A DNA stretch of 64,000 nucleotides from Planctomycetes bacterium MalM25 (GTDB lineage: Bacteria > Planctomycetota > Planctomycetia > Pirellulales > Lacipirellulaceae): NCBI GenBank assembly GCA_007745835.1, contig CP036424.1, positions 4,265,968-4,329,967 on the forward strand, written 5' to 3'. Each line of letters starts with the position of its first letter. Within the stretch, counting starts at the first letter, position 1. The notes beneath the pieces were generated by a model, which worked only from the letters and a program-made list of their open reading frames with translations, was not told the DNA's origin and made no database searches. Below, piece after piece: positions 1 through 64,000 of this stretch. Both the position numbers and the translations under genes were made by a program.

Positions 1-895
1 GGTACTTCGCCGCGGGGATCGCCATCCGCTGCGACTCGTACGCCAAGTTGATCGAGCCCTGCTTGATCACGCTGTAGATGTAGTATCCCCACGGGTCGTT
101 ATCCAGGACGCAGTAGATCGGCAGCTTCAGCTCATTGTGCATCCGGTACAGCAGCCGCCGCACGCCGCGTGGGGGCTGGCCGCTGCCGTGGGTGAGGATG
201 CAGTTGTGTTCTTCCCAGAAGCGGTCCTCGTTGAATCGTTGCCAGACGGTTCCCTTTTCGACGTGCAGGATGAACTTCGCTTCGCACTTCTTCGGGTCGA
301 GCTCGATGATGTCCGGCTCGACGATCGACGGGATCGCGTAACCGCCCGAGCCCATCCGCCGGCAGTCGATCGTGTCGCCCCGGTCGGTGAGCGTGATGTT
401 GCCGACCATCGCGCCCCGGTTCTCCGCGTAGAGGTGCAACTCCTCGCGGATGCTGGCGAGCAGGACCTCGGTGTCCTCGATGATCGTGTCGCACTCGTTC
501 TGATCGTCGAAGGTGTTCTCCTTCGTGTCGGCGATCTTGTGCTTCAGCATGTAGTACAGACCACGAAGGCTGGACGACTTGCCGACGTCGATCAGCTCCT
601 TGCACCCCTTCGCGACCAGCATGGTCCGCATGTACGCCTTCGCCTGGGAGAGGTCGAACAGCTGGCGGCGGTTCTTGCCCGTGCCCATCTCAAGAATCCC
701 CTTCCGCGGGGAAAACTTCACGTTCGAGAGGGTCCGGCTCGGGATGTCGAGGAACGGGTCGCGCTTCTTTGACGCCGCCTTCACCACGTCGTCCGCCAAG
801 CCGACGAGCGAGCCGAGCGTCTTCTTATCGCGCGGCGTGAGGACGACGCGTTTCTTCTTGGCGGTGTTGGTCGCGGGGGTCTTCTTCTTGGCCAT
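1..895 (-). CDS. top6A: DNA topoisomerase VI subunit A (Spo11/TopVIA), C-terminus cut by window edge
   Basis: This is the cleavage subunit of a type IIB topoisomerase, which makes double-strand breaks through a tyrosine and works with an ATPase B subunit. 298 residues are visible from an ATG at 893-895; the rest lies left of the window. After a lysine-rich start (MAKKK) the CAP-like domain carries the catalytic tyrosine in RGLYYML (Tyr114 or 115). The TOPRIM metal ligands are Glu213 in HVEKG and Asp265/Asp267 in VLDNDPWGYY, followed by SVIKQGS, all highly typical of TopVI-A. The family is best known from archaea and plants (Spo11 in eukaryotes) and is scattered in bacteria. A B subunit is not in the window and may lie further left, downstream of this gene. 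Identification is firm; the exact start is less sure because no strong ribosome-binding site is seen. Confidence 0.93.
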   Translation of the reverse strand, partial: MAKKKTPATNTAKKKRVVLTPRDKKTLGSLVGLADDVVKAASKKRDPFLDIPSRTLSNVKFSPRKGILEMGTGKNRRQLFDLSQAKAYMRTMLVAKGCKELIDVGKSSSLRGLYYMLKHKIADTKENTFDDQNECDTIIEDTEVLLASIREELHLYAENRGAMVGNITLTDRGDTIDCRRMGSGGYAIPSIVEPDIIELDPKKCEAKFILHVEKGTVWQRFNEDRFWEEHNCILTHGSGQPPRGVRRLLYRMHNELKLPIYCVLDNDPWGYYIYSVIKQGSINLAYESQRMAIPAAKY

Positions 896-1004
896 GGCCG
901 ACGCTCAGAACGGGGAATCACGGGGTGGGCCCGCGATTTTGACAGCCCTCGCCGGCTGCGACGAGGGGGCCTCAGGCAGCTCGATCGCGGCCAAGACGAG
1001 AATC

Positions 1005-1025
1005 CCCCTCCCTGAAAGGGAGGGG
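1005..1025 (-). terminator. Hairpin between PII gene and top6A
   Basis: A perfect 9-bp stem (CCCCTCCCT / AGGGAGGGG) with a 3-base loop lies 15 bases past the stop of the PII-like gene on the minus strand. The T-run after it is poor, so it is either a weak terminator or a processing/stability hairpin between two co-directional genes. Confidence 0.45.
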
Positions 1026-1039
1026 AAACGCAGTCCCGA

Positions 1040-1357
1040 TCAGATCGACACGACCCGCTCGTACGGCTGCGCCGGCATCACGAAGATCTTCCCGTCCCCC
1101 ATCCGGCCGGTGCGGGCGATCTCCACGAGCCGCTCCAGCACCTCCTCCGCCCGCGACTCAGCGACCATCATCGTGAGCTCGACCTTCGGCAGGAAGGCGA
1201 ACGCCTCGTCGGCGCCCTGGTACTGGTCGAGGTAGCTCTTCTGCTTCCCCACGCCCTTCACCTCCTGGACCCACAGCGCCTCGAGCGGCGCGCGGCGGAG
1301 CCCCTCGAGCACCCGCTCGGCGAGGTACGGCTTCACGATGGCGACGATCTGCTTCAT
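1040..1357 (-). CDS. P-II family signalling protein lacking the uridylylated tyrosine
   Basis: A 105-residue PII-fold protein, a trimeric sensor of ATP/ADP and 2-oxoglutarate that normally tunes nitrogen or carbon uptake. It has the PII start (KQIVAIVKPY), a T-loop region VKGVGKQKSY...DQYQGAD and the nucleotide-binding B-loop TGRMGDGK (83-90). The residue at position 51, the uridylylated tyrosine in enterobacterial GlnB/GlnK, is glutamate here, while Tyr46 is kept. The C-terminus is short. It may therefore signal only through ligand binding. The ATG at 1355-1357 begins the conserved domain exactly. No amtB or glnA is adjacent, so the partner is unknown. A PII-like relative outside the true GlnB clade is possible. 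Confidence 0.85.
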   Translation of the reverse strand: MKQIVAIVKPYLAERVLEGLRRAPLEALWVQEVKGVGKQKSYLDQYQGADEAFAFLPKVELTMMVAESRAEEVLERLVEIARTGRMGDGKIFVMPAQPYERVVSI

Positions 1358-1585
1358 GCGGACGCGGGGGGAGATGGTTAGATACCTAGATCGTAGCCAC
1401 CCGCGGGGGCCCGCTCCACTAGGGTCCCCGCGGTCGCCCGGTCCCGCAACCGTCAACACCCGCACAGCCTCCCGAGGCGGGGCCCGAATCGGGGGGGCCG
1501 GCGCCACGCTCTGGCGGCGGGCCCGGCTTGCGATTAGCTTCGGGTCTTACCCGCTCTTTTCCCTCCCCCCGCTGCGACACGCCCG

Positions 1586-2398
1586 ATGGCCTCCTCGACC
1601 CACCGTTTCATCGACTGGCTGTTCGATGTGCCGCTCCGTTCCAAGGTCCTCCACCGGCTATCGCGGGCCTACAACCGGGTCTACGTCAACGGCCGGGTCG
1701 ATCGCTGCGACATCCGCACCAACGGCGAGCTGGCGTTCGTCCGCCGTGTCGCCCCGTCGGTCCAGACGGTCTTCGATGTCGGCGCCAACGTCGGCGACTG
1801 GACCGCCGAGCTGATCGCCCTGAACGCGACCGCCGACGTCCACGCCTTCGAGCCGATCCCCGGCACGCGGGCGAAGTTCGAGTCGCGCGGCCTCCCGGAG
1901 AACGTGCGCATCAACCCCTACGGGCTCAGCAACGAGGCCGGGTCGCTCACGATCTTCAACTACGGCGACGGCTCCGGCATGAACAGCCTCTACCGCCGCA
2001 AGGACATGGAGGCCAAGAACAAGACACTCAAGCCGACGCCCCAGGAGATTCAGCTCGGCGTGCTCGACGACTACTGCGCCGAGCAGGGCGTCGAGCAGAT
2101 CGACCTGCTCAAGATCGACGTCGAGGGCCACGAGCTCTCGGTCCTGAAGGGCGCCACCCGGATGATCGCCGAGAACCGCATCGGGATGATCCAGATCGAG
2201 TACGGCACCTCGTTCCAGCTCGCCAACTCGCTGCTCCGCGACATCTTCGACGTGCTCGCCCCCGCCGGCATGACCGGCGGGAAGATCACGCCCGAGGGGC
2301 TCATTCCCGAGGAGGGCTACAACGCCCGGCTCGAAACCTTCGCCCTCAGCAACTGGGTCTTCGCCCGGCCCGATCACCCGCTGGCCTGGAAGAAGTAA
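1586..2398 (+). CDS. FkbM-family SAM-dependent methyltransferase
   Basis: A 270-residue class I methyltransferase of the FkbM group, which usually O-methylates sugars or polyketide-like acceptors. The SAM-binding motif I is DVGANVGDW (64-72), followed by HAFEPIP at 86-92, and the FkbM-typical KIDVEGHE block lies near residues 173-180. There is no signal peptide, so it should act in the cytoplasm, often on glycans before export. It stands alone: the upstream gene is divergent and the downstream gene convergent. The substrate cannot be told from the sequence. Confidence 0.85.
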   Translation: MASSTHRFIDWLFDVPLRSKVLHRLSRAYNRVYVNGRVDRCDIRTNGELAFVRRVAPSVQTVFDVGANVGDWTAELIALNATADVHAFEPIPGTRAKFESRGLPENVRINPYGLSNEAGSLTIFNYGDGSGMNSLYRRKDMEAKNKTLKPTPQEIQLGVLDDYCAEQGVEQIDLLKIDVEGHELSVLKGATRMIAENRIGMIQIEYGTSFQLANSLLRDIFDVLAPAGMTGGKITPEGLIPEEGYNARLETFALSNWVFARPDHPLAWKK

Positions 2399-2431
2399 GC
2401 CGGCCACGCCGCAAGCCGTGCCCGAGGGGCG

Positions 2432-3193
2432 TCAGCGCCCCCCGGCGAAGATGCCGGCCAGGTCCTGCAAGTCGACGTCGCCGTCGCCGTCCTTGTCGAG
2501 GATCGTCTCGAAGATGCTGCCCGCCTTCGGCTGGCGCGACTCCATCTCCTGACGCGTCCCGCCCAGGATGCGCGGCAGCGCCTGCGGGCTCGCCTCGGGG
2601 TCGCTCTCGGCCTGGCCGAACACGCCGCCCAGCACGGCGGGCAGGACCTTGGCGAAGACTTTGCGCGAGGTCTCAGGGTCGAGCGTGACGACCTTGCCGA
2701 AGCCCCCTTCGACGTTCGGGGCGCGGTCACCGAAAATGACCTTCATCATGTCCTTAGCGACCTTCGGGTCGAGATCGCGGACCTCGACGCCCTCGCGATC
2801 ACCGCTGAAGATGTCGCCCAACAAGCCGCCATCCCCGCCACTCGGGGCCGGGCTCCCGCCACCGCCCGAGCCGGCGTCGGTGGGCAAGCCGCCGGACGTC
2901 GTGCCGGCTCCGCGCGGCAAGCCGGCCGATTGTGGCGGGCCGCTGTCGCTCGGCAGGCCACGCCGCGGCGCTTCGGCCGGGATGTTTCCCTGCTCCACGT
3001 GCTTGCGGAGAAACTCCCACAGGTCGCCGGCGCCCTCGGGGGTCTCCGCCTTCTTCTCCATGCCACGCAGGACGGAACCGACCGCGGCGCCGTAGGCCTG
3101 CTCCGCCTTCTGCGGATCGTCCCCGGCGACCGAACCAACACGACGCCGCGCTTCCTCGCGGTCTCCCATCAATAATTCGAACAAGGTAGGCAT
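2432..3193 (-). CDS. DUF937 protein with C-terminal EF-hand/dockerin-like calcium loop
   Basis: A 253-residue protein. The central and C-terminal part (a region rich in LPAVLGGVFG-type motifs) resembles DUF937/YidB-like proteins, a family without an established function. A Gly/Pro/Ser-rich linker occupies roughly residues 85-130. The last 20 residues hold an EF-hand-like loop with regular acidic residues (LDKDGDGDVDLQDL), as found in dockerins and calmodulin-like loops, suggesting calcium binding. No signal peptide is visible. It is convergent with the FkbM gene and divergent from the small gene that follows. Confidence 0.7.
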   Translation of the reverse strand: MPTLFELLMGDREEARRRVGSVAGDDPQKAEQAYGAAVGSVLRGMEKKAETPEGAGDLWEFLRKHVEQGNIPAEAPRRGLPSDSGPPQSAGLPRGAGTTSGGLPTDAGSGGGGSPAPSGGDGGLLGDIFSGDREGVEVRDLDPKVAKDMMKVIFGDRAPNVEGGFGKVVTLDPETSRKVFAKVLPAVLGGVFGQAESDPEASPQALPRILGGTRQEMESRQPKAGSIFETILDKDGDGDVDLQDLAGIFAGGR

Positions 3194-3447
3194 CGCTAAG
3201 CCCCCATAGCGTGTGCATGAAATATTCTCCCCACCGGCCCCCGATGGGGAACGGGAGCCTACACCCGGATTGGGATGCGAACAAGCATTTCGCCGGCGGC
3301 CAAATCGGCCCTTGGCCCGGGGCGTGTCAATTTGTTTTATTGGTCACCGCAAAACGGCCGCGTTTTCCCGTCGATTCGCGTGGTTCGCTTCCAACAATTC
3401 GACCACAATTGGCCGCTCGACCGCCCCCTCACCACGACCCCACCGCT

Positions 3448-3711
3448 ATGGCCGGCCAGCACTCCAAGCACGTTCAGAACAAGATCAAGAACTTCTACGA
3501 CAACCGCGAGGCCTCCGGGCTGCAGCGGCTGCAGGAGTTGGTGACCGATCTCTACCTCGCCGAGGGCAAGAAGCGGGCCACCACCTGGGGGTACATCGAG
3601 AAGGCCCTCGAGAAGGTCGGGGTGAAGCCCGAGCGGATCGCCCACCTCAAGGCGAAGGACGACCCGCAGCTGCTGGCGAAGGTGGTCGAGGAGTTGATGG
3701 CAGCACAATGA
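3448..3711 (+). CDS. Small conserved-looking hypothetical protein (87 aa)
   Basis: An 87-residue, highly charged, mostly helical protein starting MAGQHSKHVQNKIKNFYDNR, with no transmembrane segment and no catalytic motif. The ATG at 3448-3450 is chosen because upstream in-frame sequence has the composition of non-coding DNA. Its TGA overlaps the ATG of the next gene (ATGA), so the two are probably translationally coupled. Function unknown. The helical content, clustered Lys/Arg and a C-terminal acidic helix would suit a nucleic-acid or protein adaptor, but that is only inference. Confidence 0.6.
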   Translation: MAGQHSKHVQNKIKNFYDNREASGLQRLQELVTDLYLAEGKKRATTWGYIEKALEKVGVKPERIAHLKAKDDPQLLAKVVEELMAAQ

Positions 3712-4190
3712 GTTCCTCATCGGAGGATTGTGACTTCGTCTTGCCGCGAGGAGTCACGGGTTTCCGGTGCTACCGCGATGCGTCATTGACTACCACAGAC
3801 GCTGACCTTTTTCGCTCTGATGCACAACGCGTCGCACAGGAACTGCCTGCCAGGATTGTGAGGGGTACGGCGTGCAGTTGCGGAGTCGGAAACAATTACC
3901 ACTCGATCGAGATCGAGATCGGACACCAGAATGTCATCGCGATGCTGAATGCGGTTCATCCATTGATCGGCTTCGCGTTCGAACAAGGCGGTTCTTTGAG
4001 GTTTATCGATCAAGCAAAGCTGGCTGCGGGCTTCGCTGTCTTCGGTCGGTACGAGGTGCTTCGTAAGAGGGTGCTGAATCGAGGGATAGCTTCCAACGAT
4101 GCCTCAGACCTTACAGAAGCCGAAATCGATCAGATGAAGTACTGGAAACCGCGAACGATCGGTGAAGCCATCTTCAATCAGTGGGATTGA
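3708..4190 (+). CDS. Hypothetical protein ending in a KPRTIGEAIFNxWD motif
   Basis: A 160-residue soluble protein coupled by an ATGA overlap to the preceding 87-residue gene. Codon use is less GC-biased than in its neighbours (many A/T-ending codons), which may point to more recent acquisition. The C-terminus, YWKPRTIGEAIFNQWD, resembles the end of a widespread family of small uncharacterised proteins. A TACSCG segment supplies two cysteines near residue 56. No signal peptide or membrane segment is seen. I cannot assign a function; an immunity-type or accessory role is possible but unsupported. Confidence 0.6.
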   Translation: MSSSSEDCDFVLPRGVTGFRCYRDASLTTTDADLFRSDAQRVAQELPARIVRGTACSCGVGNNYHSIEIEIGHQNVIAMLNAVHPLIGFAFEQGGSLRFIDQAKLAAGFAVFGRYEVLRKRVLNRGIASNDASDLTEAEIDQMKYWKPRTIGEAIFNQWD

Positions 4191-4193
4191 GAA

Positions 4194-4949
4194 TTGGACA
4201 AGGCGACCGAAGCCCATATCGAAGAGCACAAGCCCGCGGCGATCCGCGAGCGGCTGGAGCTGGGGGTCCGGCACAGCTACCTGAAGGACTTCGTCTACGG
4301 CGCCATCGACGGGGCGGTGACCACGTTCGCCGTGGTCTCGGGCGTGGCGGGCGCGGGGCTCTCGCCGGTGGTGATCATCATCCTGGGCTTCGCCAACCTG
4401 GTGGGCGACGGCTTCAGCATGGCGGCGAGCAACTTCCTGGGGACCCGCGCCGAGGGCCAGCTCCGCGACCGGGCACGCCGCGAGGAGGAGGCCCACATCG
4501 CCCAGTACGCCGAGGGGGAGCGGGAGGAGGTCCGCCAGATTTTCGCCGCCAAGGGCTTCACCGGAGACGACCTGGAGAAGGTGGTCGAGGTGATCACCAG
4601 CGACCGCCAGCGGTGGGTCGATACGATGCTCCAGGAGGAACACGGGCTGCCGCTGGAGAGCCCCTCCGCGTGGAAGGCGGCCTGGATCACCTTCGCGGCG
4701 TTCGTGCTGGTCGGCCTGCTGCCGCTGCTCGCGTTCCTGGTGGAGTTCACCCGGCCCGGGTCGATCGAGCGTCCCTTCCTCGCGAGCACGGCGATGACCG
4801 CCGTCGCCTTCTTCGCGGTCGGGGCCGCGAAGGCCCGCTTCGTCGATCAACCCTGGTTCGTCAGCGGCGCCGAGACGCTCGGCGTCGGCGGCGTGGCGGC
4901 CGGGCTGGCTTACCTGGTCGGCCTGATGCTCAAGGGCATGGTAGGCTGA
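4194..4949 (+). CDS. VIT1/CCC1-family iron/manganese transporter
   Basis: A 251-residue membrane transporter of the VIT1/CCC1 family, which moves Fe2+ or Mn2+ by proton antiport. The family hallmark is near the N-terminus: [17 protein letters not shown] in helix 1 and [18 protein letters not shown] in helix 2 (about residues 34-80). A cytoplasmic metal-binding domain rich in Glu (about 85-155) follows, then three further hydrophobic helices to the C-terminus. The likely start is TTG at 4194, four bases after the preceding stop, because no ATG or GTG lies before the conserved region. It probably stores or exports metal. Confidence 0.88.
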
Positions 4950-5000
4950 CGGGCGACGCGTCACCTAGTCGCTCCGCCCCCCGATCCGTAGGCTAGAGGC

Positions 5001-5810
5001 ATGCACCAGTACCTCGATCTGCTCCGCCGCGTTTACGAGCATGGCGCCGTCAAAGGCGACCGCACGGGCACGGGCACGCGCAGCGTGTTCGGCCATCAGA
5101 TGCGTTTCGACCTGGGCGAGGGCTTCCCGTTGGTGACGACCAAGAAGGTCCACCTGAAGTCGATCGTCCACGAGCTGCTCTGGTTCATCCGGGGCGAGAC
5201 GAACGTCGGTTACCTGCGGGAGAACGGCGTCAGCATCTGGGACGAGTGGGCCGACGACGAAGGCGATCTCGGCCCGGTCTACGGCAAGCAGTGGCGCAGC
5301 TGGACCGTCGGCGCCGAGGACGGCCACGGCGCCCGCACGATCGACCAGCTCGCCGAGGTGATCGACGAAATCAAGGGCGACCCGGACAGCCGCCGGCTGA
5401 TCGTCAACGCCTGGAACGTGGCCGACCTGCCCGACATGGCGCTGCCCCCCTGCCACCTGCTGTTCCAGTTCTACGTGGCGGGCGGCAAGCTGAGCTGCCA
5501 GCTCTACCAGCGCTCGGCGGACGTCTTCCTCGGCGTGCCGTTCAACATCGCCAGCTACGCGCTGCTGACGATGATGGTCGCCCAGGTGACCGGCCTCCAG
5601 CCGGGCGACTTCGTCCACACCCTCGGCGACGCCCACCTGTACGACAACCACCTGGAACAAGCCCAGACCCAACTGAACCGCGACCCGCGCCCGCTGCCGC
5701 AGATGCGGATCGACCCGTCGATCAAATCGATTGACGACTTCCGCTACGAGCACTTCACGCTCGACGGCTACGACCCGCACCCCCACATCAAAGCACCGGT
5801 GGCGGTTTAA
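5001..5810 (+). CDS. thyA: Thymidylate synthase
   Basis: Makes dTMP from dUMP using methylene-tetrahydrofolate. The 269-residue protein is full length. Key residues are Arg21 in DRTGTGT, the nucleophile Cys151 in [11 protein letters not shown], the phosphate-binding RSAD (171-174), and the NIASYALLT and DAHLYDNH blocks. It is followed at once by folA, the usual partner that regenerates tetrahydrofolate from the dihydrofolate this enzyme produces. The ATG at 5001 gives the conserved MHQYLDLLR start. Together with the class II ribonucleotide reductase at 43-46 kb it covers deoxynucleotide supply. Confidence 0.97.
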
Positions 5811-5815
5811 TCGAG

Positions 5816-6379
5816 GTGGGAGTTCGGAAGTTGGATATCGACAAGGCGACTTGCCCGCGGCTATCGCTCGTCGTCGCGGCGGCAGAGAACGGGGTGATCG
5901 GCCGCGAGGGGGATCTCCCCTGGCGACTTCCGGCCGATCTGGGCCGGTTCAAACGGCTCACGATAGGCCATCCAATCGTCATGGGGCGAAAGACGTACGA
6001 ATCGATCGGCCGGCCGTTGCCGGGACGCGTATCGGTCGTGCTGACGCGCAACGCCGAGTGGACGGCGGGGCACGAGGCGGTGCTCGTCGCCACGAGACTC
6101 AACGGAGCCATCCAAGCGGCCAGCCAAGCCGAGGGCGTTTCGACCGACGAGGCTTTCGTCATCGGCGGCGGCGAGATCTACCGCCTCGCCCTGCCCCACG
6201 CCGACCGCGTCCACCTGACACGTGTCCACACGACCGTCGAAGGGGACGCGACCTTCTCGGAGCTCGACGCCTCGGAATGGCGACTCGCTTCGTCCGAGAA
6301 GCACCCCGCCGACGAGAAGAACGAGCACGACTGCACGTTCGAGGTGTGGGAACGGATCTCGGACCGGGCGGCTCAGTAG
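5816..6379 (+). CDS. folA: Dihydrofolate reductase
   Basis: Reduces dihydrofolate to tetrahydrofolate with NADPH, completing the thymidylate cycle with the upstream thyA. Conserved features are ENGVIG (25-29), the DLPW loop, the catalytic acid in LPADLGRFK (Asp41), HPIVMGRKTYESIGRPLPGR for NADPH binding, and VIGGGEIY near residue 135. The start is uncertain. GTG at 5816 gives 187 residues, but TTG at 5831 has a better spaced GGGAG (5818-5822) and would give 182. The 3' end overlaps the convergent epmA gene by 7 bases. Confidence 0.95.
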   Translation: MGVRKLDIDKATCPRLSLVVAAAENGVIGREGDLPWRLPADLGRFKRLTIGHPIVMGRKTYESIGRPLPGRVSVVLTRNAEWTAGHEAVLVATRLNGAIQAASQAEGVSTDEAFVIGGGEIYRLALPHADRVHLTRVHTTVEGDATFSELDASEWRLASSEKHPADEKNEHDCTFEVWERISDRAAQ

Positions 6380-7326
6380 AACTCTGAGAACGCCGTGACC
6401 TCACCGAGGTTCTTGGCGCCGGTTGCGAGCATCACCAAGCGGTCGAACCCCAACGCCACGCCGGCGCTGGGCGGCAATCCCGGGTCGGCCATCGCGGCGA
6501 GCAGCTTCTCCGGCATCGGGACTTCGTCCCAACCGCCAGCGATCCGCTGAGCGTTCGCCAGTTCAAGCCGCCGGCGTAGCTCAACGGGGTCGGTCAGCTC
6601 ATGGTAGCCGTTGGCGAGCTCGACACCCTGCCAGTAGAGCTCGAAACGCTCAGCAACCTCGACGCCCCGCCCGTCGACGACCGTCCGGGCTAACGCCGAT
6701 TGCGAGGCGGGGTAGTGGAACAACAGCTCCGGCGCCTCGCGTCCGAGAGTCGGCTCGACGGAGAACGACAGCAGGTAGTTGAGGCACTCGTCACGCTCCC
6801 AGGACTCGGGGTCCAGCGTTTCACGGGCCTCATCCTCGACGACCGGCAGGCTTTCTTGGACCTTCTGGCGAAGCTCCTCGGTCGTGGCGGCATGCGGATC
6901 GACGCCGACGGCGCGGCGGAACGCCTCACCGTAAGAGACGCGACTTGCCGGCGCCGCGCCGAGCAACTCGCTCACGTACTCGCTCGTGAGCGACATCGCC
7001 CCCTCCAGATCGTCGCCCAGCCGGTACCATTCCAGCAGGGTGAACTCGGGGGTGTGATGCTTGCCCAATTCGTTGCCTCGGAAGGATTTGGCGAGCTCAA
7101 AGATCGACCCGATCCCCTCGCACAGCAGGCGCTTGTGGTGCATCTCGGGAGAGGCCTGCAGCCACCGCTCCTCGTCGGCGAGCCGGTGCAGCCGGATGTG
7201 CCGCTCGGGGATCGCCTCGCGGGCGGCGAGAGGGGTCTCGACCTCGAGGAAGCCGCGGTGCTTGAAGAACGCCCGGGTCTGATCGAGCAGCTCGGCACGG
7301 CGGCGCAAGTGCTTGAGAACGATCAC
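6373..7326 (-). CDS. epmA: Elongation factor P--(R)-beta-lysine ligase EpmA
   Basis: A 317-residue class II lysyl-tRNA-synthetase paralogue without the anticodon-binding domain. It attaches (R)-beta-lysine to the conserved lysine of EF-P. The class II signatures are visible: LQASPEMHHKRLL, the motif-2 region FELAKSFRGNELGKHHTPEFTLLEWY, and the C-terminal GVALGFDRLVML (motif 3). Its partners are in the same neighbourhood: efp at 10.0-10.6 kb and epmB at 10.6-11.7 kb. Its start overlaps the stop of the upstream M48 protease gene, so the two are probably co-transcribed. Confidence 0.95.
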   Translation of the reverse strand: MIVLKHLRRRAELLDQTRAFFKHRGFLEVETPLAAREAIPERHIRLHRLADEERWLQASPEMHHKRLLCEGIGSIFELAKSFRGNELGKHHTPEFTLLEWYRLGDDLEGAMSLTSEYVSELLGAAPASRVSYGEAFRRAVGVDPHAATTEELRQKVQESLPVVEDEARETLDPESWERDECLNYLLSFSVEPTLGREAPELLFHYPASQSALARTVVDGRGVEVAERFELYWQGVELANGYHELTDPVELRRRLELANAQRIAGGWDEVPMPEKLLAAMADPGLPPSAGVALGFDRLVMLATGAKNLGEVTAFSEFY

Positions 7327-9284
7327 GAAGGCACCGTCTGGCCCGGCAGCAGGGGCGGCATCGGGCAGTCGAGCAGATCGGCGATGCCCCGCAGCAGCTC
7401 CGCCTCGGCTACGGTGACGTGGCCGTCGGCACAGATCACCTCGGCCGCGGCGTCAACGACACGCCCACGCTGGTGGGCCGCGGCGGACGCGATCTGCTCC
7501 AAAGCCGTGCGCAGGTCATCCAGCCCGCAAGCGGCCGCGGGGAGCAACGCGGGAGGGGCTTCTTTGAGCTGGGCGCGGCCGGCGTCGTAGCCCGAGGCGA
7601 CTCCCGAATCGTCGCCGCAAGCGTGAGCGATCGTTGATAAGAGCACGCCACACTCACGCGACAAGGGGTACAGCGTCTTGTGCTTCAAGCGGGGCGACCG
7701 CACCCGCTCGAACTGCGGGCGGATGTGCCGCAGCAGAACCTGGGAGAGCGTCCACTCGAAGAGGCTCAACCGGCTGTCCGCGACGACCAGCGCCTTGAAC
7801 GCCCGGCAGAAACGCTGGTACTGCGGAAACGACATCGCCGCCAACGACGGCAGGCTCAGGTCCACGAGGGGCAGCCGCAGGCGCGAATCGAGCCGATCGA
7901 TCTGGGGTGCGAGCCGGTCGAACAAGAAGCGGACGACGTGCGGATCGGTCATCGACTCAATCGCCGCTCTCTGGTTCGCCCGAACCGCGGGGTCTTGGTC
8001 GAGCAGCAAGCCGTAAACGACCGCCTGAGCCGTGCCCGGCTCGCCCGCGGCGACCCGGACCTCTTCGGGAAGCGAGGCGATCAGCTCGGCCGCGTAGCGT
8101 CGGTGCGCCTCGACCGGGTCGCCGATCTGTTCGACCGCGTTGTCGAGCTGCTGAACGGTCGGCCCCTGCTCGGGCGGCACCCCTCCCGCAAACCCCGACG
8201 CCCCCTCGGCAACCGAACCGCCGCCCGAGGCGTTCGGCGCGGGGAGCTTGCCGTTCCAATTCGGATCGATTGCCCGGATCCGCTTGGGCAACGGCGGGTG
8301 AGTCGCCATCAAGGAGGTGAACCCCTCCCAAACCCCCTGGGCGAAGTACATGTGGCTCAGCTCGGCCGCCCGCGGATGGCGGAGCCTAGCGCCACTAACG
8401 TTTGCCAAGATCCGCTTGAGGGCGCCGGCGATGCCGCCCGGGTTGCGGGTGAACTGCACCGCGGAGGCGTCCGCCAGGTACTCGCGTTGCCGTGAGACGG
8501 CCGCCTTGATCAGTCCGCCCATCAAGCTGCCGATCGAACCGATCACCAACAGCGCGGCGCCGATCGCCAGCATCACCAGGACGCCCGAGCCTCCTTTGCC
8601 CGAATCGTCGCTGCCCGAGCGCCGGGAGTCGTAGTGAGCGCCGCTGTGGAAGACGACATCCAGCACCATCCGACCGATCAATCCGAGCAGCAAGACGCCG
8701 TGCAGCACGCCGATCATACGGATGCTCATTCGCATATCGCCGTTGAGAATGTGGCTGAACTCATGGGCGATAACGCCCTGAAGTTCATCGCGTGAGAGCT
8801 TCTCAACGCAGCCTTTCGTGACGCCGATGACCGCGTCGCTCGGGGAGTAACCCGCCGCGAAGGCGTTGATCGCCGACTCGTCGAGCAGGTAAACCGGCGG
8901 TGAGGGAACCCCCGAAGCGATGGCCATCTCATCGACGACGTTCAGCAGCAGCCGTTCCGCGGGGTCACTGGTCGTGTCGCGGATCAGCCGACGACCGCCT
9001 AGCCCCTCTGCAACTCCCCGCCCCCCGCCCGCTCTTAGGCTGGCGACTTTGAACAGCGACCCACCACCAACCAGGGCGAGCGTGCCCCCAGCGGCGCCGA
9101 GAGGGAACTGCCAAGGGAACGTGTTCGCGTTCAGCGAACTCACCTCTTGCTGAGTGGCGACGACCGTGCTGGCCAGGATGAAAACCGAACCGACCAGCAC
9201 CACGACCGCGACGGCGAAGGCGCCGAGCAGCCACGTCGTCGAACGCCGCGCTGCGGCCTGCCGATCAAAGAAGTCTGTCGCCAT
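7323..9284 (-). CDS. M48-family membrane metallopeptidase with long C-terminal extension
   Basis: A 653-residue HtpX-like zinc protease of the cytoplasmic membrane. Two N-terminal hydrophobic helices (about 19-41 and 60-80) precede the catalytic HEFSH motif (174-178), and two further helices follow (about 190-215 and 235-260). HtpX itself is about 290 residues; here roughly 300 additional C-terminal residues form a helical cytoplasmic-type domain ending in a segment reminiscent of TerB-like acidic helices (ICADGHVTVAEAELLRGIAD). The upstream LemA gene is a very common partner of such proteases. Membrane-protein quality control is the likely role. Confidence 0.9.
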   Translation of the reverse strand: MATDFFDRQAAARRSTTWLLGAFAVAVVVLVGSVFILASTVVATQQEVSSLNANTFPWQFPLGAAGGTLALVGGGSLFKVASLRAGGGRGVAEGLGGRRLIRDTTSDPAERLLLNVVDEMAIASGVPSPPVYLLDESAINAFAAGYSPSDAVIGVTKGCVEKLSRDELQGVIAHEFSHILNGDMRMSIRMIGVLHGVLLLGLIGRMVLDVVFHSGAHYDSRRSGSDDSGKGGSGVLVMLAIGAALLVIGSIGSLMGGLIKAAVSRQREYLADASAVQFTRNPGGIAGALKRILANVSGARLRHPRAAELSHMYFAQGVWEGFTSLMATHPPLPKRIRAIDPNWNGKLPAPNASGGGSVAEGASGFAGGVPPEQGPTVQQLDNAVEQIGDPVEAHRRYAAELIASLPEEVRVAAGEPGTAQAVVYGLLLDQDPAVRANQRAAIESMTDPHVVRFLFDRLAPQIDRLDSRLRLPLVDLSLPSLAAMSFPQYQRFCRAFKALVVADSRLSLFEWTLSQVLLRHIRPQFERVRSPRLKHKTLYPLSRECGVLLSTIAHACGDDSGVASGYDAGRAQLKEAPPALLPAAACGLDDLRTALEQIASAAAHQRGRVVDAAAEVICADGHVTVAEAELLRGIADLLDCPMPPLLPGQTVPS

Positions 9285-9341
9285 AGACGGCGCTCACTTG
9301 GCTCGCCCAGTGAGAGCTAGGGCCTGCTGTGCGGACGCGGG

Positions 9342-9953
9342 TCAGCTGAACGAGACGTTCGGCGCTTCGTTGATCTTGTCATCGTCGAAGTCGAGCAGTT
9401 CGGCATCGTCGCCGTGGCCGAGGATGCCCGCGAAGAAGATCGGCGGGAAGGTCTGCTTGTACGTGTTGTACTCGGTCGCCGAGTCGTTGTAGGCCTGGCG
9501 AGCGAATGCGACCTTGTTTTCGGTCGAGGTCAGCTCCTCGGTGAGCTGGGCCATATTCTCGTTCGCTTTGAGGTCGGGGTACGCCTCGGAAACCGCGAAG
9601 AGCCGCCCGAGCACGCCTCCGAGCCCTTGCTCGGCCGCGGCGAGGCCGGCCATCGCCTCGGCGTTGCCCGGCGCTGCGGAGGCGGCCTTCAACGCGCCGA
9701 CCGCTTGATTCCGCGCGGTGATGACTGCTTCGAGCGTCTCTCGCTCATGGCTCATGTAACCTTTCGCGACTTCAACCAGATTCGGGATCAGGTCGTAGCG
9801 GCGCTGAAGTTGCACCTCGATCTGTGAGAACGCATTCTGAAAACGGTTTTTCAGGGTCACCAAGCGGTTGTAAACGCCCACCCCGTAAAGGAAGAGCAGC
9901 ACCGCCAGCGCGCCGAGCGCGAGCAAGACAATAAGACCGGTAGTCATCACCAT
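9342..9953 (-). CDS. LemA-family protein
   Basis: A 203-residue LemA protein: one N-terminal membrane helix (GLIVLLALGALAVLLFLYGV) followed by a long helical bundle with the family signatures YNRLVTLKNRFQNAFSQIEVQL and RYDLIPNLVEVAKGYM. A conserved ATEYNTYKQTFPP block lies near the C-terminus. LemA proteins have no firmly settled biochemical function. They are frequently encoded next to M48/HtpX proteases, as here, and may act together in envelope maintenance. The start is ATG at 9951-9953, with a second possible ATG six bases on. Confidence 0.93.
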   Translation of the reverse strand: MVMTTGLIVLLALGALAVLLFLYGVGVYNRLVTLKNRFQNAFSQIEVQLQRRYDLIPNLVEVAKGYMSHERETLEAVITARNQAVGALKAASAAPGNAEAMAGLAAAEQGLGGVLGRLFAVSEAYPDLKANENMAQLTEELTSTENKVAFARQAYNDSATEYNTYKQTFPPIFFAGILGHGDDAELLDFDDDKINEAPNVSFS

Positions 9954-10011
9954 GGCGTGTTCCCTTGAGAGTCAGTAGAGAGGAAGTCCCACTGCTGGCG
10001 GGCTGTGCGTG

Positions 10012-10587
10012 TCACTCGGGGGCGTTGGTCCGTTCGACGTACTCACCGGTGCGGGTATCGACTCGTAACCAATCTCCGGTATTGATGAATGCCGGGGCGA
10101 GGATCTCCGCTCCGGTCTCCAGCTTGACCGGTTTCTGCACGCCGGTGGCCGTATTGCCCTTTGGGGCGGGCTCGGCGAACTCGACCTGCAGTACGACGTG
10201 GTTCGGGGCGACCACGGCGATCGGGTTGCCGTTGAAGGTCATCACTTGGCAGTCCATATTCTCTTTCAGGAACTTGGCCGTGTCGCCAACCTTGTCGGCG
10301 GCCAACTCGTACTGCTCGTAGTCCTGGTTGTTCATGAACACGAAGTCTTCGCCCTGGCGATAGAGATATTGGGCGGTAAACTCCATGACATCCGCTTCTT
10401 CCAGTGTCTGACCTGCACGGTAGGTCCGGTCGACGACGGTGTTCCGCAAGAGGTTCTTCATCTTGCACTCGTACAGCGCGGTCCCCTTGCCCGGTTTGCG
10501 GAAGTTCATCTCGACCATGAGGTAAGGCACCCCGTCGATCTGAACCTTGAGACCCTTTCGGAAATCGCTGGTGTTGACCGTTCCCAC
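10012..10587 (-). CDS. efp: Translation elongation factor P
   Basis: Promotes peptide-bond formation at consecutive prolines by entering the ribosome between P and E sites. The 191-residue protein is full length. The modified lysine is Lys34 in the loop KPGKGTA, matching the lysylation-type EF-P served by EpmA/EpmB rather than the Arg type. The OB-fold block EFTAQYLYRQGEDFVFMNN and the C-terminal GDWLRVDTRTGEYVERT are typical. It is divergent from epmB across about 29 bases, so their expression is probably linked. Confidence 0.97.
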   Translation of the reverse strand: MGTVNTSDFRKGLKVQIDGVPYLMVEMNFRKPGKGTALYECKMKNLLRNTVVDRTYRAGQTLEEADVMEFTAQYLYRQGEDFVFMNNQDYEQYELAADKVGDTAKFLKENMDCQVMTFNGNPIAVVAPNHVVLQVEFAEPAPKGNTATGVQKPVKLETGAEILAPAFINTGDWLRVDTRTGEYVERTNAPE

Positions 10588-10616
10588 GCTAAGCTCTCTC
10601 TAACAACAATCGTGTC

Positions 10617-11720
10617 ATGCTAAGGGACCCGAACGAGAACCTGGGCGAACTGCGGTGCTCGACGGGCCCTGAACCCCCTGCCCTCGCAGGTCCGGAAAGT
10701 CTAGCCGACCGTGGAGGAGTTGTCCGCCCCACGCCGAACGATTCTGCCTCGGAGCCCGACTGGCGCCGCGCCCTGGGCGACGCTGTTCGCGACCCCTTCG
10801 AGCTCTGCGGACTGCTTGACCTGCCTGCTGAGTTGGCAGAGCCCGCCGCCGCGGTCAATTTCCCGCTGCTGGTCCCGCGCGGATTCATCCGCCGAATGCA
10901 GCCCGGAGATCCTAATGACCCGCTGCTTCTCCAGGTGCTCCCAAGCCCACAAGAGCTAGACGAGGGCAACCTGCCCTCCGACGCCGTAGGCGACTTGCAA
11001 GCCAACCCACAACCCGGCCTGCTGCACAAGTATCAGGGCCGGGCGCTCCTGATCCTGGGTGGTTCCTGCGCCGTGAACTGCCGGTACTGCTTCCGGCGTC
11101 ACTTCCCATATGAGGAGAGCCCCCGCAGTGAAGCGGGGTGGGCGCCGGCCTTGGATTACTTGCAGCAAGAGCCCTCGATCCACGAAGTGATCCTGAGTGG
11201 CGGCGATCCTCTGATCAACGGCGACACCCGCCTCGAGCGATTATTCAACAAGCTAGCGAGCATCGAACATCTGCAGACGGTGCGCATCCACACGAGGCTC
11301 CCCATCGTTCTCCCGGAACGCGTCACGGTCCGACTTGCACAGCTGCTGCGTGACACTCGACTGAACGCGGTGGTTGTCCTTCACACGAATCATGCAAACG
11401 AAATCGATTCGCACGTTGTCGATGCGGCCAAACGGCTTCTATCTTCGGGCGCCCTCCTGTTCAATCAGAGTGTTCTGTTGCGCGGGGTCAACGACTCGGT
11501 CCAGTCACTTGTTGACTTGAGCCATAAGCTGATCGCGATCGGCGTCACCCCCTACTACCTGCATCAGATCGACCGCGTGCCAGGCTCAGCGCACTACGAG
11601 ACGTCCTCCGACCACGGCGTTCAGCTTATCGGAAAGATGCGAAAGCTCCTGCCCGGGTATGCGATCCCGCGCTTCGTACAGGAAGTGGCTGGGCGCCCCC
11701 ACAAGGTGGTGTTGGCATGA
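10617..11720 (+). CDS. epmB: EF-P beta-lysylation protein EpmB (lysine 2,3-aminomutase-like radical SAM enzyme)
   Basis: A 367-residue radical-SAM/PLP enzyme that isomerises (S)-alpha-lysine to the (R)-beta-lysine used by EpmA. The radical-SAM cluster motif is GGSCAVNCRYCFRRHFPY (Cys151, Cys155, Cys158). The aminomutase signature EVILSGGDPL and a C-terminal PYYLHQIDRVPGSAHYE are present. The first ~45 residues are less conserved-looking and the true start may be later. The gene overlaps rlmN by ATGA at 11717-11720, so the two are coupled. A hydroxylase such as EpmC is not seen here. Confidence 0.94.
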   Translation: MLRDPNENLGELRCSTGPEPPALAGPESLADRGGVVRPTPNDSASEPDWRRALGDAVRDPFELCGLLDLPAELAEPAAAVNFPLLVPRGFIRRMQPGDPNDPLLLQVLPSPQELDEGNLPSDAVGDLQANPQPGLLHKYQGRALLILGGSCAVNCRYCFRRHFPYEESPRSEAGWAPALDYLQQEPSIHEVILSGGDPLINGDTRLERLFNKLASIEHLQTVRIHTRLPIVLPERVTVRLAQLLRDTRLNAVVVLHTNHANEIDSHVVDAAKRLLSSGALLFNQSVLLRGVNDSVQSLVDLSHKLIAIGVTPYYLHQIDRVPGSAHYETSSDHGVQLIGKMRKLLPGYAIPRFVQEVAGRPHKVVLA

Positions 11721-12814
11721 TCCGATCCAAAGTCTCCTTCTACAACTTGTCGGAAGTCGATCGCCTGAGTCGTACGCTGCGGATCGATCCACAGATGCTG
11801 CGTCACTCACGGATCGCGTTCTACAAGAAAAGCCTCGGCTTCGAAGGCGCTCTAGCCTGCCTTCCCCAGGACGTTCGCGGAAGCTTCGCCGAGTCGGTCG
11901 AGTTCCACACGCTTCGCGATAGGCAGCGATTCGACTCCAACATCGATCATGCAACCAAGTGGGTCTCGCGGACCGACGCCGGCCTGGCGATCGAGACGGT
12001 CGTCTTGATGCCGGCTACCGGCCGTGTTGCGCTGTGCGTTTCGAGCCAAGTCGGTTGCGCTGCCGCCTGTGAGTTCTGCGCCACGGGGCGTATGGGCATC
12101 GCACGCAACCTGACCGCAGCAGAGATCCTTGATCAGATCACTCTCGCGAACGAAGAGCTCCGCCCCGAGGGCAAACGCGTTCGCAACATTGTCTTCATGG
12201 GCATGGGCGAGCCGATGCACAACGAGGCGGTTCTGCAAGAGTCTCTGGCGACCCTGCAAGAACCAACCGCCTTCGATCATCCAGCGTCCCGGCTGCTCGT
12301 GAGCACTGTGGGCGTCCCCGAACCACTGGTCCGCACGGCCGAGTTGCATCCCCGAGTCAATTACGCCATCAGCCTCCATGCCGCGGATCAGGCGGTGAGA
12401 GAACGGATCATCCCACTCGCGAAGAAGCATTCTCTGATCGAGATCCGCGCTGCAATCGAGAGGCTCAACACGGTCCAACCCGCAAAGACCCTTGTGATGA
12501 TCGAGTACCTCATGCTCGATGGCGTCAACGACACACAAGACGCCGCGGACGCGCTCATCCGATGGCTCACCGGACTCCGCGTCCATGTGAACCTGATCCC
12601 GTACAACCGAGTTGACCACGCCGACCACCTTGCCTCATCGCCGCGGAGCCGGATCGAAGCCTTTGGCGGTCAGCTCCGCGCCGAGGGGTTTCCGACCACG
12701 ATACGCTACTCGCTTGGTCGCGACATCGATGCCGCCTGTGGCCAGCTGGTTCAGAGCGAAAATCGACGCATTGCCCAGGAGCTACAGCTTAATCAGGCGA
12801 ACGGTAGAGACTAG
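11717..12814 (+). CDS. rlmN: RlmN-type radical SAM methyltransferase (23S rRNA/tRNA adenine-C2)
   Basis: Methylates C2 of adenine in 23S rRNA (A2503) and often tRNA. The 365-residue protein has the CxxxCxxC motif QVGCAAACEFCATG (Cys114, 118, 121) and the methylation-relay cysteine Cys341 in GRDIDAACGQL, close to the C-terminus as in RlmN. The family block NIVFMGMGEPMHN is present. It is translationally coupled to epmB, making a small translation-fidelity group. Its TAG stop (12812-12814) overlaps the stop of the last gene of the phage-head cassette on the other strand. A diverged Cfr-like paralogue is possible but less likely. Confidence 0.9.
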   Translation: MIRSKVSFYNLSEVDRLSRTLRIDPQMLRHSRIAFYKKSLGFEGALACLPQDVRGSFAESVEFHTLRDRQRFDSNIDHATKWVSRTDAGLAIETVVLMPATGRVALCVSSQVGCAAACEFCATGRMGIARNLTAAEILDQITLANEELRPEGKRVRNIVFMGMGEPMHNEAVLQESLATLQEPTAFDHPASRLLVSTVGVPEPLVRTAELHPRVNYAISLHAADQAVRERIIPLAKKHSLIEIRAAIERLNTVQPAKTLVMIEYLMLDGVNDTQDAADALIRWLTGLRVHVNLIPYNRVDHADHLASSPRSRIEAFGGQLRAEGFPTTIRYSLGRDIDAACGQLVQSENRRIAQELQLNQANGRD

Positions 12815-13449
12815 GCCGAGGTGTCGAGCTCTACCGTGGTGACCACCCAAGGATCGCCAACAATCTTCGGCATATCGACCGCGGTGACCGCGTACTCCCC
12901 TCCTCGACGGCTAAGCAAGCGGGCGCCGACTACCACCTCATCTGGCCCAACCAACGCAATATCTATCGCTGGCGATTCCTCTAGAGGGTCTTCTTGCCTT
13001 CGTGGGAAGCATCCCTCAACGCCTGTTTGGGCGAGTTCCCATTGTTCGATTGTTGAGCCCCCTTGTCCGTTCACGACAATCGGCCGCTGAATATCAAACA
13101 CCTGCCTGCTCTTCGCGGTCACTACGTTCCGAACCGTTTCGCAAACGTATCGAGTTGCTCCCTGCTGTCTCCTTGCAGAACGGATGGTAGCACAACGGCC
13201 TTGCGCATCCACGAGGCGATCGCTAGGCACAGGGGACACGTCCACTTCGGGCAAACTAAATTGCCACGTTGTAATGGTCTGCCACAGCGAACCGGGGGCC
13301 TGGGCGGAGTCCGCCCGAACCTCCTCGAATCGCCACGCTTCAGCCTGCACGGCATGACCCTGTCGATCGCAGCGTAGGATGGTTACTGATTCAAGCGTGT
13401 CCACGACCTCGGAGAAGTCCCCCGAGGGGCTCCAACTGATGACCATCAT
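12811..13449 (-). CDS. Hypothetical protein, last gene of the phage-head cassette (212 aa)
   Basis: A 212-residue soluble protein with predominantly beta-type composition. It has no signal peptide, membrane helix or recognisable catalytic motif. By position, downstream of the capsid and LamG genes, it would correspond to a head-completion, neck or tail-adaptor protein, but I see no sequence motif to prove this. Its start overlaps the end of the 71-residue gene upstream by 4 bases, so translation is coupled. Its stop codon overlaps the stop of the convergent rlmN gene, marking a very sharp cassette boundary. Confidence 0.6.
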   Translation of the reverse strand: MMVISWSPSGDFSEVVDTLESVTILRCDRQGHAVQAEAWRFEEVRADSAQAPGSLWQTITTWQFSLPEVDVSPVPSDRLVDAQGRCATIRSARRQQGATRYVCETVRNVVTAKSRQVFDIQRPIVVNGQGGSTIEQWELAQTGVEGCFPRRQEDPLEESPAIDIALVGPDEVVVGARLLSRRGGEYAVTAVDMPKIVGDPWVVTTVELDTSA

Positions 13450-13661
13450 GCTCCTCCTTGCGAGGCGATCTCGAACGGCGCAAGATCCGCCATCTTCTGG
13501 TCACACCAATCGATTGTCTTCTGCAAAGAATCGACGTACTGCTGCCAGTGAACCCGCTGTCCGTCGATCCAGTACGTCGGCTTAACGTTGGCCCGGACCG
13601 ATTGCAGCTGGGCGAGCGTCTGTGAACGGATCGCTTCGATTTGTGTCATGTCTTGCGCCAT
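13446..13661 (-). CDS. Small hypothetical protein of the head cassette (71 aa)
   Basis: A 71-residue, mainly helical protein (MAQDMTQIEAIRSQTLAQLQ...) with a central YWIDGQRVHWQQYVDSL segment and a conserved-looking end, PFEIASQGG. No membrane segment. It sits between two hypothetical genes, one base after the preceding stop and overlapping the next start, so it belongs to the same operon. Size and helicity would suit a head-tail connector or a chaperone of virion assembly; this is inference from position only. Confidence 0.6.
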   Translation of the reverse strand: MAQDMTQIEAIRSQTLAQLQSVRANVKPTYWIDGQRVHWQQYVDSLQKTIDWCDQKMADLAPFEIASQGGA

Positions 13662-13662
13662 T

Positions 13663-14055
13663 TCATATCGCCTCGATGTGGAATCGGAAAATGATCGGCT
13701 GTCCGTTCACCGGGGTTAGCTCGTATCTCACCGCGTAGTGATTGCCAGCCGTTTGAAATGCCACCTCGACCGTGGTATCGATCGTGTGCCGAAAGTTGTA
13801 GCCGGTCGCGTCCAAGTCCCAGGCCGGACCGGTCTGCATCGTGCCGTACAGAACGCTCGCCGGTTCGATCGTCTCCTGAGTATGCCCGGGTACCTGGATC
13901 TCGGGTTCGACGCCGCACGTTTCACGTGCGACGATCGTATAACTGGCCGAGTAGATATCGGCGGGGACGATCGCCACACCATCTAGAGATTCAAGCCTCG
14001 CCATCATCACCAGACTCCCGCCTGCAATGACGACCCCGTGTGCCTCGCTAATCAT
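13663..14055 (-). CDS. Hypothetical virion-associated protein (130 aa)
   Basis: A 130-residue protein with alternating hydrophobic residues, suggesting an all-beta (jelly-roll or Ig-like) fold. It lacks cysteine pairs or motifs I recognise and has no signal peptide. It follows the LamG-domain gene by 17 bases and precedes the 71-residue gene by one base, so it is part of the cassette operon. A decoration, neck or fibre-associated role is plausible from fold and position, but unproven. Confidence 0.6.
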   Translation of the reverse strand: MISEAHGVVIAGGSLVMMARLESLDGVAIVPADIYSASYTIVARETCGVEPEIQVPGHTQETIEPASVLYGTMQTGPAWDLDATGYNFRHTIDTTVEVAFQTAGNHYAVRYELTPVNGQPIIFRFHIEAI

Positions 14056-14072
14056 GCTTTCTGTCTCGTGTG

Positions 14073-15125
14073 CTATCCGTCCGCGACGGCGGCGGCCACC
14101 GCGCGTACGGTAGGTTCTGTTTGGGTTAGGGCGGAAACCGATTCGCCAGCCGCACTCACAACCGCAGCCGCTGACAAGGGATCTGGAGTGACGTCGACGG
14201 CCACCGCATAGACGTGGACTGACTCCCCGCCATCGTTGAGCGCTTTTACCGCGACCTCGTAGAGACCAACCCCAAGACCGCCCGTGTGAAATTCGCCGCC
14301 AGACACTGTATCGGTGACTTGATCCGCGGCGATTAAGAGACTGTCAAGGTAGACGTCACCGAGCAACGCGATGGCCCCGTTGCCATAGGCATCCCAGGCG
14401 CCTGCCGTCCAGGCGACGATGCGACCGTTGAAAGTCGCTGTGGGAGAGGTCGTGTTGGTCGGTTCCGGACCGAGGAACAGTTCGGACACGTAGGCGTTCG
14501 AAAGTGCCGTATCGAACGTCAGCAGCTGGTCGATCTGTCCGGTGAAATAGTGCCCCGGGCCACCAGAATGCTCAACGCCCAGGTGATCCCGGTAGTCGCT
14601 CTCCGATCCGCCGATCGACCCGGAGTTGTTCCCCGCGGTTGAGAAGAGAGTTGGGTGGGCGATAGTGGCAACCTGCTGACCGTCAACAAGCAGGGTCATC
14701 TGCTGACCGTCAACCCGGACCGTCACATGAACCGAGTCGTTCTCTCGGCCTACCAGGTCGTGCGAGACAACTTGGCCGTTGTAGCTATTGGACCAAACGA
14801 AATGAAGCATCGAGTCGCTGAGCAAAACGCTCCAGCCATAAACGTACCCTCCCGATTCGATCAGAACTTGCTGTCCCACTAGCGATGCCGTCCGCAGCCA
14901 GAACGCCACCGTAAATTGATTCCCCACCGCTAAGACCGCTTGCGAGGGGTAGAACGTCGCGGTGGAGCCATCGAACTCCCCGGCATCCGTCAGCCAAGGA
15001 CGGAGCGAGATACCCGACCCCGTCAGAGCGTCCGTGTCATCACGGAACGAGGCGTCGACTACAGACCAGTAACTCATCTTCCCCTCACCGGTTTGATAGA
15101 GATCGACTGACGGGGGTGCGACCAC
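14073..15125 (-). CDS. LamG/concanavalin-like domain protein of the phage cassette
   Basis: A 350-residue protein with a laminin-G/concanavalin-type jelly roll at about residues 45-220. Typical strands are FDGSTATFYPS, FTVAFWLRTASL, VHVTVRVDGQQMTLLVDGQQVATI, and GQIDQLLTFDTALSNAYVSELF near the domain end. The C-terminal ~130 residues form a second beta-rich region ending in Ala/Val-rich low complexity. Such domains bind carbohydrates or proteins, so a surface spike or receptor-binding role on the particle is likely. The start is unsure: GTG at 15125, or ATG at 15077, which is preceded by GAGGGG. Placed directly downstream of the capsid gene. Confidence 0.7.
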   Translation of the reverse strand: MVAPPSVDLYQTGEGKMSYWSVVDASFRDDTDALTGSGISLRPWLTDAGEFDGSTATFYPSQAVLAVGNQFTVAFWLRTASLVGQQVLIESGGYVYGWSVLLSDSMLHFVWSNSYNGQVVSHDLVGRENDSVHVTVRVDGQQMTLLVDGQQVATIAHPTLFSTAGNNSGSIGGSESDYRDHLGVEHSGGPGHYFTGQIDQLLTFDTALSNAYVSELFLGPEPTNTTSPTATFNGRIVAWTAGAWDAYGNGAIALLGDVYLDSLLIAADQVTDTVSGGEFHTGGLGVGLYEVAVKALNDGGESVHVYAVAVDVTPDPLSAAAVVSAAGESVSALTQTEPTVRAVAAAVADG

Positions 15126-15161
15126 GCCGCCCCCCGCCGGCCGATGCGATCTTCACTTTGG

Positions 15162-16325
15162 CTACCCAGTGCACTTTACGACATAGCGTGGGTTGATCAC
15201 CGCGGCGGCTCCCCGCTCGCTTGCTTTGAAGCGGAGGACCACGTCGTTGGTGAACTCGGCCTCGCTGCCCAGCGGAGCCTGCGTGACCGTGATCGGCCAG
15301 TTCTCCATATAGGCGAACGCCTTGCGGAAATCGCCGAGGAACCACCACTTCTTGGCCTCTTCCGCCGCCACGCCCGAGGCGATCACCCGACGGTACGCCA
15401 GGCGGCTCTCTTTGACCGCATAGTTGCCCAACGGGTTGGCGGCGACCGTCGCCGTCTGGCCCCCTGTGGGCGTATAAGAGATCTCGGTCGCGTTGAACGT
15501 CCGATGGGCTGCGTGCCGGTAGGCGGGCATCACCAGGGCGGTCGTCGCCCCCAGGAGTACAGGCTCCCCTGTCGCCGGGTCGAGCATCTCGGCGAAGAGC
15601 TGCTCGGCCGCATCCACGCTGGTCCAGTCGACCAGCTCGTTACCCGTCAGGACATTATCCCAAGGCCCGGCTGTCTGGTAGGTATCGTACGCAACGCCCT
15701 TGTGGTTGTAGTTGTTGGACACACCAACAATCAGATCGAGAATCCGCTTCTCTTTGTTGATTCCTAAGACCTCTCCCACCTCGGCCGCCCGACTGAGAAT
15801 CAAATTGGTGCGGTCGAAGAAGATCGCCTCCTTGGTGACCGGCACAATGAAGCCGTGCTTGGCGGTCGCCGGGGTCTCGATGTAGTCCTCGTCGAAACCG
15901 AGATTCGGGTAAGGCATGCCGGGAGCGACTTCATCTACCTGATCGCTGATCCGCGTCACGCCCGGAATCTTCTCGCCGTCGAGCCGTGTGGGGACGGTTT
16001 CGACCAAGCGAGAGGCGACGAAAGCCTCCTGGGTATAGGCCTCCAGGATCTTCGCGTGGATCACCTCGGCGGTGACGTTCTGGAACGCGGTCGCATCGAC
16101 GCCCTCGCCCGCTTCGAGCAACGGCGTCACCCCGCCACCTCGGGGGTCGAGCGTTCGCACCCACTCACGCCCGTCGGGGATCAGTGCTTCCGCCAGATCA
16201 CGGAGACTGAAATCATCGGGCCTGAGGCTCTTCTCATTAAGCGCTTCGCTCAGGTGCTGGACAGTCTTGCTGGGACCGTCGAGTTCGTACCGGCGGCGTA
16301 GCTCTCGATAGTTCAGTAGGGGCAT
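15162..16325 (-). CDS. Phage major capsid protein
   Basis: A 387-residue protein with the features of a tailed-phage (HK97-fold) major capsid protein. It has a helical N-terminal region (to about residue 85) that may be removed on maturation, then a beta-rich core including DYIETPATAKHGFIVPVTKEAIFFDR, a long spine helix region, and a C-terminal segment WWFLGDFRKAFAYMENWPI typical of capsid proteins. The start ATG is preceded by AAGGTGAT. Position between a decoration-like gene and the LamG gene, downstream of portal and protease, matches standard head-gene order. Family assignment is from context and overall pattern rather than one diagnostic motif. Confidence 0.75.
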   Translation of the reverse strand: MPLLNYRELRRRYELDGPSKTVQHLSEALNEKSLRPDDFSLRDLAEALIPDGREWVRTLDPRGGGVTPLLEAGEGVDATAFQNVTAEVIHAKILEAYTQEAFVASRLVETVPTRLDGEKIPGVTRISDQVDEVAPGMPYPNLGFDEDYIETPATAKHGFIVPVTKEAIFFDRTNLILSRAAEVGEVLGINKEKRILDLIVGVSNNYNHKGVAYDTYQTAGPWDNVLTGNELVDWTSVDAAEQLFAEMLDPATGEPVLLGATTALVMPAYRHAAHRTFNATEISYTPTGGQTATVAANPLGNYAVKESRLAYRRVIASGVAAEEAKKWWFLGDFRKAFAYMENWPITVTQAPLGSEAEFTNDVVLRFKASERGAAAVINPRYVVKCTG

Positions 16326-16372
16326 TGTTTGATCACCTTGTGGATTGACTGATTCTGAAAGACGTTCCGGGA

Positions 16373-16846
16373 CTACTCACGGTCTTGAGGACCACCCCGC
16401 ATGACCGAACTGACGACCTCAATCAGCACACGGGTCGAAGCGACCGACGCCTGCTTCGCGCATCGTCCGATGGCGGCAGAGAGTGACGGTGCGCTGACCA
16501 CCCTTTGGTCGTACAGCTGCACGCCTGATCCATCGATCTGTGTCGAGGCGGGAGACCCCAGCTCCCAAGTCACCGAGTCGCAGTCGAACTCGAAGACACC
16601 CGATGTTGCGATTCGGATCGTGGTCTCCTCATCGGAGGGAGACGCCTGCATCGCGACGCCAACGAAGCTGTCTTGAAACGTTTGTTGATTGAGTGTCGGC
16701 GATCCCTCATCTGGCATCGCCGAAGCGGGGGCGCCAACGCCGGAGTTCAGGTAGATGAGATCCCCAATCTCGACCGCAACCCCATCGGCCACCGGGAGCG
16801 TGACCGGGTTTGTGTCGCCGTAACGCCATCGCATCGTGTTCGCCAT
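16373..16846 (-). CDS. DUF2190-like capsid decoration protein
   Basis: A 157-residue protein, mostly beta strands. The start MANTMRWRYGDTNPVTLPVA and the segment VEIGDLIYLNSG fit DUF2190-type proteins, which sit as decoration or stabilisation proteins on phage heads and are usually encoded just before the major capsid gene, as here. A GGAG precedes the ATG at good distance (cttggagtgagat). No membrane segment. The order protease - this gene - capsid is the classical head-module order. Confidence 0.7.
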   Translation of the reverse strand: MANTMRWRYGDTNPVTLPVADGVAVEIGDLIYLNSGVGAPASAMPDEGSPTLNQQTFQDSFVGVAMQASPSDEETTIRIATSGVFEFDCDSVTWELGSPASTQIDGSGVQLYDQRVVSAPSLSAAIGRCAKQASVASTRVLIEVVSSVMRGGPQDRE

Positions 16847-16899
16847 ATCTCACTCCAAGGGAAAGTAGTTGTATGTGGTAGTCGCCAGCCGTTCGGCGG

Positions 16900-17802
16900 C
16901 TACCCGCGTCGTGACAGCGCGGCGACAAACTGGGCCGTGTCGGTAGTCGGCGTTTCATCGGCGACCACGCTTTGTTCGCGGCAGGCGAGGTGGGGCGCCG
17001 AGATGGGTCGCTTAACCAGGCAGACGCGGTCCTCGATCAGCGGAGCCAAGTCATCCTCTCCGGCTTCCATCAACAGCCGAACGAACCCCTCGGTCAGCAC
17101 CGCCTGCACCGCCTCTTCCTCCAGCCCATGCTCCTCAACTAGCTGGTCGATCCGACGCCGTCGGTGCTGACGCTCCAACTGATCGCGCAGCTGATTAAGC
17201 TCTTCGCGGAGCTGATAGTTCTCCTCAACGAGCGTCTCAGGCCGGGGCTCATCCTCGGATTGTGGTGCGGTATCCGGATCCCGGCACGCTTCAAAGAGCC
17301 CGCCCGTCGTCGCCGGGTCAGCTACGAGATCAACGCTCTGAACACGCGTGATCGCCTCGACGACCAACTCGTCCGCCTCGCGCCGTGTTCGAGCCATAAC
17401 ATTGTGTGAAAGACCGACATTCTCAGGCGCGTGCTCGGCGTCCCAAGCGAGCTGCTCGGCCAGAGCGTGCCGCGGGTTGTAGTGCAGATCGCCAAACAGC
17501 CCGTCGCCCCGTGTGTAACGGACGTTGCGCACCACCCCCAGTCGGTCGCGGTAATCGCGAGGGGCCAGAGGGTCGCGTGTCGGGTGATTGACATTAACCT
17601 TCGATCCCTCATACAGACCGATTGCGTCTCGGAGCGCCTTTTCGGCGTAGCGCCGTCCGTTCCGAGAACGGAGCCCGAGGAGTTTCACGCCACGCAGCAC
17701 ACCCCGCGTCGCCTCGGAGCGGAGTGTCTGCCCCGCCGAATCGACGTACTCTTGAACGGCCTGCGGGGTGTCTGAGGAGTCATTTAGAACGGCATGGGTC
17801 AC
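16900..17802 (-). CDS. Prohead protease/scaffold-like protein
   Basis: A 300-residue protein. The N-terminal ~185 residues look like a phage head-maturation protease domain with the hallmarks VNVNHPTRDP, HNVMARTRREADELVVEAI and RVQSVDLVADPATTGGLFEA, which match herpesvirus-type/Mu-I-like protease-scaffold proteins. A charged coiled coil (about 190-235, LVEENYQLREELNQLRDQLE) follows, as expected for an internal scaffold. The GTG start at 17802 is chosen because AGGAGG lies ten bases upstream; a longer in-frame extension lacks such a signal. A strong hairpin (17831-17882) stands just upstream of the start. Confidence 0.7.
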   Translation of the reverse strand: MTHAVLNDSSDTPQAVQEYVDSAGQTLRSEATRGVLRGVKLLGLRSRNGRRYAEKALRDAIGLYEGSKVNVNHPTRDPLAPRDYRDRLGVVRNVRYTRGDGLFGDLHYNPRHALAEQLAWDAEHAPENVGLSHNVMARTRREADELVVEAITRVQSVDLVADPATTGGLFEACRDPDTAPQSEDEPRPETLVEENYQLREELNQLRDQLERQHRRRRIDQLVEEHGLEEEAVQAVLTEGFVRLLMEAGEDDLAPLIEDRVCLVKRPISAPHLACREQSVVADETPTTDTAQFVAALSRRG

Positions 17803-17830
17803 CTTGGGATCGCCTCCTAGGCAAAAGAAA

Positions 17831-17882
17831 AGCCCGCAACCCACGAACAGCTCCCTTACAAGGGGCTCGTGGGCAGCGGGCT
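17831..17882 (-). terminator. Long nested hairpin with T-rich tail inside the head operon
   Basis: Read on the minus strand this is a near-perfect nested hairpin. The outer stem is AGCCCGC/GCGGGCT, the middle stem CCCACGA/TCGTGGG, and the inner stem CCCTT/AAGGG around a short loop. It is followed by TTTTCTTTTG. It lies after the 62-residue gene and just before the prohead protease gene, so it should end or attenuate transcription between the packaging genes and the capsid genes. Its arms and apical GTAAG resemble the hairpin in the cassette leader at 26546-26631. Confidence 0.7.
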
Positions 17883-17943
17883 CGAGAGGGATGCCTCTCA
17901 GCCGTGGGCGGAGAGGCTCGGCTCGATGCCGAGTGGTTCGTTG

Positions 17944-18132
17944 TCAGCGGACGACGCGCTCGGTCGTTACGCGGACCTGCTGGATGAAGCCGTCTTGTAC
18001 GTTCATCGAGAGCGTGACCGTGCCGTAGTACCCTCGCTGCGAAGAAGCCGCGAGGAGCTCCGCAAAGGCGGCCTGGGCGTCGCTTGCGCGACCTTTGGAT
18101 GCGCCACCTGCCTGTCCTGATCCGTTTCGCAT
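17944..18132 (-). CDS. Small DUF2292-like hypothetical protein (62 aa)
   Basis: A 62-residue protein beginning MRNGSGQAGG, with a helix (AQAAFAELLAASSQ) followed by a compact beta unit GYYGTVTLSMNVQDGFIQQVRV. This resembles the small strand-strand domain of DUF2292/YezD-type proteins, whose function is unknown. It sits between portal and protease, where phages often place a small head accessory. The ATG at 18130-18132 is preferred over an upstream TTG because a TATAAT box lies exactly where it would make the ATG the first transcribed base. Confidence 0.55.
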   Translation of the reverse strand: MRNGSGQAGGASKGRASDAQAAFAELLAASSQRGYYGTVTLSMNVQDGFIQQVRVTTERVVR

Positions 18133-18167
18133 AGGGGCATTATACAACTCGGCTTCGCAGGCTCCGA
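18133..18167 (-). promoter_or_regulatory. Possible promoter giving a leaderless transcript
   Basis: A perfect TATAAT (18139-18144, minus strand) lies six bases before the ATG of the 62-residue gene, so transcription would begin at or next to the start codon. The -35 position (TCGGAG or TTCGGA) is poor. An AT-rich hexamer is notable in this GC-rich region, but a chance match cannot be excluded. Confidence 0.3.
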
Positions 18168-18185
18168 ATCGCTTTGGCCACTTTC

Positions 18186-19577
18186 TTACTTCGACGGCGG
18201 CGCCTCGCCGTGTTCTGAATGCACTCGCCGATTCTGTTGCTCCTGGTCGTAGTCGAGGCCGAGGCGCTGACTCCAGGTTTGAGTTGAGAGGACGCCGTTG
18301 CGATGTGCGATCTCATCCACCGCCGCATCGGATGCACGGTCACGGCTCTGCAGCGTAGGCGCAATGATCTGCAGCTCGATCGTGCTTGTCACTTCGACTG
18401 GCAAACGTCCCGCATGGATCGCGTTGTCGATCACGACTCGCATCACTCGCCGGTCCTGCTCGATCATCGCCGCCTGGGACCGCTCGAACATCTTGAAGGC
18501 GGGTCCTTCGGCCACGAGGGTCGAGGCGTAGCTGGCGTTCGAGGCGTCGGACGTGAACATGAACTCCGGCATAACCAGGCGTGAGGCGATCGCTCGCAGC
18601 TCCGCCTGCAAGATCGCCACGTAACTCGCCGCGTCGATGCCGGTGGCGGGGAAGTCGTACTCGAGGCCAGCCGGGGCGTCGAGAATCGTGCCGGGGCCGT
18701 ACTCGGTGACTCGTTTCGTACGGCCAGAGCGGTCGAGCGCGGTCGCGGAGGAACGATCCGCAACGAACTGCTCGACACCGACACGAGACGCGCTACGGTG
18801 CTTGCGGATCAGCGCGATCGCCGACTGAATTTCTGCGACCACACTCATGTTGCGAAGCAGCTTCTCCGCCCGGCGAAGGTTGGCCCGCACTGGGGTGTAG
18901 AGTGGCAGTCCGCGCCTCACATTGCGGTCGACGTTCGCCTTGCGGTGCTGGATCTCTCGGGCGTCGATCTGCTGACCATCGACGTAGTAGCCGAGGACCG
19001 TCTCGACGTCGCGATCGTCGGTGACGACTCCCTGCCCGGCGGCTAGCTGCGTGGAGGCCCCCTCCGGTGGCGCCACTTGATCCGGTTCGATGAACCGCAC
19101 GCGTGTCATACCGTGTCCGTCGGGGAAGTAGCGAAGAAAGACTTCCCCGTCCCGATCGAGCCGCCGGACGATCTCCTGCTGCCGGTCGTGCCAGGCGTTC
19201 TCCTCCAAGAACTCGTCAACGACCTGCTGGGTCTGATTGGCGAGATCGATCGAGGCGTCCTGGCCCTTGCGGACCGTCGCGTGGTAGACGTGGCCGGAAC
19301 CAACGATGTAGCTGATCCGGTTCTCATGGCCGTTGATGGCGAATTCATTCGTCAGCGCCAGTCGGCGGCAATCGGCACGAACCTCCGCCAACCGCGCTCC
19401 CGATAACGTCGCGCGGACGCCTCGATCCGAGGGCAAGCCGACCGGCTCCCAGAGACCTACGTCATCGCCGGCGTAGGCTTCGCGTGGATCGACGTAGTCG
19501 GCCCACAAGCCATCAAAGGTTTCGAGCAATCGGCTCTCGAGTTGCAGCAAGCGCTGCGTCGCGGTCGCTTCGCCCAT
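18186..19577 (-). CDS. Phage portal protein (lambda gpB family)
   Basis: The portal ring at the capsid vertex through which DNA enters and leaves. The 463-residue protein has the lambda-type pattern: an Arg-rich N-terminal region with LTNEFAINGHENRISYIVGSG, DREGDGEVFLRYF-like motif (RRLDRDGEVFLRYFPD), EPDQVAPPEG, GYYVDGQQIDAREIQHRKANVD, and the later block GLEYDFPATGIDAASYVAILQAELRAIASRLVMPEFMF, of which PEFMFTSDASNASYAS is a portal signature. The start ATG is preceded by GGAGACATTC. Directly downstream of the terminase large subunit, as usual. Confidence 0.9.
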   Translation of the reverse strand: MGEATATQRLLQLESRLLETFDGLWADYVDPREAYAGDDVGLWEPVGLPSDRGVRATLSGARLAEVRADCRRLALTNEFAINGHENRISYIVGSGHVYHATVRKGQDASIDLANQTQQVVDEFLEENAWHDRQQEIVRRLDRDGEVFLRYFPDGHGMTRVRFIEPDQVAPPEGASTQLAAGQGVVTDDRDVETVLGYYVDGQQIDAREIQHRKANVDRNVRRGLPLYTPVRANLRRAEKLLRNMSVVAEIQSAIALIRKHRSASRVGVEQFVADRSSATALDRSGRTKRVTEYGPGTILDAPAGLEYDFPATGIDAASYVAILQAELRAIASRLVMPEFMFTSDASNASYASTLVAEGPAFKMFERSQAAMIEQDRRVMRVVIDNAIHAGRLPVEVTSTIELQIIAPTLQSRDRASDAAVDEIAHRNGVLSTQTWSQRLGLDYDQEQQNRRVHSEHGEAPPSK

Positions 19578-19615
19578 GAATGTCTCCAGGTCGTTGAAAG
19601 GCGGGGGGCTGATTG

Positions 19616-21202
19616 TTAGAGCGTGTCGAACTCGAAACCCGATTCATCCTCGCGGGTCCGCCAAACCTCCTCGGCGAGGCGGAGCGCCATCTCCAGAGCG
19701 TCGGGTCCATCGTCGTGAGAACCGACTGGGAACTCTCGCAGCTGATCGACAAGCAGCGCTGTTGAATCCGACCCTCGTTTGAACCGGAGGCGTCGCTGCG
19801 ACAGGTACGGACCGAGCCTCTGGATACGGACCGCCTTGTTCGTGTGGTTGTGGATCTCGCACGGCGACCGACCCGGCAATCCCTGGCGATGGCTCTCGGC
19901 GACGAACTCACCGGCGAGCAACTGCTGCCACTGGTTCGCTTCGACACCGAAGGCGTCCGGTCGGAACGCCCGGCAACGGGCCACGCTGTCGGCGACCATC
20001 TGAGCGACCGGGCGTCTCGCGAGATCCGCCTCGACGTGCAGGACCCCGTCGCCATCGACTCCCAACAGTACAATTGCCGAGTAATCCCCGTGTCGGGCGT
20101 CGTTCCCTTTGCTCGGGTCGAGGGCAATCACCCGCAGGGTGAGTCGCTCTGGCCAATCATCGAACCAGACCGAGTCCTCGAAGTAGGACTCGGGCCATTC
20201 GCATCGCTCCGGATCTGATGGGGAGCCTTGTTTCTCACGCTCGAACGCGCCGTGCCCCCCTTCAAGCCTCAACCGCATGAGCGTGTACAAGTCCTCTTCA
20301 TCGGGCCACAGCACTTCAGCGCCGCGGTTCATCTCCTGACGATTCCGCTCGTAGAACGCCTGAGCCTCATCGGCAGCGTTCGGTTTCTGGGAGTCGCAGT
20401 AGATCGTCTCCCAGTCTCGCCAGAGCTCCATCGCGTCGGGCCAGCGGACAATCGACTGGAACGTGCGCGACCGCCAACCAGGTGCTTTGGTTAGCCTCAT
20501 GGCGAGCGCATCGCGGTGCAAAGCGGTCGCCACGTTGACGACATTGGTCCGCTTCGTTCCCGACTTCATGAGGGCGCCGTGGAACCATTCTGTCGAGCTC
20601 TCGCGCAGCACAGGCGACACGATGTGCTGGTCGTTCTGCAGGTCATCACACAGGATCAGAGAGGGGCGGTTGGCCCGACGCCGGCGCCCGCGGAGACGTT
20701 GGCCAACGCCATACGCCTCAATGACCACCCCGTTGCGGAGCTCGACCCCCGCGGATCGCCAGCGCGGGCCACGTCCTACCGTTGCCGGGTAGGCTTCGGC
20801 GAGTCGCTCGTTCTCTATCAACTCAGCCTTCACGTTCTCGAGGTGCGCCTGGGCTTGGGATTTGGTATCGGAGATGATCCAGATGTACGGTTCGTCCGCT
20901 TCGACCGCGCTACGCAGCACGCCGGCGAGGGTGGCGACGGTTGACTTGGCAGCGCCGCGAGGCCCGACAACATTCACTTTCGCGCCCCGTTCGGTCCGCA
21001 TGCGGTCCATCTGCTGAGCCAGCCATCCGTGCAACGCTGAGGGGGATTTCCGGAAGTGATTCGGGAGGTAATGTTGCGCCCACAGGAGCAACGACTGGTC
21101 GGGGTCGCCGTGGGGATCGATGGGGTCTTTCGAAAAAGCCTGCCCGATCGCCGCGTGCAGCACCCGGGCCACCCGGGCCTCGGCTGCGGTGCTGGAATCC
21201 AT
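19616..21202 (-). CDS. Terminase large subunit
   Basis: The packaging motor and nuclease that fills phage heads. From the ATG at 21200-21202 (preceded by AGAGGGA) it is 528 residues. The ATPase half carries Walker A GPRGAAKST (80-88) and Walker B LILCDDLQND (from 182). The C-terminal nuclease half shows RVIALDPSKGND with the first catalytic Asp and later acidic residues (HVEADLARRP; DDGPDALEMAL). A long Arg-rich linker lies near 165-180. Located between a terS-like gene and the portal gene. All motor motifs look intact, so the protein could be functional. Confidence 0.9.
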   Translation of the reverse strand: MDSSTAAEARVARVLHAAIGQAFSKDPIDPHGDPDQSLLLWAQHYLPNHFRKSPSALHGWLAQQMDRMRTERGAKVNVVGPRGAAKSTVATLAGVLRSAVEADEPYIWIISDTKSQAQAHLENVKAELIENERLAEAYPATVGRGPRWRSAGVELRNGVVIEAYGVGQRLRGRRRRANRPSLILCDDLQNDQHIVSPVLRESSTEWFHGALMKSGTKRTNVVNVATALHRDALAMRLTKAPGWRSRTFQSIVRWPDAMELWRDWETIYCDSQKPNAADEAQAFYERNRQEMNRGAEVLWPDEEDLYTLMRLRLEGGHGAFEREKQGSPSDPERCEWPESYFEDSVWFDDWPERLTLRVIALDPSKGNDARHGDYSAIVLLGVDGDGVLHVEADLARRPVAQMVADSVARCRAFRPDAFGVEANQWQQLLAGEFVAESHRQGLPGRSPCEIHNHTNKAVRIQRLGPYLSQRRLRFKRGSDSTALLVDQLREFPVGSHDDGPDALEMALRLAEEVWRTREDESGFEFDTL

Positions 21203-21218
21203 ACCGTCCCTCTCTTCC

Positions 21219-21683
21219 TTATGGCGTTGTTCCCTCTTTCTCATCAGGCGAATGCTCGACCAACAACGGGTCGGACAGGGATTCACCCGCTTCTTTCAGC
21301 CTGTTGAGCACGCGCTCTCGATCTTCGGTATCTCGCAACAACCCGGCGAGATCTCCGGACAGCTTCGATAAGAAGCCCACCAGGTCGCGGCGGCCGACGG
21401 CGCCGGCGTCGCGGCGGGCGTACCGCTCGGGCAGCCGTCGCTCCAGCCACCAGACGCTGGCCCGCCAGTGCCGCTCGTCGCGGGCGGCTTGCTGGATATT
21501 CCGCATGTGGGCCAGCTCGCATCCCGCCTCGGCTCGACGCAACTGTTCCGCGAAATCGGGTTCTCCGTAGGCGGTCGCGTTGAGCTGCTGCAGGCTACAA
21601 CCGATGTACTTTGCGGCCGTCTCACGGTCGCAGCCGACCGACGCGATCAACAGCGCCTCGCGTTTCTGCTCGTCCGTCAGCAT
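21219..21683 (-). CDS. Terminase small subunit-like protein
   Basis: A 154-residue protein starting MLTDEQKREALLIASVGCDRETAAKYIGCSLQQL, which reads as a helix-turn-helix of the type used by small terminases to recognise packaging sites. Further helices follow (ELAHMRNIQQAARD; WRASVWWLERRLPERYAR) for oligomerisation. GAGGAGG precedes the ATG. Its first bases overlap the end of the ABC-GNAT gene by 7 bases, and the large terminase starts 16 bases after it ends. Position plus HTH make the call likely. Confidence 0.75.
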   Translation of the reverse strand: MLTDEQKREALLIASVGCDRETAAKYIGCSLQQLNATAYGEPDFAEQLRRAEAGCELAHMRNIQQAARDERHWRASVWWLERRLPERYARRDAGAVGRRDLVGFLSKLSGDLAGLLRDTEDRERVLNRLKEAGESLSDPLLVEHSPDEKEGTTP

Positions 21684-22798
21684 GGCGGGGCGTCCTCCTC
21701 TGGCGCACCAAGATACTCGAACGACACGACCGATCTTCCGGCCGAGTTCCGATAGGTCGTGAACGCGGTTCGGCGTCGCGAAGCCGCTTGCCCGGTCCGC
21801 TTCACCGCCACCACCCGCCAGCGCGATGAGCGGTCGCAGTGCCGGATCAACGCGGGGTGGCTGCTGGTGACGTTCACTCGCAGGCCCTCTTCGCGCTGCA
21901 CCTCGGCGACCGCTTCGACGGTTCGCATCCCGATACCAATCCCCTGGTAATCCGGCAACGTGACGATCCGTGTGAAACGCCGGCGCCCTTTGCGCCCGAT
22001 GATCGGTAGCGTCGCCGCGAAGCTAACCGGCTCGCCGTTCCAGGTCGCCAGGTAGCACATCGCCTGCGGAGCGATCGAACCGGTCAGATAGTGATGGCGC
22101 GCAAACAGCCGCCAAGCCGCCACTCGGCAACGATGGATTTCCAGACCGATCCGCGGTCGTCGAAGACGCCTCCGGGTGAGGCGTCCGGTAGCCATGTCGA
22201 GCACCCAGTCGGGCTCGAGCCACTCCGCAATGTCGTAGTGGCAGGTCACCGCCACGAAGCGGCATGGCAGGTCGCCCCGCCGAACGCCCTTCGCGATGGC
22301 CGCCGAGCAGACGCGGGCGACGTTGCGATCGACCACGCTGGTGAATTCATCGAACGCGAGGACCGGCTTGGTCTCCCCAGCCGCCTCGCATCCCGCGGCG
22401 AGAGCACGCGCCAAGTCGCAACGGAACTTCTCCCCGTTGCTGAGCACCGCATAGGGTTTCACCCACGAGGGGGGCGAGCCGAAGCCGACCGAGGTGAATA
22501 GCTCCACGACCTTCCGCACGGATGTGTCCCCGAAGCAGTCGATGACCGCGCGGTCCTCGGGCCAGGGCTGGGCTCGATACAAGTCGCCGCCGAACGCTTC
22601 GCGGGCGATGGTCGACTTGCCGCTGCCCGAGGGACCGACGATCAGGCCGATCGACCACTCTTCGTCGGGGTCGGGCGTCTCGACCTCGAACGAGGCGCTC
22701 GATCGCTCGCCGAGCGGCACGTCGAACATACCGGCGACCTGTTGCACTCGGAACGATTCATGGACCGGGCAGTCCACGGTGACGCTGAGCTGGGGCAT
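21677..22798 (-). CDS. ABC-type ATPase fused to GNAT acetyltransferase (COG2401-like)
   Basis: A 373-residue two-domain protein. The N-terminal ABC ATPase has Walker A GPSGSGKS (55-62), a signature-like LSNGEK (119-124), Walker B LAFDEF (147-152) and an H-loop His187. There are no membrane helices, so it is not a transporter. The C-terminal GNAT domain (about 219-345) has RHHYLTG (234-240), strand MCYLATWNGEPVSFAA, and the acetyl-CoA loop QGIGIG (285-290). This is the architecture of COG2401, whose function is unknown. Phage Mu Mom, a DNA-modifying enzyme, also has a GNAT fold with an HY motif, so nucleic-acid modification is a reasonable guess. It lies between ParB-like and terminase genes. 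Confidence 0.8.
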   Translation of the reverse strand: MPQLSVTVDCPVHESFRVQQVAGMFDVPLGERSSASFEVETPDPDEEWSIGLIVGPSGSGKSTIAREAFGGDLYRAQPWPEDRAVIDCFGDTSVRKVVELFTSVGFGSPPSWVKPYAVLSNGEKFRCDLARALAAGCEAAGETKPVLAFDEFTSVVDRNVARVCSAAIAKGVRRGDLPCRFVAVTCHYDIAEWLEPDWVLDMATGRLTRRRLRRPRIGLEIHRCRVAAWRLFARHHYLTGSIAPQAMCYLATWNGEPVSFAATLPIIGRKGRRRFTRIVTLPDYQGIGIGMRTVEAVAEVQREEGLRVNVTSSHPALIRHCDRSSRWRVVAVKRTGQAASRRRTAFTTYRNSAGRSVVSFEYLGAPEEDAPPC

Positions 22799-22821
22799 TG
22801 CGTTCTCCTGCTGGATATCTG

Positions 22822-23373
22822 TCAGAGGGTGAGGACACGACAGCGGTAGCCGTCGCCGTGGAGTCGCTCGTAGACCTCGCGTTGTTGCTCTTCGCCATCG
22901 ACCTCGACGACGACCTGATAGCTCGGCTTGATCTCGATCTCGGGCGGCTCGGGGACGAGGGACTCCTCGCTGATCTGCCGGCCGAGATGGCCTAGCATCT
23001 CGCGGACGGCTTCGGCGTCGGTCTCGGCGCGACCGAGCAGGTCCGCCAGCCGGGTGTCGTCGACACCCGCCAGGGCGCCGAGTGGGTCGTACGTCAGCAG
23101 CAGCTTCTCGGCCTCGCGGTCATCCAGGTCGAGCACCAACACCGGCACGGTCGCCGAGGGGTTCGACTGGGCGCGTAGATGGCCGTCCAGTAGCTGCAGT
23201 TGACCGTCGGGGAGTTCACGCACGAGCAGGGCGCCCGCCATGCCGAGTTCGCTGAGCACCCCCCGCCAGACATCCTGCTGATGGCGCGAGTGCGTCCGCC
23301 AATTCTTTGGGTGCGGCTGCAGGTCGCCCGCTCGGACGCGGCGTAGTTCTTTGACACGGTCGCGGATCTTCAT
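22822..23373 (-). CDS. ParB-like nuclease/CTPase-domain protein
   Basis: A 183-residue protein with a ParB-N domain: VRAGDLQPHPKNWRTHS, a later LLDGHLRAQ (the GHxR-type box) and a short helical segment LLLTYDPLGALAGVDD. The C-terminal ~60 residues are a separate small alpha/beta piece (SYQVVVEVDGEEQQREVYERL). Phage ParB-like proteins act as nucleases, CTP switches or partners of DNA-modification enzymes. It is coupled by ATGA to the gene upstream and is followed 23 bases later by the ABC-GNAT gene, implying joint action. Chromosome partitioning is unlikely because parA is absent. Confidence 0.82.
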   Translation of the reverse strand: MKIRDRVKELRRVRAGDLQPHPKNWRTHSRHQQDVWRGVLSELGMAGALLVRELPDGQLQLLDGHLRAQSNPSATVPVLVLDLDDREAEKLLLTYDPLGALAGVDDTRLADLLGRAETDAEAVREMLGHLGRQISEESLVPEPPEIEIKPSYQVVVEVDGEEQQREVYERLHGDGYRCRVLTL

Positions 23374-23612
23374 GGGAAGGGTCTCCGGGCGATGACACGC
23401 ACGTCCGACTGCAGGAGGCTGACGCTCTGCTTCAAGCCGGCGAGTTCGGCGTCGACGGCTGCCAAGCGTTCGCGGTTGGTTTGCGCGACCTCGTGGACCT
23501 TGTAGAGCGTCGCGCCGGCCAGCGTCAGCGACGCCAGGGCGAGCGAGCAGAGCCCGCCCCAGTCGGCGGGGGCGAGTCGGACGCGGTCGGGGTTCTCGGG
23601 GGTTCGGACCAT
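23370..23612 (-). CDS. Small single-helix membrane protein with coiled coil (80 aa)
   Basis: An 80-residue protein with one hydrophobic helix (GGLCSLALASLTLAGATLY, about 20-38) followed by a charged coiled coil (VHEVAQTNRERLAAVDAELAG, about 40-75). The layout is that of a holin-accessory, spanin-like or anchor protein. The ATG at 23610-23612 is chosen because the upstream in-frame sequence is Arg-rich and non-coding in character. It overlaps the ParB-like start by ATGA. The 130 bases before it show nothing recognisable. Function is inferred only from topology. Confidence 0.6.
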   Translation of the reverse strand: MVRTPENPDRVRLAPADWGGLCSLALASLTLAGATLYKVHEVAQTNRERLAAVDAELAGLKQSVSLLQSDVRVIARRPFP

Positions 23613-23742
23613 CGTGAGCGGATCGAGCGAGTTAGGGATCGAGGCGGCATGACACAGCGGGGGGCGTGCCTCGCGGGCGGCCCGTCTCGTGGCCGGCGAG
23701 CCGTCGGCCGACGCGGGACGCCCCCCGCACGACGCGCAACGA

Positions 23743-24582
23743 CTACGGGCCCGGGGCGGGCGGGATGATCGGTCCGCCCGCTGACGCCGCCCCCCCGCTG
23801 CCGGAGCCACTGATCACGCCATCGATCCGGTTGTCGGAGTAGAAGCTCGACAGGTTCGTTGGCCACGGGCCGAGGTCCGCAGGCAGGTCGGTGATCGGGA
23901 TCCCTTCGGCGAGCAGCTCGAGGCGGTCTTCGGTGAACACCCGGTCGAGGCGAGGCACCGTGTCGACCATCTCGGTCGACGTGAAGAACTGCGATGGGTC
24001 GTACGCGGCGAGGTCCGCGTCGGAAAGGACGAAACCCTGGGCGCTCGCTTCATCACGCGTCTTGCCGAACAGCTCGATCGCCATGTTCACGTAAACGCGT
24101 CGCAGATACTGGCCGACCTGTCCGGCGAAGGCGGTCGAGATCTCCATTTCCTTGCGGTTCTCGGTGTGCTGCATCGCCTCGGCCAGCGAGACAAGCACCA
24201 TGGCGGACCAACGACGCAAGAAGGGGTTGCGGACCTTAAAGAACGGCACCGGGTAAACCCGGAAGACCTCGCCCGCGGGGCGAGAGTGCAGGGCCTCCAT
24301 GTTGTCCGTGCCCGGGGCCACGGCGCGGCCGGCGAGGATGTTCGCGGCGCGGAGGTAAAGCTTGTGGACGCGTTTGCAGGTGTTGATCGATGGCGGGATA
24401 CGGAGATCGACGTCCTCGTGATGCATCACGTGGAAGAGGTTCCGGCCGACCAAGTCGACCCAATCAAGGATCTGTGGGTTGAGGCTCCCCACGTCGTTCG
24501 ACCAGTTGGGAACCGCGTAGCCGGCGTCGCCAAAGACGCCGACCTTGTACCAAAGAACCGCATCGGTGTTCGTGAGGGGCAT
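23743..24582 (-). CDS. Hypothetical cassette protein, possibly structural (279 aa)
   Basis: A 279-residue soluble protein starting MPLTNTDAVLWYKVGVFGD. It has no signal peptide, no membrane helix and no motif I recognise. It has a helical middle and ends in a Gly/Ser/Pro-rich tail (SGSGSGGAASAGGPIIPP). The start is set at the ATG 24580-24582 because further upstream the frame runs into the trypsin-like gene on the same strand. Placed between the secreted protease and the small membrane protein. It could be a virion component or the target of the neighbouring protease; neither is shown by sequence. Confidence 0.6.
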   Translation of the reverse strand: MPLTNTDAVLWYKVGVFGDAGYAVPNWSNDVGSLNPQILDWVDLVGRNLFHVMHHEDVDLRIPPSINTCKRVHKLYLRAANILAGRAVAPGTDNMEALHSRPAGEVFRVYPVPFFKVRNPFLRRWSAMVLVSLAEAMQHTENRKEMEISTAFAGQVGQYLRRVYVNMAIELFGKTRDEASAQGFVLSDADLAAYDPSQFFTSTEMVDTVPRLDRVFTEDRLELLAEGIPITDLPADLGPWPTNLSSFYSDNRIDGVISGSGSGGAASAGGPIIPPAPGP

Positions 24583-24632
24583 GGCTAGCTTGGGGTTGGA
24601 AGACTGACTGGGAGGGGAGCGGGGCGGCGGCT

Positions 24633-25913
24633 TCAAGACTCGGGAGTACCGTTCATCTGCTGCTTGATGAGCGAGTCGAGACTCGAAAGCATCTCGACCG
24701 AACCGGGGAACTTCCGCGCGAGCTGCTCGCACGCCCACTGGTGGGCACGGGCGAACTCGTCGCGTTCGTAGGAGACGTAGTGCGTCTCCGGCACGACGCG
24801 TTGCGGCGGCGGTGGCGAGTCGACGGCGATCGGTCGCTGGCTCTCCTCGTGCACCCGGCGGGCCCGCCGGCGACGCCAGAGCTTCCACGCCAGGACCGCC
24901 GCCGCGGCCGTCGGCGCCCCCCCCGCCAGGGCGGCGAGCATCGCCCGCCGTGAGATCCAATCGCCAAGGCTCTGGCGAGTCGTTGGCGGCGCGGGCGGCT
25001 CGCTGACAGCGGACTGGCTAATTGACTCCAGCCGAGCGAAACGATGCTCCCAGGCGATCGAGAGCCGATTGAGATCGTCTCGACGGAGCAGGTCGGTCGG
25101 CAACGCGGGCGCTGGCCGGCTGGCGAGTCGCCCCTCGACGGCTTGCTTCCAATCCCCACAGTCGCAGCCACGAGGCGTCTCCTGGTTGCGGGCCACCGGA
25201 GTGAGGGGTGGGGTCGGGCGGGGTGAGCTGCTGATGAGGCGAGACACGCGCTCCAGGATCTTGCGGAGCGGCTCGCCGCCCATCGCGTAGGTCTCTCCGC
25301 CCCGTTGGCCCCAGATCACCGCGACCAATCGTCCACGCGGGTCGAAGACCGGCCCGCCGCTGTCGCCGGAGCGGACAGCGCCGCGGATCCTCACGCTTGC
25401 GAACCGCGCCCCGCTGGCGGTCGCTCGGCCGACGACCGGTCCGCGAACACAACGGAAGACGCCCGTCCCGCCGAAGCCGCACGCGGCGAGTTCTCCCTTC
25501 GGTTCCACGGCCGCGACCCTGACGGGCTCGCCACGTTGCGAGGACGTTTGCAGCAACGCGAGGTCATGCTCGCGATCGATCGCCACCACGCGAGCCGCCG
25601 CCGTGACGCCGCCCAGGACGACACGCGTCTTCCCCGGGCCATCGAACAGGTGGGCGCAGGTCAGGAACCAAGAGCCTCGTTCGTTGGTCGCGATTAATGC
25701 ACCCGAACCGACCGAGGAGCCGGCGCCCTCATCGTGGACGATCCGAACGACCGCCCGGCGGAGCGTGGCCGGGAGTCGGGAAGCGGGGGCTTCGTTAACG
25801 ACCTGGCGGGGGGGAGCGGGACGAACGTAGCAGCCGCTGGGGCCGCATTGCGATTCGGCGATCGTCGCTCCGCCCAGCCAGGCGAGCAGCGTCAGCAGGG
25901 TGCTTAGGAACAT
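24633..25913 (-). CDS. Secreted/membrane-anchored trypsin-like serine protease in the phage cassette
   Basis: A 426-residue protein with an N-terminal signal peptide (MFLSTLLTLLAWLGGATIAES) and a chymotrypsin-fold protease domain at about 45-220. The catalytic triad is complete: His88 in LTCAHLFD, Asp117 in REHDLALL and Ser185 in RSGDSGGPV. A Pro-rich linker follows, then a hydrophobic segment (about 335-355) and a basic stop-transfer RRRRARR, then a ~70-residue cytoplasmic-type tail. The topology suggests an envelope protease with its active domain outside the cytoplasm. The location, 3 bases after a papain-like gene and inside a head cassette, is unusual; lysis or virion processing is possible. 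Confidence 0.82.
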   Translation of the reverse strand: MFLSTLLTLLAWLGGATIAESQCGPSGCYVRPAPPRQVVNEAPASRLPATLRRAVVRIVHDEGAGSSVGSGALIATNERGSWFLTCAHLFDGPGKTRVVLGGVTAAARVVAIDREHDLALLQTSSQRGEPVRVAAVEPKGELAACGFGGTGVFRCVRGPVVGRATASGARFASVRIRGAVRSGDSGGPVFDPRGRLVAVIWGQRGGETYAMGGEPLRKILERVSRLISSSPRPTPPLTPVARNQETPRGCDCGDWKQAVEGRLASRPAPALPTDLLRRDDLNRLSIAWEHRFARLESISQSAVSEPPAPPTTRQSLGDWISRRAMLAALAGGAPTAAAAVLAWKLWRRRRARRVHEESQRPIAVDSPPPPQRVVPETHYVSYERDEFARAHQWACEQLARKFPGSVEMLSSLDSLIKQQMNGTPES

Positions 25914-25916
25914 GCG

Positions 25917-26495
25917 TCACTCCCCCGCAAAGGTGTAGCGGTACTCGTAGAAAGGGCTCCGCGCCAGGTCGGCAGGCTCCGTCAACCGGTCGGCCAGGTA
26001 CGGCGCCGGATCGACGCCGCCCGCCAAGCGGTCCGCCATGGCGCATGCCTGGCTGCAGAACGGCGGCCGTTCACTCACCGTGCGATCCTCGACCTCGGCC
26101 GTCATCCAGGTGCGGACAACGGGCAGATGCAGCAACGCCGCCGAGAGCACCGCGCCGTAGCCGTAGTCGCAACCGGCGAGCTCACGCATGTAGCGTGTTG
26201 CGGCGGCCGAGTCGTACTCGGGCCAGCGGCCATCGGGGTTCGCGCGGAACAGGTCGATCCGGCCCGGGTTGCGGTTAATCTGGCTGGCGAGCGTGACGGC
26301 GCGGCCGCCGTACCACTCGCGGACTTCCAGGCAGAAGGGCGTGTCGCCCCACCAAGCGACCTTCGCCGCGTGGGAGTGCACGCCCCGCCCCGCGATCGAG
26401 ATCAGACCGCGTCGGCGGAACAGCAGCAGATCGCCGTCTCGCAGATCGCACGCGACGTGCTCGAGCCGCACCAGCTTGCGCAGGGGTAGCGCCAT
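25917..26495 (-). CDS. Papain-like (NlpC/P60, YiiX-type) hydrolase
   Basis: A 192-residue protein of the permuted papain-like type. The block RDGDLLLFRRRGLISIAGRGVHSHAA contains the putative catalytic His (His40 or His42), Glu57 lies in CLEVREW, and the nucleophile is probably Cys147 in PPFCSQACAMAD. A LAGCDYGYGAVLSAAL block is typical of YiiX/NlpC-like proteins, which cut peptidoglycan peptides or acyl/amide bonds. No signal peptide is apparent, as in many phage lysins that need a holin. It is the first gene of the cassette. The ATG at 26493-26495 has GGAG six bases upstream. Confidence 0.75.
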   Translation of the reverse strand: MALPLRKLVRLEHVACDLRDGDLLLFRRRGLISIAGRGVHSHAAKVAWWGDTPFCLEVREWYGGRAVTLASQINRNPGRIDLFRANPDGRWPEYDSAAATRYMRELAGCDYGYGAVLSAALLHLPVVRTWMTAEVEDRTVSERPPFCSQACAMADRLAGGVDPAPYLADRLTEPADLARSPFYEYRYTFAGE

Positions 26496-26545
26496 GGTTC
26501 GCTCCGGGAGGGGAAACAACCTGGGGGCGTCGCCTCCAACGAAAA

Positions 26546-26631
26546 GAGCCCGCCGATAAGCCTTCTTACGAAAGCTCTACGGCGAGCTCTTCGGGACACC
26601 TCGGCAGAGCGGTTAAACGCTCCACGGGCTC
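26546..26631 (-). ncRNA. Predicted branched structured leader element of the phage cassette
   Basis: On the minus strand GAGCCCG (26625-26631) can pair with CGGGCTC (26546-26552), enclosing three possible hairpins: GAGCG-TTTAAC-CGCTC, a CGAG/CTCG stem, and AGCTTTC-GTAA-GAAGGCT. The structure ends in TTTTC and lies about 50 bases before the first cassette gene. It therefore looks like a terminator-type attenuator or regulatory leader. Part of the opposite strand resembles the 5' half of a serine tRNA, but a full cloverleaf cannot be built. The outer stem and apical GTAAG recall the hairpin at 17831-17882. Confidence 0.45.
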
Positions 26632-26713
26632 GCTAGGACGCCTCGCTTGTGTGAGACGAATTCTACCGCTTCGGGTGACCAATACCGAGCGATTAACCAA
26701 GGGACCGTAATAA

Positions 26714-27814
26714 CTAGCGCCGGGCGGCGGTGCGGTAGCCGCCCCCTTCGATGGCGCTGAACTCGCCCCACACGGGCTGATGATCCGAGATCATCAGGGC
26801 TTGCTCTTTCGTGAGCGAGTAGCCGAGTTGGGTCCGCATATCGAGCACGCCGTAGCGGCCCGTGAACTCGACCGTGGCGAGGCTGGGGATCAGGATGTTG
26901 TCGTGCAAGCGGGTGCCGTGCGTGTTGGTCGCCTGCTGCCGGATAAGGGGCGAGACGCCGGGCACCTGCGATAGGAGGCCGAGGTCCTTCGGCGTGAGTG
27001 GCCGTGCCGAAGGGTTCGGCTTGTGCGGCGAAGAAGCGGGCACCTTGGTGTTCAGATCGCCCAACAGAATCACGTCGTCCTCGGTCGCCTGGCCGATCGC
27101 CGAGCGCTGCACCTGGCGGTACACGTAGTACAGGGCGTCGAGTTCTTCGGGGATCTCATCCGGGTCGGTGTGCGTGTTGATCAGCGTGAAGGTGAACGGC
27201 TTGTGCGGTTCGACGATTGTCGTGCGAAAGAGGGCCGCGTACGGCTCGCGGTGGAGGCGGTCTTCGGGATCGGGCACGACGGCGCAGAACGTTGGGTGCG
27301 CCATGATCGTCGCGGTGTTGTAAATGAACGCGTACTGCTCGGTGCTTGAGGTGCGACCGAGCCGCGGGCTGACCTTCGCGTCGTAGACAGCGCCGCCGGT
27401 GTTGACGTAGTCGCGTAGGAAGTTCGGGATGAACCGATCGTCTTGCGTGCGGATCTCCTGGATCGCGATCACGTCGAAACCGCGGACGATCTGGGCGAGC
27501 GCCTGCATGACGTACGGCTTCGAGGCCTTCGACTTGCCGAACGTCTGGATGTTGAACGAAGCAATCCGGACCGTCGGCCCCTGGGTCGCTTGGGGGGGCG
27601 GTCCGAAGACCGGGGCGGATGGGGCCGGCGCGCCGTAGACGGGCTGCTGTGGGGACTGTCCCGTTGGCGCCACGCCGGGCAGCGACGCGTTCCGCATCGC
27701 CCCGCGCGCGGTTTCGACCGCACGCTGCACCTGCTGGGGCGTGACTTTCTGCAGCACCGTCCACCCTCCCCCAAGGAGAGCGGCCAACAGGGCTAAGGAA
27801 AACAGACGCTGCAC
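26714..27814 (-). CDS. Exported endonuclease/exonuclease/phosphatase-family protein
   Basis: A 366-residue DNase I-fold hydrolase. It starts MQRLFSLALLAALLGGGWTV, a signal or anchor helix, then a Pro/Gln-rich linker to about residue 80. The catalytic blocks follow: VRIASFNIQTFGKS, VIAIQEIRTQDD (metal-binding Glu), INTHTDPDE (catalytic His region), ILLGDLNT (Asp/Asn pair) and LMISDHQPVWGEF (final His). The GTG start at 27814 is favoured by AGGAGG six bases upstream. It acts outside the cytoplasm on DNA, a sugar phosphate or a lipid head group; the substrate is not evident. It is not clearly part of the phage cassette. Confidence 0.85.
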   Translation of the reverse strand: MQRLFSLALLAALLGGGWTVLQKVTPQQVQRAVETARGAMRNASLPGVAPTGQSPQQPVYGAPAPSAPVFGPPPQATQGPTVRIASFNIQTFGKSKASKPYVMQALAQIVRGFDVIAIQEIRTQDDRFIPNFLRDYVNTGGAVYDAKVSPRLGRTSSTEQYAFIYNTATIMAHPTFCAVVPDPEDRLHREPYAALFRTTIVEPHKPFTFTLINTHTDPDEIPEELDALYYVYRQVQRSAIGQATEDDVILLGDLNTKVPASSPHKPNPSARPLTPKDLGLLSQVPGVSPLIRQQATNTHGTRLHDNILIPSLATVEFTGRYGVLDMRTQLGYSLTKEQALMISDHQPVWGEFSAIEGGGYRTAARR

Positions 27815-27963
27815 GCGGCCCCTCCTTGGGCACACTGCGCGGAAACGGAGATCGAAGCGGGGTAAGATTAGCTAGTGACTCGATTTCCACCTAGGCGAGT
27901 CCGTCCGCCGGCGCATCTATACTAGCATTGATGGCGCCCCATCGTTCACACCGCACAACCCGC

Positions 27964-29166
27964 ATGACCGCTAGCAGGCTCATCCCGCCGACCGCCGCCG
28001 CTTGGCTTGCGCTCGCCGCGGGCGTTTCGTGGGCCGACACCTTGGATTTGCGAGACGGAGGCGTCCTCCGTGGCGTCTCGCAAGCGGAACAGCAGCCGGA
28101 CCGCCTGAAGCTCACGCTGCAGTCATCGCACGGGCGGATCGTCCTCGACCGGAAAGTGGTCGATCGCGTCCGCAGGGAGTCCCCCGCCGAGGTGGAGTAC
28201 CGCCGGCGAGCGCCAACCGTCTCCGACACGGAGACCGCTCAGTTCGCTCTCGCCGCTTGGTGCCGCGACAACGGGGTCAGCGAGGGCATGCGACGACACC
28301 TAAAGCGGGTGCTCGAACTCGCGCCCGACCACGCCGAAGCGCGGGCCCTGCTCGGCTACCAGCAGGTCGATGGCCGCTGGATGACACGCGACGAGGTGCT
28401 CGCCTCGCGGGGGCTTGTCCGCTGGGGTGGAGGGTACCGAACCAAGCAAGAAGCCGCCCTGCTGGAGCGAGCCGCCAAGATCGAGGAGGAGCAGGTCTTG
28501 TGGCGGAAGAAGCTCGCCGGGTGGCGGTCGGACCTCGAGAGCCGCAACGCGGAAGTGGCCCGCGCAGCGAGCGACGCCCTCGACAGCCTAAGGGATCCCG
28601 CCTCCGCCCCCGAGTTGCTCAAGCTCTTCGGTAAGGAGAAGAACCCGGTGGTCCGTCGGAAGCTCACGGATGTGTTGGGCCGGCTCAACACGTCCACAGC
28701 CTTAGTCGCCCTGGCGGACGTAGCGCTCGCCGACCCCGACCCCGAACTGCGGGCGATGGCCCGTGAGTACTTGGCCAAGGACAACCGCCCCGGCCTCACC
28801 GCTCCCTTCGTGGGCGCGCTTAGATCGAAAGACAACGCCATCATCAACAACGCGGGCGACGCGCTCGCAGCGCTCGGATCGTTCGCCTCGATCGATCCGT
28901 TGATCGAAGCCCTTGTCACCACCCATCGGTGGCGAGTCGGCAACGACTCGGGGGGCGACACCTACTCCATGAACACCGGCACCGGGACGTTCGGTTTCGG
29001 CGGAGGCGGGCCCCAGGACATTCAGAAGGACTTCCAGAACCCGAGAGTGCTCGCCGCGCTCGTCTACCTGACTGGCGAGAATTACTTGTACAACAAGGAT
29101 CAATGGCGAGCCTGGCTCGCGAGCCTGCAAGTTGAACAAGCCGTCGATCTCCGCCGCGACCTCTAA
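27964..29166 (+). CDS. Secreted HEAT-repeat protein
   Basis: A 400-residue exported protein. A signal peptide (MTASRLIPPTAAAWLALAAGVSWA) is followed by a small beta domain about DGGVLRG and VLDRKVVDRV, a helical TPR-like unit (RHLKRVLELAPDHAEARALLGY), and HEAT-type helical pairs from about residue 190 to 320 (ARAASDALDSL, VRRKLTDVLGRL, LRAMAREYLAKD, AIINNAGDALAALG). The C-terminal region is Gly-rich and then helical. It is likely a protein-binding scaffold in the periplasm. The ATG at 27964 places the signal peptide at the very start; two upstream starts are possible. Confidence 0.75.
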   Translation: MTASRLIPPTAAAWLALAAGVSWADTLDLRDGGVLRGVSQAEQQPDRLKLTLQSSHGRIVLDRKVVDRVRRESPAEVEYRRRAPTVSDTETAQFALAAWCRDNGVSEGMRRHLKRVLELAPDHAEARALLGYQQVDGRWMTRDEVLASRGLVRWGGGYRTKQEAALLERAAKIEEEQVLWRKKLAGWRSDLESRNAEVARAASDALDSLRDPASAPELLKLFGKEKNPVVRRKLTDVLGRLNTSTALVALADVALADPDPELRAMAREYLAKDNRPGLTAPFVGALRSKDNAIINNAGDALAALGSFASIDPLIEALVTTHRWRVGNDSGGDTYSMNTGTGTFGFGGGGPQDIQKDFQNPRVLAALVYLTGENYLYNKDQWRAWLASLQVEQAVDLRRDL

Positions 29167-29178
29167 GCGATTGCCCCC

Positions 29179-29574
29179 ATGGCCGCCCCGCCAAAGAAAC
29201 GAGTCGCCATCATCGGCGCCAGCGCAGACCGCAGCAAATTCGGCAACCGCAGCCTCCGCGCCCACGCCGCATGTGGGTACGACGCCTTCCCGGTCAATCC
29301 GCGGGGCGGAACGATCGAAGGACTCAAGGTCTACACGTCGCTGGAAGAGATCCCAGGAGGGCGCCTCGACCGGGTGTCGATGTACGTGCCGCCGACGATC
29401 GGGATCGGCTTGCTCGACGAGATCGCTGCGCGGGGTTGCGACGAGCTGTGGCTCAACCCGGGCTCCGAGTCGCCCGAGATGATCGCCCGCGCCGCCGAGC
29501 TCGGCCTGAACGCGATCGTCGCTTGCAGCTTGATCGACTGCGAGTCGCAAACTAGCTCGGCTCGGCGGGAGTAG
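29179..29574 (+). CDS. CoA-binding domain protein (YccU-like)
   Basis: A 131-residue Rossmann-fold protein of the CoA-binding (YccU) family. The nucleotide-binding start KKRVAIIGASADRSKFGNRS, PVNPRGGTIEGLKVYTSLEEIP, MYVPPTIGIGLLDEIAARG and ELWLNPGSESPEMI blocks are all typical. Related domains occur in succinyl-CoA synthetase alpha and acetate-CoA ligases, but stand-alone members lack a proven function. It starts 12 bases after the HEAT gene and overlaps the convergent membrane-protein gene by 23 bases at its end. Confidence 0.87.
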   Translation: MAAPPKKRVAIIGASADRSKFGNRSLRAHAACGYDAFPVNPRGGTIEGLKVYTSLEEIPGGRLDRVSMYVPPTIGIGLLDEIAARGCDELWLNPGSESPEMIARAAELGLNAIVACSLIDCESQTSSARRE

Positions 29575-30898
29575 CCGGGTCCCAGAGGCCCGGCGCTACG
29601 ACGCTCACGGCGATGCGATCTTCGAGGTTGGTTCGGAAGATCGTCAGCAGCAGCAGCGGCAGGTACCAAGCGAGCGCCAGACCGCCGCTGTGCGCGTGCC
29701 AGAACTGCACACCAAGCATCAAGGCCGCCGAACCGCTCAGGAGGGTCGCCAGGTTCTTCTGGGCGGGCCAGATGGCGAAGCTGACGCTCAGTCCCAGGAA
29801 AGCGAGCAGGATGGGCACGCGGTACCAGCCGCTCCAGAACGCCCATACCCCGCTCAGGTCTTCCATGGCGGGCAATCGCAGGCCGAACATCTGCTGAAGC
29901 CGGGCGAGGAACATCGCGATATCGGTCGAAGTGAAGACCAAGGTCGCCACCAGGATCACCAAGGTGATGAACACGCCCAACACGAAACGCCAGAAACCGC
30001 GGCGCCAGTAGAAGGCGGTCCACAGGGGCAGCAGCGCGAACGGGTAGTAAATCGCTCCGCAAGCGAGCCCCAGCAACGAGCCGGCGACGACCGGGCGGCG
30101 GTAGAAGTAAACGGTCCACACGAGCAAGGCCGCCGGCAAGGCATGGGTCACGTTGCCTGTCCATAGCGCCGTATAAGGAAGCAGCAAGTAAAGTGTCCCC
30201 GCGGCGATGCCGAGCTGGATGGCGCCAAAATGGTCCCTCGCGATCATCAAAACCCCCAGCACGATCATCACCTGACAGACGATCGCCATCACCTGCGCCG
30301 TGAGAAGGTTCCGATCGGAGTGGGTCGGGTCGCTTGAGGAGGCCGCCACACCTTCCTCGGCCGCCTCCTCGACCAACGCGCGGGACGAGATCCTGGGCAG
30401 CATCAGCAGCAGCGTGAACCCGGGGCCGTGGGTCGAAAGCGTGCTCTGCTCCGCGTGAGAAGCTTCGCGATGGCTCAGGTGCTCGGCGCGCTGCACGGCG
30501 ATCAGGTCCGACTCGTCGGGCCGGCCCGTTACGACGTTCGCCGCCAGGAAGGCCAACAGCGACACGGCCAGGAACGTGAGCCCCCCGCCGGTCATGTTCG
30601 GCTCCAAGAGCGGGCGCCGCACCATCGAGGCGTCGTACAGCATCCGGATGAGGAGCACCGCGTTCACGCCGAGCAGCCAGACGTAGCCGAAACGCTCAAC
30701 CGACTCCGGCCCTTCGCCACGCAGGGCTTGTTCGATGCAAATCAAACCGGGCGCTAAGAGCACGACCAAGAGGAGGTCGAGATTGCGCATGCAGAACAAC
30801 CGGTTGAACTTGAAGAACAACGCGATCGTCAGCAGCGACGACAGGTAAGCCCACGATGTGGGGTTCACCCGCTCGTAATTAAGCAACAGTTCGCTCAT
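29552..30898 (-). CDS. Polytopic membrane protein of unknown function
   Basis: A 448-residue integral membrane protein with roughly ten hydrophobic helices. The N-terminal block (residues 1-125) has helices around SSLLTIALFFKFNRLF, LLLVVLLAPGLICI and LTFLAVSLLAFLAANVV. A polar loop of ~75 residues separates it from the C-terminal block, which includes LLPYTALWTGNVTHALPAALLVWTVYF and SGWYRVPILLAFLGLSVSFAIW. The overall look is of a glycosyltransferase-39/mannosyltransferase-like or DUF2029-type protein, but I see no diagnostic acidic motif in the first loop. The ATG at 30896-30898 gives the MSELLLNYERVNP start. Confidence 0.7.
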   Translation of the reverse strand: MSELLLNYERVNPTSWAYLSSLLTIALFFKFNRLFCMRNLDLLLVVLLAPGLICIEQALRGEGPESVERFGYVWLLGVNAVLLIRMLYDASMVRRPLLEPNMTGGGLTFLAVSLLAFLAANVVTGRPDESDLIAVQRAEHLSHREASHAEQSTLSTHGPGFTLLLMLPRISSRALVEEAAEEGVAASSSDPTHSDRNLLTAQVMAIVCQVMIVLGVLMIARDHFGAIQLGIAAGTLYLLLPYTALWTGNVTHALPAALLVWTVYFYRRPVVAGSLLGLACGAIYYPFALLPLWTAFYWRRGFWRFVLGVFITLVILVATLVFTSTDIAMFLARLQQMFGLRLPAMEDLSGVWAFWSGWYRVPILLAFLGLSVSFAIWPAQKNLATLLSGSAALMLGVQFWHAHSGGLALAWYLPLLLLTIFRTNLEDRIAVSVVAPGLWDPATPAEPS

Positions 30899-31003
30899 CG
30901 GGCCTCGTGCCAATCGGCTCGCCGCGGGCACCGCCGTGGCGTGCCAGCAGGATAGGCGACCGGCGGGCCGGCGCAAACCGAACGCGAGCCGGCGGATCGG
31001 AGT

Positions 31004-32176
31004 TCAGGGGGTCGGGTGGAGGCCGAGCCGCTCCCGCGCCTCGACCGCCCAGGGGCTCTCGGGGGCGATCTCCAGGAAACGCCGCCAGTGCGGCTCAGCG
31101 GCCTCGGACTCCCCTCGGCTCTGGTACGCTCGGGCGAGGTGGTAGTGGGCGTCGGCGAAGCCCTCGTGCTGCTCCAGGGCGCCGTTGAGTGACGCGAGCG
31201 CCAACTCAAACTCCCCCAGATCGACCAGCACGCACCCCAGATTCACCCGCGCTTCAAGATGCTCTCCGTCGAGTTCGAGCACGCTGTAGTACCGCTCGCG
31301 GGCGGCCTGGTGCTCCCCCTGCTGGTAGAGCCATTCGGCGAGGGTGAACTGGTCGTCGGCGGTCGGGTAAGACTCGAGCATCACGAGCCGCCACGCCTCG
31401 ATCGCCTCGTCGAGCCGCCCCGAATCGCAAAGCTCCCAGGCGCGTTCTCGCAGCGAGGTTCGCTGCGGCGCCACAACCGACGCCAGGCTGAGGACCGTGG
31501 GGGCGTCGTCCGCTGCTTCCGAATCGCTCGGGGCCTCGAAATCGAAGCACCGCTGACCCGAGACCTCCGCGAGGGCGTCCGCGCTCCGCAGTAGCAACTC
31601 TCCTTCCACGGCGATCAGCGGCAGCTCGGCCAGCGGGCGTTCGAGTCCAGGGTGCGAAGCGCTGAGCCGGTCAACCACTCGGTCGATCGCAGGTAACGAG
31701 GGACGCTGCCGGAAAGCCTCCGCCAGCAATTGGGCGATTCGCGCTTCGGCGAAGTCGAAATACGCGAGTTGATTGACCCACCGCACCGGGCGCAGGGTTC
31801 CGCGACGTGTCCAGCGGCGGATCGCTTCTAGCGGCGCCCCGACCAGCTCGCCGAGCATCGCGGGCGAATAGAGCCGGCTCACGCCCTGCTGGTCGTCCAC
31901 CAAGCCGAGGCGTCGCCACAGCTCGCACTCGTCGAGGCACTCGGCGTGTGATTCAGCGGCCGCGGTGGCGGCCAGCTGGTGATCGGATGCGCTGGAGCCT
32001 TCGCCCAGAACGATCCAGTCGGGGCTCGCCTCGTCGATCTGGCCACCCCGTCTTTCGACAGCGGCGGCCGCCTCCTGACGGGGGACACTGGCGAAGCGCC
32101 CGATCAAACGGACGCGCCGCCCCGCCAGTTCACCGGCGAGGGGGGGGCGTTCTTTGATCGGGGCGGGGAGGTCCAT
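31004..32176 (-). CDS. BRCT / MerR-type HTH / TPR multidomain protein
   Basis: A 390-residue cytoplasmic protein with three parts. Residues ~18-100 resemble a BRCT domain (LAGRRVRLIGRFASVPRQEAAAAVERRGG, then DWIVLGEGS). Residues ~105-160 look like a MerR-type winged helix (YSPAMLGELVGAPLEAIRRWTRRGTL). Residues ~240-385 are tandem TPR units (AWELCDSGRLDEAIEAWR, LAEWLYQQGEHQAARERYY, LGCVLVDLGEFELALASLNGAL, YHLARAYQSRGESEAAEPHW). BRCT domains bind phosphopeptides or DNA ends and TPRs bind partners, so a regulator or assembly platform is likely. The transcript is single-gene. Function unknown. Confidence 0.75.
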   Translation of the reverse strand: MDLPAPIKERPPLAGELAGRRVRLIGRFASVPRQEAAAAVERRGGQIDEASPDWIVLGEGSSASDHQLAATAAAESHAECLDECELWRRLGLVDDQQGVSRLYSPAMLGELVGAPLEAIRRWTRRGTLRPVRWVNQLAYFDFAEARIAQLLAEAFRQRPSLPAIDRVVDRLSASHPGLERPLAELPLIAVEGELLLRSADALAEVSGQRCFDFEAPSDSEAADDAPTVLSLASVVAPQRTSLRERAWELCDSGRLDEAIEAWRLVMLESYPTADDQFTLAEWLYQQGEHQAARERYYSVLELDGEHLEARVNLGCVLVDLGEFELALASLNGALEQHEGFADAHYHLARAYQSRGESEAAEPHWRRFLEIAPESPWAVEARERLGLHPTP

Positions 32177-32229
32177 GACCGCGAGTCTTTCGCGTCGGAC
32201 GCTCTAAGTCAACAACCTCCGAGACGACA

Positions 32230-33393
32230 TCAGCCGCAAGTGCTGCAAGTCTCCATCACGGGACGGCGGACCATGACGGTGCGGGGAACCTTGTAGGTGT
32301 ACGTGTAAGGCTCCATCCGAGTGACCTGCTTCGCAACGCGGACCTTCTCGACCTTATCGACAAGCTTGCAAACTCGCACCTGGTACGGTTCGACTCGCTC
32401 CTCGGCGACCATGCGGCAAGTCGTCACCGGCACCCGGCGGACGCGTTGTTCGGTCACCATCCGGCAGACGCGGACCGGCACCTTCCGCTCGACCCGCTCG
32501 ACCACCTGGCGGCACGTCTGGACGGGCACCTTGCGGCTCCGTTGCTCGGTCACCATCCGACAGACCTGCACCGGCACCTTGCGGACACGTTGCTCGGTCA
32601 CCATCCGGGTCACCTGAACGGGCACCTTCTCGGCAACGCGTTGCGGGGCGTAACTGGTGACGGGCGTCTGCACCGTCACGAGATTTGGCTTCCAGACACG
32701 CTGGACCGTCTGGGTCGGCGGCTTCTGGGTCGTCACCCACGACAGGCCGGGGCGGACCGACTGGACCTGACCTGTCAGCGGATCGACGGTCTGCTGCGCC
32801 GGCATCCAGCGGAGGCTGGGCCAGCTCGATTGGCCGGGGCTGACAGCGACCTGGTTCACGTAGCACCCCTGGTCGATCACCTGGGGCCGGTAGGTCGTGA
32901 CGGGACGCATCACGGTGCGGCAGCGATCTTGCATCACGGTCTCGCACACGGGGCGCTGCACGCAGTAACGCTCTTCGCGCTCACGGGTCTCGTACACGGG
33001 GCGCTGAACGGTGTAGCACTCATCTCGGTAAGAGGTCTCGGTGATGTTGCGGACGCGGTTGTAGCTGGCGTCGCGGTACTGGGTTTCGTAGACGGGTCGC
33101 TGCACGCAGTACTTCTCTTCACGGACCGAGGTCTCCTGGACCGGCCGCATCACTTTGTACCGACGCTCCCGCTGCTGGGTCTCGTAGACCGGCACCTGTC
33201 GCGTGACCTCGCGGTCCTCGTAGACCGTTTCGCAAACCGGGCGGTAGCAGGTCGACTGACGCTCTTCGTAGATCGTCTGGCACGTGTACTCGCACGCCGT
33301 CGCGCAAGTGTCACAAGCGGCGCCCTCTTGGGCGGCCGACATCGAGGGCGTTACGGCGAACAGGCATGCCAACGCGAGGCGGGCGGTCTTCAT
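32230..33393 (-). CDS. Secreted Cys/Tyr-rich YTV-like repeat protein (planctomycete cell envelope)
   Basis: A 387-residue exported protein. The signal peptide MKTARLALACLFAVTPSMSAAQ is followed by a Cys-rich head, then two repeat arrays. Residues ~45-165 repeat units like CYTVQRPVYETREREERY and YCVQRPVCETV. Residues ~235-370 repeat KVPVQVCRMVTEQRSRKV with small changes. It closes with CSTCG. Such YTV-type Cys-rich repeats are known from planctomycete cell-wall proteins, where cysteines may form disulfide meshes. It has its own upstream region and is divergent from the lipoate ligase gene. Confidence 0.8.
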   Translation of the reverse strand: MKTARLALACLFAVTPSMSAAQEGAACDTCATACEYTCQTIYEERQSTCYRPVCETVYEDREVTRQVPVYETQQRERRYKVMRPVQETSVREEKYCVQRPVYETQYRDASYNRVRNITETSYRDECYTVQRPVYETREREERYCVQRPVCETVMQDRCRTVMRPVTTYRPQVIDQGCYVNQVAVSPGQSSWPSLRWMPAQQTVDPLTGQVQSVRPGLSWVTTQKPPTQTVQRVWKPNLVTVQTPVTSYAPQRVAEKVPVQVTRMVTEQRVRKVPVQVCRMVTEQRSRKVPVQTCRQVVERVERKVPVRVCRMVTEQRVRRVPVTTCRMVAEERVEPYQVRVCKLVDKVEKVRVAKQVTRMEPYTYTYKVPRTVMVRRPVMETCSTCG

Positions 33394-33661
33394 CTCGGGA
33401 CTCGTGATAGCGGTAAGAGAAGCGAACGAAACCCCACGCCGCGCGCAAGGCCTCCAACACTACGTACGGTGAGTCTGCGAGACAGATCGCGCGCCGGCAA
33501 ATCGTTTTCGCCCGCAAAACCGTATCCCGGGAAGTTTTTTTCATGCCCTGGCGTGATTGAATCGCTCGGGCAAGCTGGGCTACCCAACCGACAGCACAGG
33601 ACACCCGGCCCCCGGGCGCCTACACTCACCCTAAACGGCACAACCCGCACAGCTTGCAAGC

Positions 33662-34384
33662 ATGCGCCTCCACGACCTCACGCTCCCAGATCCCGCCCGG
33701 AACCTCGCGTTCGACGAGGCCTTACTCGCTCTGCCCGGCGCCGGCGAGGCGTTGCGGCTCTGGGAAGCGGACCGCGCGTCGGTCGTGCTCGGCCGTTCGT
33801 CGCGGCGGGCCGAGGAGGTGAACCTCGCCGCCTGCCGCGAACGCGAAGTTCCCGTGCTGCGCCGCGTGAGCGGCGGGGCGACGATCGTCACCGGCCCGGG
33901 CTGCCTGATGTACGCCGTGGTGCTCGACGCCCGACGGCGTCCCGAGCTGCTCGATCTGGGCGCGGCGCACCGGTTCGTGCTCGGGCGGATGGTCGAAGCC
34001 CTACGCCCCCTAACGCCAACCGTCGTCATCGCCGGCACGAGCGACCTCGTCGTCGATGAGGCGGGCGTGCTCAAGAAGTTCTCCGGCAATAGCCTCCGTC
34101 GTGTCCGTGACCGGCTGCTGTACCACGGCACCCTGCTGTACGACTTTGACCTGGGGCTGATCTCGACCCTGCTGAACACGGCGCCACGACAACCGGAGTA
34201 TCGATCCTCGCGTGAGCACGACGCCTTCGTGACGAACCTCGCCGTTGATCGAGACCAACTAGAATCAGCGGTCCAAGAGGCCTGGGGCGCCCACCCGGCC
34301 GAAGCCGACACCGAACTGCTCAATACAACGGAACGCCTCGCGAAAACAAAGTACCGACTAGCCGAATGGAACGAGTCACGATGA
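33662..34384 (+). CDS. Lipoate--protein ligase family protein
   Basis: A 240-residue biotin/lipoate ligase-fold protein (BPL_LplA family), which transfers lipoate or octanoate to E2 or GcvH proteins. Recognisable are the N-terminal NLAFDEALL, VVLGRSSR, a binding-pocket RRVSGGATIVTGPGCLMYAVV (the RRxSGGG-like loop), and VLKKFSGNSLRRVRDRLLYHGTLLYDFDL with the catalytic-type lysine. It lacks the LplA C-terminal domain and is shorter than E. coli LplA, resembling LipM/LipL-like or octanoyl-type enzymes. It is coupled to the NUDIX gene downstream. Confidence 0.85.
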   Translation: MRLHDLTLPDPARNLAFDEALLALPGAGEALRLWEADRASVVLGRSSRRAEEVNLAACREREVPVLRRVSGGATIVTGPGCLMYAVVLDARRRPELLDLGAAHRFVLGRMVEALRPLTPTVVIAGTSDLVVDEAGVLKKFSGNSLRRVRDRLLYHGTLLYDFDLGLISTLLNTAPRQPEYRSSREHDAFVTNLAVDRDQLESAVQEAWGAHPAEADTELLNTTERLAKTKYRLAEWNESR

Positions 34385-34968
34385 CGGACCGCCAAACACT
34401 GCTCGACCTGCTCACCCAGTACGCGGTCGCCCACCCCGAAGAGCGGGCCATGGCCGATCGCATCGCCGCACTCGCGGGCGCCCACGAGGACTGCTTCGAG
34501 CGGACCTGCCGCCCGGGGCATCTGACCGGCTCGGCATGGGTCGTCTCGGCGGACAGGGAACGGCACCTGCTGCTGCACCACGGCAAGCTCGACAAGTGGC
34601 TCCAGCCAGGGGGCCACGCCGACGGGCAGACCGATCTCGCCACGGTCGCCAGGCGGGAGGTCGAGGAGGAGACCGGACTCCGTGAGCTCGAATTGATCTC
34701 TGATTCCCACGGATTGGCCCCGCTGGACGTCGATGTCCATGACATCCCCGAACGCCGCGACGCGGCGGGGAACGTGAAGGAGACCGCCCACGAGCACCAC
34801 GACGTACGCTACCTTTTCCTCGTCACGGGGGACGAAACTCTCACGCTGAGTGAGGAATCCCACGAATTGCGATGGTGTCGCCCGGACGAGGTGCGCACCC
34901 TGACCCAGGAGGAAAGCGTTCTCCGCTTGCTCAATAAAGCGAAGAAGCGTCTCGAAGGACCGAACTAG
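34381..34968 (+). CDS. NUDIX hydrolase
   Basis: A 195-residue NUDIX pyrophosphatase. The Nudix box starts at GGHADGQTDLATVARREVEEETGL, matching Gx5Ex7REUxEExGU with Thr/Asp variation at one position. WLQPGGH precedes it and RYLFLVTGDE follows. An N-terminal helical region (~1-45) precedes the fold. ATG at 34381 overlaps the upstream TGA (ATGA), favouring it over an ATG at 34366. It may hydrolyse a nucleotide derivative; the substrate is not clear. The pairing with a lipoyl-ligase gene could mean it removes an adenylate by-product, but this is speculative. Confidence 0.85.
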   Translation: MTDRQTLLDLLTQYAVAHPEERAMADRIAALAGAHEDCFERTCRPGHLTGSAWVVSADRERHLLLHHGKLDKWLQPGGHADGQTDLATVARREVEEETGLRELELISDSHGLAPLDVDVHDIPERRDAAGNVKETAHEHHDVRYLFLVTGDETLTLSEESHELRWCRPDEVRTLTQEESVLRLLNKAKKRLEGPN

Positions 34969-35048
34969 GCGCTGCCGTTCCGGCTAGAGAGACTATTGGC
35001 AGGGGGCCATGGCGTTCCCAACGACACGCACCCCCCGGCGGCTTCTCT

Positions 35049-36656
35049 ATGGTGTCCCCGACCGAGACCTCTGCCGGCAAGAACCAGCTCACTTGGTCGC
35101 AAGCCCTCGCGGCCGACCTGCCGGCGTCAATCATCGTCTTCCTGGTCGCGTTGCCGCTCTGCATCGGCATCGCGAGCGCCTCGGGCGCCCCGCCCGCCAC
35201 CGGCTTGATCACGGGCATCGTGGGCGGCCTGGTGGTGGCCCTGCTGGCCGGCTCGCCGTTGCAAGTGAGCGGCCCGGCGGCGGGTCTCTTTGTGCTGGTC
35301 GCCCAGGTGATCGATGAGCTCGGCCTTATAGCGCTTGGCATGGTGGTCTTCGGTGCGGGGCTCATCCAGATCACCGCCGGCTGGCTGAAGCTGGGCAACT
35401 ACTTCCGCGCGGTGTCGCCCGCGGTGATCCAGGGGATGCTCAGCGGCATCGGCGTGCTGATCCTCGCCAGCGAGTTCCACGCGATGGTCGACGACCACGA
35501 CGCCGCCAAGGCGTGGCTCGACGCTGAGTGGCCCAAGGGGATCGCGAACCTGATGACGATGCCGCAGTCGTTCTGGCTGGGGATCGTGCCGCTAGACGAG
35601 TCGCCCCACCACCTCTCCGCCGGCCTGGGCGTGGCGACAATCGTCATCTTGTTGCTCTGGCGTTTCGTGCCGATCCAGAGCCTGCGGGTGATCCCGGGCG
35701 CGGTGATCGCCGTCACCGCGGCGGCGCTGGTCGCTCTGCTGATGGGGTGGTCGGACACGATCACCCACGTCGAGGTGCCCGACAACCTGCTCGACGACAT
35801 GAAGCTGCCGAGCGCCTGGTCGCTCGAAGGGATCACGCTCAGCGCGGTCCTCTTCGCGGCGATCGAGATCGCCATCGTCGCCAGCGCCGAGACGATGCTC
35901 TGCTGTGCCGCCGTGGACCAGATGCAGTCGCACGTGCGGACGCGCTACGACAAGGAGCTGCTCGCCCAGGGCGTGGGCAACACGCTCTGCGGCCTGCTCG
36001 GTGCGCTGCCGATGACCGGCGTTATCGTCCGCAGCTCGGCCAACGTTCAGGCGGGCGGGCGGACGCGGTTGTCCGCCTGGCTGCACGGCCTGTGGCTGCT
36101 GATCTTCGTCGCCGCCCTCCCCTGGCTGCTCAACTACATCCCGCGGGCGAGCCTCGCCGCGGTGCTGGTCTTCACCGGCTGGAAACTGATCAACCCGGCC
36201 GCGATCCGCAAGCTGTGGAACGTCAGCAAGCCGGACGGGATCATCTGCTTGATCACACTCGCGCTGGTCGTGGGCGTCGATCTGCTGACCGGCGTGCTGG
36301 TCGGAGTCGCCTGCACAGCGGCCCGCTTGCTGTACACCTTCGCCCGCATCGAGATCGACACCGAGGAGATCCCCAGCGAGGGCCGCACCAACCTAAACCT
36401 CCGCGGCGCCGCGACGTTCCTCGCCCTGCCCAGGCTGACCGAAGTGCTCGACCGCGTCTCCCCGGCCACCGAGCTGCATGTCTCGCTCAAGGATCTCACC
36501 TACGTCGACCACGCCTGCCTCGAGCAGTTCATCAACTGGGAGAAGCAGCACGAAGCGACCGGCGGCCGGTTGGTCATCGACTGGGACGATCTGACCGCCA
36601 CCTTCCGCGATGAGGGCAAGAAGCGCCAGCCCGAGACCGCCGACGCGTCCGAGTAG
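35049..36656 (+). CDS. SulP-family anion transporter with STAS domain
   Basis: A 535-residue membrane transporter of the SulP family, members of which carry sulfate or bicarbonate (BicA type). About 10-12 hydrophobic helices run from residue 20 to 430, with the family hallmarks DLPASIIVFLVALPLCIGIASASG and GPAAGLFVLVAQ at the start, ASAETMLCCAAVDQM and GALPMTGVIVRSSANVQAGGRTRLSA mid-protein. The C-terminal STAS domain (about 440-525) includes VSLKDLTYVDHACLEQF. No carbonic anhydrase gene is adjacent. The substrate is inferred only at family level. Confidence 0.9.
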   Translation: MVSPTETSAGKNQLTWSQALAADLPASIIVFLVALPLCIGIASASGAPPATGLITGIVGGLVVALLAGSPLQVSGPAAGLFVLVAQVIDELGLIALGMVVFGAGLIQITAGWLKLGNYFRAVSPAVIQGMLSGIGVLILASEFHAMVDDHDAAKAWLDAEWPKGIANLMTMPQSFWLGIVPLDESPHHLSAGLGVATIVILLLWRFVPIQSLRVIPGAVIAVTAAALVALLMGWSDTITHVEVPDNLLDDMKLPSAWSLEGITLSAVLFAAIEIAIVASAETMLCCAAVDQMQSHVRTRYDKELLAQGVGNTLCGLLGALPMTGVIVRSSANVQAGGRTRLSAWLHGLWLLIFVAALPWLLNYIPRASLAAVLVFTGWKLINPAAIRKLWNVSKPDGIICLITLALVVGVDLLTGVLVGVACTAARLLYTFARIEIDTEEIPSEGRTNLNLRGAATFLALPRLTEVLDRVSPATELHVSLKDLTYVDHACLEQFINWEKQHEATGGRLVIDWDDLTATFRDEGKKRQPETADASE

Positions 36657-36676
36657 CTCACGTCCTCGGCAGGACC

Positions 36677-37186
36677 TCAAGCGAGTGCGTCACGCCAGGC
36701 GCCGAGCTTTTGCTCAAGCGTCCGCCCCGCATGGGCGGGGCTGGTCGAAGGCAAACGGACTAGTGTTAGCCTCGCAAGGATGTCGTCGGGCAACTCGCCG
36801 AGCGTGTGGCGGCGGAAGGCGGTCTCGGCTTTCTGACCGTTGAACGCGACCCGCTCGATCGCGGCATGGTCCGCGAAGAACGCACGGAAGTCGTTGGGAC
36901 GCTCAGTCTCGCGTACGATCGCCGTGTCGAGGCTCCCCTCCCGGCGGCAGCTTTGCAGCACGTCCCACACGGCGAAACCCGCCGCGCGGAGCCGCTCGCA
37001 GCGCTCGTCGTACGGCAGCCCGGCGTCGAACCCGCACAGCTCCGCCAGGATCGGCCAGAAAGCGTTCCGCGGGTGGGCGTAGTACCGGCCCGCTTCGAGC
37101 GAAGCGACGCCCGGCATCGAGCCGAGGATCAGCCGCCGGGCGCTCGGCGCTGCGATCGGCGGGAAACTACGGGCGAGGCTGGCCAT
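36677..37186 (-). CDS. DNA-deoxyinosine/uracil glycosylase (UDG superfamily, family 6-like)
   Basis: A 169-residue base-excision repair enzyme of the UDG fold. Motif 1 is LILGSMPGVASLEAGRYYAHPRNAFWPIL, with the stretch GSMPG replacing the usual GxDPY. The closing motif is STSPAHAG. An intermediate ERVAFNGQKAET block is present. The absence of an Asp/Asn in motif 1 matches hypoxanthine-DNA glycosylases rather than uracil-specific enzymes. Cytoplasmic. The gene is convergent with the SulP gene. A MITE-like inverted repeat lies just upstream (37197-37275). Confidence 0.8.
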   Translation of the reverse strand: MASLARSFPPIAAPSARRLILGSMPGVASLEAGRYYAHPRNAFWPILAELCGFDAGLPYDERCERLRAAGFAVWDVLQSCRREGSLDTAIVRETERPNDFRAFFADHAAIERVAFNGQKAETAFRRHTLGELPDDILARLTLVRLPSTSPAHAGRTLEQKLGAWRDALA

Positions 37187-37196
37187 GGACTCGATT

Positions 37197-37275
37197 AACC
37201 GCCAAGGACGCCAGGAGCGCCAAGGGGTTATCGATCTGCTGACGACCTTTGTCGCTCTTGGCGTCCTGGCGATTC
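37197..37275. repeat. MITE-like inverted repeat, copy A (GCCAAGGACGCC type)
   Basis: Left arm AACCGCCAAGGACGCCAGGA (37197-37216, continuing to GCGCCAAGG) is matched in reverse complement by GCTCTTGGCGTCCTGGCGATT (37254-37274). The two arms enclose about 30 bases. The same words occur in copy B at 39225-39360. Both copies are intergenic. No coding capacity. Confidence 0.65.
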
Positions 37276-37329
37276 CCCTTGGTACAAGGCGGCTCCCTAT
37301 CTTGCCCAGCAGACGCTAAACTCCCAGGC

Positions 37330-37779
37330 ATGAGCACCCTACCCGCCTTCGGTACGAAGAAGATCCGCCGCGAGGACCTGCCCAAGGGGGGCAACCTCTG
37401 CGAACACTGCACCGCCAAGTGCTGCCACTACATCGCCGTCCCGTACGAGACGCCGACCGAGGCGGCCGACATGGAGTACATCCGCTGGATCGTGCTCCAC
37501 GAGAACAGCACCTTCTTCCGCGAGGACGAGGACTGGTACCTCCTGGTCCACACCGTCTGCGAGAAGCTCGGCGACGACTACCGCTGTGGCGTCTACGAGA
37601 CCCGCCCCCAGATCTGCCGCGACTACACGTTCGATAACTGCGAGTACGACGAGGACTGGACCTACGACTTCTACCTCGAGACGCACGAGCAGGTCTGGGA
37701 GTACACCGAGGCCGCTTTCCAGACGAAGGGCAAGTCGATCCGCAGCCGCCGCCCGAATCCCTTGGCGGTGGTGGCCTAA
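37330..37779 (+). CDS. YkgJ-family cysteine-cluster protein
   Basis: A 149-residue soluble protein with the YkgJ metal-binding layout: CEHCTAKCCHYIAVP near residues 25-40, and VCEKLGDDYRCGVYETRPQICRDYTFDNCEY further on. The eight or so cysteines probably bind zinc or an iron-sulfur cluster. Its function in the family is not established. The ATG at 37330 places the Cys cluster close to the N-terminus as in relatives. It precedes hisS with a 95-base inverted-repeat-rich gap, so it is not tightly coupled to it. Confidence 0.87.
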   Translation: MSTLPAFGTKKIRREDLPKGGNLCEHCTAKCCHYIAVPYETPTEAADMEYIRWIVLHENSTFFREDEDWYLLVHTVCEKLGDDYRCGVYETRPQICRDYTFDNCEYDEDWTYDFYLETHEQVWEYTEAAFQTKGKSIRSRRPNPLAVVA

Positions 37780-37799
37780 GGAGCAGGCAGAGGGCAGCA

Positions 37800-37854
37800 G
37801 GCAGTAGGCAGGCCTGCTAGGACACTCTTACGTGTGGATTCTCTGCCTACTGCC
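37800..37854. repeat. Short inverted repeat between ykgJ-like gene and hisS
   Basis: GGCAGTAGGCAG (37800-37811) is matched by CTGCCTACTGCC (37843-37854), 12 of 12 bases. Further copies of the words GGCAG and AGTAGGCAG lie on both sides. It could fold into a stable hairpin on either strand. A related but different pair (AGATGGCAGA/TCTGCCATCT) stands at 43090-43152. Confidence 0.5.
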
Positions 37855-37874
37855 CTCCGCTTACTGCCTACTCC

Positions 37875-39206
37875 ATGCCCCAACGAATCCAACCGCGTAC
37901 CCTCAAGGGCTTCCGCGACTACCCGCCCGAATTGATGATCCCGCGCGAGCGGATCATGGAGACCGCCCGGCGGGTCTACCGCTCGTACGGCTACGCGCCG
38001 ATCGACACGCCGACGCTCGAGTACCTCGAGATCCTCACCGGCAAGGGGTCCGAGGAGACCGACAAGCAGCTCTACCGCTTCGAGGACCAGGGGGGCCGTG
38101 AGGTTGGCATGCGGTTTGACCTGACCGTTCCCTTCGCCCGCTTCGCAGCGCAGCACGCGCAGCGGCTCGGCCTGCCGTTTAAGCGGTACCACGTCGCCAC
38201 TGTCTGGCGGGGCGAGAAGCCGCAAGTCGGCCGCTACCGCGAGTTCGTCCAAGCCGACTTCGACACGGTCGGCGCGACCGGCGTCGCTTCGGACGTGGAG
38301 ACGATCGCCGTGCTGCACGACGTCGTCCTCGCCTGCGGATTCGAGCGATTCACACTCCACCTCAACCACCGGGGCGTGCTCAACGGCCTGCTCGAGAAGA
38401 CCGGGCTGGCCGACCGCTCGGTCGAGGTGCTCCGGGCGCTCGACAAGCTCGGCAAGATCGGCGCCGACAACGTCCGCAACGAGCTGAACGAAACGGCGGG
38501 CGCCACCGCCGAGCAATCCGATCAGCTGCTCGCAATGGCGGGCTTGGAAGGCGAGAACGCCACCGTGCTGGCCGAGGTCGAACGGCTGGTCGCCGGCAGC
38601 GAGGCGGGCGAAGCGGCGGTCGCTCGGCTCCGCGAGGCGCTCGCCGGCGCCGAGGCAAGCGGCGTCGGGCCGTCGCGGCTCCGCGTCGATCCGTCGATCG
38701 CCCGCGGCCTCGATTACTACACGGGCCTCGTCCTCGAAACCACACTCGACGACCTGCCCGGCATCGGCAGCGTCGCCAGCGGGGGCCGCTACGACAACCT
38801 GGCCGGACTCTACACGAACCAGGCGCTGCCCGGCATCGGCGCGTCGCTCGGCGTCGATCGGCTGCTCGCGGCGATGGAGGAGCTCGGTCAACTCGACGAG
38901 TCGCAGACGACCGCCGACGCGCTGGTCGTCTACTTCGCCGCTGACCGCCTGAACGACTACGCCGCCCTCGCTGCGTCGCTCCGTGCGGCGGGGATCGCCA
39001 CCGAGCTGTACCCCGAACCGAAGAAGCTCGGCAAGCAGCTCCAACACGCCAACAAGAAGGGGTTCCGCCTGGCCCTGATCGCCGGTCCGGACGAGCTCGA
39101 GCGGGGCGAGTGCCAGATCAAGGACTTGGCCAAGGGCGAGAGCGTCACCGTCCCCCTCGCCGAAGCGGCGGAGCGCGTTCAGGCCTTGCTGTCGGCGACG
39201 CCTTGA
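37875..39206 (+). CDS. hisS: Histidine--tRNA ligase
   Basis: Charges tRNA-His. A 443-residue class II synthetase. Motif 1 region near GFRDYPPELM, motif 2 TVWRGEKPQVGRYREFVQADFD, the histidine-specific RGLDYYTGLVLE block and motif 3 GIGASLGVDRLLAAMEEL are all visible. The C-terminal ~90 residues form the anticodon-binding domain (YFAADRLNDYAALAASLRAAG...ELYPEPKKLGKQLQ). Internal VEVLRALDKLGKIG is typical of the bacterial insertion. Complete and probably essential. Confidence 0.97.
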   Translation: MPQRIQPRTLKGFRDYPPELMIPRERIMETARRVYRSYGYAPIDTPTLEYLEILTGKGSEETDKQLYRFEDQGGREVGMRFDLTVPFARFAAQHAQRLGLPFKRYHVATVWRGEKPQVGRYREFVQADFDTVGATGVASDVETIAVLHDVVLACGFERFTLHLNHRGVLNGLLEKTGLADRSVEVLRALDKLGKIGADNVRNELNETAGATAEQSDQLLAMAGLEGENATVLAEVERLVAGSEAGEAAVARLREALAGAEASGVGPSRLRVDPSIARGLDYYTGLVLETTLDDLPGIGSVASGGRYDNLAGLYTNQALPGIGASLGVDRLLAAMEELGQLDESQTTADALVVYFAADRLNDYAALAASLRAAGIATELYPEPKKLGKQLQHANKKGFRLALIAGPDELERGECQIKDLAKGESVTVPLAEAAERVQALLSATP

Positions 39207-39224
39207 GGGTTTGAGGACGAAGGG

Positions 39225-39360
39225 GGAACCGCCAAGGACGCCAAGGCTCGGCAGGGAAGAAGTAAGGGGCGGACCGCACACTCGACTTGCCACTCTCCAA
39301 GGTCTGCGCGGTGGAACCTAAGCGTTCTTCCTTGGCGCTCTTGGCGTCCTTGGCGGTTCC
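39225..39360. repeat. MITE-like inverted repeat, copy B (GCCAAGGACGCC type)
   Basis: The left end GGAACCGCCAAGGACGCCAAGG (39225-39246) and the right end CCTTGGCG-CTCTTGGCG-TCCTTGGCGGTTCC (39330-39360) are inverted repeats, enclosing about 80 bases without a gene. It fills most of the 353-base gap between hisS and the HYExAFE gene. It shares its arms with copy A near 37.2 kb, with the ykgJ-like gene and hisS between the two copies. It could be a non-autonomous mobile unit or a repeated RNA hairpin. The remaining ~200 bases of the gap (39361-39559) show nothing I recognise. Confidence 0.68.
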
Positions 39361-39559
39361 AAAAAGAACGAAATCCAACAGCTGTGAATGTCCACGCCGA
39401 TCGCGACGGGTGAATGACCAACAAGGTTCGTAGCGCCTTCCACCACCAAGACGCGTCTCTAAACCGTTGTTGATTCGGCGTACGACGGCGGCGTTCGACA
39501 TCGGAGCGCCGGGGAGCCTAACCTCGCGGTGTTCCCACCGTCCTCCGCTGCATCGCCCG

Positions 39560-40090
39560 ATGGCCAAACGCCACAATCACTACGAAGCCGCTTTCGAGAG
39601 CTACCTGCGCGAACAGCAGATCGCCTACGTCGCGGTCGATGAGAGCCGCCGGGCGGTCGAACGCGAGGGGTCGCTCAAGAGCGTCGACTTCATCGTCTCG
39701 CCGCAGGAAGAGACTGGCCGTGAGGCGGCCCGTTGGCTGGTCGATGTGAAGGGGCGGCGGTTTCCTTCGGCCGGTCAGTACTGGCGGAACTGGACGACCG
39801 AAGAAGAACTCGCCTCGCTCGCGCGGTGGTCACGGCGGTTCGGCGACGGCTTCGTCGGCATGCTGGTCTTCGCCTTCGAGCTGGTCGGCGACCGCTCGCC
39901 CGCGCCCGCCCACGAAGTCCATTTCCACCGCGACCGGGCGTACGCGTTCGTCGCCCTACCGGCCGAGCTGTACCGCCTTAGGGCGCGGCCCCTCTCGCCT
40001 CGCTGGGGGACCGTTAGCCTGCCGACCGCTGAGTTCCGTAGCACGGCGCGAACCGTTGCCTCGGCCCTAAGCGAGCCGGTAAGCAACTGA
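39560..40090 (+). CDS. HYExAFE-family protein
   Basis: A 176-residue soluble protein named for its N-terminal motif, seen here as HNHYEAAFESYLR. A nuclease-like pattern follows: VKSVDFIV-type segment (LKSVDFIVSP), then WLVDVKGRRFP with Asp and Lys spaced as in PD-(D/E)XK nucleases (Asp...DVKG). The family is known from planctomycetes and has no proven function. The nuclease-fold resemblance is my inference. The ATG at 39560 begins directly at the motif. It stands alone between two intergenic stretches. Confidence 0.8.
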   Translation: MAKRHNHYEAAFESYLREQQIAYVAVDESRRAVEREGSLKSVDFIVSPQEETGREAARWLVDVKGRRFPSAGQYWRNWTTEEELASLARWSRRFGDGFVGMLVFAFELVGDRSPAPAHEVHFHRDRAYAFVALPAELYRLRARPLSPRWGTVSLPTAEFRSTARTVASALSEPVSN

Positions 40091-40350
40091 AACCGCCAAC
40101 AGGGTCAACCGATCGCCAGCGGGACAAGCAGGGCACGCTATCGGGGCCGCTGAGCGGACCATTCGCGGGGTCTGGCTGGGCGGCCCGCACAGCGAACCCG
40201 ACCTCTCGCCCCCACCGCGACTCCACCACGGCAACACAGGTGCCGTCCCCCGCCCAACGCGGGGCCGATCGCGGTTCAAAGCGTTCCCAAGGAGGCCCGC
40301 GGCAATTATGCTGCTAGGATTCTCCCGCACGCTCTGATCTCGCCAGCGCC

Positions 40351-40524
40351 ATGCTCTCGAACCTGCTCGCCTTCGCCCCGCTCCTCGCCCAGGCCACGGA
40401 AGAGGGCCCGCGTGGGTACACCATCTCCTGGGCCGTGGTCCTGCTGAGCGTGATCCTCGGCCTCGTGGTCGCGCTGCGCCCCGCCAAGCGGGAGACGACC
40501 GTCCGCAAGCCGAAGTCGAACTGA
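40351..40524 (+). CDS. Small single-pass membrane protein (57 aa)
   Basis: A short gene from ATG 40351 to TGA 40522-40524. The product starts MLSNLLAFAPLLAQATEE, has a short linker with a GPRGYTISW turn, one membrane helix (AVVLLSVILGLVVAL) and a basic tail RPAKRETTVRKPKSN. Orientation by the positive-inside rule puts the C-terminus in the cytoplasm. Base composition by codon position fits a real gene. Function unknown. The 260 bases upstream (40091-40350) hold no gene I can recognise. Confidence 0.65.
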   Translation: MLSNLLAFAPLLAQATEEGPRGYTISWAVVLLSVILGLVVALRPAKRETTVRKPKSN

Positions 40525-40531
40525 GCCCGCT

Positions 40532-41734
40532 CTAGGCGGCCAGGCGGGCCGGACTCGCCAGGGCGGCGGCGTACTCGCCGACCGCCTCGATGACGCGCGT
40601 CTGCTCGTCCTCGCGTAGCTCGGGGAAGACCGGCAGCGAGAGGACCTCTTCGGCGGCCCGCTCCGTGTGCGGCAGGTCGCCCGGGCGGTAGCCCAGGTCG
40701 GCGAAGCAGGCCTGCTGGTGCAGCGGGACCGGGTAGTAGATCGCCGCGCCGATCTTCCGATCGCCGAGCCACTTCTGCAACGCGTCGCGACGGCCGTCGG
40801 CGACACGGACCGTGTACTGGTTCCACACGCTCGGGCAGCCGGGGGCTTCGACCGGCGTGGTCACGAGGCCGGTGGTGGGGCCGGAGTCAAAAGCCTCCGC
40901 ATAGCGCGCGGCGTGTCGTCCACGAGCGGCGGAGTATTCGCCCAAGCGCTTGAGCTTCACGCCCAAGGCGGCCGCCTGGATCGTGTCGAGACGGCTGTTC
41001 AGCCCGACCACGTGGTGGTGGTAACGCGGGCTCTGGCCGTGGTCGCACAGCACGCGGAGCTGGTCAGCCATCTCGCCGTCGTTGGTGGTGATCATGCCGC
41101 CGTCGCCCATGCCGCCCAGGTTCTTGGTCGGGTAGAAGCTGATGCAGCCGAACTTGCCGATCGAGCCGATCGGTTGGCCGTGGTACGAGGCGCCGATCGC
41201 CTGAGCGGCGTCCTCGACGATCGGCAAGCCGTGCTCGTCGGCGACCGCCTGTAGGGCCGCCATGTCGGCCGACTGCCCAAACAAGTGGACCGGCAGGATC
41301 GCCTTGGTGGCCGGCGTGACGCGGCGGGCGACGTCCTGCGGATCGATGTTGAAGGTGTCCGGCAGGATGTCGGCGAAGACCGGCGTCGCGCCGAGGCGCG
41401 AGACACAGCCCGCCGTGGCGAAGAATGTGAAGCTGGGGCAGATCACCTCGTCGCCCGGCCCGACGCCCAGCGCCATGAGGGCGAGCAGGATCGCGTCGCT
41501 GCCCGAGGCGCAACCGACCGCGTGCTCCGTGCCGCACAGTTCGGCGACGGCGGCCTCCAGGTCGCGGACCGCGGGGCCCTTCAAAAAGGCTCCCGTATCG
41601 ACCACCTCGGTGATCGCCGCGAGCACCTCGTCGCGGAGCGGGTCGTTCTGCCGGTTGATGTCCAGCAGCGGGACCGGCTTGGCCTCCGCAGCGGGGTGGG
41701 ACGAAAGCGGGACCGCGGGCGCAGGCGTGCTCAT
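40532..41734 (-). CDS. DegT/DnrJ/EryC1/StrS-family aminotransferase
   Basis: A 400-residue PLP-dependent sugar aminotransferase or dehydratase, used in nucleotide-sugar synthesis for surface glycans. The PLP-binding lysine is in SFYPTKNLGGMGDGGMI, with the family blocks EHAVGCASGSDAILLAL, PSFTFFATAG, LPVHLFGQSADM, EDAAQAIGA and GLNSRLDTIQAAAL. The start MSTPAPAV at 41734 is supported by GGGAAG nine bases upstream. It lies end-to-end with the small membrane gene on the other strand. The product sugar cannot be named from sequence. Confidence 0.92.
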   Translation of the reverse strand: MSTPAPAVPLSSHPAAEAKPVPLLDINRQNDPLRDEVLAAITEVVDTGAFLKGPAVRDLEAAVAELCGTEHAVGCASGSDAILLALMALGVGPGDEVICPSFTFFATAGCVSRLGATPVFADILPDTFNIDPQDVARRVTPATKAILPVHLFGQSADMAALQAVADEHGLPIVEDAAQAIGASYHGQPIGSIGKFGCISFYPTKNLGGMGDGGMITTNDGEMADQLRVLCDHGQSPRYHHHVVGLNSRLDTIQAAALGVKLKRLGEYSAARGRHAARYAEAFDSGPTTGLVTTPVEAPGCPSVWNQYTVRVADGRRDALQKWLGDRKIGAAIYYPVPLHQQACFADLGYRPGDLPHTERAAEEVLSLPVFPELREDEQTRVIEAVGEYAAALASPARLAA

Positions 41735-42035
41735 TTTGAGGATCTTCCCTGATCGGAACGTGACGTTCACTTGTGTGGGATCGCGACCGATCGACGTCCT
41801 GTCGAAGGGCCAAAGCGGTGCGAAGGGTACGCCCCGGCGAGGGGCGAGTCAACGCGACTGCAACTAGTGCATCGACCGCAACCGTTAGCGATCCTCACCT
41901 CAACCGCCAGACCGTGGCGTTCGGTCACGGCGCCAGCACCGCCAGCACGCTGAGTGCAACCTCATGCCAACAGAAAAGCCGCCGCCGGGCGAGGCCCGGC
42001 GGCGGCTTGCGTTAGCTAGCTTATCGCTCAGCGAC
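41735..42035. other. Intergenic stretch with one terminator
   Basis: Apart from the terminator at 41974-42008 I see nothing in this stretch: no open frame with coding-like composition, no tRNA and no repeats shared with other parts of the window. Confidence 0.5.
41974..42008 (-). terminator. Intrinsic terminator after the PEP-CTERM gene
   Basis: A GCCGCCGCCGGGC / GCCCGGCGGCGGC stem with GAG loop, followed by TTTTC on the minus strand. It lies about 30 bases past the stop of the PEP-CTERM gene. Confidence 0.85.
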
Positions 42036-42773
42036 TCAGCCGCGCTTGCGGCCGGCGATGGCGGCGAGGCTCAGCAGGGCCAGAGCGACCGTGGTCGGCT
42101 CGGGGACGAGCGACGGGTTCGTCGCGCCGAACGTCGTGGCGGTCGGGTCCGGGGTGAAGAGCGAGGCGTCAACCTCGGGGCCACCACCAGCTGCGAAGAC
42201 ACCGATGTGCTCGCTTGGGCCACCGAAATCAACGGTAACCGTCTGGTACCAGTCGCCGGTGGTCGGCTCACGGAAAACGCTGAGGGGCTCGAACTCGCCG
42301 TTGAACAGGATGTCGGTGCCGCCAAGCGAGGCACCGTAGAGCAAGGCATCATCGCCTGCCGTGTCCGAAACACCAACCGCATCGAGAACCGTGCCGAGGC
42401 TCGAGGTATCGATCGTGCCCGTGTCACCAACATCGAGGTCGTCACCAATCGAACCGGTGAAGGCGTCGGTCAAGATCACCGTAAACGACGGGTTCTCGAG
42501 GTCAGGAGTCGTCACGACCGCGAGACCATTGGCATCAAAAGAGCCTGAAACGCTAGCGGCGCGATCAACTACGCCAAGCGATCCACCGGGGTCGTTCTCG
42601 ATCGAGAGGATCCAGTAATCGAAAGCGGCCAGGGGGGTGCCGATCAGCTCGAACGTGGACCCGGCGGGGTCGCTTCCGGCGGGGTTGGGCTCAAACTCGT
42701 TGAGCAGCCCGGCGTTAGCCGAGGCGACCGGCAGGATGCCGGCGCAGAGAGCAATCAAGATGCGCATCTTCAT
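42036..42773 (-). CDS. PEP-CTERM sorting domain protein
   Basis: A 245-residue exported protein with signal peptide MKMRILIALCAGILPVASANA and a C-terminal PEP-CTERM tag: VPEPTTVALALLSLAAIAGRKRG, i.e. Pro-Glu-Pro, a hydrophobic helix and basic residues. Such proteins are processed by an exosortase and placed at the cell surface. The body is Asp/Gly-rich, all-beta (possibly a lamin-tail-like fold; NEFEPNPAGSDPAGSTFELIG resembles the start of such domains). It has no enzymatic motif. The exosortase is not in this window. Confidence 0.85.
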   Translation of the reverse strand: MKMRILIALCAGILPVASANAGLLNEFEPNPAGSDPAGSTFELIGTPLAAFDYWILSIENDPGGSLGVVDRAASVSGSFDANGLAVVTTPDLENPSFTVILTDAFTGSIGDDLDVGDTGTIDTSSLGTVLDAVGVSDTAGDDALLYGASLGGTDILFNGEFEPLSVFREPTTGDWYQTVTVDFGGPSEHIGVFAAGGGPEVDASLFTPDPTATTFGATNPSLVPEPTTVALALLSLAAIAGRKRG

Positions 42774-43170
42774 TAGCCTTCAAAGGGGAAAGGTGGGGCG
42801 ACGGCATCGGCCGTCGCTGATCTTGGTGGGTGAATCTGGCGTGTGGGGACTACGGCCCTCAACACGGGTACCCCTGACAGTACTCAAACGGGGCTCGGCA
42901 GCAAGGTTTCCTCTGGGGTTTTAATCCGTTTCTCACATTTTCCGCTCACACCATCTCCCGGGACGTCCCGCACCCCCCAAAAGAACAACGCCCGGGCCGT
43001 CTCCGGCCCGGGCGTCGTCGCGGGTAAATCTCAAAGACTGCCGGCGGGCGTCAGACGCCCTAAGCCTCATGCGACCGGCAGGTGTGGGGAGATGGCAGAT
43101 GGCAGGAGTCAGGTGATAGGGCCCGCTGGTGAGCACCTATTCTCTGCCATCTACCCTCGATCATCTTTTC
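42774..43170. other. Intergenic stretch with nrdJ terminator and short inverted repeat
   Basis: No gene is seen. The stretch holds the probable nrdJ terminator (42988-43015), a small GGGCGTC/GACGCCC hairpin (about 43047-43061) and an AGATGGCAGA / TCTGCCATCT inverted pair (43090-43099 and 43143-43152) just past the nrdJ stop. The part nearest the PEP-CTERM gene must carry its promoter, but no clear boxes stand out. Confidence 0.5.
42988..43015 (-). terminator. Intrinsic terminator after nrdJ
   Basis: An 11-bp perfect stem ACGCCCGGGCC / GGCCCGGGCGT with a 6-base loop, followed on the minus strand by TTGTTCTTTT. It lies about 155 bases past the nrdJ stop. Confidence 0.75.
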
Positions 43171-46100
43171 TCAGCTGCAACCCATCGACGCTCCACAGTT
43201 GTGGCAGAGGTAGCAATTGCCGTTGCGGACGGTGATGCTGCCGCAGTTGTCGCACGCCGGGGCGTCGACCTGGAAGCCGGCGAACTGGTCGTTGCGCCCC
43301 CCTTCCCCGGCGGCCAAGGCGCCTTCGCCCAGCGAGACGCCGGCCCGCTCGAGCAGCTTGGTGCTGATCTCCTCCACCACCTGCGTGGAACCGTTAGCGG
43401 TCGCGGCGCCATTTGCGTGGCCGTTGGAGCCGTGGCTATTTGCCGAGGCTCCGTTCGCCGCGGCCGTGGTGGCTTCTTGCCCCGCGGTCGGCCCGTCCGC
43501 CTTCTTGGCGGCGGGCTTGGTCTCGCCGAGCTCTTCTTCCTTGGGTGGCGAAGAACCCTTCGTTGGCGACGAGGCGCCGGCGTCGATCGGCAGCCCCTGC
43601 GAGGCCTCTTTGTACCCCTTCAAGAACTCGATGCCGAGCCAGCGGAAGATGTAGTCGATCAGGCTCTTGGCGATGCGGATGTCCGGGTTCTTCGTGTGCC
43701 CCTGCGGCTCGAACCGCATGTGGCTGAACTTGCGGACGTAATCCTCCAGCGGCACGCCGTACTGCAGGCTCATCGAGACCGAAGTGCCGAAGGCGTCCAT
43801 GAGGCCGCCGATCGTGCTGCCCTCTTTGGCCATCGTGATGAACAGCTCGCCGGGGCGGCCGTCATCGAACATGCCGACCGTGATGTAGCCCTCGTGGCCC
43901 GCGACGCTGAACTTGTGCGTCTTCGAGTTGCGGGTGTCGGGCAGCCGCTCGCGGCGGGGCTTGGCGACGGTGACCTCTTCGGTCTTGGCGTCTTTGCCCT
44001 GCTTCTGCGTGTTGAGCGGCTGGCTGTCCTTCGAGCCGTCGCGGTAGATCGCCAGGGCCTTCAGGCCGAGCTTCCAACCGTCGTAGTACGCCTCGGCGAT
44101 CTCCTCGGGCGTGGTGTCCCGCGGCATGTTGACCGTCTTGCTGATGGCGCCCGAAAGGAAGGGCTGAGCGGCCGCCATCATCGTCACGTGGGCCCGCCAG
44201 GGGATGCTCCGCGTGCCGCCCGCGGGCGTGAACGCACAGTCGAAGATCGGCAGGTGCTCCGGCTTCAGATCGCTGGCGCCCTCGATCGTGTCCTCGCGGT
44301 CGATGTGGGCGAGGATCGAGTCGATCTCCGGCTGGCTGTAGCCGAGCTTCTCCAAAGCCGCGGGGACCGACTGGTTGACGATCTTCAGCATGCCGCCACC
44401 GGCGAGCTGCTTATACTTCACCAGGGCGATGTCCGGCTCGATGCCGGTCGTGTCGCAGTCCATCATGAAGCTGATGGTGCCCGTGGGCGCCAGGACGGTC
44501 GCCTGGGCGTTGCGGAAGCCGTGGGCCTGGCCCGCGGAGACCACGCGGTCCCACACGTCCTGGGCGGCCTGCGACAGGTCCGTGGGGCAGTTCGTGTCGA
44601 TCTCGCCGACCGCGTCGCGGTGCATCTGCATCACGCGGTTCATCGGCTCGCGGTTGTCGGCGTAGCCGTCAAACGGGCCGACCGCCTCGGACAGCTCGGC
44701 GCTGGTGAGGTTCGCCGTGCCGTGCATGATCGCCGTAAGGGCGCCACACACGCCGCGTCCTTCGTCCGAGTCGTAAGGCAGGCCGCCGGTCATCAGCACG
44801 CTGCCCAGGTTCGAGTACCCCAGGCCGAGCGGGCGGTACTTGTGGCTGTTGGCGGCGATCTTCGCCGTCGGGTAGCTGGCGTGGTCGACCAGGATCTCCT
44901 GGGCGATGAAGAACGTCCGGCAGGCCGCGGCGAAGCGGTCGTGGTCGAACGTGCCCGCCTGGCCCTCGGCGGTGTCATCCTTGCGGACGAACTTCATCAG
45001 GTTGATGCTCGCCAGGTTGCACGCCGTGTCGTCGAGGAACATGTACTCGCTGCACGGGTTCGACGCGTTGATCCGACCGCTGTTGGGGCACGTGTGCCAG
45101 CGGTTGATCGTCGTGTCGTACTGCACGCCCGGGTCGCCGCAGTGCCAGGCGCAATCGGCCATGCGGTCCATGACTTCGCGGGCTTGGTAGGTCGGGCCCT
45201 CGATCGTGTTATCGGTGACGTAGCGGGTCTTCCACTCGCCGTCCTTCTCGAAGGCCGTCATGAAATCGTCCGTCAGCCGGACGCTCAGGTTGGCGTTCTG
45301 GAACATGACCGAGCTGTACGCTTCGCCGTTGAAGTTCGACTCGTACTTGCCGCTGGCGATCAGCGTCTGGGCCTTCTGCTCCTCCTTCCACTTGCACTCG
45401 ATGAACTCCATCACGTCCGGGTGCCAGACCTTGATGGACTGCATCTTCGCGGCCCGGCGGGTCTTGCCGCCCGACTTCACCACCGCGGCGATCTGGTCGT
45501 ACACCCGCATGAACGACAGCGGGCCACTCGGCGTGCCGCCGCCGGACAGCTTCTCGCGTTTGCTGCGGAGGGTCGACAGGTCGGTTCCGGTGCCGGAGCC
45601 GAACTTGAACAGCATGGCCTCGCTCTGCGCGAGGTTCATGATGTCTTCCATGTTGTCGCCGACCGACTGGATGAAGCACGCCGAGCCCTGGGGGTACTCG
45701 TACGGGTTATCCGGCTGAACGACCGTCTGCGACTGCGGTTCCCAACGCCAGTTGCACCTGGCGCCGCTCACCCCGTACTGGTGGTAGAGGCCGACGTTGA
45801 ACCAGACGGGCGAATTGAAGGCGCCGTGCTGGTGCAGGCAAAGCCACGACAGGTCGCGGTAGAAGCGCTCGCCGTCTTCCTTGCTGGCGAAGTAGCCGTC
45901 TTCGAGGCCCCAATCGGCGATCGTGCGGCTGACGCGGTGCACCAGCTGGCGGACGCTGTACTCACGCTCCGGCGTGCCGACTTCGCCGTAGAAGTACTTG
46001 CTGCAGATGACGTTGGTCGCCAGCTGGCTCCAGAACGTGGGCACTTCGCAGTTGTTCTGCTCGAACAGCACCTCGCCGTTCTCATCCTTGATGCTGGACG

Positions 46101-46266
46101 AGCGGATCTCCCAGTTCACCGTGTCGAACACGTCGGCCACTTCGCTGGCCGGCGGGCAGAACGTGGCGTCGAATTTGACCCGTCCGTGGAAGGACTTCTC
46201 GGCGGGGGCGTTTGCTCCCAGGGTCTCGGATTGCGTCTTGGCCAAATCGGCGTCAACTGTCGCCAC
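43171..46266 (-). CDS. nrdJ: Vitamin B12-dependent (class II) ribonucleotide reductase with C-terminal zinc ribbon
   Basis: Makes deoxyribonucleotides using adenosylcobalamin to generate the thiyl radical. The 1031-residue protein has the substrate-site cysteine in QGSACFIQS, the radical block NPCSEYMFLDDTACNLASINL, an allosteric-type N-terminal ATP-cone-poor region, and the late APTGTISFMMDCDTTGIEP. The C-terminal ~150 residues are a low-complexity Ala/Gly linker leading to a zinc ribbon: CDNCGSITVRNGNCYLCHNCGASMGCS holds paired CxxC motifs, used for re-reduction. The GTG start has GGAGGT upstream. It does not need oxygen. The 1115-codon open frame on the opposite strand is a shadow. Confidence 0.96.
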   Translation of the reverse strand: MATVDADLAKTQSETLGANAPAEKSFHGRVKFDATFCPPASEVADVFDTVNWEIRSSSIKDENGEVLFEQNNCEVPTFWSQLATNVICSKYFYGEVGTPEREYSVRQLVHRVSRTIADWGLEDGYFASKEDGERFYRDLSWLCLHQHGAFNSPVWFNVGLYHQYGVSGARCNWRWEPQSQTVVQPDNPYEYPQGSACFIQSVGDNMEDIMNLAQSEAMLFKFGSGTGTDLSTLRSKREKLSGGGTPSGPLSFMRVYDQIAAVVKSGGKTRRAAKMQSIKVWHPDVMEFIECKWKEEQKAQTLIASGKYESNFNGEAYSSVMFQNANLSVRLTDDFMTAFEKDGEWKTRYVTDNTIEGPTYQAREVMDRMADCAWHCGDPGVQYDTTINRWHTCPNSGRINASNPCSEYMFLDDTACNLASINLMKFVRKDDTAEGQAGTFDHDRFAAACRTFFIAQEILVDHASYPTAKIAANSHKYRPLGLGYSNLGSVLMTGGLPYDSDEGRGVCGALTAIMHGTANLTSAELSEAVGPFDGYADNREPMNRVMQMHRDAVGEIDTNCPTDLSQAAQDVWDRVVSAGQAHGFRNAQATVLAPTGTISFMMDCDTTGIEPDIALVKYKQLAGGGMLKIVNQSVPAALEKLGYSQPEIDSILAHIDREDTIEGASDLKPEHLPIFDCAFTPAGGTRSIPWRAHVTMMAAAQPFLSGAISKTVNMPRDTTPEEIAEAYYDGWKLGLKALAIYRDGSKDSQPLNTQKQGKDAKTEEVTVAKPRRERLPDTRNSKTHKFSVAGHEGYITVGMFDDGRPGELFITMAKEGSTIGGLMDAFGTSVSMSLQYGVPLEDYVRKFSHMRFEPQGHTKNPDIRIAKSLIDYIFRWLGIEFLKGYKEASQGLPIDAGASSPTKGSSPPKEEELGETKPAAKKADGPTAGQEATTAAANGASANSHGSNGHANGAATANGSTQVVEEISTKLLERAGVSLGEGALAAGEGGRNDQFAGFQVDAPACDNCGSITVRNGNCYLCHNCGASMGCS

Positions 46267-46493
46267 GATTACCTCCTGTCAGGCTCTGTAAGAATGGGCA
46301 TCCTTACCTATCAAATTGGTGAACTCTTGTCCACCAATCCACCGCAGGCTTTCTTCGGCCCACCTTGCCGTCCTCCTGCAGCGGTTCTTCGCATCGCGTC
46401 CTTGCGAGCGACCTCCTCAGAGGTCCGCCCCCATATGTGGCCCCTATCGGAGCCAACTCCCGATAATCAGGAGTAAAAAACGCTTCTCCACCC

Positions 46494-46503
46494 CAATATA
46501 TTG
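46494..46503. promoter_or_regulatory. Palindrome CAATATATTG, possible NrdR box
   Basis: The 10-bp perfect palindrome CAATATATTG sits within CCCCAATATATTGTAG, which matches the general NrdR-box form (an ATAT-centred 16-mer with CA/TG flanks). It lies about 230 bases before nrdJ. NrdR represses ribonucleotide reductase genes in many bacteria. A single box is weak evidence because functional sites are usually paired. Confidence 0.4.
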
Positions 46504-46608
46504 TAGCCGATGCCCATCAAGCCACAACATTTGGTTCGTCGGGTCGCAAATCCTACGCGCTTCAAGCTCGCCGTCAATGCAAATCCTTGTGTGTCGTAAC
46601 TTGCTAGC

Positions 46609-46624
46609 ACACAACAGGTTGTGT
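46609..46624. promoter_or_regulatory. 16-bp perfect palindrome upstream of nrdJ, possible operator
   Basis: ACACAACAGGTTGTGT: two 6-base arms (ACACAA/TTGTGT) with a four-base centre. A partial second copy (CTTGTGTGT) lies about 15 bases away at 46586-46594. The symmetry and spacing suit a dimeric repressor. It might be an NrdR-type or unrelated operator for nrdJ or the divergent lipoprotein gene. Confidence 0.4.
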
Positions 46625-46877
46625 CATGCAAAGTAGATCCGAAGAAGACAAGATGAAGGCCCGATGCACGCTCTAAGTTGCATCCTAGAAAACACTTAGG
46701 TCGATTCAGGCACTCGTAAACGACCGTATCGGTCGATGGAAGCTTTTTCGTCTCACCCAGAACGGTTTGGGCAAACAGGGTAAAACACGCGACCCGGTCG
46801 GCGTGGACACGCTTTCACGAGTCGGCGAGAACCCGCTTCTCGCCCCCCTCTGCCCACCCTCTGGTCGATCACTCGCC

Positions 46878-47697
46878 ATGCCCTTCAGGTCGATCGTCTG
46901 CCTGTTGTTGATGACGGTCGGAGTGTCGGGGTGCGCCGGCTCACGCTGGGCGAAGGGGGACCCGGAATACGACCGCAAATATCCCGTCCACACCGGCAAC
47001 CTCGGCCGGATGGCCAAGCAGTCGATCGACGCCCGTAGCGTCACCGCAGGAAAGGACCGGCTGGTACTCCTCGATCGCCGCGAGCGACTCCCCCGCCGCC
47101 GGAGAGGTCGCCGTGGGCGCCTACGGCTACCCAGAGGATTACGAGGGCGTTGTCGAGACCCGCGTCGGCGTGCGTGGGATCGCCCTGGCCGACGACGATG
47201 GGGGCATCGCGGGCGGCCTTGAGCTCGGCGGGCGGCTGCAAACCCCGACGCGTCTCGCGCCGTTCATCGGGGCAAGCCTCTTCCTCGGTGGGTCATCGCT
47301 CGACTGGGCCTTCCAGGAGAGCGGCGAAGGGACCGAGTACGACCTCGCGGCTGCCTTCACGCCCGAGGCCGGCCTGCACTACTGGCTCACGCCCGAGTGG
47401 CGACTGACCGCTTCGGTCACGCACACGTTCATCGACTTCGACGGCCCGGGCCACGGCGACTACACCCTGTACGGCGTGTCGCTCGCCTACCTCAGCATCC
47501 CGGGCTTTCGCTCCCCTGTGCTGGCCCCCGGCGAGTCGATCGACTGCGGCCGCCCGATCGCCCTCGATCCCCCCCGACGACTGCCATCTACCGAGCCTCC
47601 TGAAGGAGTTGTTGAAGACGGCGGGAAGGGCCCCAGGCCGAACTACGCCGAGTTGCTCGGCCCGGAAAACGATACAACGGGCTCTCCTGCGAGATGA
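46878..47697 (+). pseudogene. Frameshifted lipoprotein/outer-membrane protein gene
   Basis: The first part, from ATG 46878, encodes a lipoprotein signal (MPFRSIVCLLLMTVGVSGC, lipobox VSGC) followed by about 40 coherent residues ending ...VTAGKDR near 47061. That frame then turns into Arg-rich non-coding-type sequence. One base later a second frame continues sensibly as WYSSIAASDSPAAGE, then GAYGYPEDYEGVVETRVGVRG and a beta-rich C-terminal part to 47697. The simplest reading is a single +1 frameshift at about 47062-47065 in one ~270-residue exported protein. It could be a real mutation or a sequencing error. If intact it would be a periplasm-facing beta-barrel-like protein. Confidence 0.75.
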
Positions 47698-47787
47698 GTC
47701 TCAACTGTCGGCGGAAGCCGATTGATTGGGCGCCGGGGCAGCGATCCTCGGCGGGATGATCGGCCGGCTGCCGCCGGCGGCTTGGTC
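47698..47787. repeat. Diverged intergenic repeat, copy 1
   Basis: Contains CTCAACTGTCGGCGGAAGCC (47700-47719, followed by GATTGAT) and, about 40 bases later, CGGCCGGCTGCCGCCGGCGG (47761-47780, followed by CTTGG). The same two blocks with a few changes occur at 50282-50392. Both copies are just after the end of a plus-strand gene. They can form GC-rich hairpins, so a terminator-type or REP-type role is possible. Confidence 0.5.
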
Positions 47788-47883
47788 GATGGGCTCAACT
47801 TACTGAGAACCTGAGAACAGACGGTAGAAAGCGGGAAGCGAGCGAAAGCGAACCCGTGACGGCCCGCTCCGGTCTCTGCCGGC

Positions 47884-48624
47884 ATGAGCACCGCCACCTA
47901 TCGCTGGAACGCCGACCAAGCGGCCGCCGATTACGACGCCGCCGGACCGGTCATTCACCCCCTCTACGACGAGGTCCAAGAGAGGGTCGTCGACGCCCTG
48001 GCCGAAGTAGTCGAGTCGCCGTCGCACGTGATCGACCTGGGTGGCGGCTCGGGGCGGCTGGCGGAGCGGGTCTTGGAACGATTCCCGCAGGCGACCGTCA
48101 CCGTGGTCGATCCCTCCGAGCCCTTCCTGCGGCTCGCCAGACGCCGCCTCGCCCGCTTCGGCAAACGGGCCCGATATCTCGCCAGTCGCGCCCAGGAGCC
48201 CTGGAACGAGGCCGTGGGGCCCGCCGACGCAATCGTCAGCACCTCCGCCCTGCACCACCTCGACTCGGTCGAGAAGAACCGCGTGTTCACCGCCTGCCAC
48301 GCGGCGCTCAAGCCAGACGGCGCCTTCATCAACGGCGACGAGTACCGCCCCCCTTCGGACCGGACCTACCGCGAGCTGCTCGAAGAGTGGGGCGAGCACA
48401 TGCGTGGCTCGCTCGCTGCGGGGCTCATCCCTGACACGTTCGGCCCCCTGCTCGACCGGTGGGAAGCGAGCAACCTGCACGACTTCGGCGGTCCGCGCGA
48501 GAGCGGCGACGACTGTCACGAGACGGTCGAAGAGCAATCAGCCCGCCTCTACGGCGCAGGCTTCCGGGAGGTTCGCACCACCTTCCGAGAGCGACTGTGG
48601 GGCGTTGTGGTCGCCTCGGGGTGA
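47884..48624 (+). CDS. Class I SAM-dependent methyltransferase
   Basis: A 246-residue methyltransferase. Motif I is VIDLGGGSGRLAERVL at about residue 48, the acidic ribose-binding residue is in VTVVDPSEPFLRLA, and AIVSTSALHHLD with FINGDEYRPP gives the later motifs. No signal peptide. The substrate is not evident; the family includes small-molecule, quinone and tRNA enzymes. It stands alone between an intergenic repeat and the PQQ-type gene. Confidence 0.85.
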   Translation: MSTATYRWNADQAAADYDAAGPVIHPLYDEVQERVVDALAEVVESPSHVIDLGGGSGRLAERVLERFPQATVTVVDPSEPFLRLARRRLARFGKRARYLASRAQEPWNEAVGPADAIVSTSALHHLDSVEKNRVFTACHAALKPDGAFINGDEYRPPSDRTYRELLEEWGEHMRGSLAAGLIPDTFGPLLDRWEASNLHDFGGPRESGDDCHETVEEQSARLYGAGFREVRTTFRERLWGVVVASG

Positions 48625-48747
48625 GTGCGATAGGCTTTTGGCGGAACCCAACCAACTTTGCGGGGTTCTACCTGCTTGATCTCCGGGAGCCGTCCCTGTG
48701 TTCTCGGCTAGAGCGTACGCCCCGCCTCTTCCGCCAGAGAACCCGTC

Positions 48748-50196
48748 ATGTTGCGATCCCTGCCTCGTGCTCTTGCCGCGATCGTCCTGATCGCCCTCTC
48801 GGACGGCTCCGCCGACGCGGCCGACTGGGCGCGGTTCCGTGGCCCCAACGGCACGGGCGTGTCGCCCGATCCGGCGCCCCCCGTCACCTGGGGCAACAAC
48901 ACCAACCTCGCCTGGAAGATCGAGCTGCCCGGGCCCGGCTCGTCAAGCCCGATCGTCGTCGGCGACCGGGTGCTGGTGACGTGCTACACCGGCTACGGAC
49001 TCAACACCGAGGACCCGGGTGACCAAGCGGACCTCAAGCGGGTGCTCGCCTGCTACGAGCGATCCACGGGCGAGGAACTGTGGAAGGTTGAAGTCCCGGC
49101 GAAGCTCCCGGAAGACGAGTACGGCGGCATGTTCGCCCAGCACGGTTACGCCAGCCACACGCCGGTGAGTGACGGCGAGCGGGTCTACGCCTACTTCGGT
49201 CGTTCGGGGGCTCACGCGTTCGACCTGCAAGGCAACCGGCTCTGGCAGACCGACTGCGGCGACGGTTTTGGCGCGAAGCGATGGGGCTCCGCCTCGAGCC
49301 CGATCTTGCACGGCGACCTCGTCATCTTCGCAGCGACCGCCGAAGCCAACGCCCTGATCGCGCTGAACAAGAAAACCGGCGAAGAGGTTTGGCGGTTTGG
49401 CGAGGAGGGCTGGAACGGCTGCTGGTCGACCCCGGTCCTCGTCGAAGTGGCGGGGCGCACCGAGTTGGTCGCCGCCGCACCGTTTAAAATGTTCGGCCTC
49501 AACCCCGACACGGGCGAGGAACTGTGGCAGTGCCGAGGCGTCGATAACGACACGGTGACTTCCAGCCCGGTCGTCGAGGGAGACACGGTCTACCTGCTCG
49601 CCGGTCGGGGCGGGTCGCTCGCCGTGCGAGCCGGCGGAACGGGTGACGTGACCGACTCGCACGTCGTGTGGAGCGCCCCGCTGCGGGGCTCGATCGCCTC
49701 GCCCCTCATCCACGAGGGTCGCATCCACTGGATCGGACGCAATGGCGTGGACTGCGTCGATGCCGCAACCGCCGAGCGGATCTACCAGGCACGACTGCAG
49801 AAGCCCGAGGGAAACCAAGTCCAAGCAAACACCCCTCCGCAGGGCCCGCCACGCGGGCCACGAACCGAACGAGACGGCCGCGGCCCCGGCGGCGAAGGTC
49901 GTCGTTTCGGGGGAGGCGGGCGGTTCGGCCGAGGCGGTGGCGGTGGCGGGCGCTTCGGCCAGATGCCTTACGCCTCGCCCGTCGTCGCCGGCGACCGCAT
50001 GTACCACCTCGGTCGAGACGGCACCGGCTACGTCATCCGTCTCGGCGAGAAGTTCGAGCAGATCGCCGTGAACCAACTGAGCGACGGGGGCGATTTCAGC
50101 GGCACGCCCGCCCTCTCCGAGGGCGACCTCTTCATCCGCTCGAGCAAGCACCTGTTCTGTGTACGCGAACAAGGCGGCAAGGTCGCGGTGAGGTGA
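48748..50196 (+). CDS. Exported PQQ-like beta-propeller protein
   Basis: A 482-residue secreted protein with a signal peptide (MLRSLPRALAAIVLIALSDGSADA) and repeated beta-propeller blades. Blade motifs are visible as DWARFRGPNGTGVSP, SSSPIVVGDRVLVTCY, VLACYERSTGEELWKVE, ALNKKTGEEVWRFGEEGW, LNPDTGEELWQCRGVDNDTVTSSPVVEGDTVYLL. A Gly/Arg-rich insert (RRFGGGGRFGRGGGGGGRF, about residues 375-410) interrupts the last blades. PQQ-ligand residues of dehydrogenases are not obvious, so it is a structural or binding propeller. The family is abundant in planctomycetes. Confidence 0.85.
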   Translation: MLRSLPRALAAIVLIALSDGSADAADWARFRGPNGTGVSPDPAPPVTWGNNTNLAWKIELPGPGSSSPIVVGDRVLVTCYTGYGLNTEDPGDQADLKRVLACYERSTGEELWKVEVPAKLPEDEYGGMFAQHGYASHTPVSDGERVYAYFGRSGAHAFDLQGNRLWQTDCGDGFGAKRWGSASSPILHGDLVIFAATAEANALIALNKKTGEEVWRFGEEGWNGCWSTPVLVEVAGRTELVAAAPFKMFGLNPDTGEELWQCRGVDNDTVTSSPVVEGDTVYLLAGRGGSLAVRAGGTGDVTDSHVVWSAPLRGSIASPLIHEGRIHWIGRNGVDCVDAATAERIYQARLQKPEGNQVQANTPPQGPPRGPRTERDGRGPGGEGRRFGGGGRFGRGGGGGGRFGQMPYASPVVAGDRMYHLGRDGTGYVIRLGEKFEQIAVNQLSDGGDFSGTPALSEGDLFIRSSKHLFCVREQGGKVAVR

Positions 50197-50281
50197 CCAC
50201 GAGGCGGACCGGGCCAGAGAGCCGAAGGGGGAGAACCTAAGCGCGAGCCCCTTGCCGGGCGCTGCTTACGGCTTACGGACC

Positions 50282-50392
50282 GTCTCAACTGTCGGCGGGA
50301 GCCGACTGATCGTCGGCCGCTGGAGAGACGCCACCCCGGGAGCTGCGCAGCGCGCTGCCGCAGGGAGATTGGCCGGCTGCGGCCAGCGGCTT
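50282..50392. repeat. Diverged intergenic repeat, copy 2
   Basis: Contains CTCAACTGTCGGCGGGAGCC (50284-50303) and later GGCCGGCTGCGGCCAGCGGC (50371-50390), matching the copy at 47698-47787 with few changes. It lies between the propeller gene and rplU. Confidence 0.5.
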
Positions 50393-50428
50393 GGCTCACG
50401 CGATCAATGAGCCGTGCGATCTTACGAT

Positions 50429-50743
50429 TCAGCCTGCGATCGCCGCGATCTTCACCTTGGTGAACATCTTGCGGTGGCCGGTATGGCGGCGGCTGTTCTT
50501 GCGACGGCGGATCTTCACGACATCGACCTTCACGCCCTGCCCCGTGCCGAGGACCTCGGCCGTGACGCTCGCGCCCGAGACGGTCGGCGTGCCGATCTTC
50601 AGGTCGGCCCCTTCGCCCACGGCGGCGATCTGGTCGAGCGTGAGCTTGTCGCCCGGCTTGGCGTCCTCACGGTAGTCGAGGGCCAGCTCCTGGCCTTCTT
50701 CGACTTTGTACTGGCGGCCGCCGTCAATCAGGATCGCGTACAT
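50429..50743 (-). CDS. rplU: 50S ribosomal protein L21
   Basis: A 104-residue L21, full length. It begins MYAILIDGGRQYKVEEG and ends with the basic KIRRRKNSRRHTGHRKMFTKVKIAAI, the 23S rRNA-contacting region. In many bacteria rpmA (L27) follows directly; here no rpmA is found downstream (50197-50428 holds only a repeat), so rplU is separate. Confidence 0.96.
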   Translation of the reverse strand: MYAILIDGGRQYKVEEGQELALDYREDAKPGDKLTLDQIAAVGEGADLKIGTPTVSGASVTAEVLGTGQGVKVDVVKIRRRKNSRRHTGHRKMFTKVKIAAIAG

Positions 50744-51017
50744 GGTTTTCGTGCCTAAGCTGCCGGGGCCCCAGCAATAGTAGGGGGAAACGACCTGGCG
50801 GTCGGGGTTTGGATTCGTCGAGCCCCATAGAATACCGGGAGCCGGAGAGGCTGTCGAGGGCCTTCAGGCCCCCGAGTGCCGGAGGGCTTCGAACCGATAG
50901 CCGGGGCATTCGGGCTGGTAATTCGCTAGTTTTGGGCCCCCATTCCAAGATCTCGCCCGCCGCTCCGAATGTCCTGGGCGCCATTCAGGTCGTTCATCTC
51001 TTCCACGGAGACCTCTG

Positions 51018-51923
51018 ATGTTCATTCGAATACCTAACCACTCGGCGCTCGCAATGGCGTTCGCCCTGATCGGCACGGCATCAATCACGTACGCCCGGAC
51101 CTGGCAAGAAGGGCTCGAGGGGTCCGTGGAACGTCTCGGCGCCGAGATGGGGTACCGAGTCTTCCTCCCCGACGGCTACGACGCGTCGCAGGAGTACCCG
51201 CTGGTCCTGTTCCTGCACGGCTCCGGCGAATCGGGGACCGATAACACGCGGCAGGTCAGCCGCAACATCAGCAGCCTCATCAGCAAGACCGAGAGCGAGT
51301 TCCCCGCGATCCTCGTAGCGCCACAGCTCCCTGCCTCGAACGGTTGGGCGGTGGTCAATCAGACCGACCTCACCACCGAAGTGCTCGACGAAGTCTTGAG
51401 CGATTACGCCGTCGATCGCGACCGCCTGTACCTCACCGGGCTGTCGATGGGAGGCTTCGGGACGATGCACTATCTCCACCTCTTCAACGCCATCAACCCG
51501 GACCTCCTCCGGTTCGCCGCCGCCGCGCCCGTGGCGGGGTCGTTCATCGACGAGAGCCTAGCGCCCGCGCTGCAGGAGACGCCGATCTGGCTCGCCCACG
51601 GCGACCGAGACAACGCGGTCGATGTCGCTTTCTCGCGAGAGACCTTCAACGTGCTTGCTGGCGAAGAGCGGGGCGCACTGATCGACTTCCCGGAGGGCAG
51701 CCTCGGGGCCGGCGGGCCGATGGCGGTGTCCGGCCTGACGCGCTACACGGAGTACCCGGGCGCGGGGCACAACACCTGGAGCCGCTTCTACGCCTCGCAG
51801 GACGTGTACGAATGGATGTTCGCCCAGTCGCTGACGACGGTTCCCGAGCCGAGCTCGGCGCTGCTCCTGCTGATCGCGAGCCCGCTCGCGTCTGGCCTCG
51901 CTAGGCGACTACGCAGAGGGTAG
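51018..51923 (+). CDS. Secreted alpha/beta-hydrolase with PEP-CTERM anchor
   Basis: A 301-residue exported esterase-like protein. After a signal-like N-terminus (about residues 1-26, cut near TYA) it has YRVFLPDGYDASQEYPLVLFLHGSGESGTDN (oxyanion region), the nucleophile elbow LTGLSMGGFGTM with its Ser, an aspartate in AHGDRDNAVDV and a final His in GAGHNTWSRFY, a complete triad. It resembles feruloyl-esterase/PHB-depolymerase-like peptidases. The C-terminus is PEPSSALLLLIASPLASGLARRLRRG, a PEP-CTERM sorting signal, so it is likely surface-bound. It could act on polymer side chains outside the cell. Confidence 0.88.
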   Translation: MFIRIPNHSALAMAFALIGTASITYARTWQEGLEGSVERLGAEMGYRVFLPDGYDASQEYPLVLFLHGSGESGTDNTRQVSRNISSLISKTESEFPAILVAPQLPASNGWAVVNQTDLTTEVLDEVLSDYAVDRDRLYLTGLSMGGFGTMHYLHLFNAINPDLLRFAAAAPVAGSFIDESLAPALQETPIWLAHGDRDNAVDVAFSRETFNVLAGEERGALIDFPEGSLGAGGPMAVSGLTRYTEYPGAGHNTWSRFYASQDVYEWMFAQSLTTVPEPSSALLLLIASPLASGLARRLRRG

Positions 51924-51983
51924 CACAACTAGGGTTGCGAGCACCTCCTACGCACTACCTCGGCGCCGCGATCCGCCGAACGG

Positions 51984-52192
51984 TCATTTCCGTCTCATGA
52001 GCCACTGAGCACCCAAGCCAAACGGGATGGCGACCAATGTGAGCGTGCCGAGGTAGAAGCCGACGCAGTCGAGAGCAGTCTGTGGCTTATTCGGAAATCT
52101 ATCGCCTCCAGCGCCAGCAACCCTTCAGACGCCGGCAACCAGATCGCTACGAGTAGCGTGGCGATCTGGCGGTGGGAGATCCGAAAATTCAT
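51984..52192 (-). pseudogene. Frameshifted small two-helix membrane protein
   Basis: From ATG 52190-52192 the frame gives MNFRISHRQIATLLVAIWLP, a start typical of small planctomycete membrane proteins. It then turns into low-quality sequence. A second frame on the same strand, beginning about 52110, gives GAGGDRFPNKPQTALDCVGF and then YLGTLTLVAIPFGLGAQWLMRRK with a stop at 51984-51986. Joined by one frameshift they would make a coherent ~70-residue protein with two membrane helices. Alternatively only the first frame (to 51995) is translated. Confidence 0.4.
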
Positions 52193-52209
52193 CGGCGGTT
52201 GATCCAACC

Positions 52210-53880
52210 TCACCAGGGCGAGACCTGGTAGTCCTTCAAAAACTTCCCCCACACGTGCTCGCCGGTGATCAGGCCGTCGAAGAGCGGGGCGCAGATCCGG
52301 GCGGCCGCGTCGACGATGTCGAGCGGCGGGTGGAAGCCGAGGTCTTCCTTCTTGCGGGCCGCGATGTGGGCCGGGTCCTCGTCGGTGATCCAGCCCGTGT
52401 CGACCGCGTTCATGTGGATGCCGTCCGCCGCGTAGTCCTGAGCGGACGTGCGGGTCATCATGTTGAGGGCCGCCTTCGCCATGTTCGTGTGCGGGTGCTT
52501 GTCGGTCTTGTACGCGCGGTAGAAGACCCCCTCCATCGCGGAGACGTTCACGATGTGCTTGTCGCGAGACGGGAAGCGTGACATCAGTGGCTTCAGTCGG
52601 GCGTTGAGGATGAACGGGGCGACCGCGTTCACGAGTTGCACTTCAAGAAGCTCGACGGTCGATACCTCGGCCAAGCGGAGCCGCCAGCTGTTGATGTCCC
52701 GCAGGTCGATCTGCTGCTGGTCGTGATCATAATGGCCCTCCGGAAAGAGCGACTCGCCGCCCTGCTGATCCTCGTCAGTTAGCACCAACTGCGACAGCTC
52801 GGCCGCCTCGGCCCCGCCGCTCACGAGCTTCGCGGCGAGGTTATCGACCGCGTCGGGGGCGAGCAACTCGCCGGTCGGTTCGTCGATGTCGTGCCGCAAC
52901 GACTCGTGCGATTCGAGCAACGCCTTCGCGCCGCTGGGCAACGCCCGGGCGAGGCGGCGTTCGCCCTCCATGAGGTGCGCGTAGAACCCCGGCGGGCGGC
53001 GGACCGTCTGGCAGGCGTTGTTCAGCAGGAAGTCGAGCCGCGGGAGCGTGGCGAGCAAGTGGTCCGCAAGCGACTCGACGGCGGGCGTGTCGCGCAGATC
53101 AACGCCGTGCAGCGTGAGGCGGTCTCGCCAGTCGCCGCTGTCGTCCTCCTCGAGGAAACGCCGAGCGCCATCGCGGGGGAACCGTGTGAGCACGACGACG
53201 TGCGCCCCGGCCCGCAGCAGCTTGAGCGCCGCCTGGTAGCCGATTTTCACTCGACCGCCAGTCACCAGCGCGTAGCGGCCCGTGAGGTCGCAGGTCTGGT
53301 TCCGTTTGGTCCAGTTCAGCTCGGCGCACTCGGGGCAGAGGGCGTCATAAAAGTGGTGGACCCGGTCGTACTTCGCCTTGCAGGTGTAGCAACACCGCTC
53401 GACATTGAGCCGGGGAGCCTCTTTCTGAACGTCATCAGCATGTGGAGGCTTACCGGAACCCCGCCCAGGCTCTGATCGCCCCGACCAAGCTTGGTCAGGG
53501 TTATTCGGGGTCGCCGGTCGCGTACCATTTATCACTCCCGCGCCATCATCAACTAATTCGCCCGGCGCTGGGGGTTCGGCCCGCTTCAGCTGCCGCACGC
53601 TGTATTGCCGGCGGATGCCGGTCTGGGCGAGGGTCTGCTCGTCCGCTTCGCGGAGCTCGTCTTGGCGGCCTTGTTCCTGCTGCGCGCGGGCCTTGCGCAG
53701 TTTGCGGCGCGCGGTGCGGTCGGGCAACGCGACTTGGTTGGCGTAGCGCAGCAATCGCTGGCGCTGCTCGCCGTCAAGGACGGCCAGCAGCGAACGGTCT
53801 TCGGCAACGCACTGGAGCAGTTCCGCAACGCGGGCCAGCTCGTCAGCCGTCGGCTGATTATCGGGCGTCGGCACGGCCAT
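52210..53880 (-). CDS. SDR-family oxidoreductase with N-terminal helical region and zinc ribbon
   Basis: A 556-residue protein. Residues 1-150 are helical and polar. A zinc-ribbon-like CCYTCKAKYDRVHHFYDALCPEC (about 168-190) follows. The rest is a short-chain dehydrogenase fold: the nucleotide-binding ALVTGGRVKIGYQAALKLL, DFLLNNACQTVRRPPG (NNAG-like), the active-site region IVNVSAMEGVFYRAYKTDKHPHTNMAKAAL, and a late NAVDTGWITDED. The usual TGxxxGxG is modified to TGGRVKIG. The zinc-ribbon/SDR combination suggests binding a protein or nucleic acid. The substrate is unknown. It begins 5 bases after rne and is probably co-transcribed with it. Confidence 0.8.
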   Translation of the reverse strand: MAVPTPDNQPTADELARVAELLQCVAEDRSLLAVLDGEQRQRLLRYANQVALPDRTARRKLRKARAQQEQGRQDELREADEQTLAQTGIRRQYSVRQLKRAEPPAPGELVDDGAGVINGTRPATPNNPDQAWSGRSEPGRGSGKPPHADDVQKEAPRLNVERCCYTCKAKYDRVHHFYDALCPECAELNWTKRNQTCDLTGRYALVTGGRVKIGYQAALKLLRAGAHVVVLTRFPRDGARRFLEEDDSGDWRDRLTLHGVDLRDTPAVESLADHLLATLPRLDFLLNNACQTVRRPPGFYAHLMEGERRLARALPSGAKALLESHESLRHDIDEPTGELLAPDAVDNLAAKLVSGGAEAAELSQLVLTDEDQQGGESLFPEGHYDHDQQQIDLRDINSWRLRLAEVSTVELLEVQLVNAVAPFILNARLKPLMSRFPSRDKHIVNVSAMEGVFYRAYKTDKHPHTNMAKAALNMMTRTSAQDYAADGIHMNAVDTGWITDEDPAHIAARKKEDLGFHPPLDIVDAAARICAPLFDGLITGEHVWGKFLKDYQVSPW

Positions 53881-53885
53881 CGCGA

Positions 53886-55520
53886 TTAGCTCAGGTCGAC
53901 GCGCACGGGGCGGCTGTCGGCGTCCTCGCAGGCGAGCTCGATGTGCTCGGGCGACACGCCCTCCTTGCCGAGAACCTGGATCTCAACCGATCCATCGTCC
54001 TCCATCTGCGCTAGCTCACGCCGCTTGCGGTTGTTGAGGAAGGTCGCCACGTCGAGCTCGACGGTGACCGTGACTAGCGCGACGCGATCCCGGTGGACCA
54101 CCTGCTGGAGCTTGCGGATCACGTCGATCGCCATCGACTCGGCCGCCTTCACCAGGCCGGTGCCGGCGCAGCCGGGGCACTCGCGGTAGACGCTCCGCTT
54201 GAGGCTCGGGCGGATGCGTTGGCGGGTCATCTCGATGAGGCCGAACGGGCTGGTCCGCAGGATCTTCGCCCGGGCGCGGTCGCGCTTCATGGCGTCCTTG
54301 AGCGTCCGCTCGACGTTGCGGCGGTAGCGCTCGCGGCGCATGTCGATGAAGTCGTTGACGATCACGCCGCCCAGGTCGCGGAGGCGGAGCTGGCGGGCGA
54401 TCTCCTTGGCGGCGATGCAGTTGAGCTGGTACGCCGACTCTTCGTGCCCGGCGCTCGTCCGGAAGCTACCAGAGTTCACGTCGATCGCGACGAGCGCCTC
54501 GGTCTGGTCGATAACGAGCGACCCGCCCCCCTTGAGCGGCACGTGACGGTCGTTGATCCGCGAGATCTCCTCGTCGACTTTGTGCTTCACGAAGAGGGGT
54601 TCCTTGCCCTCGTAGTGCTGCAGGCGGTCGACGTACCGTGGCATGACGACCTTCAGGAAGTCGCGGGCGCGTTCGTACGCCTCCTCCTCGTCGATCTGGA
54701 TCGAGTCGATGTCGCCCGAGAAGATATCGCGGATCGTGCGGATGACGATGTCCGACTCTTGGTAGAGGGCGCCGGGGCCGTCCTGGGTGTTGATCCGCTT
54801 GGTGATCATTTTCCAGAGCCGCAGCAGGTACGCGAGGTCACGCGACAGGTCCTTCTGCGTCCGGTCGGTGCCCGCGGTGCGGACGATGAAGCCGAGGCCC
54901 TTCGGCGGGTTGAGCTGGCGGAGGATCGCGCGGAGACGCTTGCGGGCGTCCTCGTCCTCGATCTTTCGTGACACACCGATCCGGCCCAGCGCGGGCATCA
55001 ACACGAGGTAACGCCCGGGGATACTGATGTAGGTCGAGAGGGTCGGGCCCTTCGTGCCGATGCCCTCCTTGATCACCTGCACGACAACCTCGTCGCCGCG
55101 GCGGAAAATGTCCTCGATCGGCGGCTTCACCCGCGGGCGGACGCCGGGGCGGCGGGTCTTGCGGCGCGTCTTGGTGGCGGCGCCGCCCTCGCCCTCTTCA
55201 TCGTCGTCATCGTCGAGGTCCTCGGCGCCCGGCTGGGAGCCGTCGCGCTCGATGGGGACGTCCGGGTCGAAGCCCCCTTGCCGAAAGTACTGCGCCTCGA
55301 CGTCGCTGATGTGCAGGAAGCCGTTCCGGCCGACGCCGAAGTCGACAAACGCCGCCTGGATGCTCGGCTCGAGGTTGACGATCTTCCCCTTGTAAATGTT
55401 GCCGACGTAGTTGTCTTGGCTGGCGCGCTCGGTGTAGAGCTCTTCGAGCACGCCGTTCTCAACGACCGCGATGCGGCATTCTTCCGCCTGCGCGACGTTG
55501 ATGAGCATCTCCGTCTTCAT
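53886..55520 (-). CDS. rng: Ribonuclease E/G
   Basis: The main single-strand endoribonuclease for mRNA decay and rRNA processing. The 544-residue protein is of RNase G/short RNase E type. It starts MKTEMLINVAQAEECRIAVVENG, and has an S1 domain (YVGNIYKGKIVNLEPSIQAAFVDFG) that is split by a long acidic/basic insert (about residues 95-130, DLDDDDDEEGEGG...). The catalytic aspartates lie in ALVAIDVNSG and VIVNDFIDM. The zinc-link CPGCAGTG follows. It lacks the long C-terminal scaffold of E. coli RNase E. It sits at the end of the PTS-type operon. Confidence 0.94.
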   Translation of the reverse strand: MKTEMLINVAQAEECRIAVVENGVLEELYTERASQDNYVGNIYKGKIVNLEPSIQAAFVDFGVGRNGFLHISDVEAQYFRQGGFDPDVPIERDGSQPGAEDLDDDDDEEGEGGAATKTRRKTRRPGVRPRVKPPIEDIFRRGDEVVVQVIKEGIGTKGPTLSTYISIPGRYLVLMPALGRIGVSRKIEDEDARKRLRAILRQLNPPKGLGFIVRTAGTDRTQKDLSRDLAYLLRLWKMITKRINTQDGPGALYQESDIVIRTIRDIFSGDIDSIQIDEEEAYERARDFLKVVMPRYVDRLQHYEGKEPLFVKHKVDEEISRINDRHVPLKGGGSLVIDQTEALVAIDVNSGSFRTSAGHEESAYQLNCIAAKEIARQLRLRDLGGVIVNDFIDMRRERYRRNVERTLKDAMKRDRARAKILRTSPFGLIEMTRQRIRPSLKRSVYRECPGCAGTGLVKAAESMAIDVIRKLQQVVHRDRVALVTVTVELDVATFLNNRKRRELAQMEDDGSVEIQVLGKEGVSPEHIELACEDADSRPVRVDLS

Positions 55521-55584
55521 GGTGATCTCTCGTGGTTCGGTGTGTGGTGGCGTCGCGTGGGTCGCGGACGCACGTGTGTTCGCT

Positions 55585-57327
55585 TTAAACGGGTTGGTCG
55601 GGCAGCAGCTTCGAGAGCTCCTCCCGCAGGTAAGTCTTCACGTCGCGGGCGCTCTCGAGCGTGAGCACACGCCGGGCGACCTCTTCACAGTGTTCGATCG
55701 TGGTGCTGCGACAGACTCGTTTCACCTCGGGCGCAGCGGCCGGGGTGACGCTCAGTGTCCGCAGCCCGAGACCGAGGAGCAGCATCGTGTAGAGCGGGGC
55801 GCCGCTCATCTGGCCGCACAGACTGATCGATTTACCACCGGCGATTGCCGTATCGACCGCCTGTTTCACAAGTCGGATGACGGCCGGGTCGGCGCTGGTG
55901 TACAGCGAGGCGACGTCCTTGTTGCTGCGATCGACCGCCAGCGTGTACTGCACCAAGTCGTTGGTGCCGATGCTGAAGAAATCGACCTCGTCGACGAACC
56001 GCTCCATCATGACGACCGCCGAGGGGACCTCGACCATCATGCCGACCTGGATGTCGCGGTTGAACTCGACGCCCTCCTCCTCGAGGTCCTCCATTGCGTC
56101 GGCGAGGACCATCTTCGCCCGCCGCAATTCCAGCACCGTGCTGATCAGCGGGAACATGACCCGCACGTCGCCGGACGTGGTGGCCCGCAGGATGGCGCGG
56201 AGCTGCATGCGGAACAGGTCGACGTGCTTCAGTGCGAGGCGGATGCTCCGCAGGCCGAGGAACGGGTTCCGCTCGTCCTCCGGCATCGGGAACAGCGGCA
56301 GCTTGTCCGCGCCCAAGTCGAGCGTCCGCATAACAACCGGCCGGCCGTCCATCGCGGCGGCGACCTCGCGGTAAGCGGTGTAATGCTCTTCCTCGGTCGG
56401 GATGCGGTCGCCCGAGAGGAACAGAAACTCGGTCCGATACAACCCGATGCCGTCGACACCCCGCTCAAGGCAGAGCGAGGTCTCGGCGGGGAACTCGATG
56501 TTGCCCAGTAGCTGAATCCGCTCACCGTCGAGCGTCTCGCACGGCTTATCGGCCAGCTCGTGGAGCTTGGCCATGAGCGTCCGCTGCTCGGCCGCCTCGT
56601 GCTGGTAGCGGGCGAGGGTCTCCTCGTCGGGTCGCAGGATGACAACGCCCTCGTCGCCATCGATGATGACGGTCTCTCCGCCCGACAGGTCCGAGAGGAA
56701 CGAGCCGGTGCCGACCACCGCGGGGATGCCCAGTCCCTCGGCGACGATCGCCGTGTGGCTGCCGGGGCCGCCGATCTCCGTGGCGAAGCCGCGGATGAAC
56801 TCCGGCTTCATCGCCGCCGTTTCGCTCGGCGTGAGGTTGCGGGCGAAGACCAGCACCTCGGAAGTGACCTGGCCCAGCTCCTCACGCTTCTCGCCCAGCA
56901 GTCGGCGCAGGAGGCGTTTCTCGATGTCAAAGACATCGTTCGCCCGCTCCGCCATGTAGGCGCCCTCGAGCGACTGGAATACCTTGGCGTAACGCCGAAG
57001 CACGCGGCTGACGGAGTACTCGGCCGAGTAGTGTCGATCGCGGATGAGCTCCTCAAGCTCCGCCCGGAGCTTGCGGTCGTTCACCATCTGAGCGTGTGCC
57101 GAGAAGATCGAGCCGTAGTCGTCTCCGAGGCGCTCGGTGATTCGGGCGCGGCTCGCGTTGATCTCGGCCGTGGTGGCGTCGATCGCCTCGGCGAGGCGGG
57201 CGATCTCGCGATCGATGGCGTCGCGCGGCAGGAACCGCCGAGGGATCCTGAACCCCTCGTTGTCGAGGACTAACGCCTCGCCGATCGCCACGCCAGGCGA
57301 AACGGCAATGCCCTGCAGCCGTAACAT
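55585..57327 (-). CDS. ptsI: PTS enzyme I (phosphoenolpyruvate--protein phosphotransferase)
   Basis: Takes phosphate from PEP and passes it to HPr. The 580-residue protein starts MLRLQGIAVSPGVAIGEAL. The active His191 is in GGPGSHTAIVAEGLG (the usual GGxTSHTAI with PG for RT). The PEP-binding half has RTEFLFLSGDRIPTEEEHY, MRTLDLGADKLPLF, RNPFLGLRSIRL, and the Cys region SLCGQMSG. No GAF domain precedes it, so it is EI rather than EI-Ntr by architecture. It lies downstream of HPr and ptsN, with no sugar EIIB/C component nearby, suggesting a regulatory relay. The ATG at 57325-57327 is the domain start; a longer extension is Arg-rich and unlikely. Confidence 0.93.
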   Translation of the reverse strand: MLRLQGIAVSPGVAIGEALVLDNEGFRIPRRFLPRDAIDREIARLAEAIDATTAEINASRARITERLGDDYGSIFSAHAQMVNDRKLRAELEELIRDRHYSAEYSVSRVLRRYAKVFQSLEGAYMAERANDVFDIEKRLLRRLLGEKREELGQVTSEVLVFARNLTPSETAAMKPEFIRGFATEIGGPGSHTAIVAEGLGIPAVVGTGSFLSDLSGGETVIIDGDEGVVILRPDEETLARYQHEAAEQRTLMAKLHELADKPCETLDGERIQLLGNIEFPAETSLCLERGVDGIGLYRTEFLFLSGDRIPTEEEHYTAYREVAAAMDGRPVVMRTLDLGADKLPLFPMPEDERNPFLGLRSIRLALKHVDLFRMQLRAILRATTSGDVRVMFPLISTVLELRRAKMVLADAMEDLEEEGVEFNRDIQVGMMVEVPSAVVMMERFVDEVDFFSIGTNDLVQYTLAVDRSNKDVASLYTSADPAVIRLVKQAVDTAIAGGKSISLCGQMSGAPLYTMLLLGLGLRTLSVTPAAAPEVKRVCRSTTIEHCEEVARRVLTLESARDVKTYLREELSKLLPDQPV

Positions 57328-57532
57328 CGCGGCCCCCGATCGGCGCCGTCGGCCCCTGCCCCGTCGCGCCACGTTCCGCGGGGACCAACCAGAGGTGGAT
57401 TGGTCCGCGCCGCGATCCGTGACGTGTGTTCTCGACGAGGCCGGCCGCTCGCCACCCCACGAAGGGCGGTCGGCGCCGGGTTGTGTGTTGTGTGTTGTGC
57501 CAGCCCGACAAGCCGAACCCGCATGGAGAGCC

Positions 57533-57844
57533 TCAGCTCGCCGGCGGCTCTTCCTGTTGGGCTTCCTGTTCCGCGTCGCTTTCGATGAACCGCGCGATCG
57601 CCTCGACCGCCTGCTCGGCGTCGTCGCCAGAAGCTTCGACGACGACCTCCGAACCGTGCTCAGCGGCCAGCCCCAGCATCTCGATAATGCTCTGGGCGTC
57701 GGCTCGATGAGAGTCGTTGACCAGAGTGATCTCGGAGTTGTACTGGCTGGCGATGCGCGCGATGCCGTCGAGCGGCCTCATGTGCAACCCGTTCGGCTGT
57801 CGCACGGTCAGTCGGCGAGTCGCCACGGGTCGCTCGTTGCTCAC
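57533..57844 (-). CDS. HPr-family phosphocarrier protein
   Basis: A 103-residue phosphocarrier. The active site is His21 in NGLHMRPLDGIAR (usual GLHARPA), and the regulatory serine is Ser52 in RADAQSIIEMLGLA. A Glu/Gln-rich tail of about 15 residues follows the standard HPr fold. The GTG start at 57844 is chosen because it gives the normal HPr N-terminus, preceded by GAGAGAAAGC. It sits between ptsN and EI, so phosphate should flow EI -> HPr -> IIA. The retained serine suggests possible control by an HPr kinase, not present in this window. Confidence 0.9.
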   Translation of the reverse strand: MSNERPVATRRLTVRQPNGLHMRPLDGIARIASQYNSEITLVNDSHRADAQSIIEMLGLAAEHGSEVVVEASGDDAEQAVEAIARFIESDAEQEAQQEEPPAS

Positions 57845-57909
57845 GCTTTCTCTCGCTTTGGGACTCCGCTGAGGGGGAACGGACCGGCGACGAGCCGGGC
57901 CCGCACGCC

Positions 57910-58386
57910 TCAAGCCCCGAACTGGTTGTTGTCGGCCTCTCCGAGGAGCTGCCAGATGTCGTCGGCCGTCTTGCTCTGACGCAAGAATCGGCAGAATTGA
58001 TCGTCACGCAGACGCCGAGAGACATTCTCCAACGCCCGCAGGTGGTCGCCCGGTCGGTCGGGGGGCGACACCAGGAGGAAGAGCAGGTGGACCGGGTCGC
58101 CGTCGAGGCTGGCGAACTCGACGCCCGCCTCGCTCACGGCTACGGCCCCGCAAAGCTTCTCCACACTGGGGTGCTTCGTGTGCGGCACCGCGACGCCACG
58201 ACCGATGCCGGTGCTGCCCAGCTCCTCTCGGTCGAGCACCTTCTGCACGATGCCGTCGAACTGGTCCTGAGCGATTTCGCCCGCGTCGAGCAGGGCCTGC
58301 ACCATCTCGCGGATCGCGCCCTCTTTATCGGTCGCTTCGAGCTGCGGCCGGATCGCTTTCTTGCTGATGAAGTCGGCAAAGTCCAT
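57910..58386 (-). CDS. ptsN: PTS IIA component, nitrogen type (PtsN-like)
   Basis: A 158-residue EIIA of the fructose/Ntr fold. The phosphorylated His69 is in RGVAVPHTKHPSV, within the family block LGSTGIGRGVAVPH. Also seen are HLLFLLVSPPDRPGDHLRALENVSRRL, characteristic of EIIA-Ntr. No EIIB/C genes are adjacent, so this is a regulatory output rather than a transporter part. It is preceded by hpf, as in the classical rpoN-hpf-ptsN arrangement of proteobacteria, though rpoN is not here. Confidence 0.92.
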   Translation of the reverse strand: MDFADFISKKAIRPQLEATDKEGAIREMVQALLDAGEIAQDQFDGIVQKVLDREELGSTGIGRGVAVPHTKHPSVEKLCGAVAVSEAGVEFASLDGDPVHLLFLLVSPPDRPGDHLRALENVSRRLRDDQFCRFLRQSKTADDIWQLLGEADNNQFGA

Positions 58387-58487
58387 CTTGTTTCAGCCTG
58401 AATGTGCTGCGCGGTGTCGCCCCCGAGCCGACGCGGCCGCCTGCTGCCAGAGCGGTGTGGGCCGGGGCGATCGCTGCTTGAGTCGTG

Positions 58488-58862
58488 TCAGTCTTCGCTA
58501 TCGTCCGCTTCGTCCGCTCCACTGTCAGCCAGCCCTTCGGCGGCCTGACGCTTCACATCGGGGTCGCGGTGGTTCTCGATCGTCCGTTCTTTGTATTTAC
58601 GCAGCTGCTGATCGACCTTGTGAACCGCCGCCTCGACCGAGGTCAGCAGGTTCTCCGATTGGTCGTGGGCCACGAAGTCGTGCTTATGCTCTGCGGATAC
58701 GAGCAGCTCGACATTCGGCTTTTGGGGGTTCTGGAGGTCGATGACCCACTCGATTGAAGTCAATCGATCAAAATGCCGTAAAAGCTTTTCAGCCTTGGAC
58801 TTCAGTCGATCCTGGGTCTCTTCGCTCAGATGCCCATGCCGGGCCGTGACTTGTATCTGCAC
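58488..58862 (-). CDS. hpf: Ribosome hibernation-promoting factor
   Basis: A 124-residue HPF/RaiA-fold protein that inactivates ribosomes in stationary phase. It starts MQIQVTARHGHLSEETQDRL and has IEWVIDLQNPQKPNVELLVSAEHKHDFVAHDQSENLLTSVEAAVHKVDQQLRKYKER-type family features, then an acidic tail of ~20 residues. It lacks the long-HPF C-terminal dimerisation domain. The GTG at 58862 has GGAGG ten bases upstream. It heads the hpf-ptsN-HPr-EI-rne gene series. Confidence 0.92.
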   Translation of the reverse strand: MQIQVTARHGHLSEETQDRLKSKAEKLLRHFDRLTSIEWVIDLQNPQKPNVELLVSAEHKHDFVAHDQSENLLTSVEAAVHKVDQQLRKYKERTIENHRDPDVKRQAAEGLADSGADEADDSED

Positions 58863-59042
58863 CTTGTTGCTACCTCCGCCACAGGCGTGGCCGGCGGGCG
58901 GGCCCGCGGATTTATCAAGCATCTCGGGCGGCCAACTCGGCCGCTCCTACCGGATCACCGGAAGCACCGCAGTCTACCGCGGCGGGGCCCCTCGCGAAAC
59001 CGAGCCTGGGCGGCCTTCTTGCGAATCCTTTCCCATCGGGGG

Positions 59043-61217
59043 TCAGCGGCCCCGCGGCGTCAGGTCACCGTCCAAGAGCTGCTTCTCCACCCGCCGGATC
59101 GCTTGGAGCCGCTTCCGGGCCGAATCCAGCGGGCGGTAGGGACGCTCCATTGGCTCGATCGCATCCTCCAGAACCAGGCTGGCGAGCACCCGGGTCGCCA
59201 AGTCATCCGACTTTAACGCCGGCACGATAACCTCGGGCAAAACGCCCCGGGCGACTGTCTCGGCATCGAAGCCGATCTCCTCGTCGCGGAAGCCGATCAC
59301 CATGTCGATCAACTCTTCCGCGGTCCGCTCGCCGAACATCTCGCCAAAGACCCGCTGGATCTCGCCCGCCTGCGCGACGCTGCGGCTGGCCGTGTCACGG
59401 AGCATTTGCAGGTTCTCCCGCCAACGGGCCGACTCCTTGGCGAGGCGGAACGAATCGACCAGCGGGTCGGGGTGCCCCACGGCAGCCGCCGCACGGGCGG
59501 CCAACGAGCGGACCTCTTGGAAGCTCTCCTCGCCCGCGACGACCAGCAGCTGGGGCCAGACGGGCTCACCGGTCAATAAGCCGCGGGCCAACTCGGGCTG
59601 GGCGTAGCGATCGGCCGGCGAGACCTCGAGTCGATCGACCCAGCCGGCGTCGCTCAAGGCGGCCGGGATGCGTGCTGCCTCGTCACCAACGATGATCCAG
59701 GGACGCGGCTTGGTGGTTTTCAGACCGACATCCGCCGACGACCACTCGATCGTCCCCGCCAGCCCGTGGGCCATCGCCACCAACGGAGCCCGTGCTTCGA
59801 GCGCCGGGTGGCCCGAGTCGAACGGACGATCCGCTGCGATCGCCAGCACCGCGCCCGGGCCCAAAGTCGCCGCGTAGGGCACGCTATCGATCACCACCTC
59901 CACCGTGACCGGCTCTTCCGAGTCGCCCTCCTGGCTCAGCACGAGTCGGCCATAGGTCAACTCAACGCGAGGGGGCGTCTCCGCATCGGGGCTCGGCGAG
60001 AGCACCGCCACGGTCAGATCGACCAACTCGGCGCCGACGCCCGGACCCAGGACAAAAGCGTTGCGGTAAGTGGGCGCCGACACGAACCGTGTGGGCTCGC
60101 TCAACTCCGCGTCGATCTCGAGTCGTCGCCAGCTGCCGGGCTCGATCTCACGCAAGCCGATCTGATCCGCCGCGCTAAGGTAGCGGATCGGAGGTGGAGT
60201 GAACTCGGGCAGAGCGGGCTCGGGATCCTCCGGCGTTGGATCATCGAGAACCTCGGGTTGGTCCGCTGCCGCCTCATTGGCCGGTTCTTCCATCACTTCT
60301 TCCGCAGGGTCGGCCGGATCGGTAACCTCGACCGGCACCTCGGTGTCTGGTTCGCTCTTTGAGGTCGCCTCGGGTTCGGAGGTGATCTCGGTTTCGCTCT
60401 CATCTACCAACTCTTCACCATCACCCGTCGCCTCACTCGGGGTCTCCTGCTCGGTTCCCTCTGACTCGGCGGGGTTTGCCACTGGCTCCGTTGCGTCATC
60501 AGCCGTCCCTTCGGCTTCGCCTGCGGCCTCTTGCAAGTCGTCCGCTAGCTCGGGAACGACCAATGGCTCCCCATCCTGCTTCGCCACCTGCGGGGCCGGG
60601 TTGAGCCACCCGCCGGGGCGGAAGGCGAGACCTGCCGTGATGGCGAGCAACAAGAGCGCCGCGATTGCGGGCGCCCAGCGGAGCCACGAGCCCTCGTCTT
60701 GTTGACGGAGGTACTCCGGGACCGGCTTCTCAGGCCGGCCCGGGTTCGGCGCTGGCTCGGGCGTGCGGGGAGACTCGGCGGCCATCGGCTTCGGGTGAGC
60801 TGTCTCGACACGGGAGCGCGTCGCCTCGGCCAAGTCGGCCTGCAATCGGTGGAGCCGCTTCTGCGTGTCCGGGTCCACGTCCGGGCGTTCGGCCAGGACC
60901 ATCGCCAGCACCCGGTGGCACGACGCGACCTCCGCGAGCATCGCGTCCGACTCAAGACAGACCCGCTCGAACTCGGCGACGCTCTCCTCGGGGAGCGTCC
61001 GGTCGAGGTACTCGGCGACCGTGTTCGGATCATCGACGGAGCTAGCCCCGTCGACGTCCGGCGCGCCGAGCTTCAGCCGTCGCATCACGTCGCGGGTCCG
61101 GTGGATCCATTCGCTGGCGTTCTCGTTCGACTCGATCTGACGCTCCAGCTCGGCCCGCGAGGGGTCGTCCAGCACGTTATCGAGGTAAGAGAGCAGCGTC
61201 CGAAGAGTGAGTCGCAT
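59043..61217 (-). CDS. Large membrane-anchored anti-sigma/FecR-like protein
   Basis: A 724-residue single-pass protein. The cytoplasmic ~180 residues are helical with two zinc-less anti-sigma-like repeats (RTLLSYLDNVLDDPSRAELERQIESN; VAEYLDRTLPEESVAEFERVCLESD). A helix at about 183-203 (WAPAIAALLLLAITAGLAF) crosses the membrane. A long acidic Glu/Thr/Pro linker (about 225-340) follows, then a beta-rich extracellular domain with VELTYGRLVLSQEGDS-type FecR-like strands, and a C-terminal helical part. The layout suggests an envelope-stress sensor controlling a sigma factor, but no sigma gene is adjacent. Confidence 0.7.
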   Translation of the reverse strand: MRLTLRTLLSYLDNVLDDPSRAELERQIESNENASEWIHRTRDVMRRLKLGAPDVDGASSVDDPNTVAEYLDRTLPEESVAEFERVCLESDAMLAEVASCHRVLAMVLAERPDVDPDTQKRLHRLQADLAEATRSRVETAHPKPMAAESPRTPEPAPNPGRPEKPVPEYLRQQDEGSWLRWAPAIAALLLLAITAGLAFRPGGWLNPAPQVAKQDGEPLVVPELADDLQEAAGEAEGTADDATEPVANPAESEGTEQETPSEATGDGEELVDESETEITSEPEATSKSEPDTEVPVEVTDPADPAEEVMEEPANEAAADQPEVLDDPTPEDPEPALPEFTPPPIRYLSAADQIGLREIEPGSWRRLEIDAELSEPTRFVSAPTYRNAFVLGPGVGAELVDLTVAVLSPSPDAETPPRVELTYGRLVLSQEGDSEEPVTVEVVIDSVPYAATLGPGAVLAIAADRPFDSGHPALEARAPLVAMAHGLAGTIEWSSADVGLKTTKPRPWIIVGDEAARIPAALSDAGWVDRLEVSPADRYAQPELARGLLTGEPVWPQLLVVAGEESFQEVRSLAARAAAAVGHPDPLVDSFRLAKESARWRENLQMLRDTASRSVAQAGEIQRVFGEMFGERTAEELIDMVIGFRDEEIGFDAETVARGVLPEVIVPALKSDDLATRVLASLVLEDAIEPMERPYRPLDSARKRLQAIRRVEKQLLDGDLTPRGR

Positions 61218-61514
61218 CGTCTTGCCGTCTGGGAGCTGGGTAGGTGTTGAGAACCCTCAACGGTTGTAGTGACGGGGCGCGGCCCGGTCCGTGCAAGAAA
61301 ACCGAAAGAAAACCGGGCGGCACGTTTTGCCCCAGCGGCGCCACCCGAATCGGCCCTTACGGGCGCCAACATTTTCTAGCCCTTGCGCCACCGTGACTTG
61401 CGGCCATTTGCTCGCCAAATCGTTTGGGGCTTCGGCCGGTTCCCTTAGAATGCAGGCAGCGCCAGGGATCGGCGGTTCGTGCGACGAATCACTCGGTCAC
61501 CCGGCACGGTTCCC
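61218..61514. other. Divergent promoter region
   Basis: About 297 bases between the anti-sigma-like gene (minus) and the TPR gene (plus). No gene, repeat or clear promoter hexamer is seen; the stretch CGGTTCCCTTAGAATG near 61437-61452 might include a -10-like TAGAAT. Confidence 0.3.
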
Positions 61515-62060
61515 ATGACGGCTCTCTCCGCCCCCAAACGCCACCGCATGCAGCTCGACAGCGCCTCGCGAGAAGCGGAGGGCTATCTCGAACTCGGCAT
61601 GCACAAGCAGGCACTCGGCTCTCTGCAACGCCGCGGCAAGCTGGTTCATGGCGACCACCGGGCTTCCTACTTGCTGGGCGAGTGCCTCCGCGAGATGTCG
61701 CGGTTCGGCGAAGCCCTCTTCCCGCTGCGACGCAGCGCCGAGCTCAACCCCGAGACGTCTGAGACTTGGCTCGCCCTCGGCTGGTGCTACAAGCGGACCG
61801 GTCGGCTGGGCGATGCGATCCGCGCCCTCGAAGACGCCCTGCGCCACACGCCCGACGACGCCCTGCTGAACTACAACCTGGCCTGCTACTACAGCCTGGC
61901 CGATTGTCGCTTGCCGGCGTTGCGGCGTCTGAAACGGGCCTTCGATCTGGATCGCAGCCTTCGCGACTTGGTCGCCGGGGAGAGTGACTTCGCTCCGCTC
62001 CGCAGCGACCCGGGCTTCCGCATGCTGATGGCGGCGACTCAGGCCCCGCCCCGCGACTGA
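61515..62060 (+). CDS. TPR-repeat protein
   Basis: A 181-residue helical protein with about four TPR units: AEGYLELGMHKQALGSLQRRG, ASYLLGECLREMSRFGEALFPL, TWLALGWCYKRTGRLGDAIRAL and LLNYNLACYYSLADCRLPALRRL. It has no signal peptide or membrane helix. TPRs bind partner proteins. The ATG at 61515 is preferred over an upstream start because the segment before is Arg-rich. It is divergent from the anti-sigma-like gene across ~300 bases, which probably holds both promoters. Confidence 0.8.
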   Translation: MTALSAPKRHRMQLDSASREAEGYLELGMHKQALGSLQRRGKLVHGDHRASYLLGECLREMSRFGEALFPLRRSAELNPETSETWLALGWCYKRTGRLGDAIRALEDALRHTPDDALLNYNLACYYSLADCRLPALRRLKRAFDLDRSLRDLVAGESDFAPLRSDPGFRMLMAATQAPPRD

Positions 62061-62085
62061 TCCGCAAAGCTCCTGCCCCATAAAA

Positions 62086-62125
62086 GGCGACGAGACCCGC
62101 CGACGTGAAGTCGACGGGCCTCGCC
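62086..62125. terminator. Probable terminator between TPR and BBP7 genes
   Basis: A long hairpin (GGCGACGAGACCCGCCGAC / GTCGACGGGCCTCGCC with small mismatches, short loop). On the minus strand TTTT follows, so it should terminate transcripts of the BBP7 gene, and may also serve the convergent TPR gene. Confidence 0.7.
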
Positions 62126-62180
62126 ACACCAAGGGGGGCTTAGCAGCCGCGGCGGGGTTCGCCACCGCGGCATGTTCTTC

Positions 62181-64000
62181 TCAGTACTTGTACTCGACGC
62201 CCGCTTGCAGGCCGTGCAGGATGATCGAGTTGTTCGCGTCGATGTGGCTGGCAAGCACGGCGTTCGACCACTCGGTGCTCTGGTACTCCTCGGCTCCGAG
62301 GGCCAAGCCGCCGATGCCGATGAACCGGTACGCCGCGGTGAGCCGGCAGTTGCAGGTCACTTGGTAACCGACCCCCACCCGCAACTCGCCGACATACGCG
62401 ACCGTGGTGTCGTCGCCGACCACCGAAGCGGGCGAGCCGTCTTGGAAGGTGACAACCGAGGCGCCGCCGCCGTAGACCCGCTTGTTGACCTGGGCGTCGT
62501 TGCCGTAGATGCCGAAGTTCGAGTCGCAGAAGAAGTTCCAGTTGCAACCGACCAGCCAGTTCATGCTGCAGCCGAGCTGGAAACCGACCAAGTCGTTCGT
62601 TGCGTCGTAGTCCGAGAAGATCACCGAGTTGTCATCGGCCGGGAAGCTCTCGTAAGCAGTCGGCCAGCCGGAAGGCGGGTTGCCCGTACCATCGACCGTC
62701 GTGAACTGCCAATCGAGGCCGAAGTCGTCATCGACACGCATGTACCGGAGGCCGACCAAACCATTCACAAAGAAGCGACGCGGAGGGCGGCAAGGAGCAC
62801 ACGCGGCTGGGCCGCAACCGCATGCATCGACTCCGCAAGAGCCGCCGCCGCAAGCTCCTCCGCCTACGCCGCAGGCCGAAGCGATGCCCCCCCCGCCGAT
62901 GCCGCATGGCGATGCCGCGGTCGGCGTGCCGAACCGCCAGAAGTTGAGCTCCAGGTTCTGCACCGAGAAGCTTTGGCGAGCCCGCATGCCAAGGATGCGG
63001 ACGTCGTTGGCGGAGAGGTCGCCGTCGGCCGGGTCGCCGTTGTCGTCGTAGATCGGCCGGTTGGCCCACGTAGCGCCGCCACCGTCCAAGTCAGTGTAGA
63101 GGCCGTTGTAGTTATTGAGCGTGTAAATCCGCTCGAAGTAGGTCGGACCGACGGTGCCGGGCAGGATCAAGGTCGCGACGTCCTCACCATCGTCAATTCC
63201 CCAATAGCCAACCTCCCAGGCGAAGGGCTGGCCGCAGGCACACGGATCGCAACCAAACGTGCTGCCGAAGCGGATCTCACCACCGAAGAAGTCGTCGTTC
63301 GACGCGTCGGCCGTGAAGAGGATCGGGTCACCCGACGAGTAGTAGTAATCGTTGCCGGCCGTCCAGCCGGTCGTGTCGGTCATGTAAGAGACCGCCCGCT
63401 TCGAGGCGTCACCGGCCCGGTTCAGGTACAGGCCGTAGATGCCTGCGAACCACTGCCGACGCGGCCGGCAGGGGGCCAGGTTGCACGCCGGAGCAGCGTC
63501 GCAGGCGGGCGTGGCACAGGCGTGGTCATAGCCGGCGTAGCCACTGGTCGTGTTGCAATCGCCTGTTGCACAGCCGGCGGAGCCGTAGCTCACAGCGCCG
63601 TGGTTCGTGGCGCCGTAGCTCGCGGTCGGCGTCGCGTAGGACGTGGCGCCCTGCTGTTGGTAACCACCGTCGTACGGCATGGCGCCCGACGTGGGAGTCG
63701 CTTCGGAGGGCGTCGCCGAGTAGGTCGGCGTTGGCGTCGTCGCAGCGGGAGCGGTAACGACCTCGCTGGGCGTGGGCAACTCAGCCGCTTGGGCCACCCG
63801 CGGGTAGGCCGCCACCGGAGCGGTGGGCGCCGTGGGAGCGGCGTAGGCCGGCGTCGGTTGAGCCGCCGTGTAAGTGGGCGTCTGGTGCGAGTAGACCGCC
63901 GCAGGAGCGGGCTGCACGGGGGGATAAGCGGTCGCCGCCGGCTGGTAGGCCGTTGCTCCGTACGCGGGACGCGAAGCGACCTGGTACACCGGCTGGGGCG
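62181..64000 (-). CDS. BBP7-family outer-membrane beta-barrel protein (N-terminus beyond window)
   Basis: At least 606 residues are visible. The first ~180 are Ala/Thr/Pro/Tyr-rich low-complexity repeats (units such as PAYAAPTAPTAPVAAYP). A Cys-rich segment with AGYDHACATPACDAAPACNLAPCRPRRQW follows. The C-terminal part is a beta-barrel with alternating strands, e.g. WFAGIYGLYLNRAGD and FFGGEIRFGSTFGCDPC, then RFFVNGLVGLRYMRVDDDFG, GFQLGCSMNWLVGCNWNFFCDSNFGIYG and the final GVGYQVTCNCRLTAAYRFIGIGGLALG...GLQAGVEYKY, ending in the aromatic residue typical of outer-membrane proteins. The family is common in planctomycetes. Function as an outer-membrane or surface-layer barrel is likely. The start lies right of the window. 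Confidence 0.85.
   Translation of the reverse strand, partial: PQPVYQVASRPAYGATAYQPAATAYPPVQPAPAAVYSHQTPTYTAAQPTPAYAAPTAPTAPVAAYPRVAQAAELPTPSEVVTAPAATTPTPTYSATPSEATPTSGAMPYDGGYQQQGATSYATPTASYGATNHGAVSYGSAGCATGDCNTTSGYAGYDHACATPACDAAPACNLAPCRPRRQWFAGIYGLYLNRAGDASKRAVSYMTDTTGWTAGNDYYYSSGDPILFTADASNDDFFGGEIRFGSTFGCDPCACGQPFAWEVGYWGIDDGEDVATLILPGTVGPTYFERIYTLNNYNGLYTDLDGGGATWANRPIYDDNGDPADGDLSANDVRILGMRARQSFSVQNLELNFWRFGTPTAASPCGIGGGGIASACGVGGGACGGGSCGVDACGCGPAACAPCRPPRRFFVNGLVGLRYMRVDDDFGLDWQFTTVDGTGNPPSGWPTAYESFPADDNSVIFSDYDATNDLVGFQLGCSMNWLVGCNWNFFCDSNFGIYGNDAQVNKRVYGGGASVVTFQDGSPASVVGDDTTVAYVGELRVGVGYQVTCNCRLTAAYRFIGIGGLALGAEEYQSTEWSNAVLASHIDANNSIILHGLQAGVEYKY

Follow-up and report, generated by a model that had tools for sequence, protein, structure and literature searches.

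The window analysed here is a 64,000-nucleotide stretch of the 4.72 Mb genome of Planctomycetes bacterium MalM25 (GCA_007745835.1, contig CP036424.1, positions 4,265,968 to 4,329,967), and it contains a short set of phage-like head and packaging genes on the minus strand. In gene order, these encode a ParB/Srx-fold protein of 183 aa (22822-23373), an ABC-ATPase fused to a GNAT acyltransferase domain (ABC-GNAT, 21677-22798, 373 aa, ATG start), the terminase small subunit (TerS, 21219-21683), the terminase large subunit (TerL, 19616-21286), a portal protein of the lambda family (18186-19577), a small ORF, a head-maturation-protease-like protein (16900-17844; phrog_15531, E 1.6e-05), a decoration/cement-like protein (16373-16846; weak, below the Pfam cut-off), and the major capsid protein (15162-16325; Phage_capsid_4). 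The ParB-like and ABC-GNAT genes are 23 nt apart, and the ABC-GNAT stop overlaps the TerS start by 7 nt. An earlier note, made from the sequence alone, described a ParB-like gene followed by an ABC-ATPase-GNAT fusion next to terminase, and this description is confirmed.

The fusion protein matches the phage family phrog_11143, which has no assigned function, over nearly the whole profile (residues 6-368 to profile positions 3-354 of 357, E 2.9e-104). Walker A (GPSGSGKS), a signature-like LSNGEK, Walker B with DEFTS, an H-loop (CHYD), and the GNAT motif QGIGIG are all present, and their key residues are conserved in an alignment of 50 sequences, consisting of the window protein and 49 loci picked from 111 distinct full-length sequences (8 of 150 loci gave none). 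In Pfam searches, Acetyltransf_1 scores above its cut-off (25.5 vs. 20.7 bits), whereas ABC_tran stays below (20.4 vs. 25 bits). The AlphaFold2 model (pLDDT 88.8, pTM 0.84) nevertheless supports both halves, with structural matches by VIA-align to an ABC domain over residues 1-212 (Z 14.4, rmsd 3.0, 183 residues) and to a GNAT over residues 215-365 (Z 14.9, rmsd 3.6, 137 residues). The ABC nucleotide-binding domain thus spans residues 1-213 (22160-22798) and the GNAT domain residues 215-365 (21704-22156). No transporter membrane family was found among the ORFs scanned, although no membrane prediction was run, and acyl-CoA binding and acyl transfer were not assayed. The note had also brought in COG2401 for such fusions; a COG profile was not compared, and a literature search for this name returned no paper in the partial library searched.

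The ParB-like protein scores below the Pfam cut-off for ParB_N (PF02195; 13.5 vs. 26.3 bits), but some of its relatives pass it (e.g. at the loci numbered L183 and L182 here), and it matches PHROG ParB families (best E 1.3e-8). Its model (pLDDT 94.1) matches the ParB-CDP structure 6sdk over residues 5-141 (Z 13.2, 132 residues, rmsd 3.4), which supports a ParB/Srx fold; parS binding, a CTP switch, and a partner ParA, as in chromosome or plasmid ParBs, were not examined. The protein consists of the ParB/Srx domain (residues 5-137, 22963-23361) and a C-terminal module (residues 140-183, 22825-22956), the latter not covered by the structure comparison. Three of its four closest phage hits are annotated as "DNA methylase" or "methyl transferase", and we initially considered these to be ParB-methyltransferase fusions. 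However, the two inspected are CDSs of 243 and 249 aa, about half of which is covered by the ParB-N profile, and as no family search was run on the remainder, they are not used as evidence.

The gene is widely kept in the window's order, where a match at E ≤ 1e-30 occurs in 92 of 147 genomes and 54 of 82 genera, mostly at one locus. At least nine genomes of one family (f7) lack it. In 40 stretches of 12.6-20 kb around the gene, from 38 genomes, TerL is found in 36, portal in 35, capsid in 29, and ParB in 38 by tblastn and in 39 by profile search, while second copies in two genomes lie in stretches where no TerL or portal was found (L149, L150). Across 22 relatives, namely those among the best HisS matches that also had a cassette locus, the median identity to the window is 65.6% for ABC-GNAT, 65.2% for the housekeeping HisS, 74.5% for the capsid, and 54.0% for ParB, the last two in fewer or equal numbers of genomes. 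In 13 of 22 genomes where both genes share a contig, ABC-GNAT lies 15-24 kb from hisS, in five genera, an old shared position in this family. Distance matrices agree with those of HisS only to a limited degree (Mantel 0.25 for ABC-GNAT, a weak correlation reached by 0 of 1000 permutations, 0.27 for ParB, 0.26 for TerL, 0.44 for portal, and 0.45 for capsid; at most 4 of 1000 permutations reach any value), so some exchange or rate noise is likely. Eighteen motif positions are kept in at least 116 of 120 planctomycete sequences; conservation counts leave out sequences under 300 aa, and dN/dS was not calculated. Although the absence of a match in 55 of the 147 genomes and the lack of any known virion product would fit an unused prophage remnant, the HisS-like identity, the intact motifs, and the shared position near hisS make this very unlikely. 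A broader survey of the phylum gave matches in 265 of 292 genomes, but these are mostly weak hits to the ATPase part, with 22 genomes having a match of 190 bits or more by our reading of the list, and this tally is not used.

A missing ParB linkage in relatives had been named in the note as grounds for rejecting its proposal, but the linkage was found. A ParB-family hit lies directly upstream in 71 of 73 named genomes and in 69 of 69 close IMG/VR loci with at least 600 bp upstream. As these counts mix the ParB/Srx domain and the C-terminal module of about 45 residues, above all in the formyltransferase-containing clade described below, they were recounted by module for loci with at least 600 bp upstream. 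Of the close IMG/VR loci, 68 of 69 have both in one ORF and 1 has ParB only. Of the named genomes, 68 of 73 have both, 2 ParB only, 1 the module only, and 2 neither. In the wider IMG/VR set, 54 of 133 have both, 71 the module only, 4 ParB only, and 4 neither, and of the phage records, 9 of 18 have both, 2 the module only, 1 ParB only, and 6 neither. The phage records used (19 of 51 with a hit) were chosen for diversity. In the Komp_PAO1_1 and Porphyromonas phages, the upstream hits are only the C-terminal module. In many Mu-like phages the module is a free mini-protein before ABC-GNAT (42 and 49 aa in two annotated phages; phrog_28816, E 4.5e-10 and 1.1e-21), whose gene overlaps the ABC-GNAT start by 4 nt in these two. 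The module was found in 4 of 4 ABC-GNAT-linked phage ParBs tested, but in 0 of 5 ParBs associated with Mom, a fused methyltransferase, or neither. Thus, in a correction to the note, the ParB domain is optional and the C-terminal module is the more constant partner. In our reading, the ParB domain is a generic partner of DNA-modifying enzymes and the C-module the ABC-GNAT-specific dock.

The same ParB domain is also found with other enzymes. A viral scan seeded with the ParB-N of an ABC-GNAT partner, of which the best 80 of 238 loci were kept, gave 63 loci where it is fused to a methyltransferase-like domain, 7 with Mom next, 4 with C-module plus ABC-GNAT (one being the seed's own record), 5 with none of these, and 1 that is cut. 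In MW202867, a ParB-N 70% identical to the seed is fused to N6_N4_Mtase, where the C-module and ABC-GNAT would otherwise follow, and sits one gene before terminase. A second scan, seeded with the Mom of Microbacterium phage Pickles13, gave 80 loci, and 71 of 71 with enough upstream sequence (9 were too short) have ParB-N directly upstream, none with the C-module. As this Mom was known to follow ParB, and the first scan was seeded from an ABC-GNAT partner, these fractions hold for these samples only. Modification of tRNA or rRNA, or a role as a GNAT toxin, is very unlikely with gene neighbours that are DNA packaging, replication, and DNA-modification genes. TmcA/Kre33 RNA cytidine acetyltransferases also combine an NTPase with a GNAT acting on a nucleobase, with another ATPase class and an RNA substrate, and a 90S pre-ribosome chain, which is Kre33, was among the Foldseek hits (rank 34, TM-scores 0.28 and 0.17); they were not compared as relatives.

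The strongest single piece of evidence for a Mom-like role comes from two Mu-like phages of Porphyromonas gingivalis. In Mu, Com and Mom lie at the right end. Phages 011a and 015a share gene order and one block of 94.5% identity over 22.7 kb plus five more of 92%-99.7%, but at the right end 011a has the mini-protein, ABC-GNAT, and a formyltransferase, whereas 015a has Mom (PF25680, E 5.9e-56). Of the last 2,144 nt of 011a, only the first ~116 and the last ~91 nt give more than short chance matches to 015a, which is a third-party assembly from a metagenome bin. In addition, of 41 long records with ABC-GNAT, 13 have a detected Mu transposase C domain (8 above the family cut-off), and in 13 of 13 ABC-GNAT lies in the last 1%-5% when the transposase, at 5%-34%, is put on the left. 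The other 28 gave no transposase hit, but one of them, Komp_PAO1_1, has an annotated Mu-type transposase and carries ABC-GNAT mid-record. Aeromonas phage PX29 encodes both a Mom relative and ABC-GNAT, so the two are not always alternatives. The exchange and the shared slot were observed in phages of another clade than that of the window, for which support comes from family membership, the ParB partner, and the place before terminase.

Despite this shared slot, no sequence homology to Mom was detected. The window protein gives no Pfam hit to PF25680 at E 0.1, and hhalign comparisons with two profiles gave probabilities of 0.3% and 0.1%, although the Mom profile is thin. PF25680 was also absent from the 41 records, but as this search, including its control, returned no hit anywhere, absence is not proven. 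A [H/K]HY...R resemblance between Mom and ABC-GNAT is by eye only and is not used as evidence. Mom also lacks an ABC domain. The note had further named, as a result that would count against it, a structural comparison pointing to an ordinary protein acetyltransferase without a nucleic-acid-binding surface. The nearest GNAT folds include the RimI, Ard1, and NatC protein acetyltransferases, but the fold does not give the substrate, and neither nucleic-acid binding nor electrostatics were computed, so this comparison does not decide the point. ABC-GNAT may alternatively acylate a protein, such as terminase, capsid, or a host protein like RNA polymerase, to control packaging or takeover, in line with these fold matches, its overlap with TerS, and a phage GNAT, Rac, that acts on RNA polymerase (PMC7824862). 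We consider this unlikely, as it does not explain the swap with Mom, the right-end slot, or the ParB domain shared with DNA methyltransferases and Mom, and in five phage stretches no terminase is annotated near the gene, which in two of them lies beside replication genes.

The position relative to terminase, which counts in favour of a DNA-modifying role, also allows another reading. ParB and ABC-GNAT lie a few genes before terminase in Pasteurella, Streptococcus, Lactococcus, Leptospira, and Gordonia phages, and the ATPase and ParB, with its fold and possible nucleotide switch, could act as a DNA-loading or pac-site licensing machine for terminase, with a regulatory GNAT domain and no base modified. 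This also appears unlikely, because the GNAT glycines of the acyl-CoA motif stay conserved in the three sets examined, Mom and methyltransferases take the place of the module, and in the Mu-like Porphyromonas phage it lies about 17 kb from terminase. Against a DNA-modifying role, the GNAT motif glutamine is replaced in the Pasteurella and Leptospira proteins.

A third gene is found in part of the family. A Formyl_trans_N protein directly follows ABC-GNAT in Komp_PAO1_1, a Porphyromonas phage, and the Gordonia phages Sisko and NHagos, and in 107 of 133 assessable loci of the wider IMG/VR set (17 more lacked sequence), but in 0 of 76 of the close set (4 more lacked sequence). The formyltransferase clade was sampled partly with a seed from that clade, so these fractions apply to this sample only. 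On a tree of 89 rows, 45 of them a random draw, the formyltransferase is one change and one clade (SH-aLRT 100), which does not include the window, whereas the partner type changes 9 times. Position 260 is H in 99% of that clade's sequences and F in 88% of the others examined, and H236 is Y in 33 of 75 formyltransferase-clade sequences, 75 of the 111 formyltransferase-positive loci remaining after the 300-aa length filter. In 36 of these 111 loci, ABC and GNAT lie in two overlapping ORFs, the second always in the same relative frame, so the two halves can be separate subunits. The third gene implies different chemistry in this clade. Formyltransferases of this fold formylate amines, so this clade may, speculatively, transfer an aminoacyl group that is then formylated.

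Taken together, ABC-GNAT is likely an ATP-driven DNA nucleobase acyltransferase and a functional counterpart of phage Mu Mom. The GNAT domain would transfer an acyl group from an acyl-CoA to an exocyclic amine of a DNA base, and the ABC domain would dimerise and use ATP to grip, move on, or distort DNA. Somewhat less confidently, the ParB/Srx domain would supply DNA- or nucleotide-dependent targeting, and its C-module would dock on ABC-GNAT; no complex was predicted. This interpretation rests on the gene organisation, folds, intact motifs, conservation, linkage, and swap with Mom, all of which were observed, while the chemistry, the base, the docking, and the link to packaging are inferred, with no activity, base, or DNA binding measured. 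Among the publications consulted (PMC7824862, PMC10853773), PMC7824862 describes Mom as a DNA modifier of the GNAT superfamily and cites Iyer et al. 2013 for the prediction that a GNAT coupled to an ABC ATPase acylates a DNA base; its named example, Tenacibaculum phage pT24, is among our hits. The C-module, formyltransferase, Mom swap, and planctomycete cassette are not mentioned there, although the 2013 paper may mention some of them. Our findings turn this short prediction into a concrete, testable system, raising the questions of which base, which acyl group, and why ATP, with the two closely related Porphyromonas phages as a natural control pair.

The note had proposed that the pair could modify, mark, or license the packaged DNA, or protect it from restriction, and this is only partly supported: the evidence favours DNA modification, but a specific tie to packaged DNA is inferred only. 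Tentatively, the operon ParB, ABC-GNAT, TerS, TerL of this planctomycete may modify DNA about to be packaged by a resident, long-kept phage-head cassette, so that it survives restriction in a recipient. Gene transfer agents likewise have a short, chromosomally kept head and packaging gene set, but only head and packaging genes and conservation were examined here, without a genome-wide search for tail genes, and no transfer, particles, or tail genes were shown. A more far-reaching possibility, also tentative, is a further class of phage DNA-hypermodification system, an ATP-driven nucleobase acyltransferase with a modular adaptor, of which one clade adds a formyltransferase to make an unknown formylated (amino)acyl base, and which planctomycetes of this order have fixed in a gene-transfer-agent-like head cassette that chemically marks the DNA it packages. 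Literature searches on phage formyltransferases in connection with GNATs and DNA modification, and on domesticated phage head genes in planctomycetes, returned no paper in the partial library searched. Retention beside packaging genes across much of a bacterial order would be an unusual case of a captured phage head gene set keeping its own DNA-marking enzyme, relevant to how transferred DNA escapes restriction.

Full-length matches to phrog_11143 are also found for the Komp_PAO1_1, Porphyromonas, and Pasteurella proteins, whereas the window copy is chromosomal. In a PADLOC search, only the ATPase part resembles MADS Mad3 (E 3e-11), which we judged uninformative. Finally, PanD is encoded next to ABC-GNAT in Jace and an ASCH domain occurs in MismyG, both single cases that carry no weight.

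The head cassette at 15162-26519 of the window, with a trypsin-like protease (24633-25913) and a 200-aa protein (25917-26519), is syntenic in many relatives, as seen by comparison with the 40 stretches around the ABC-GNAT gene in related genomes (L111-L150). Of the seven genes tested, the gene at 25917-26519 tracks HisS best (Mantel 0.67). No tail gene was recognised among the ORFs scanned. Just after the capsid gene, the window encodes a LamG/concanavalin-like protein (14073-15125) that was found in only 2 of the 40 relative stretches, at 30% identity, and that is possibly a surface-binding part.

Formyltransferase genes directly follow ABC-GNAT in four phage stretches (L188, 5110-5727; L190, 6125-6598; L185, 1814-2464; and L281, 1826-2473), one of them deposited as 'tRNA-methyltransferase'. 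Gordonia phage Jace (stretch L181, 9098-9523) has an aspartate decarboxylase (PanD) directly after ABC-GNAT. In addition, ABC and GNAT appear as two adjacent ORFs (stretches L186, L182, L192, L278, L276, and L282, and also L390, L395-L400, L463, and others) in several phages and in 36 of 111 formyltransferase-positive loci, in the latter always with the same frame relation, indicating either split genes or a programmed frameshift.

Five of the ParB-N loci surveyed (L502, L513, L532, L574, and L576) had no methyltransferase, Mom or ABC-GNAT found next to them, and these may hold other DNA-modifying enzymes. Aeromonas phage PX29 (stretch L189 and GU396103.1, 36309-36881) carries both a Mom relative and ABC-GNAT.
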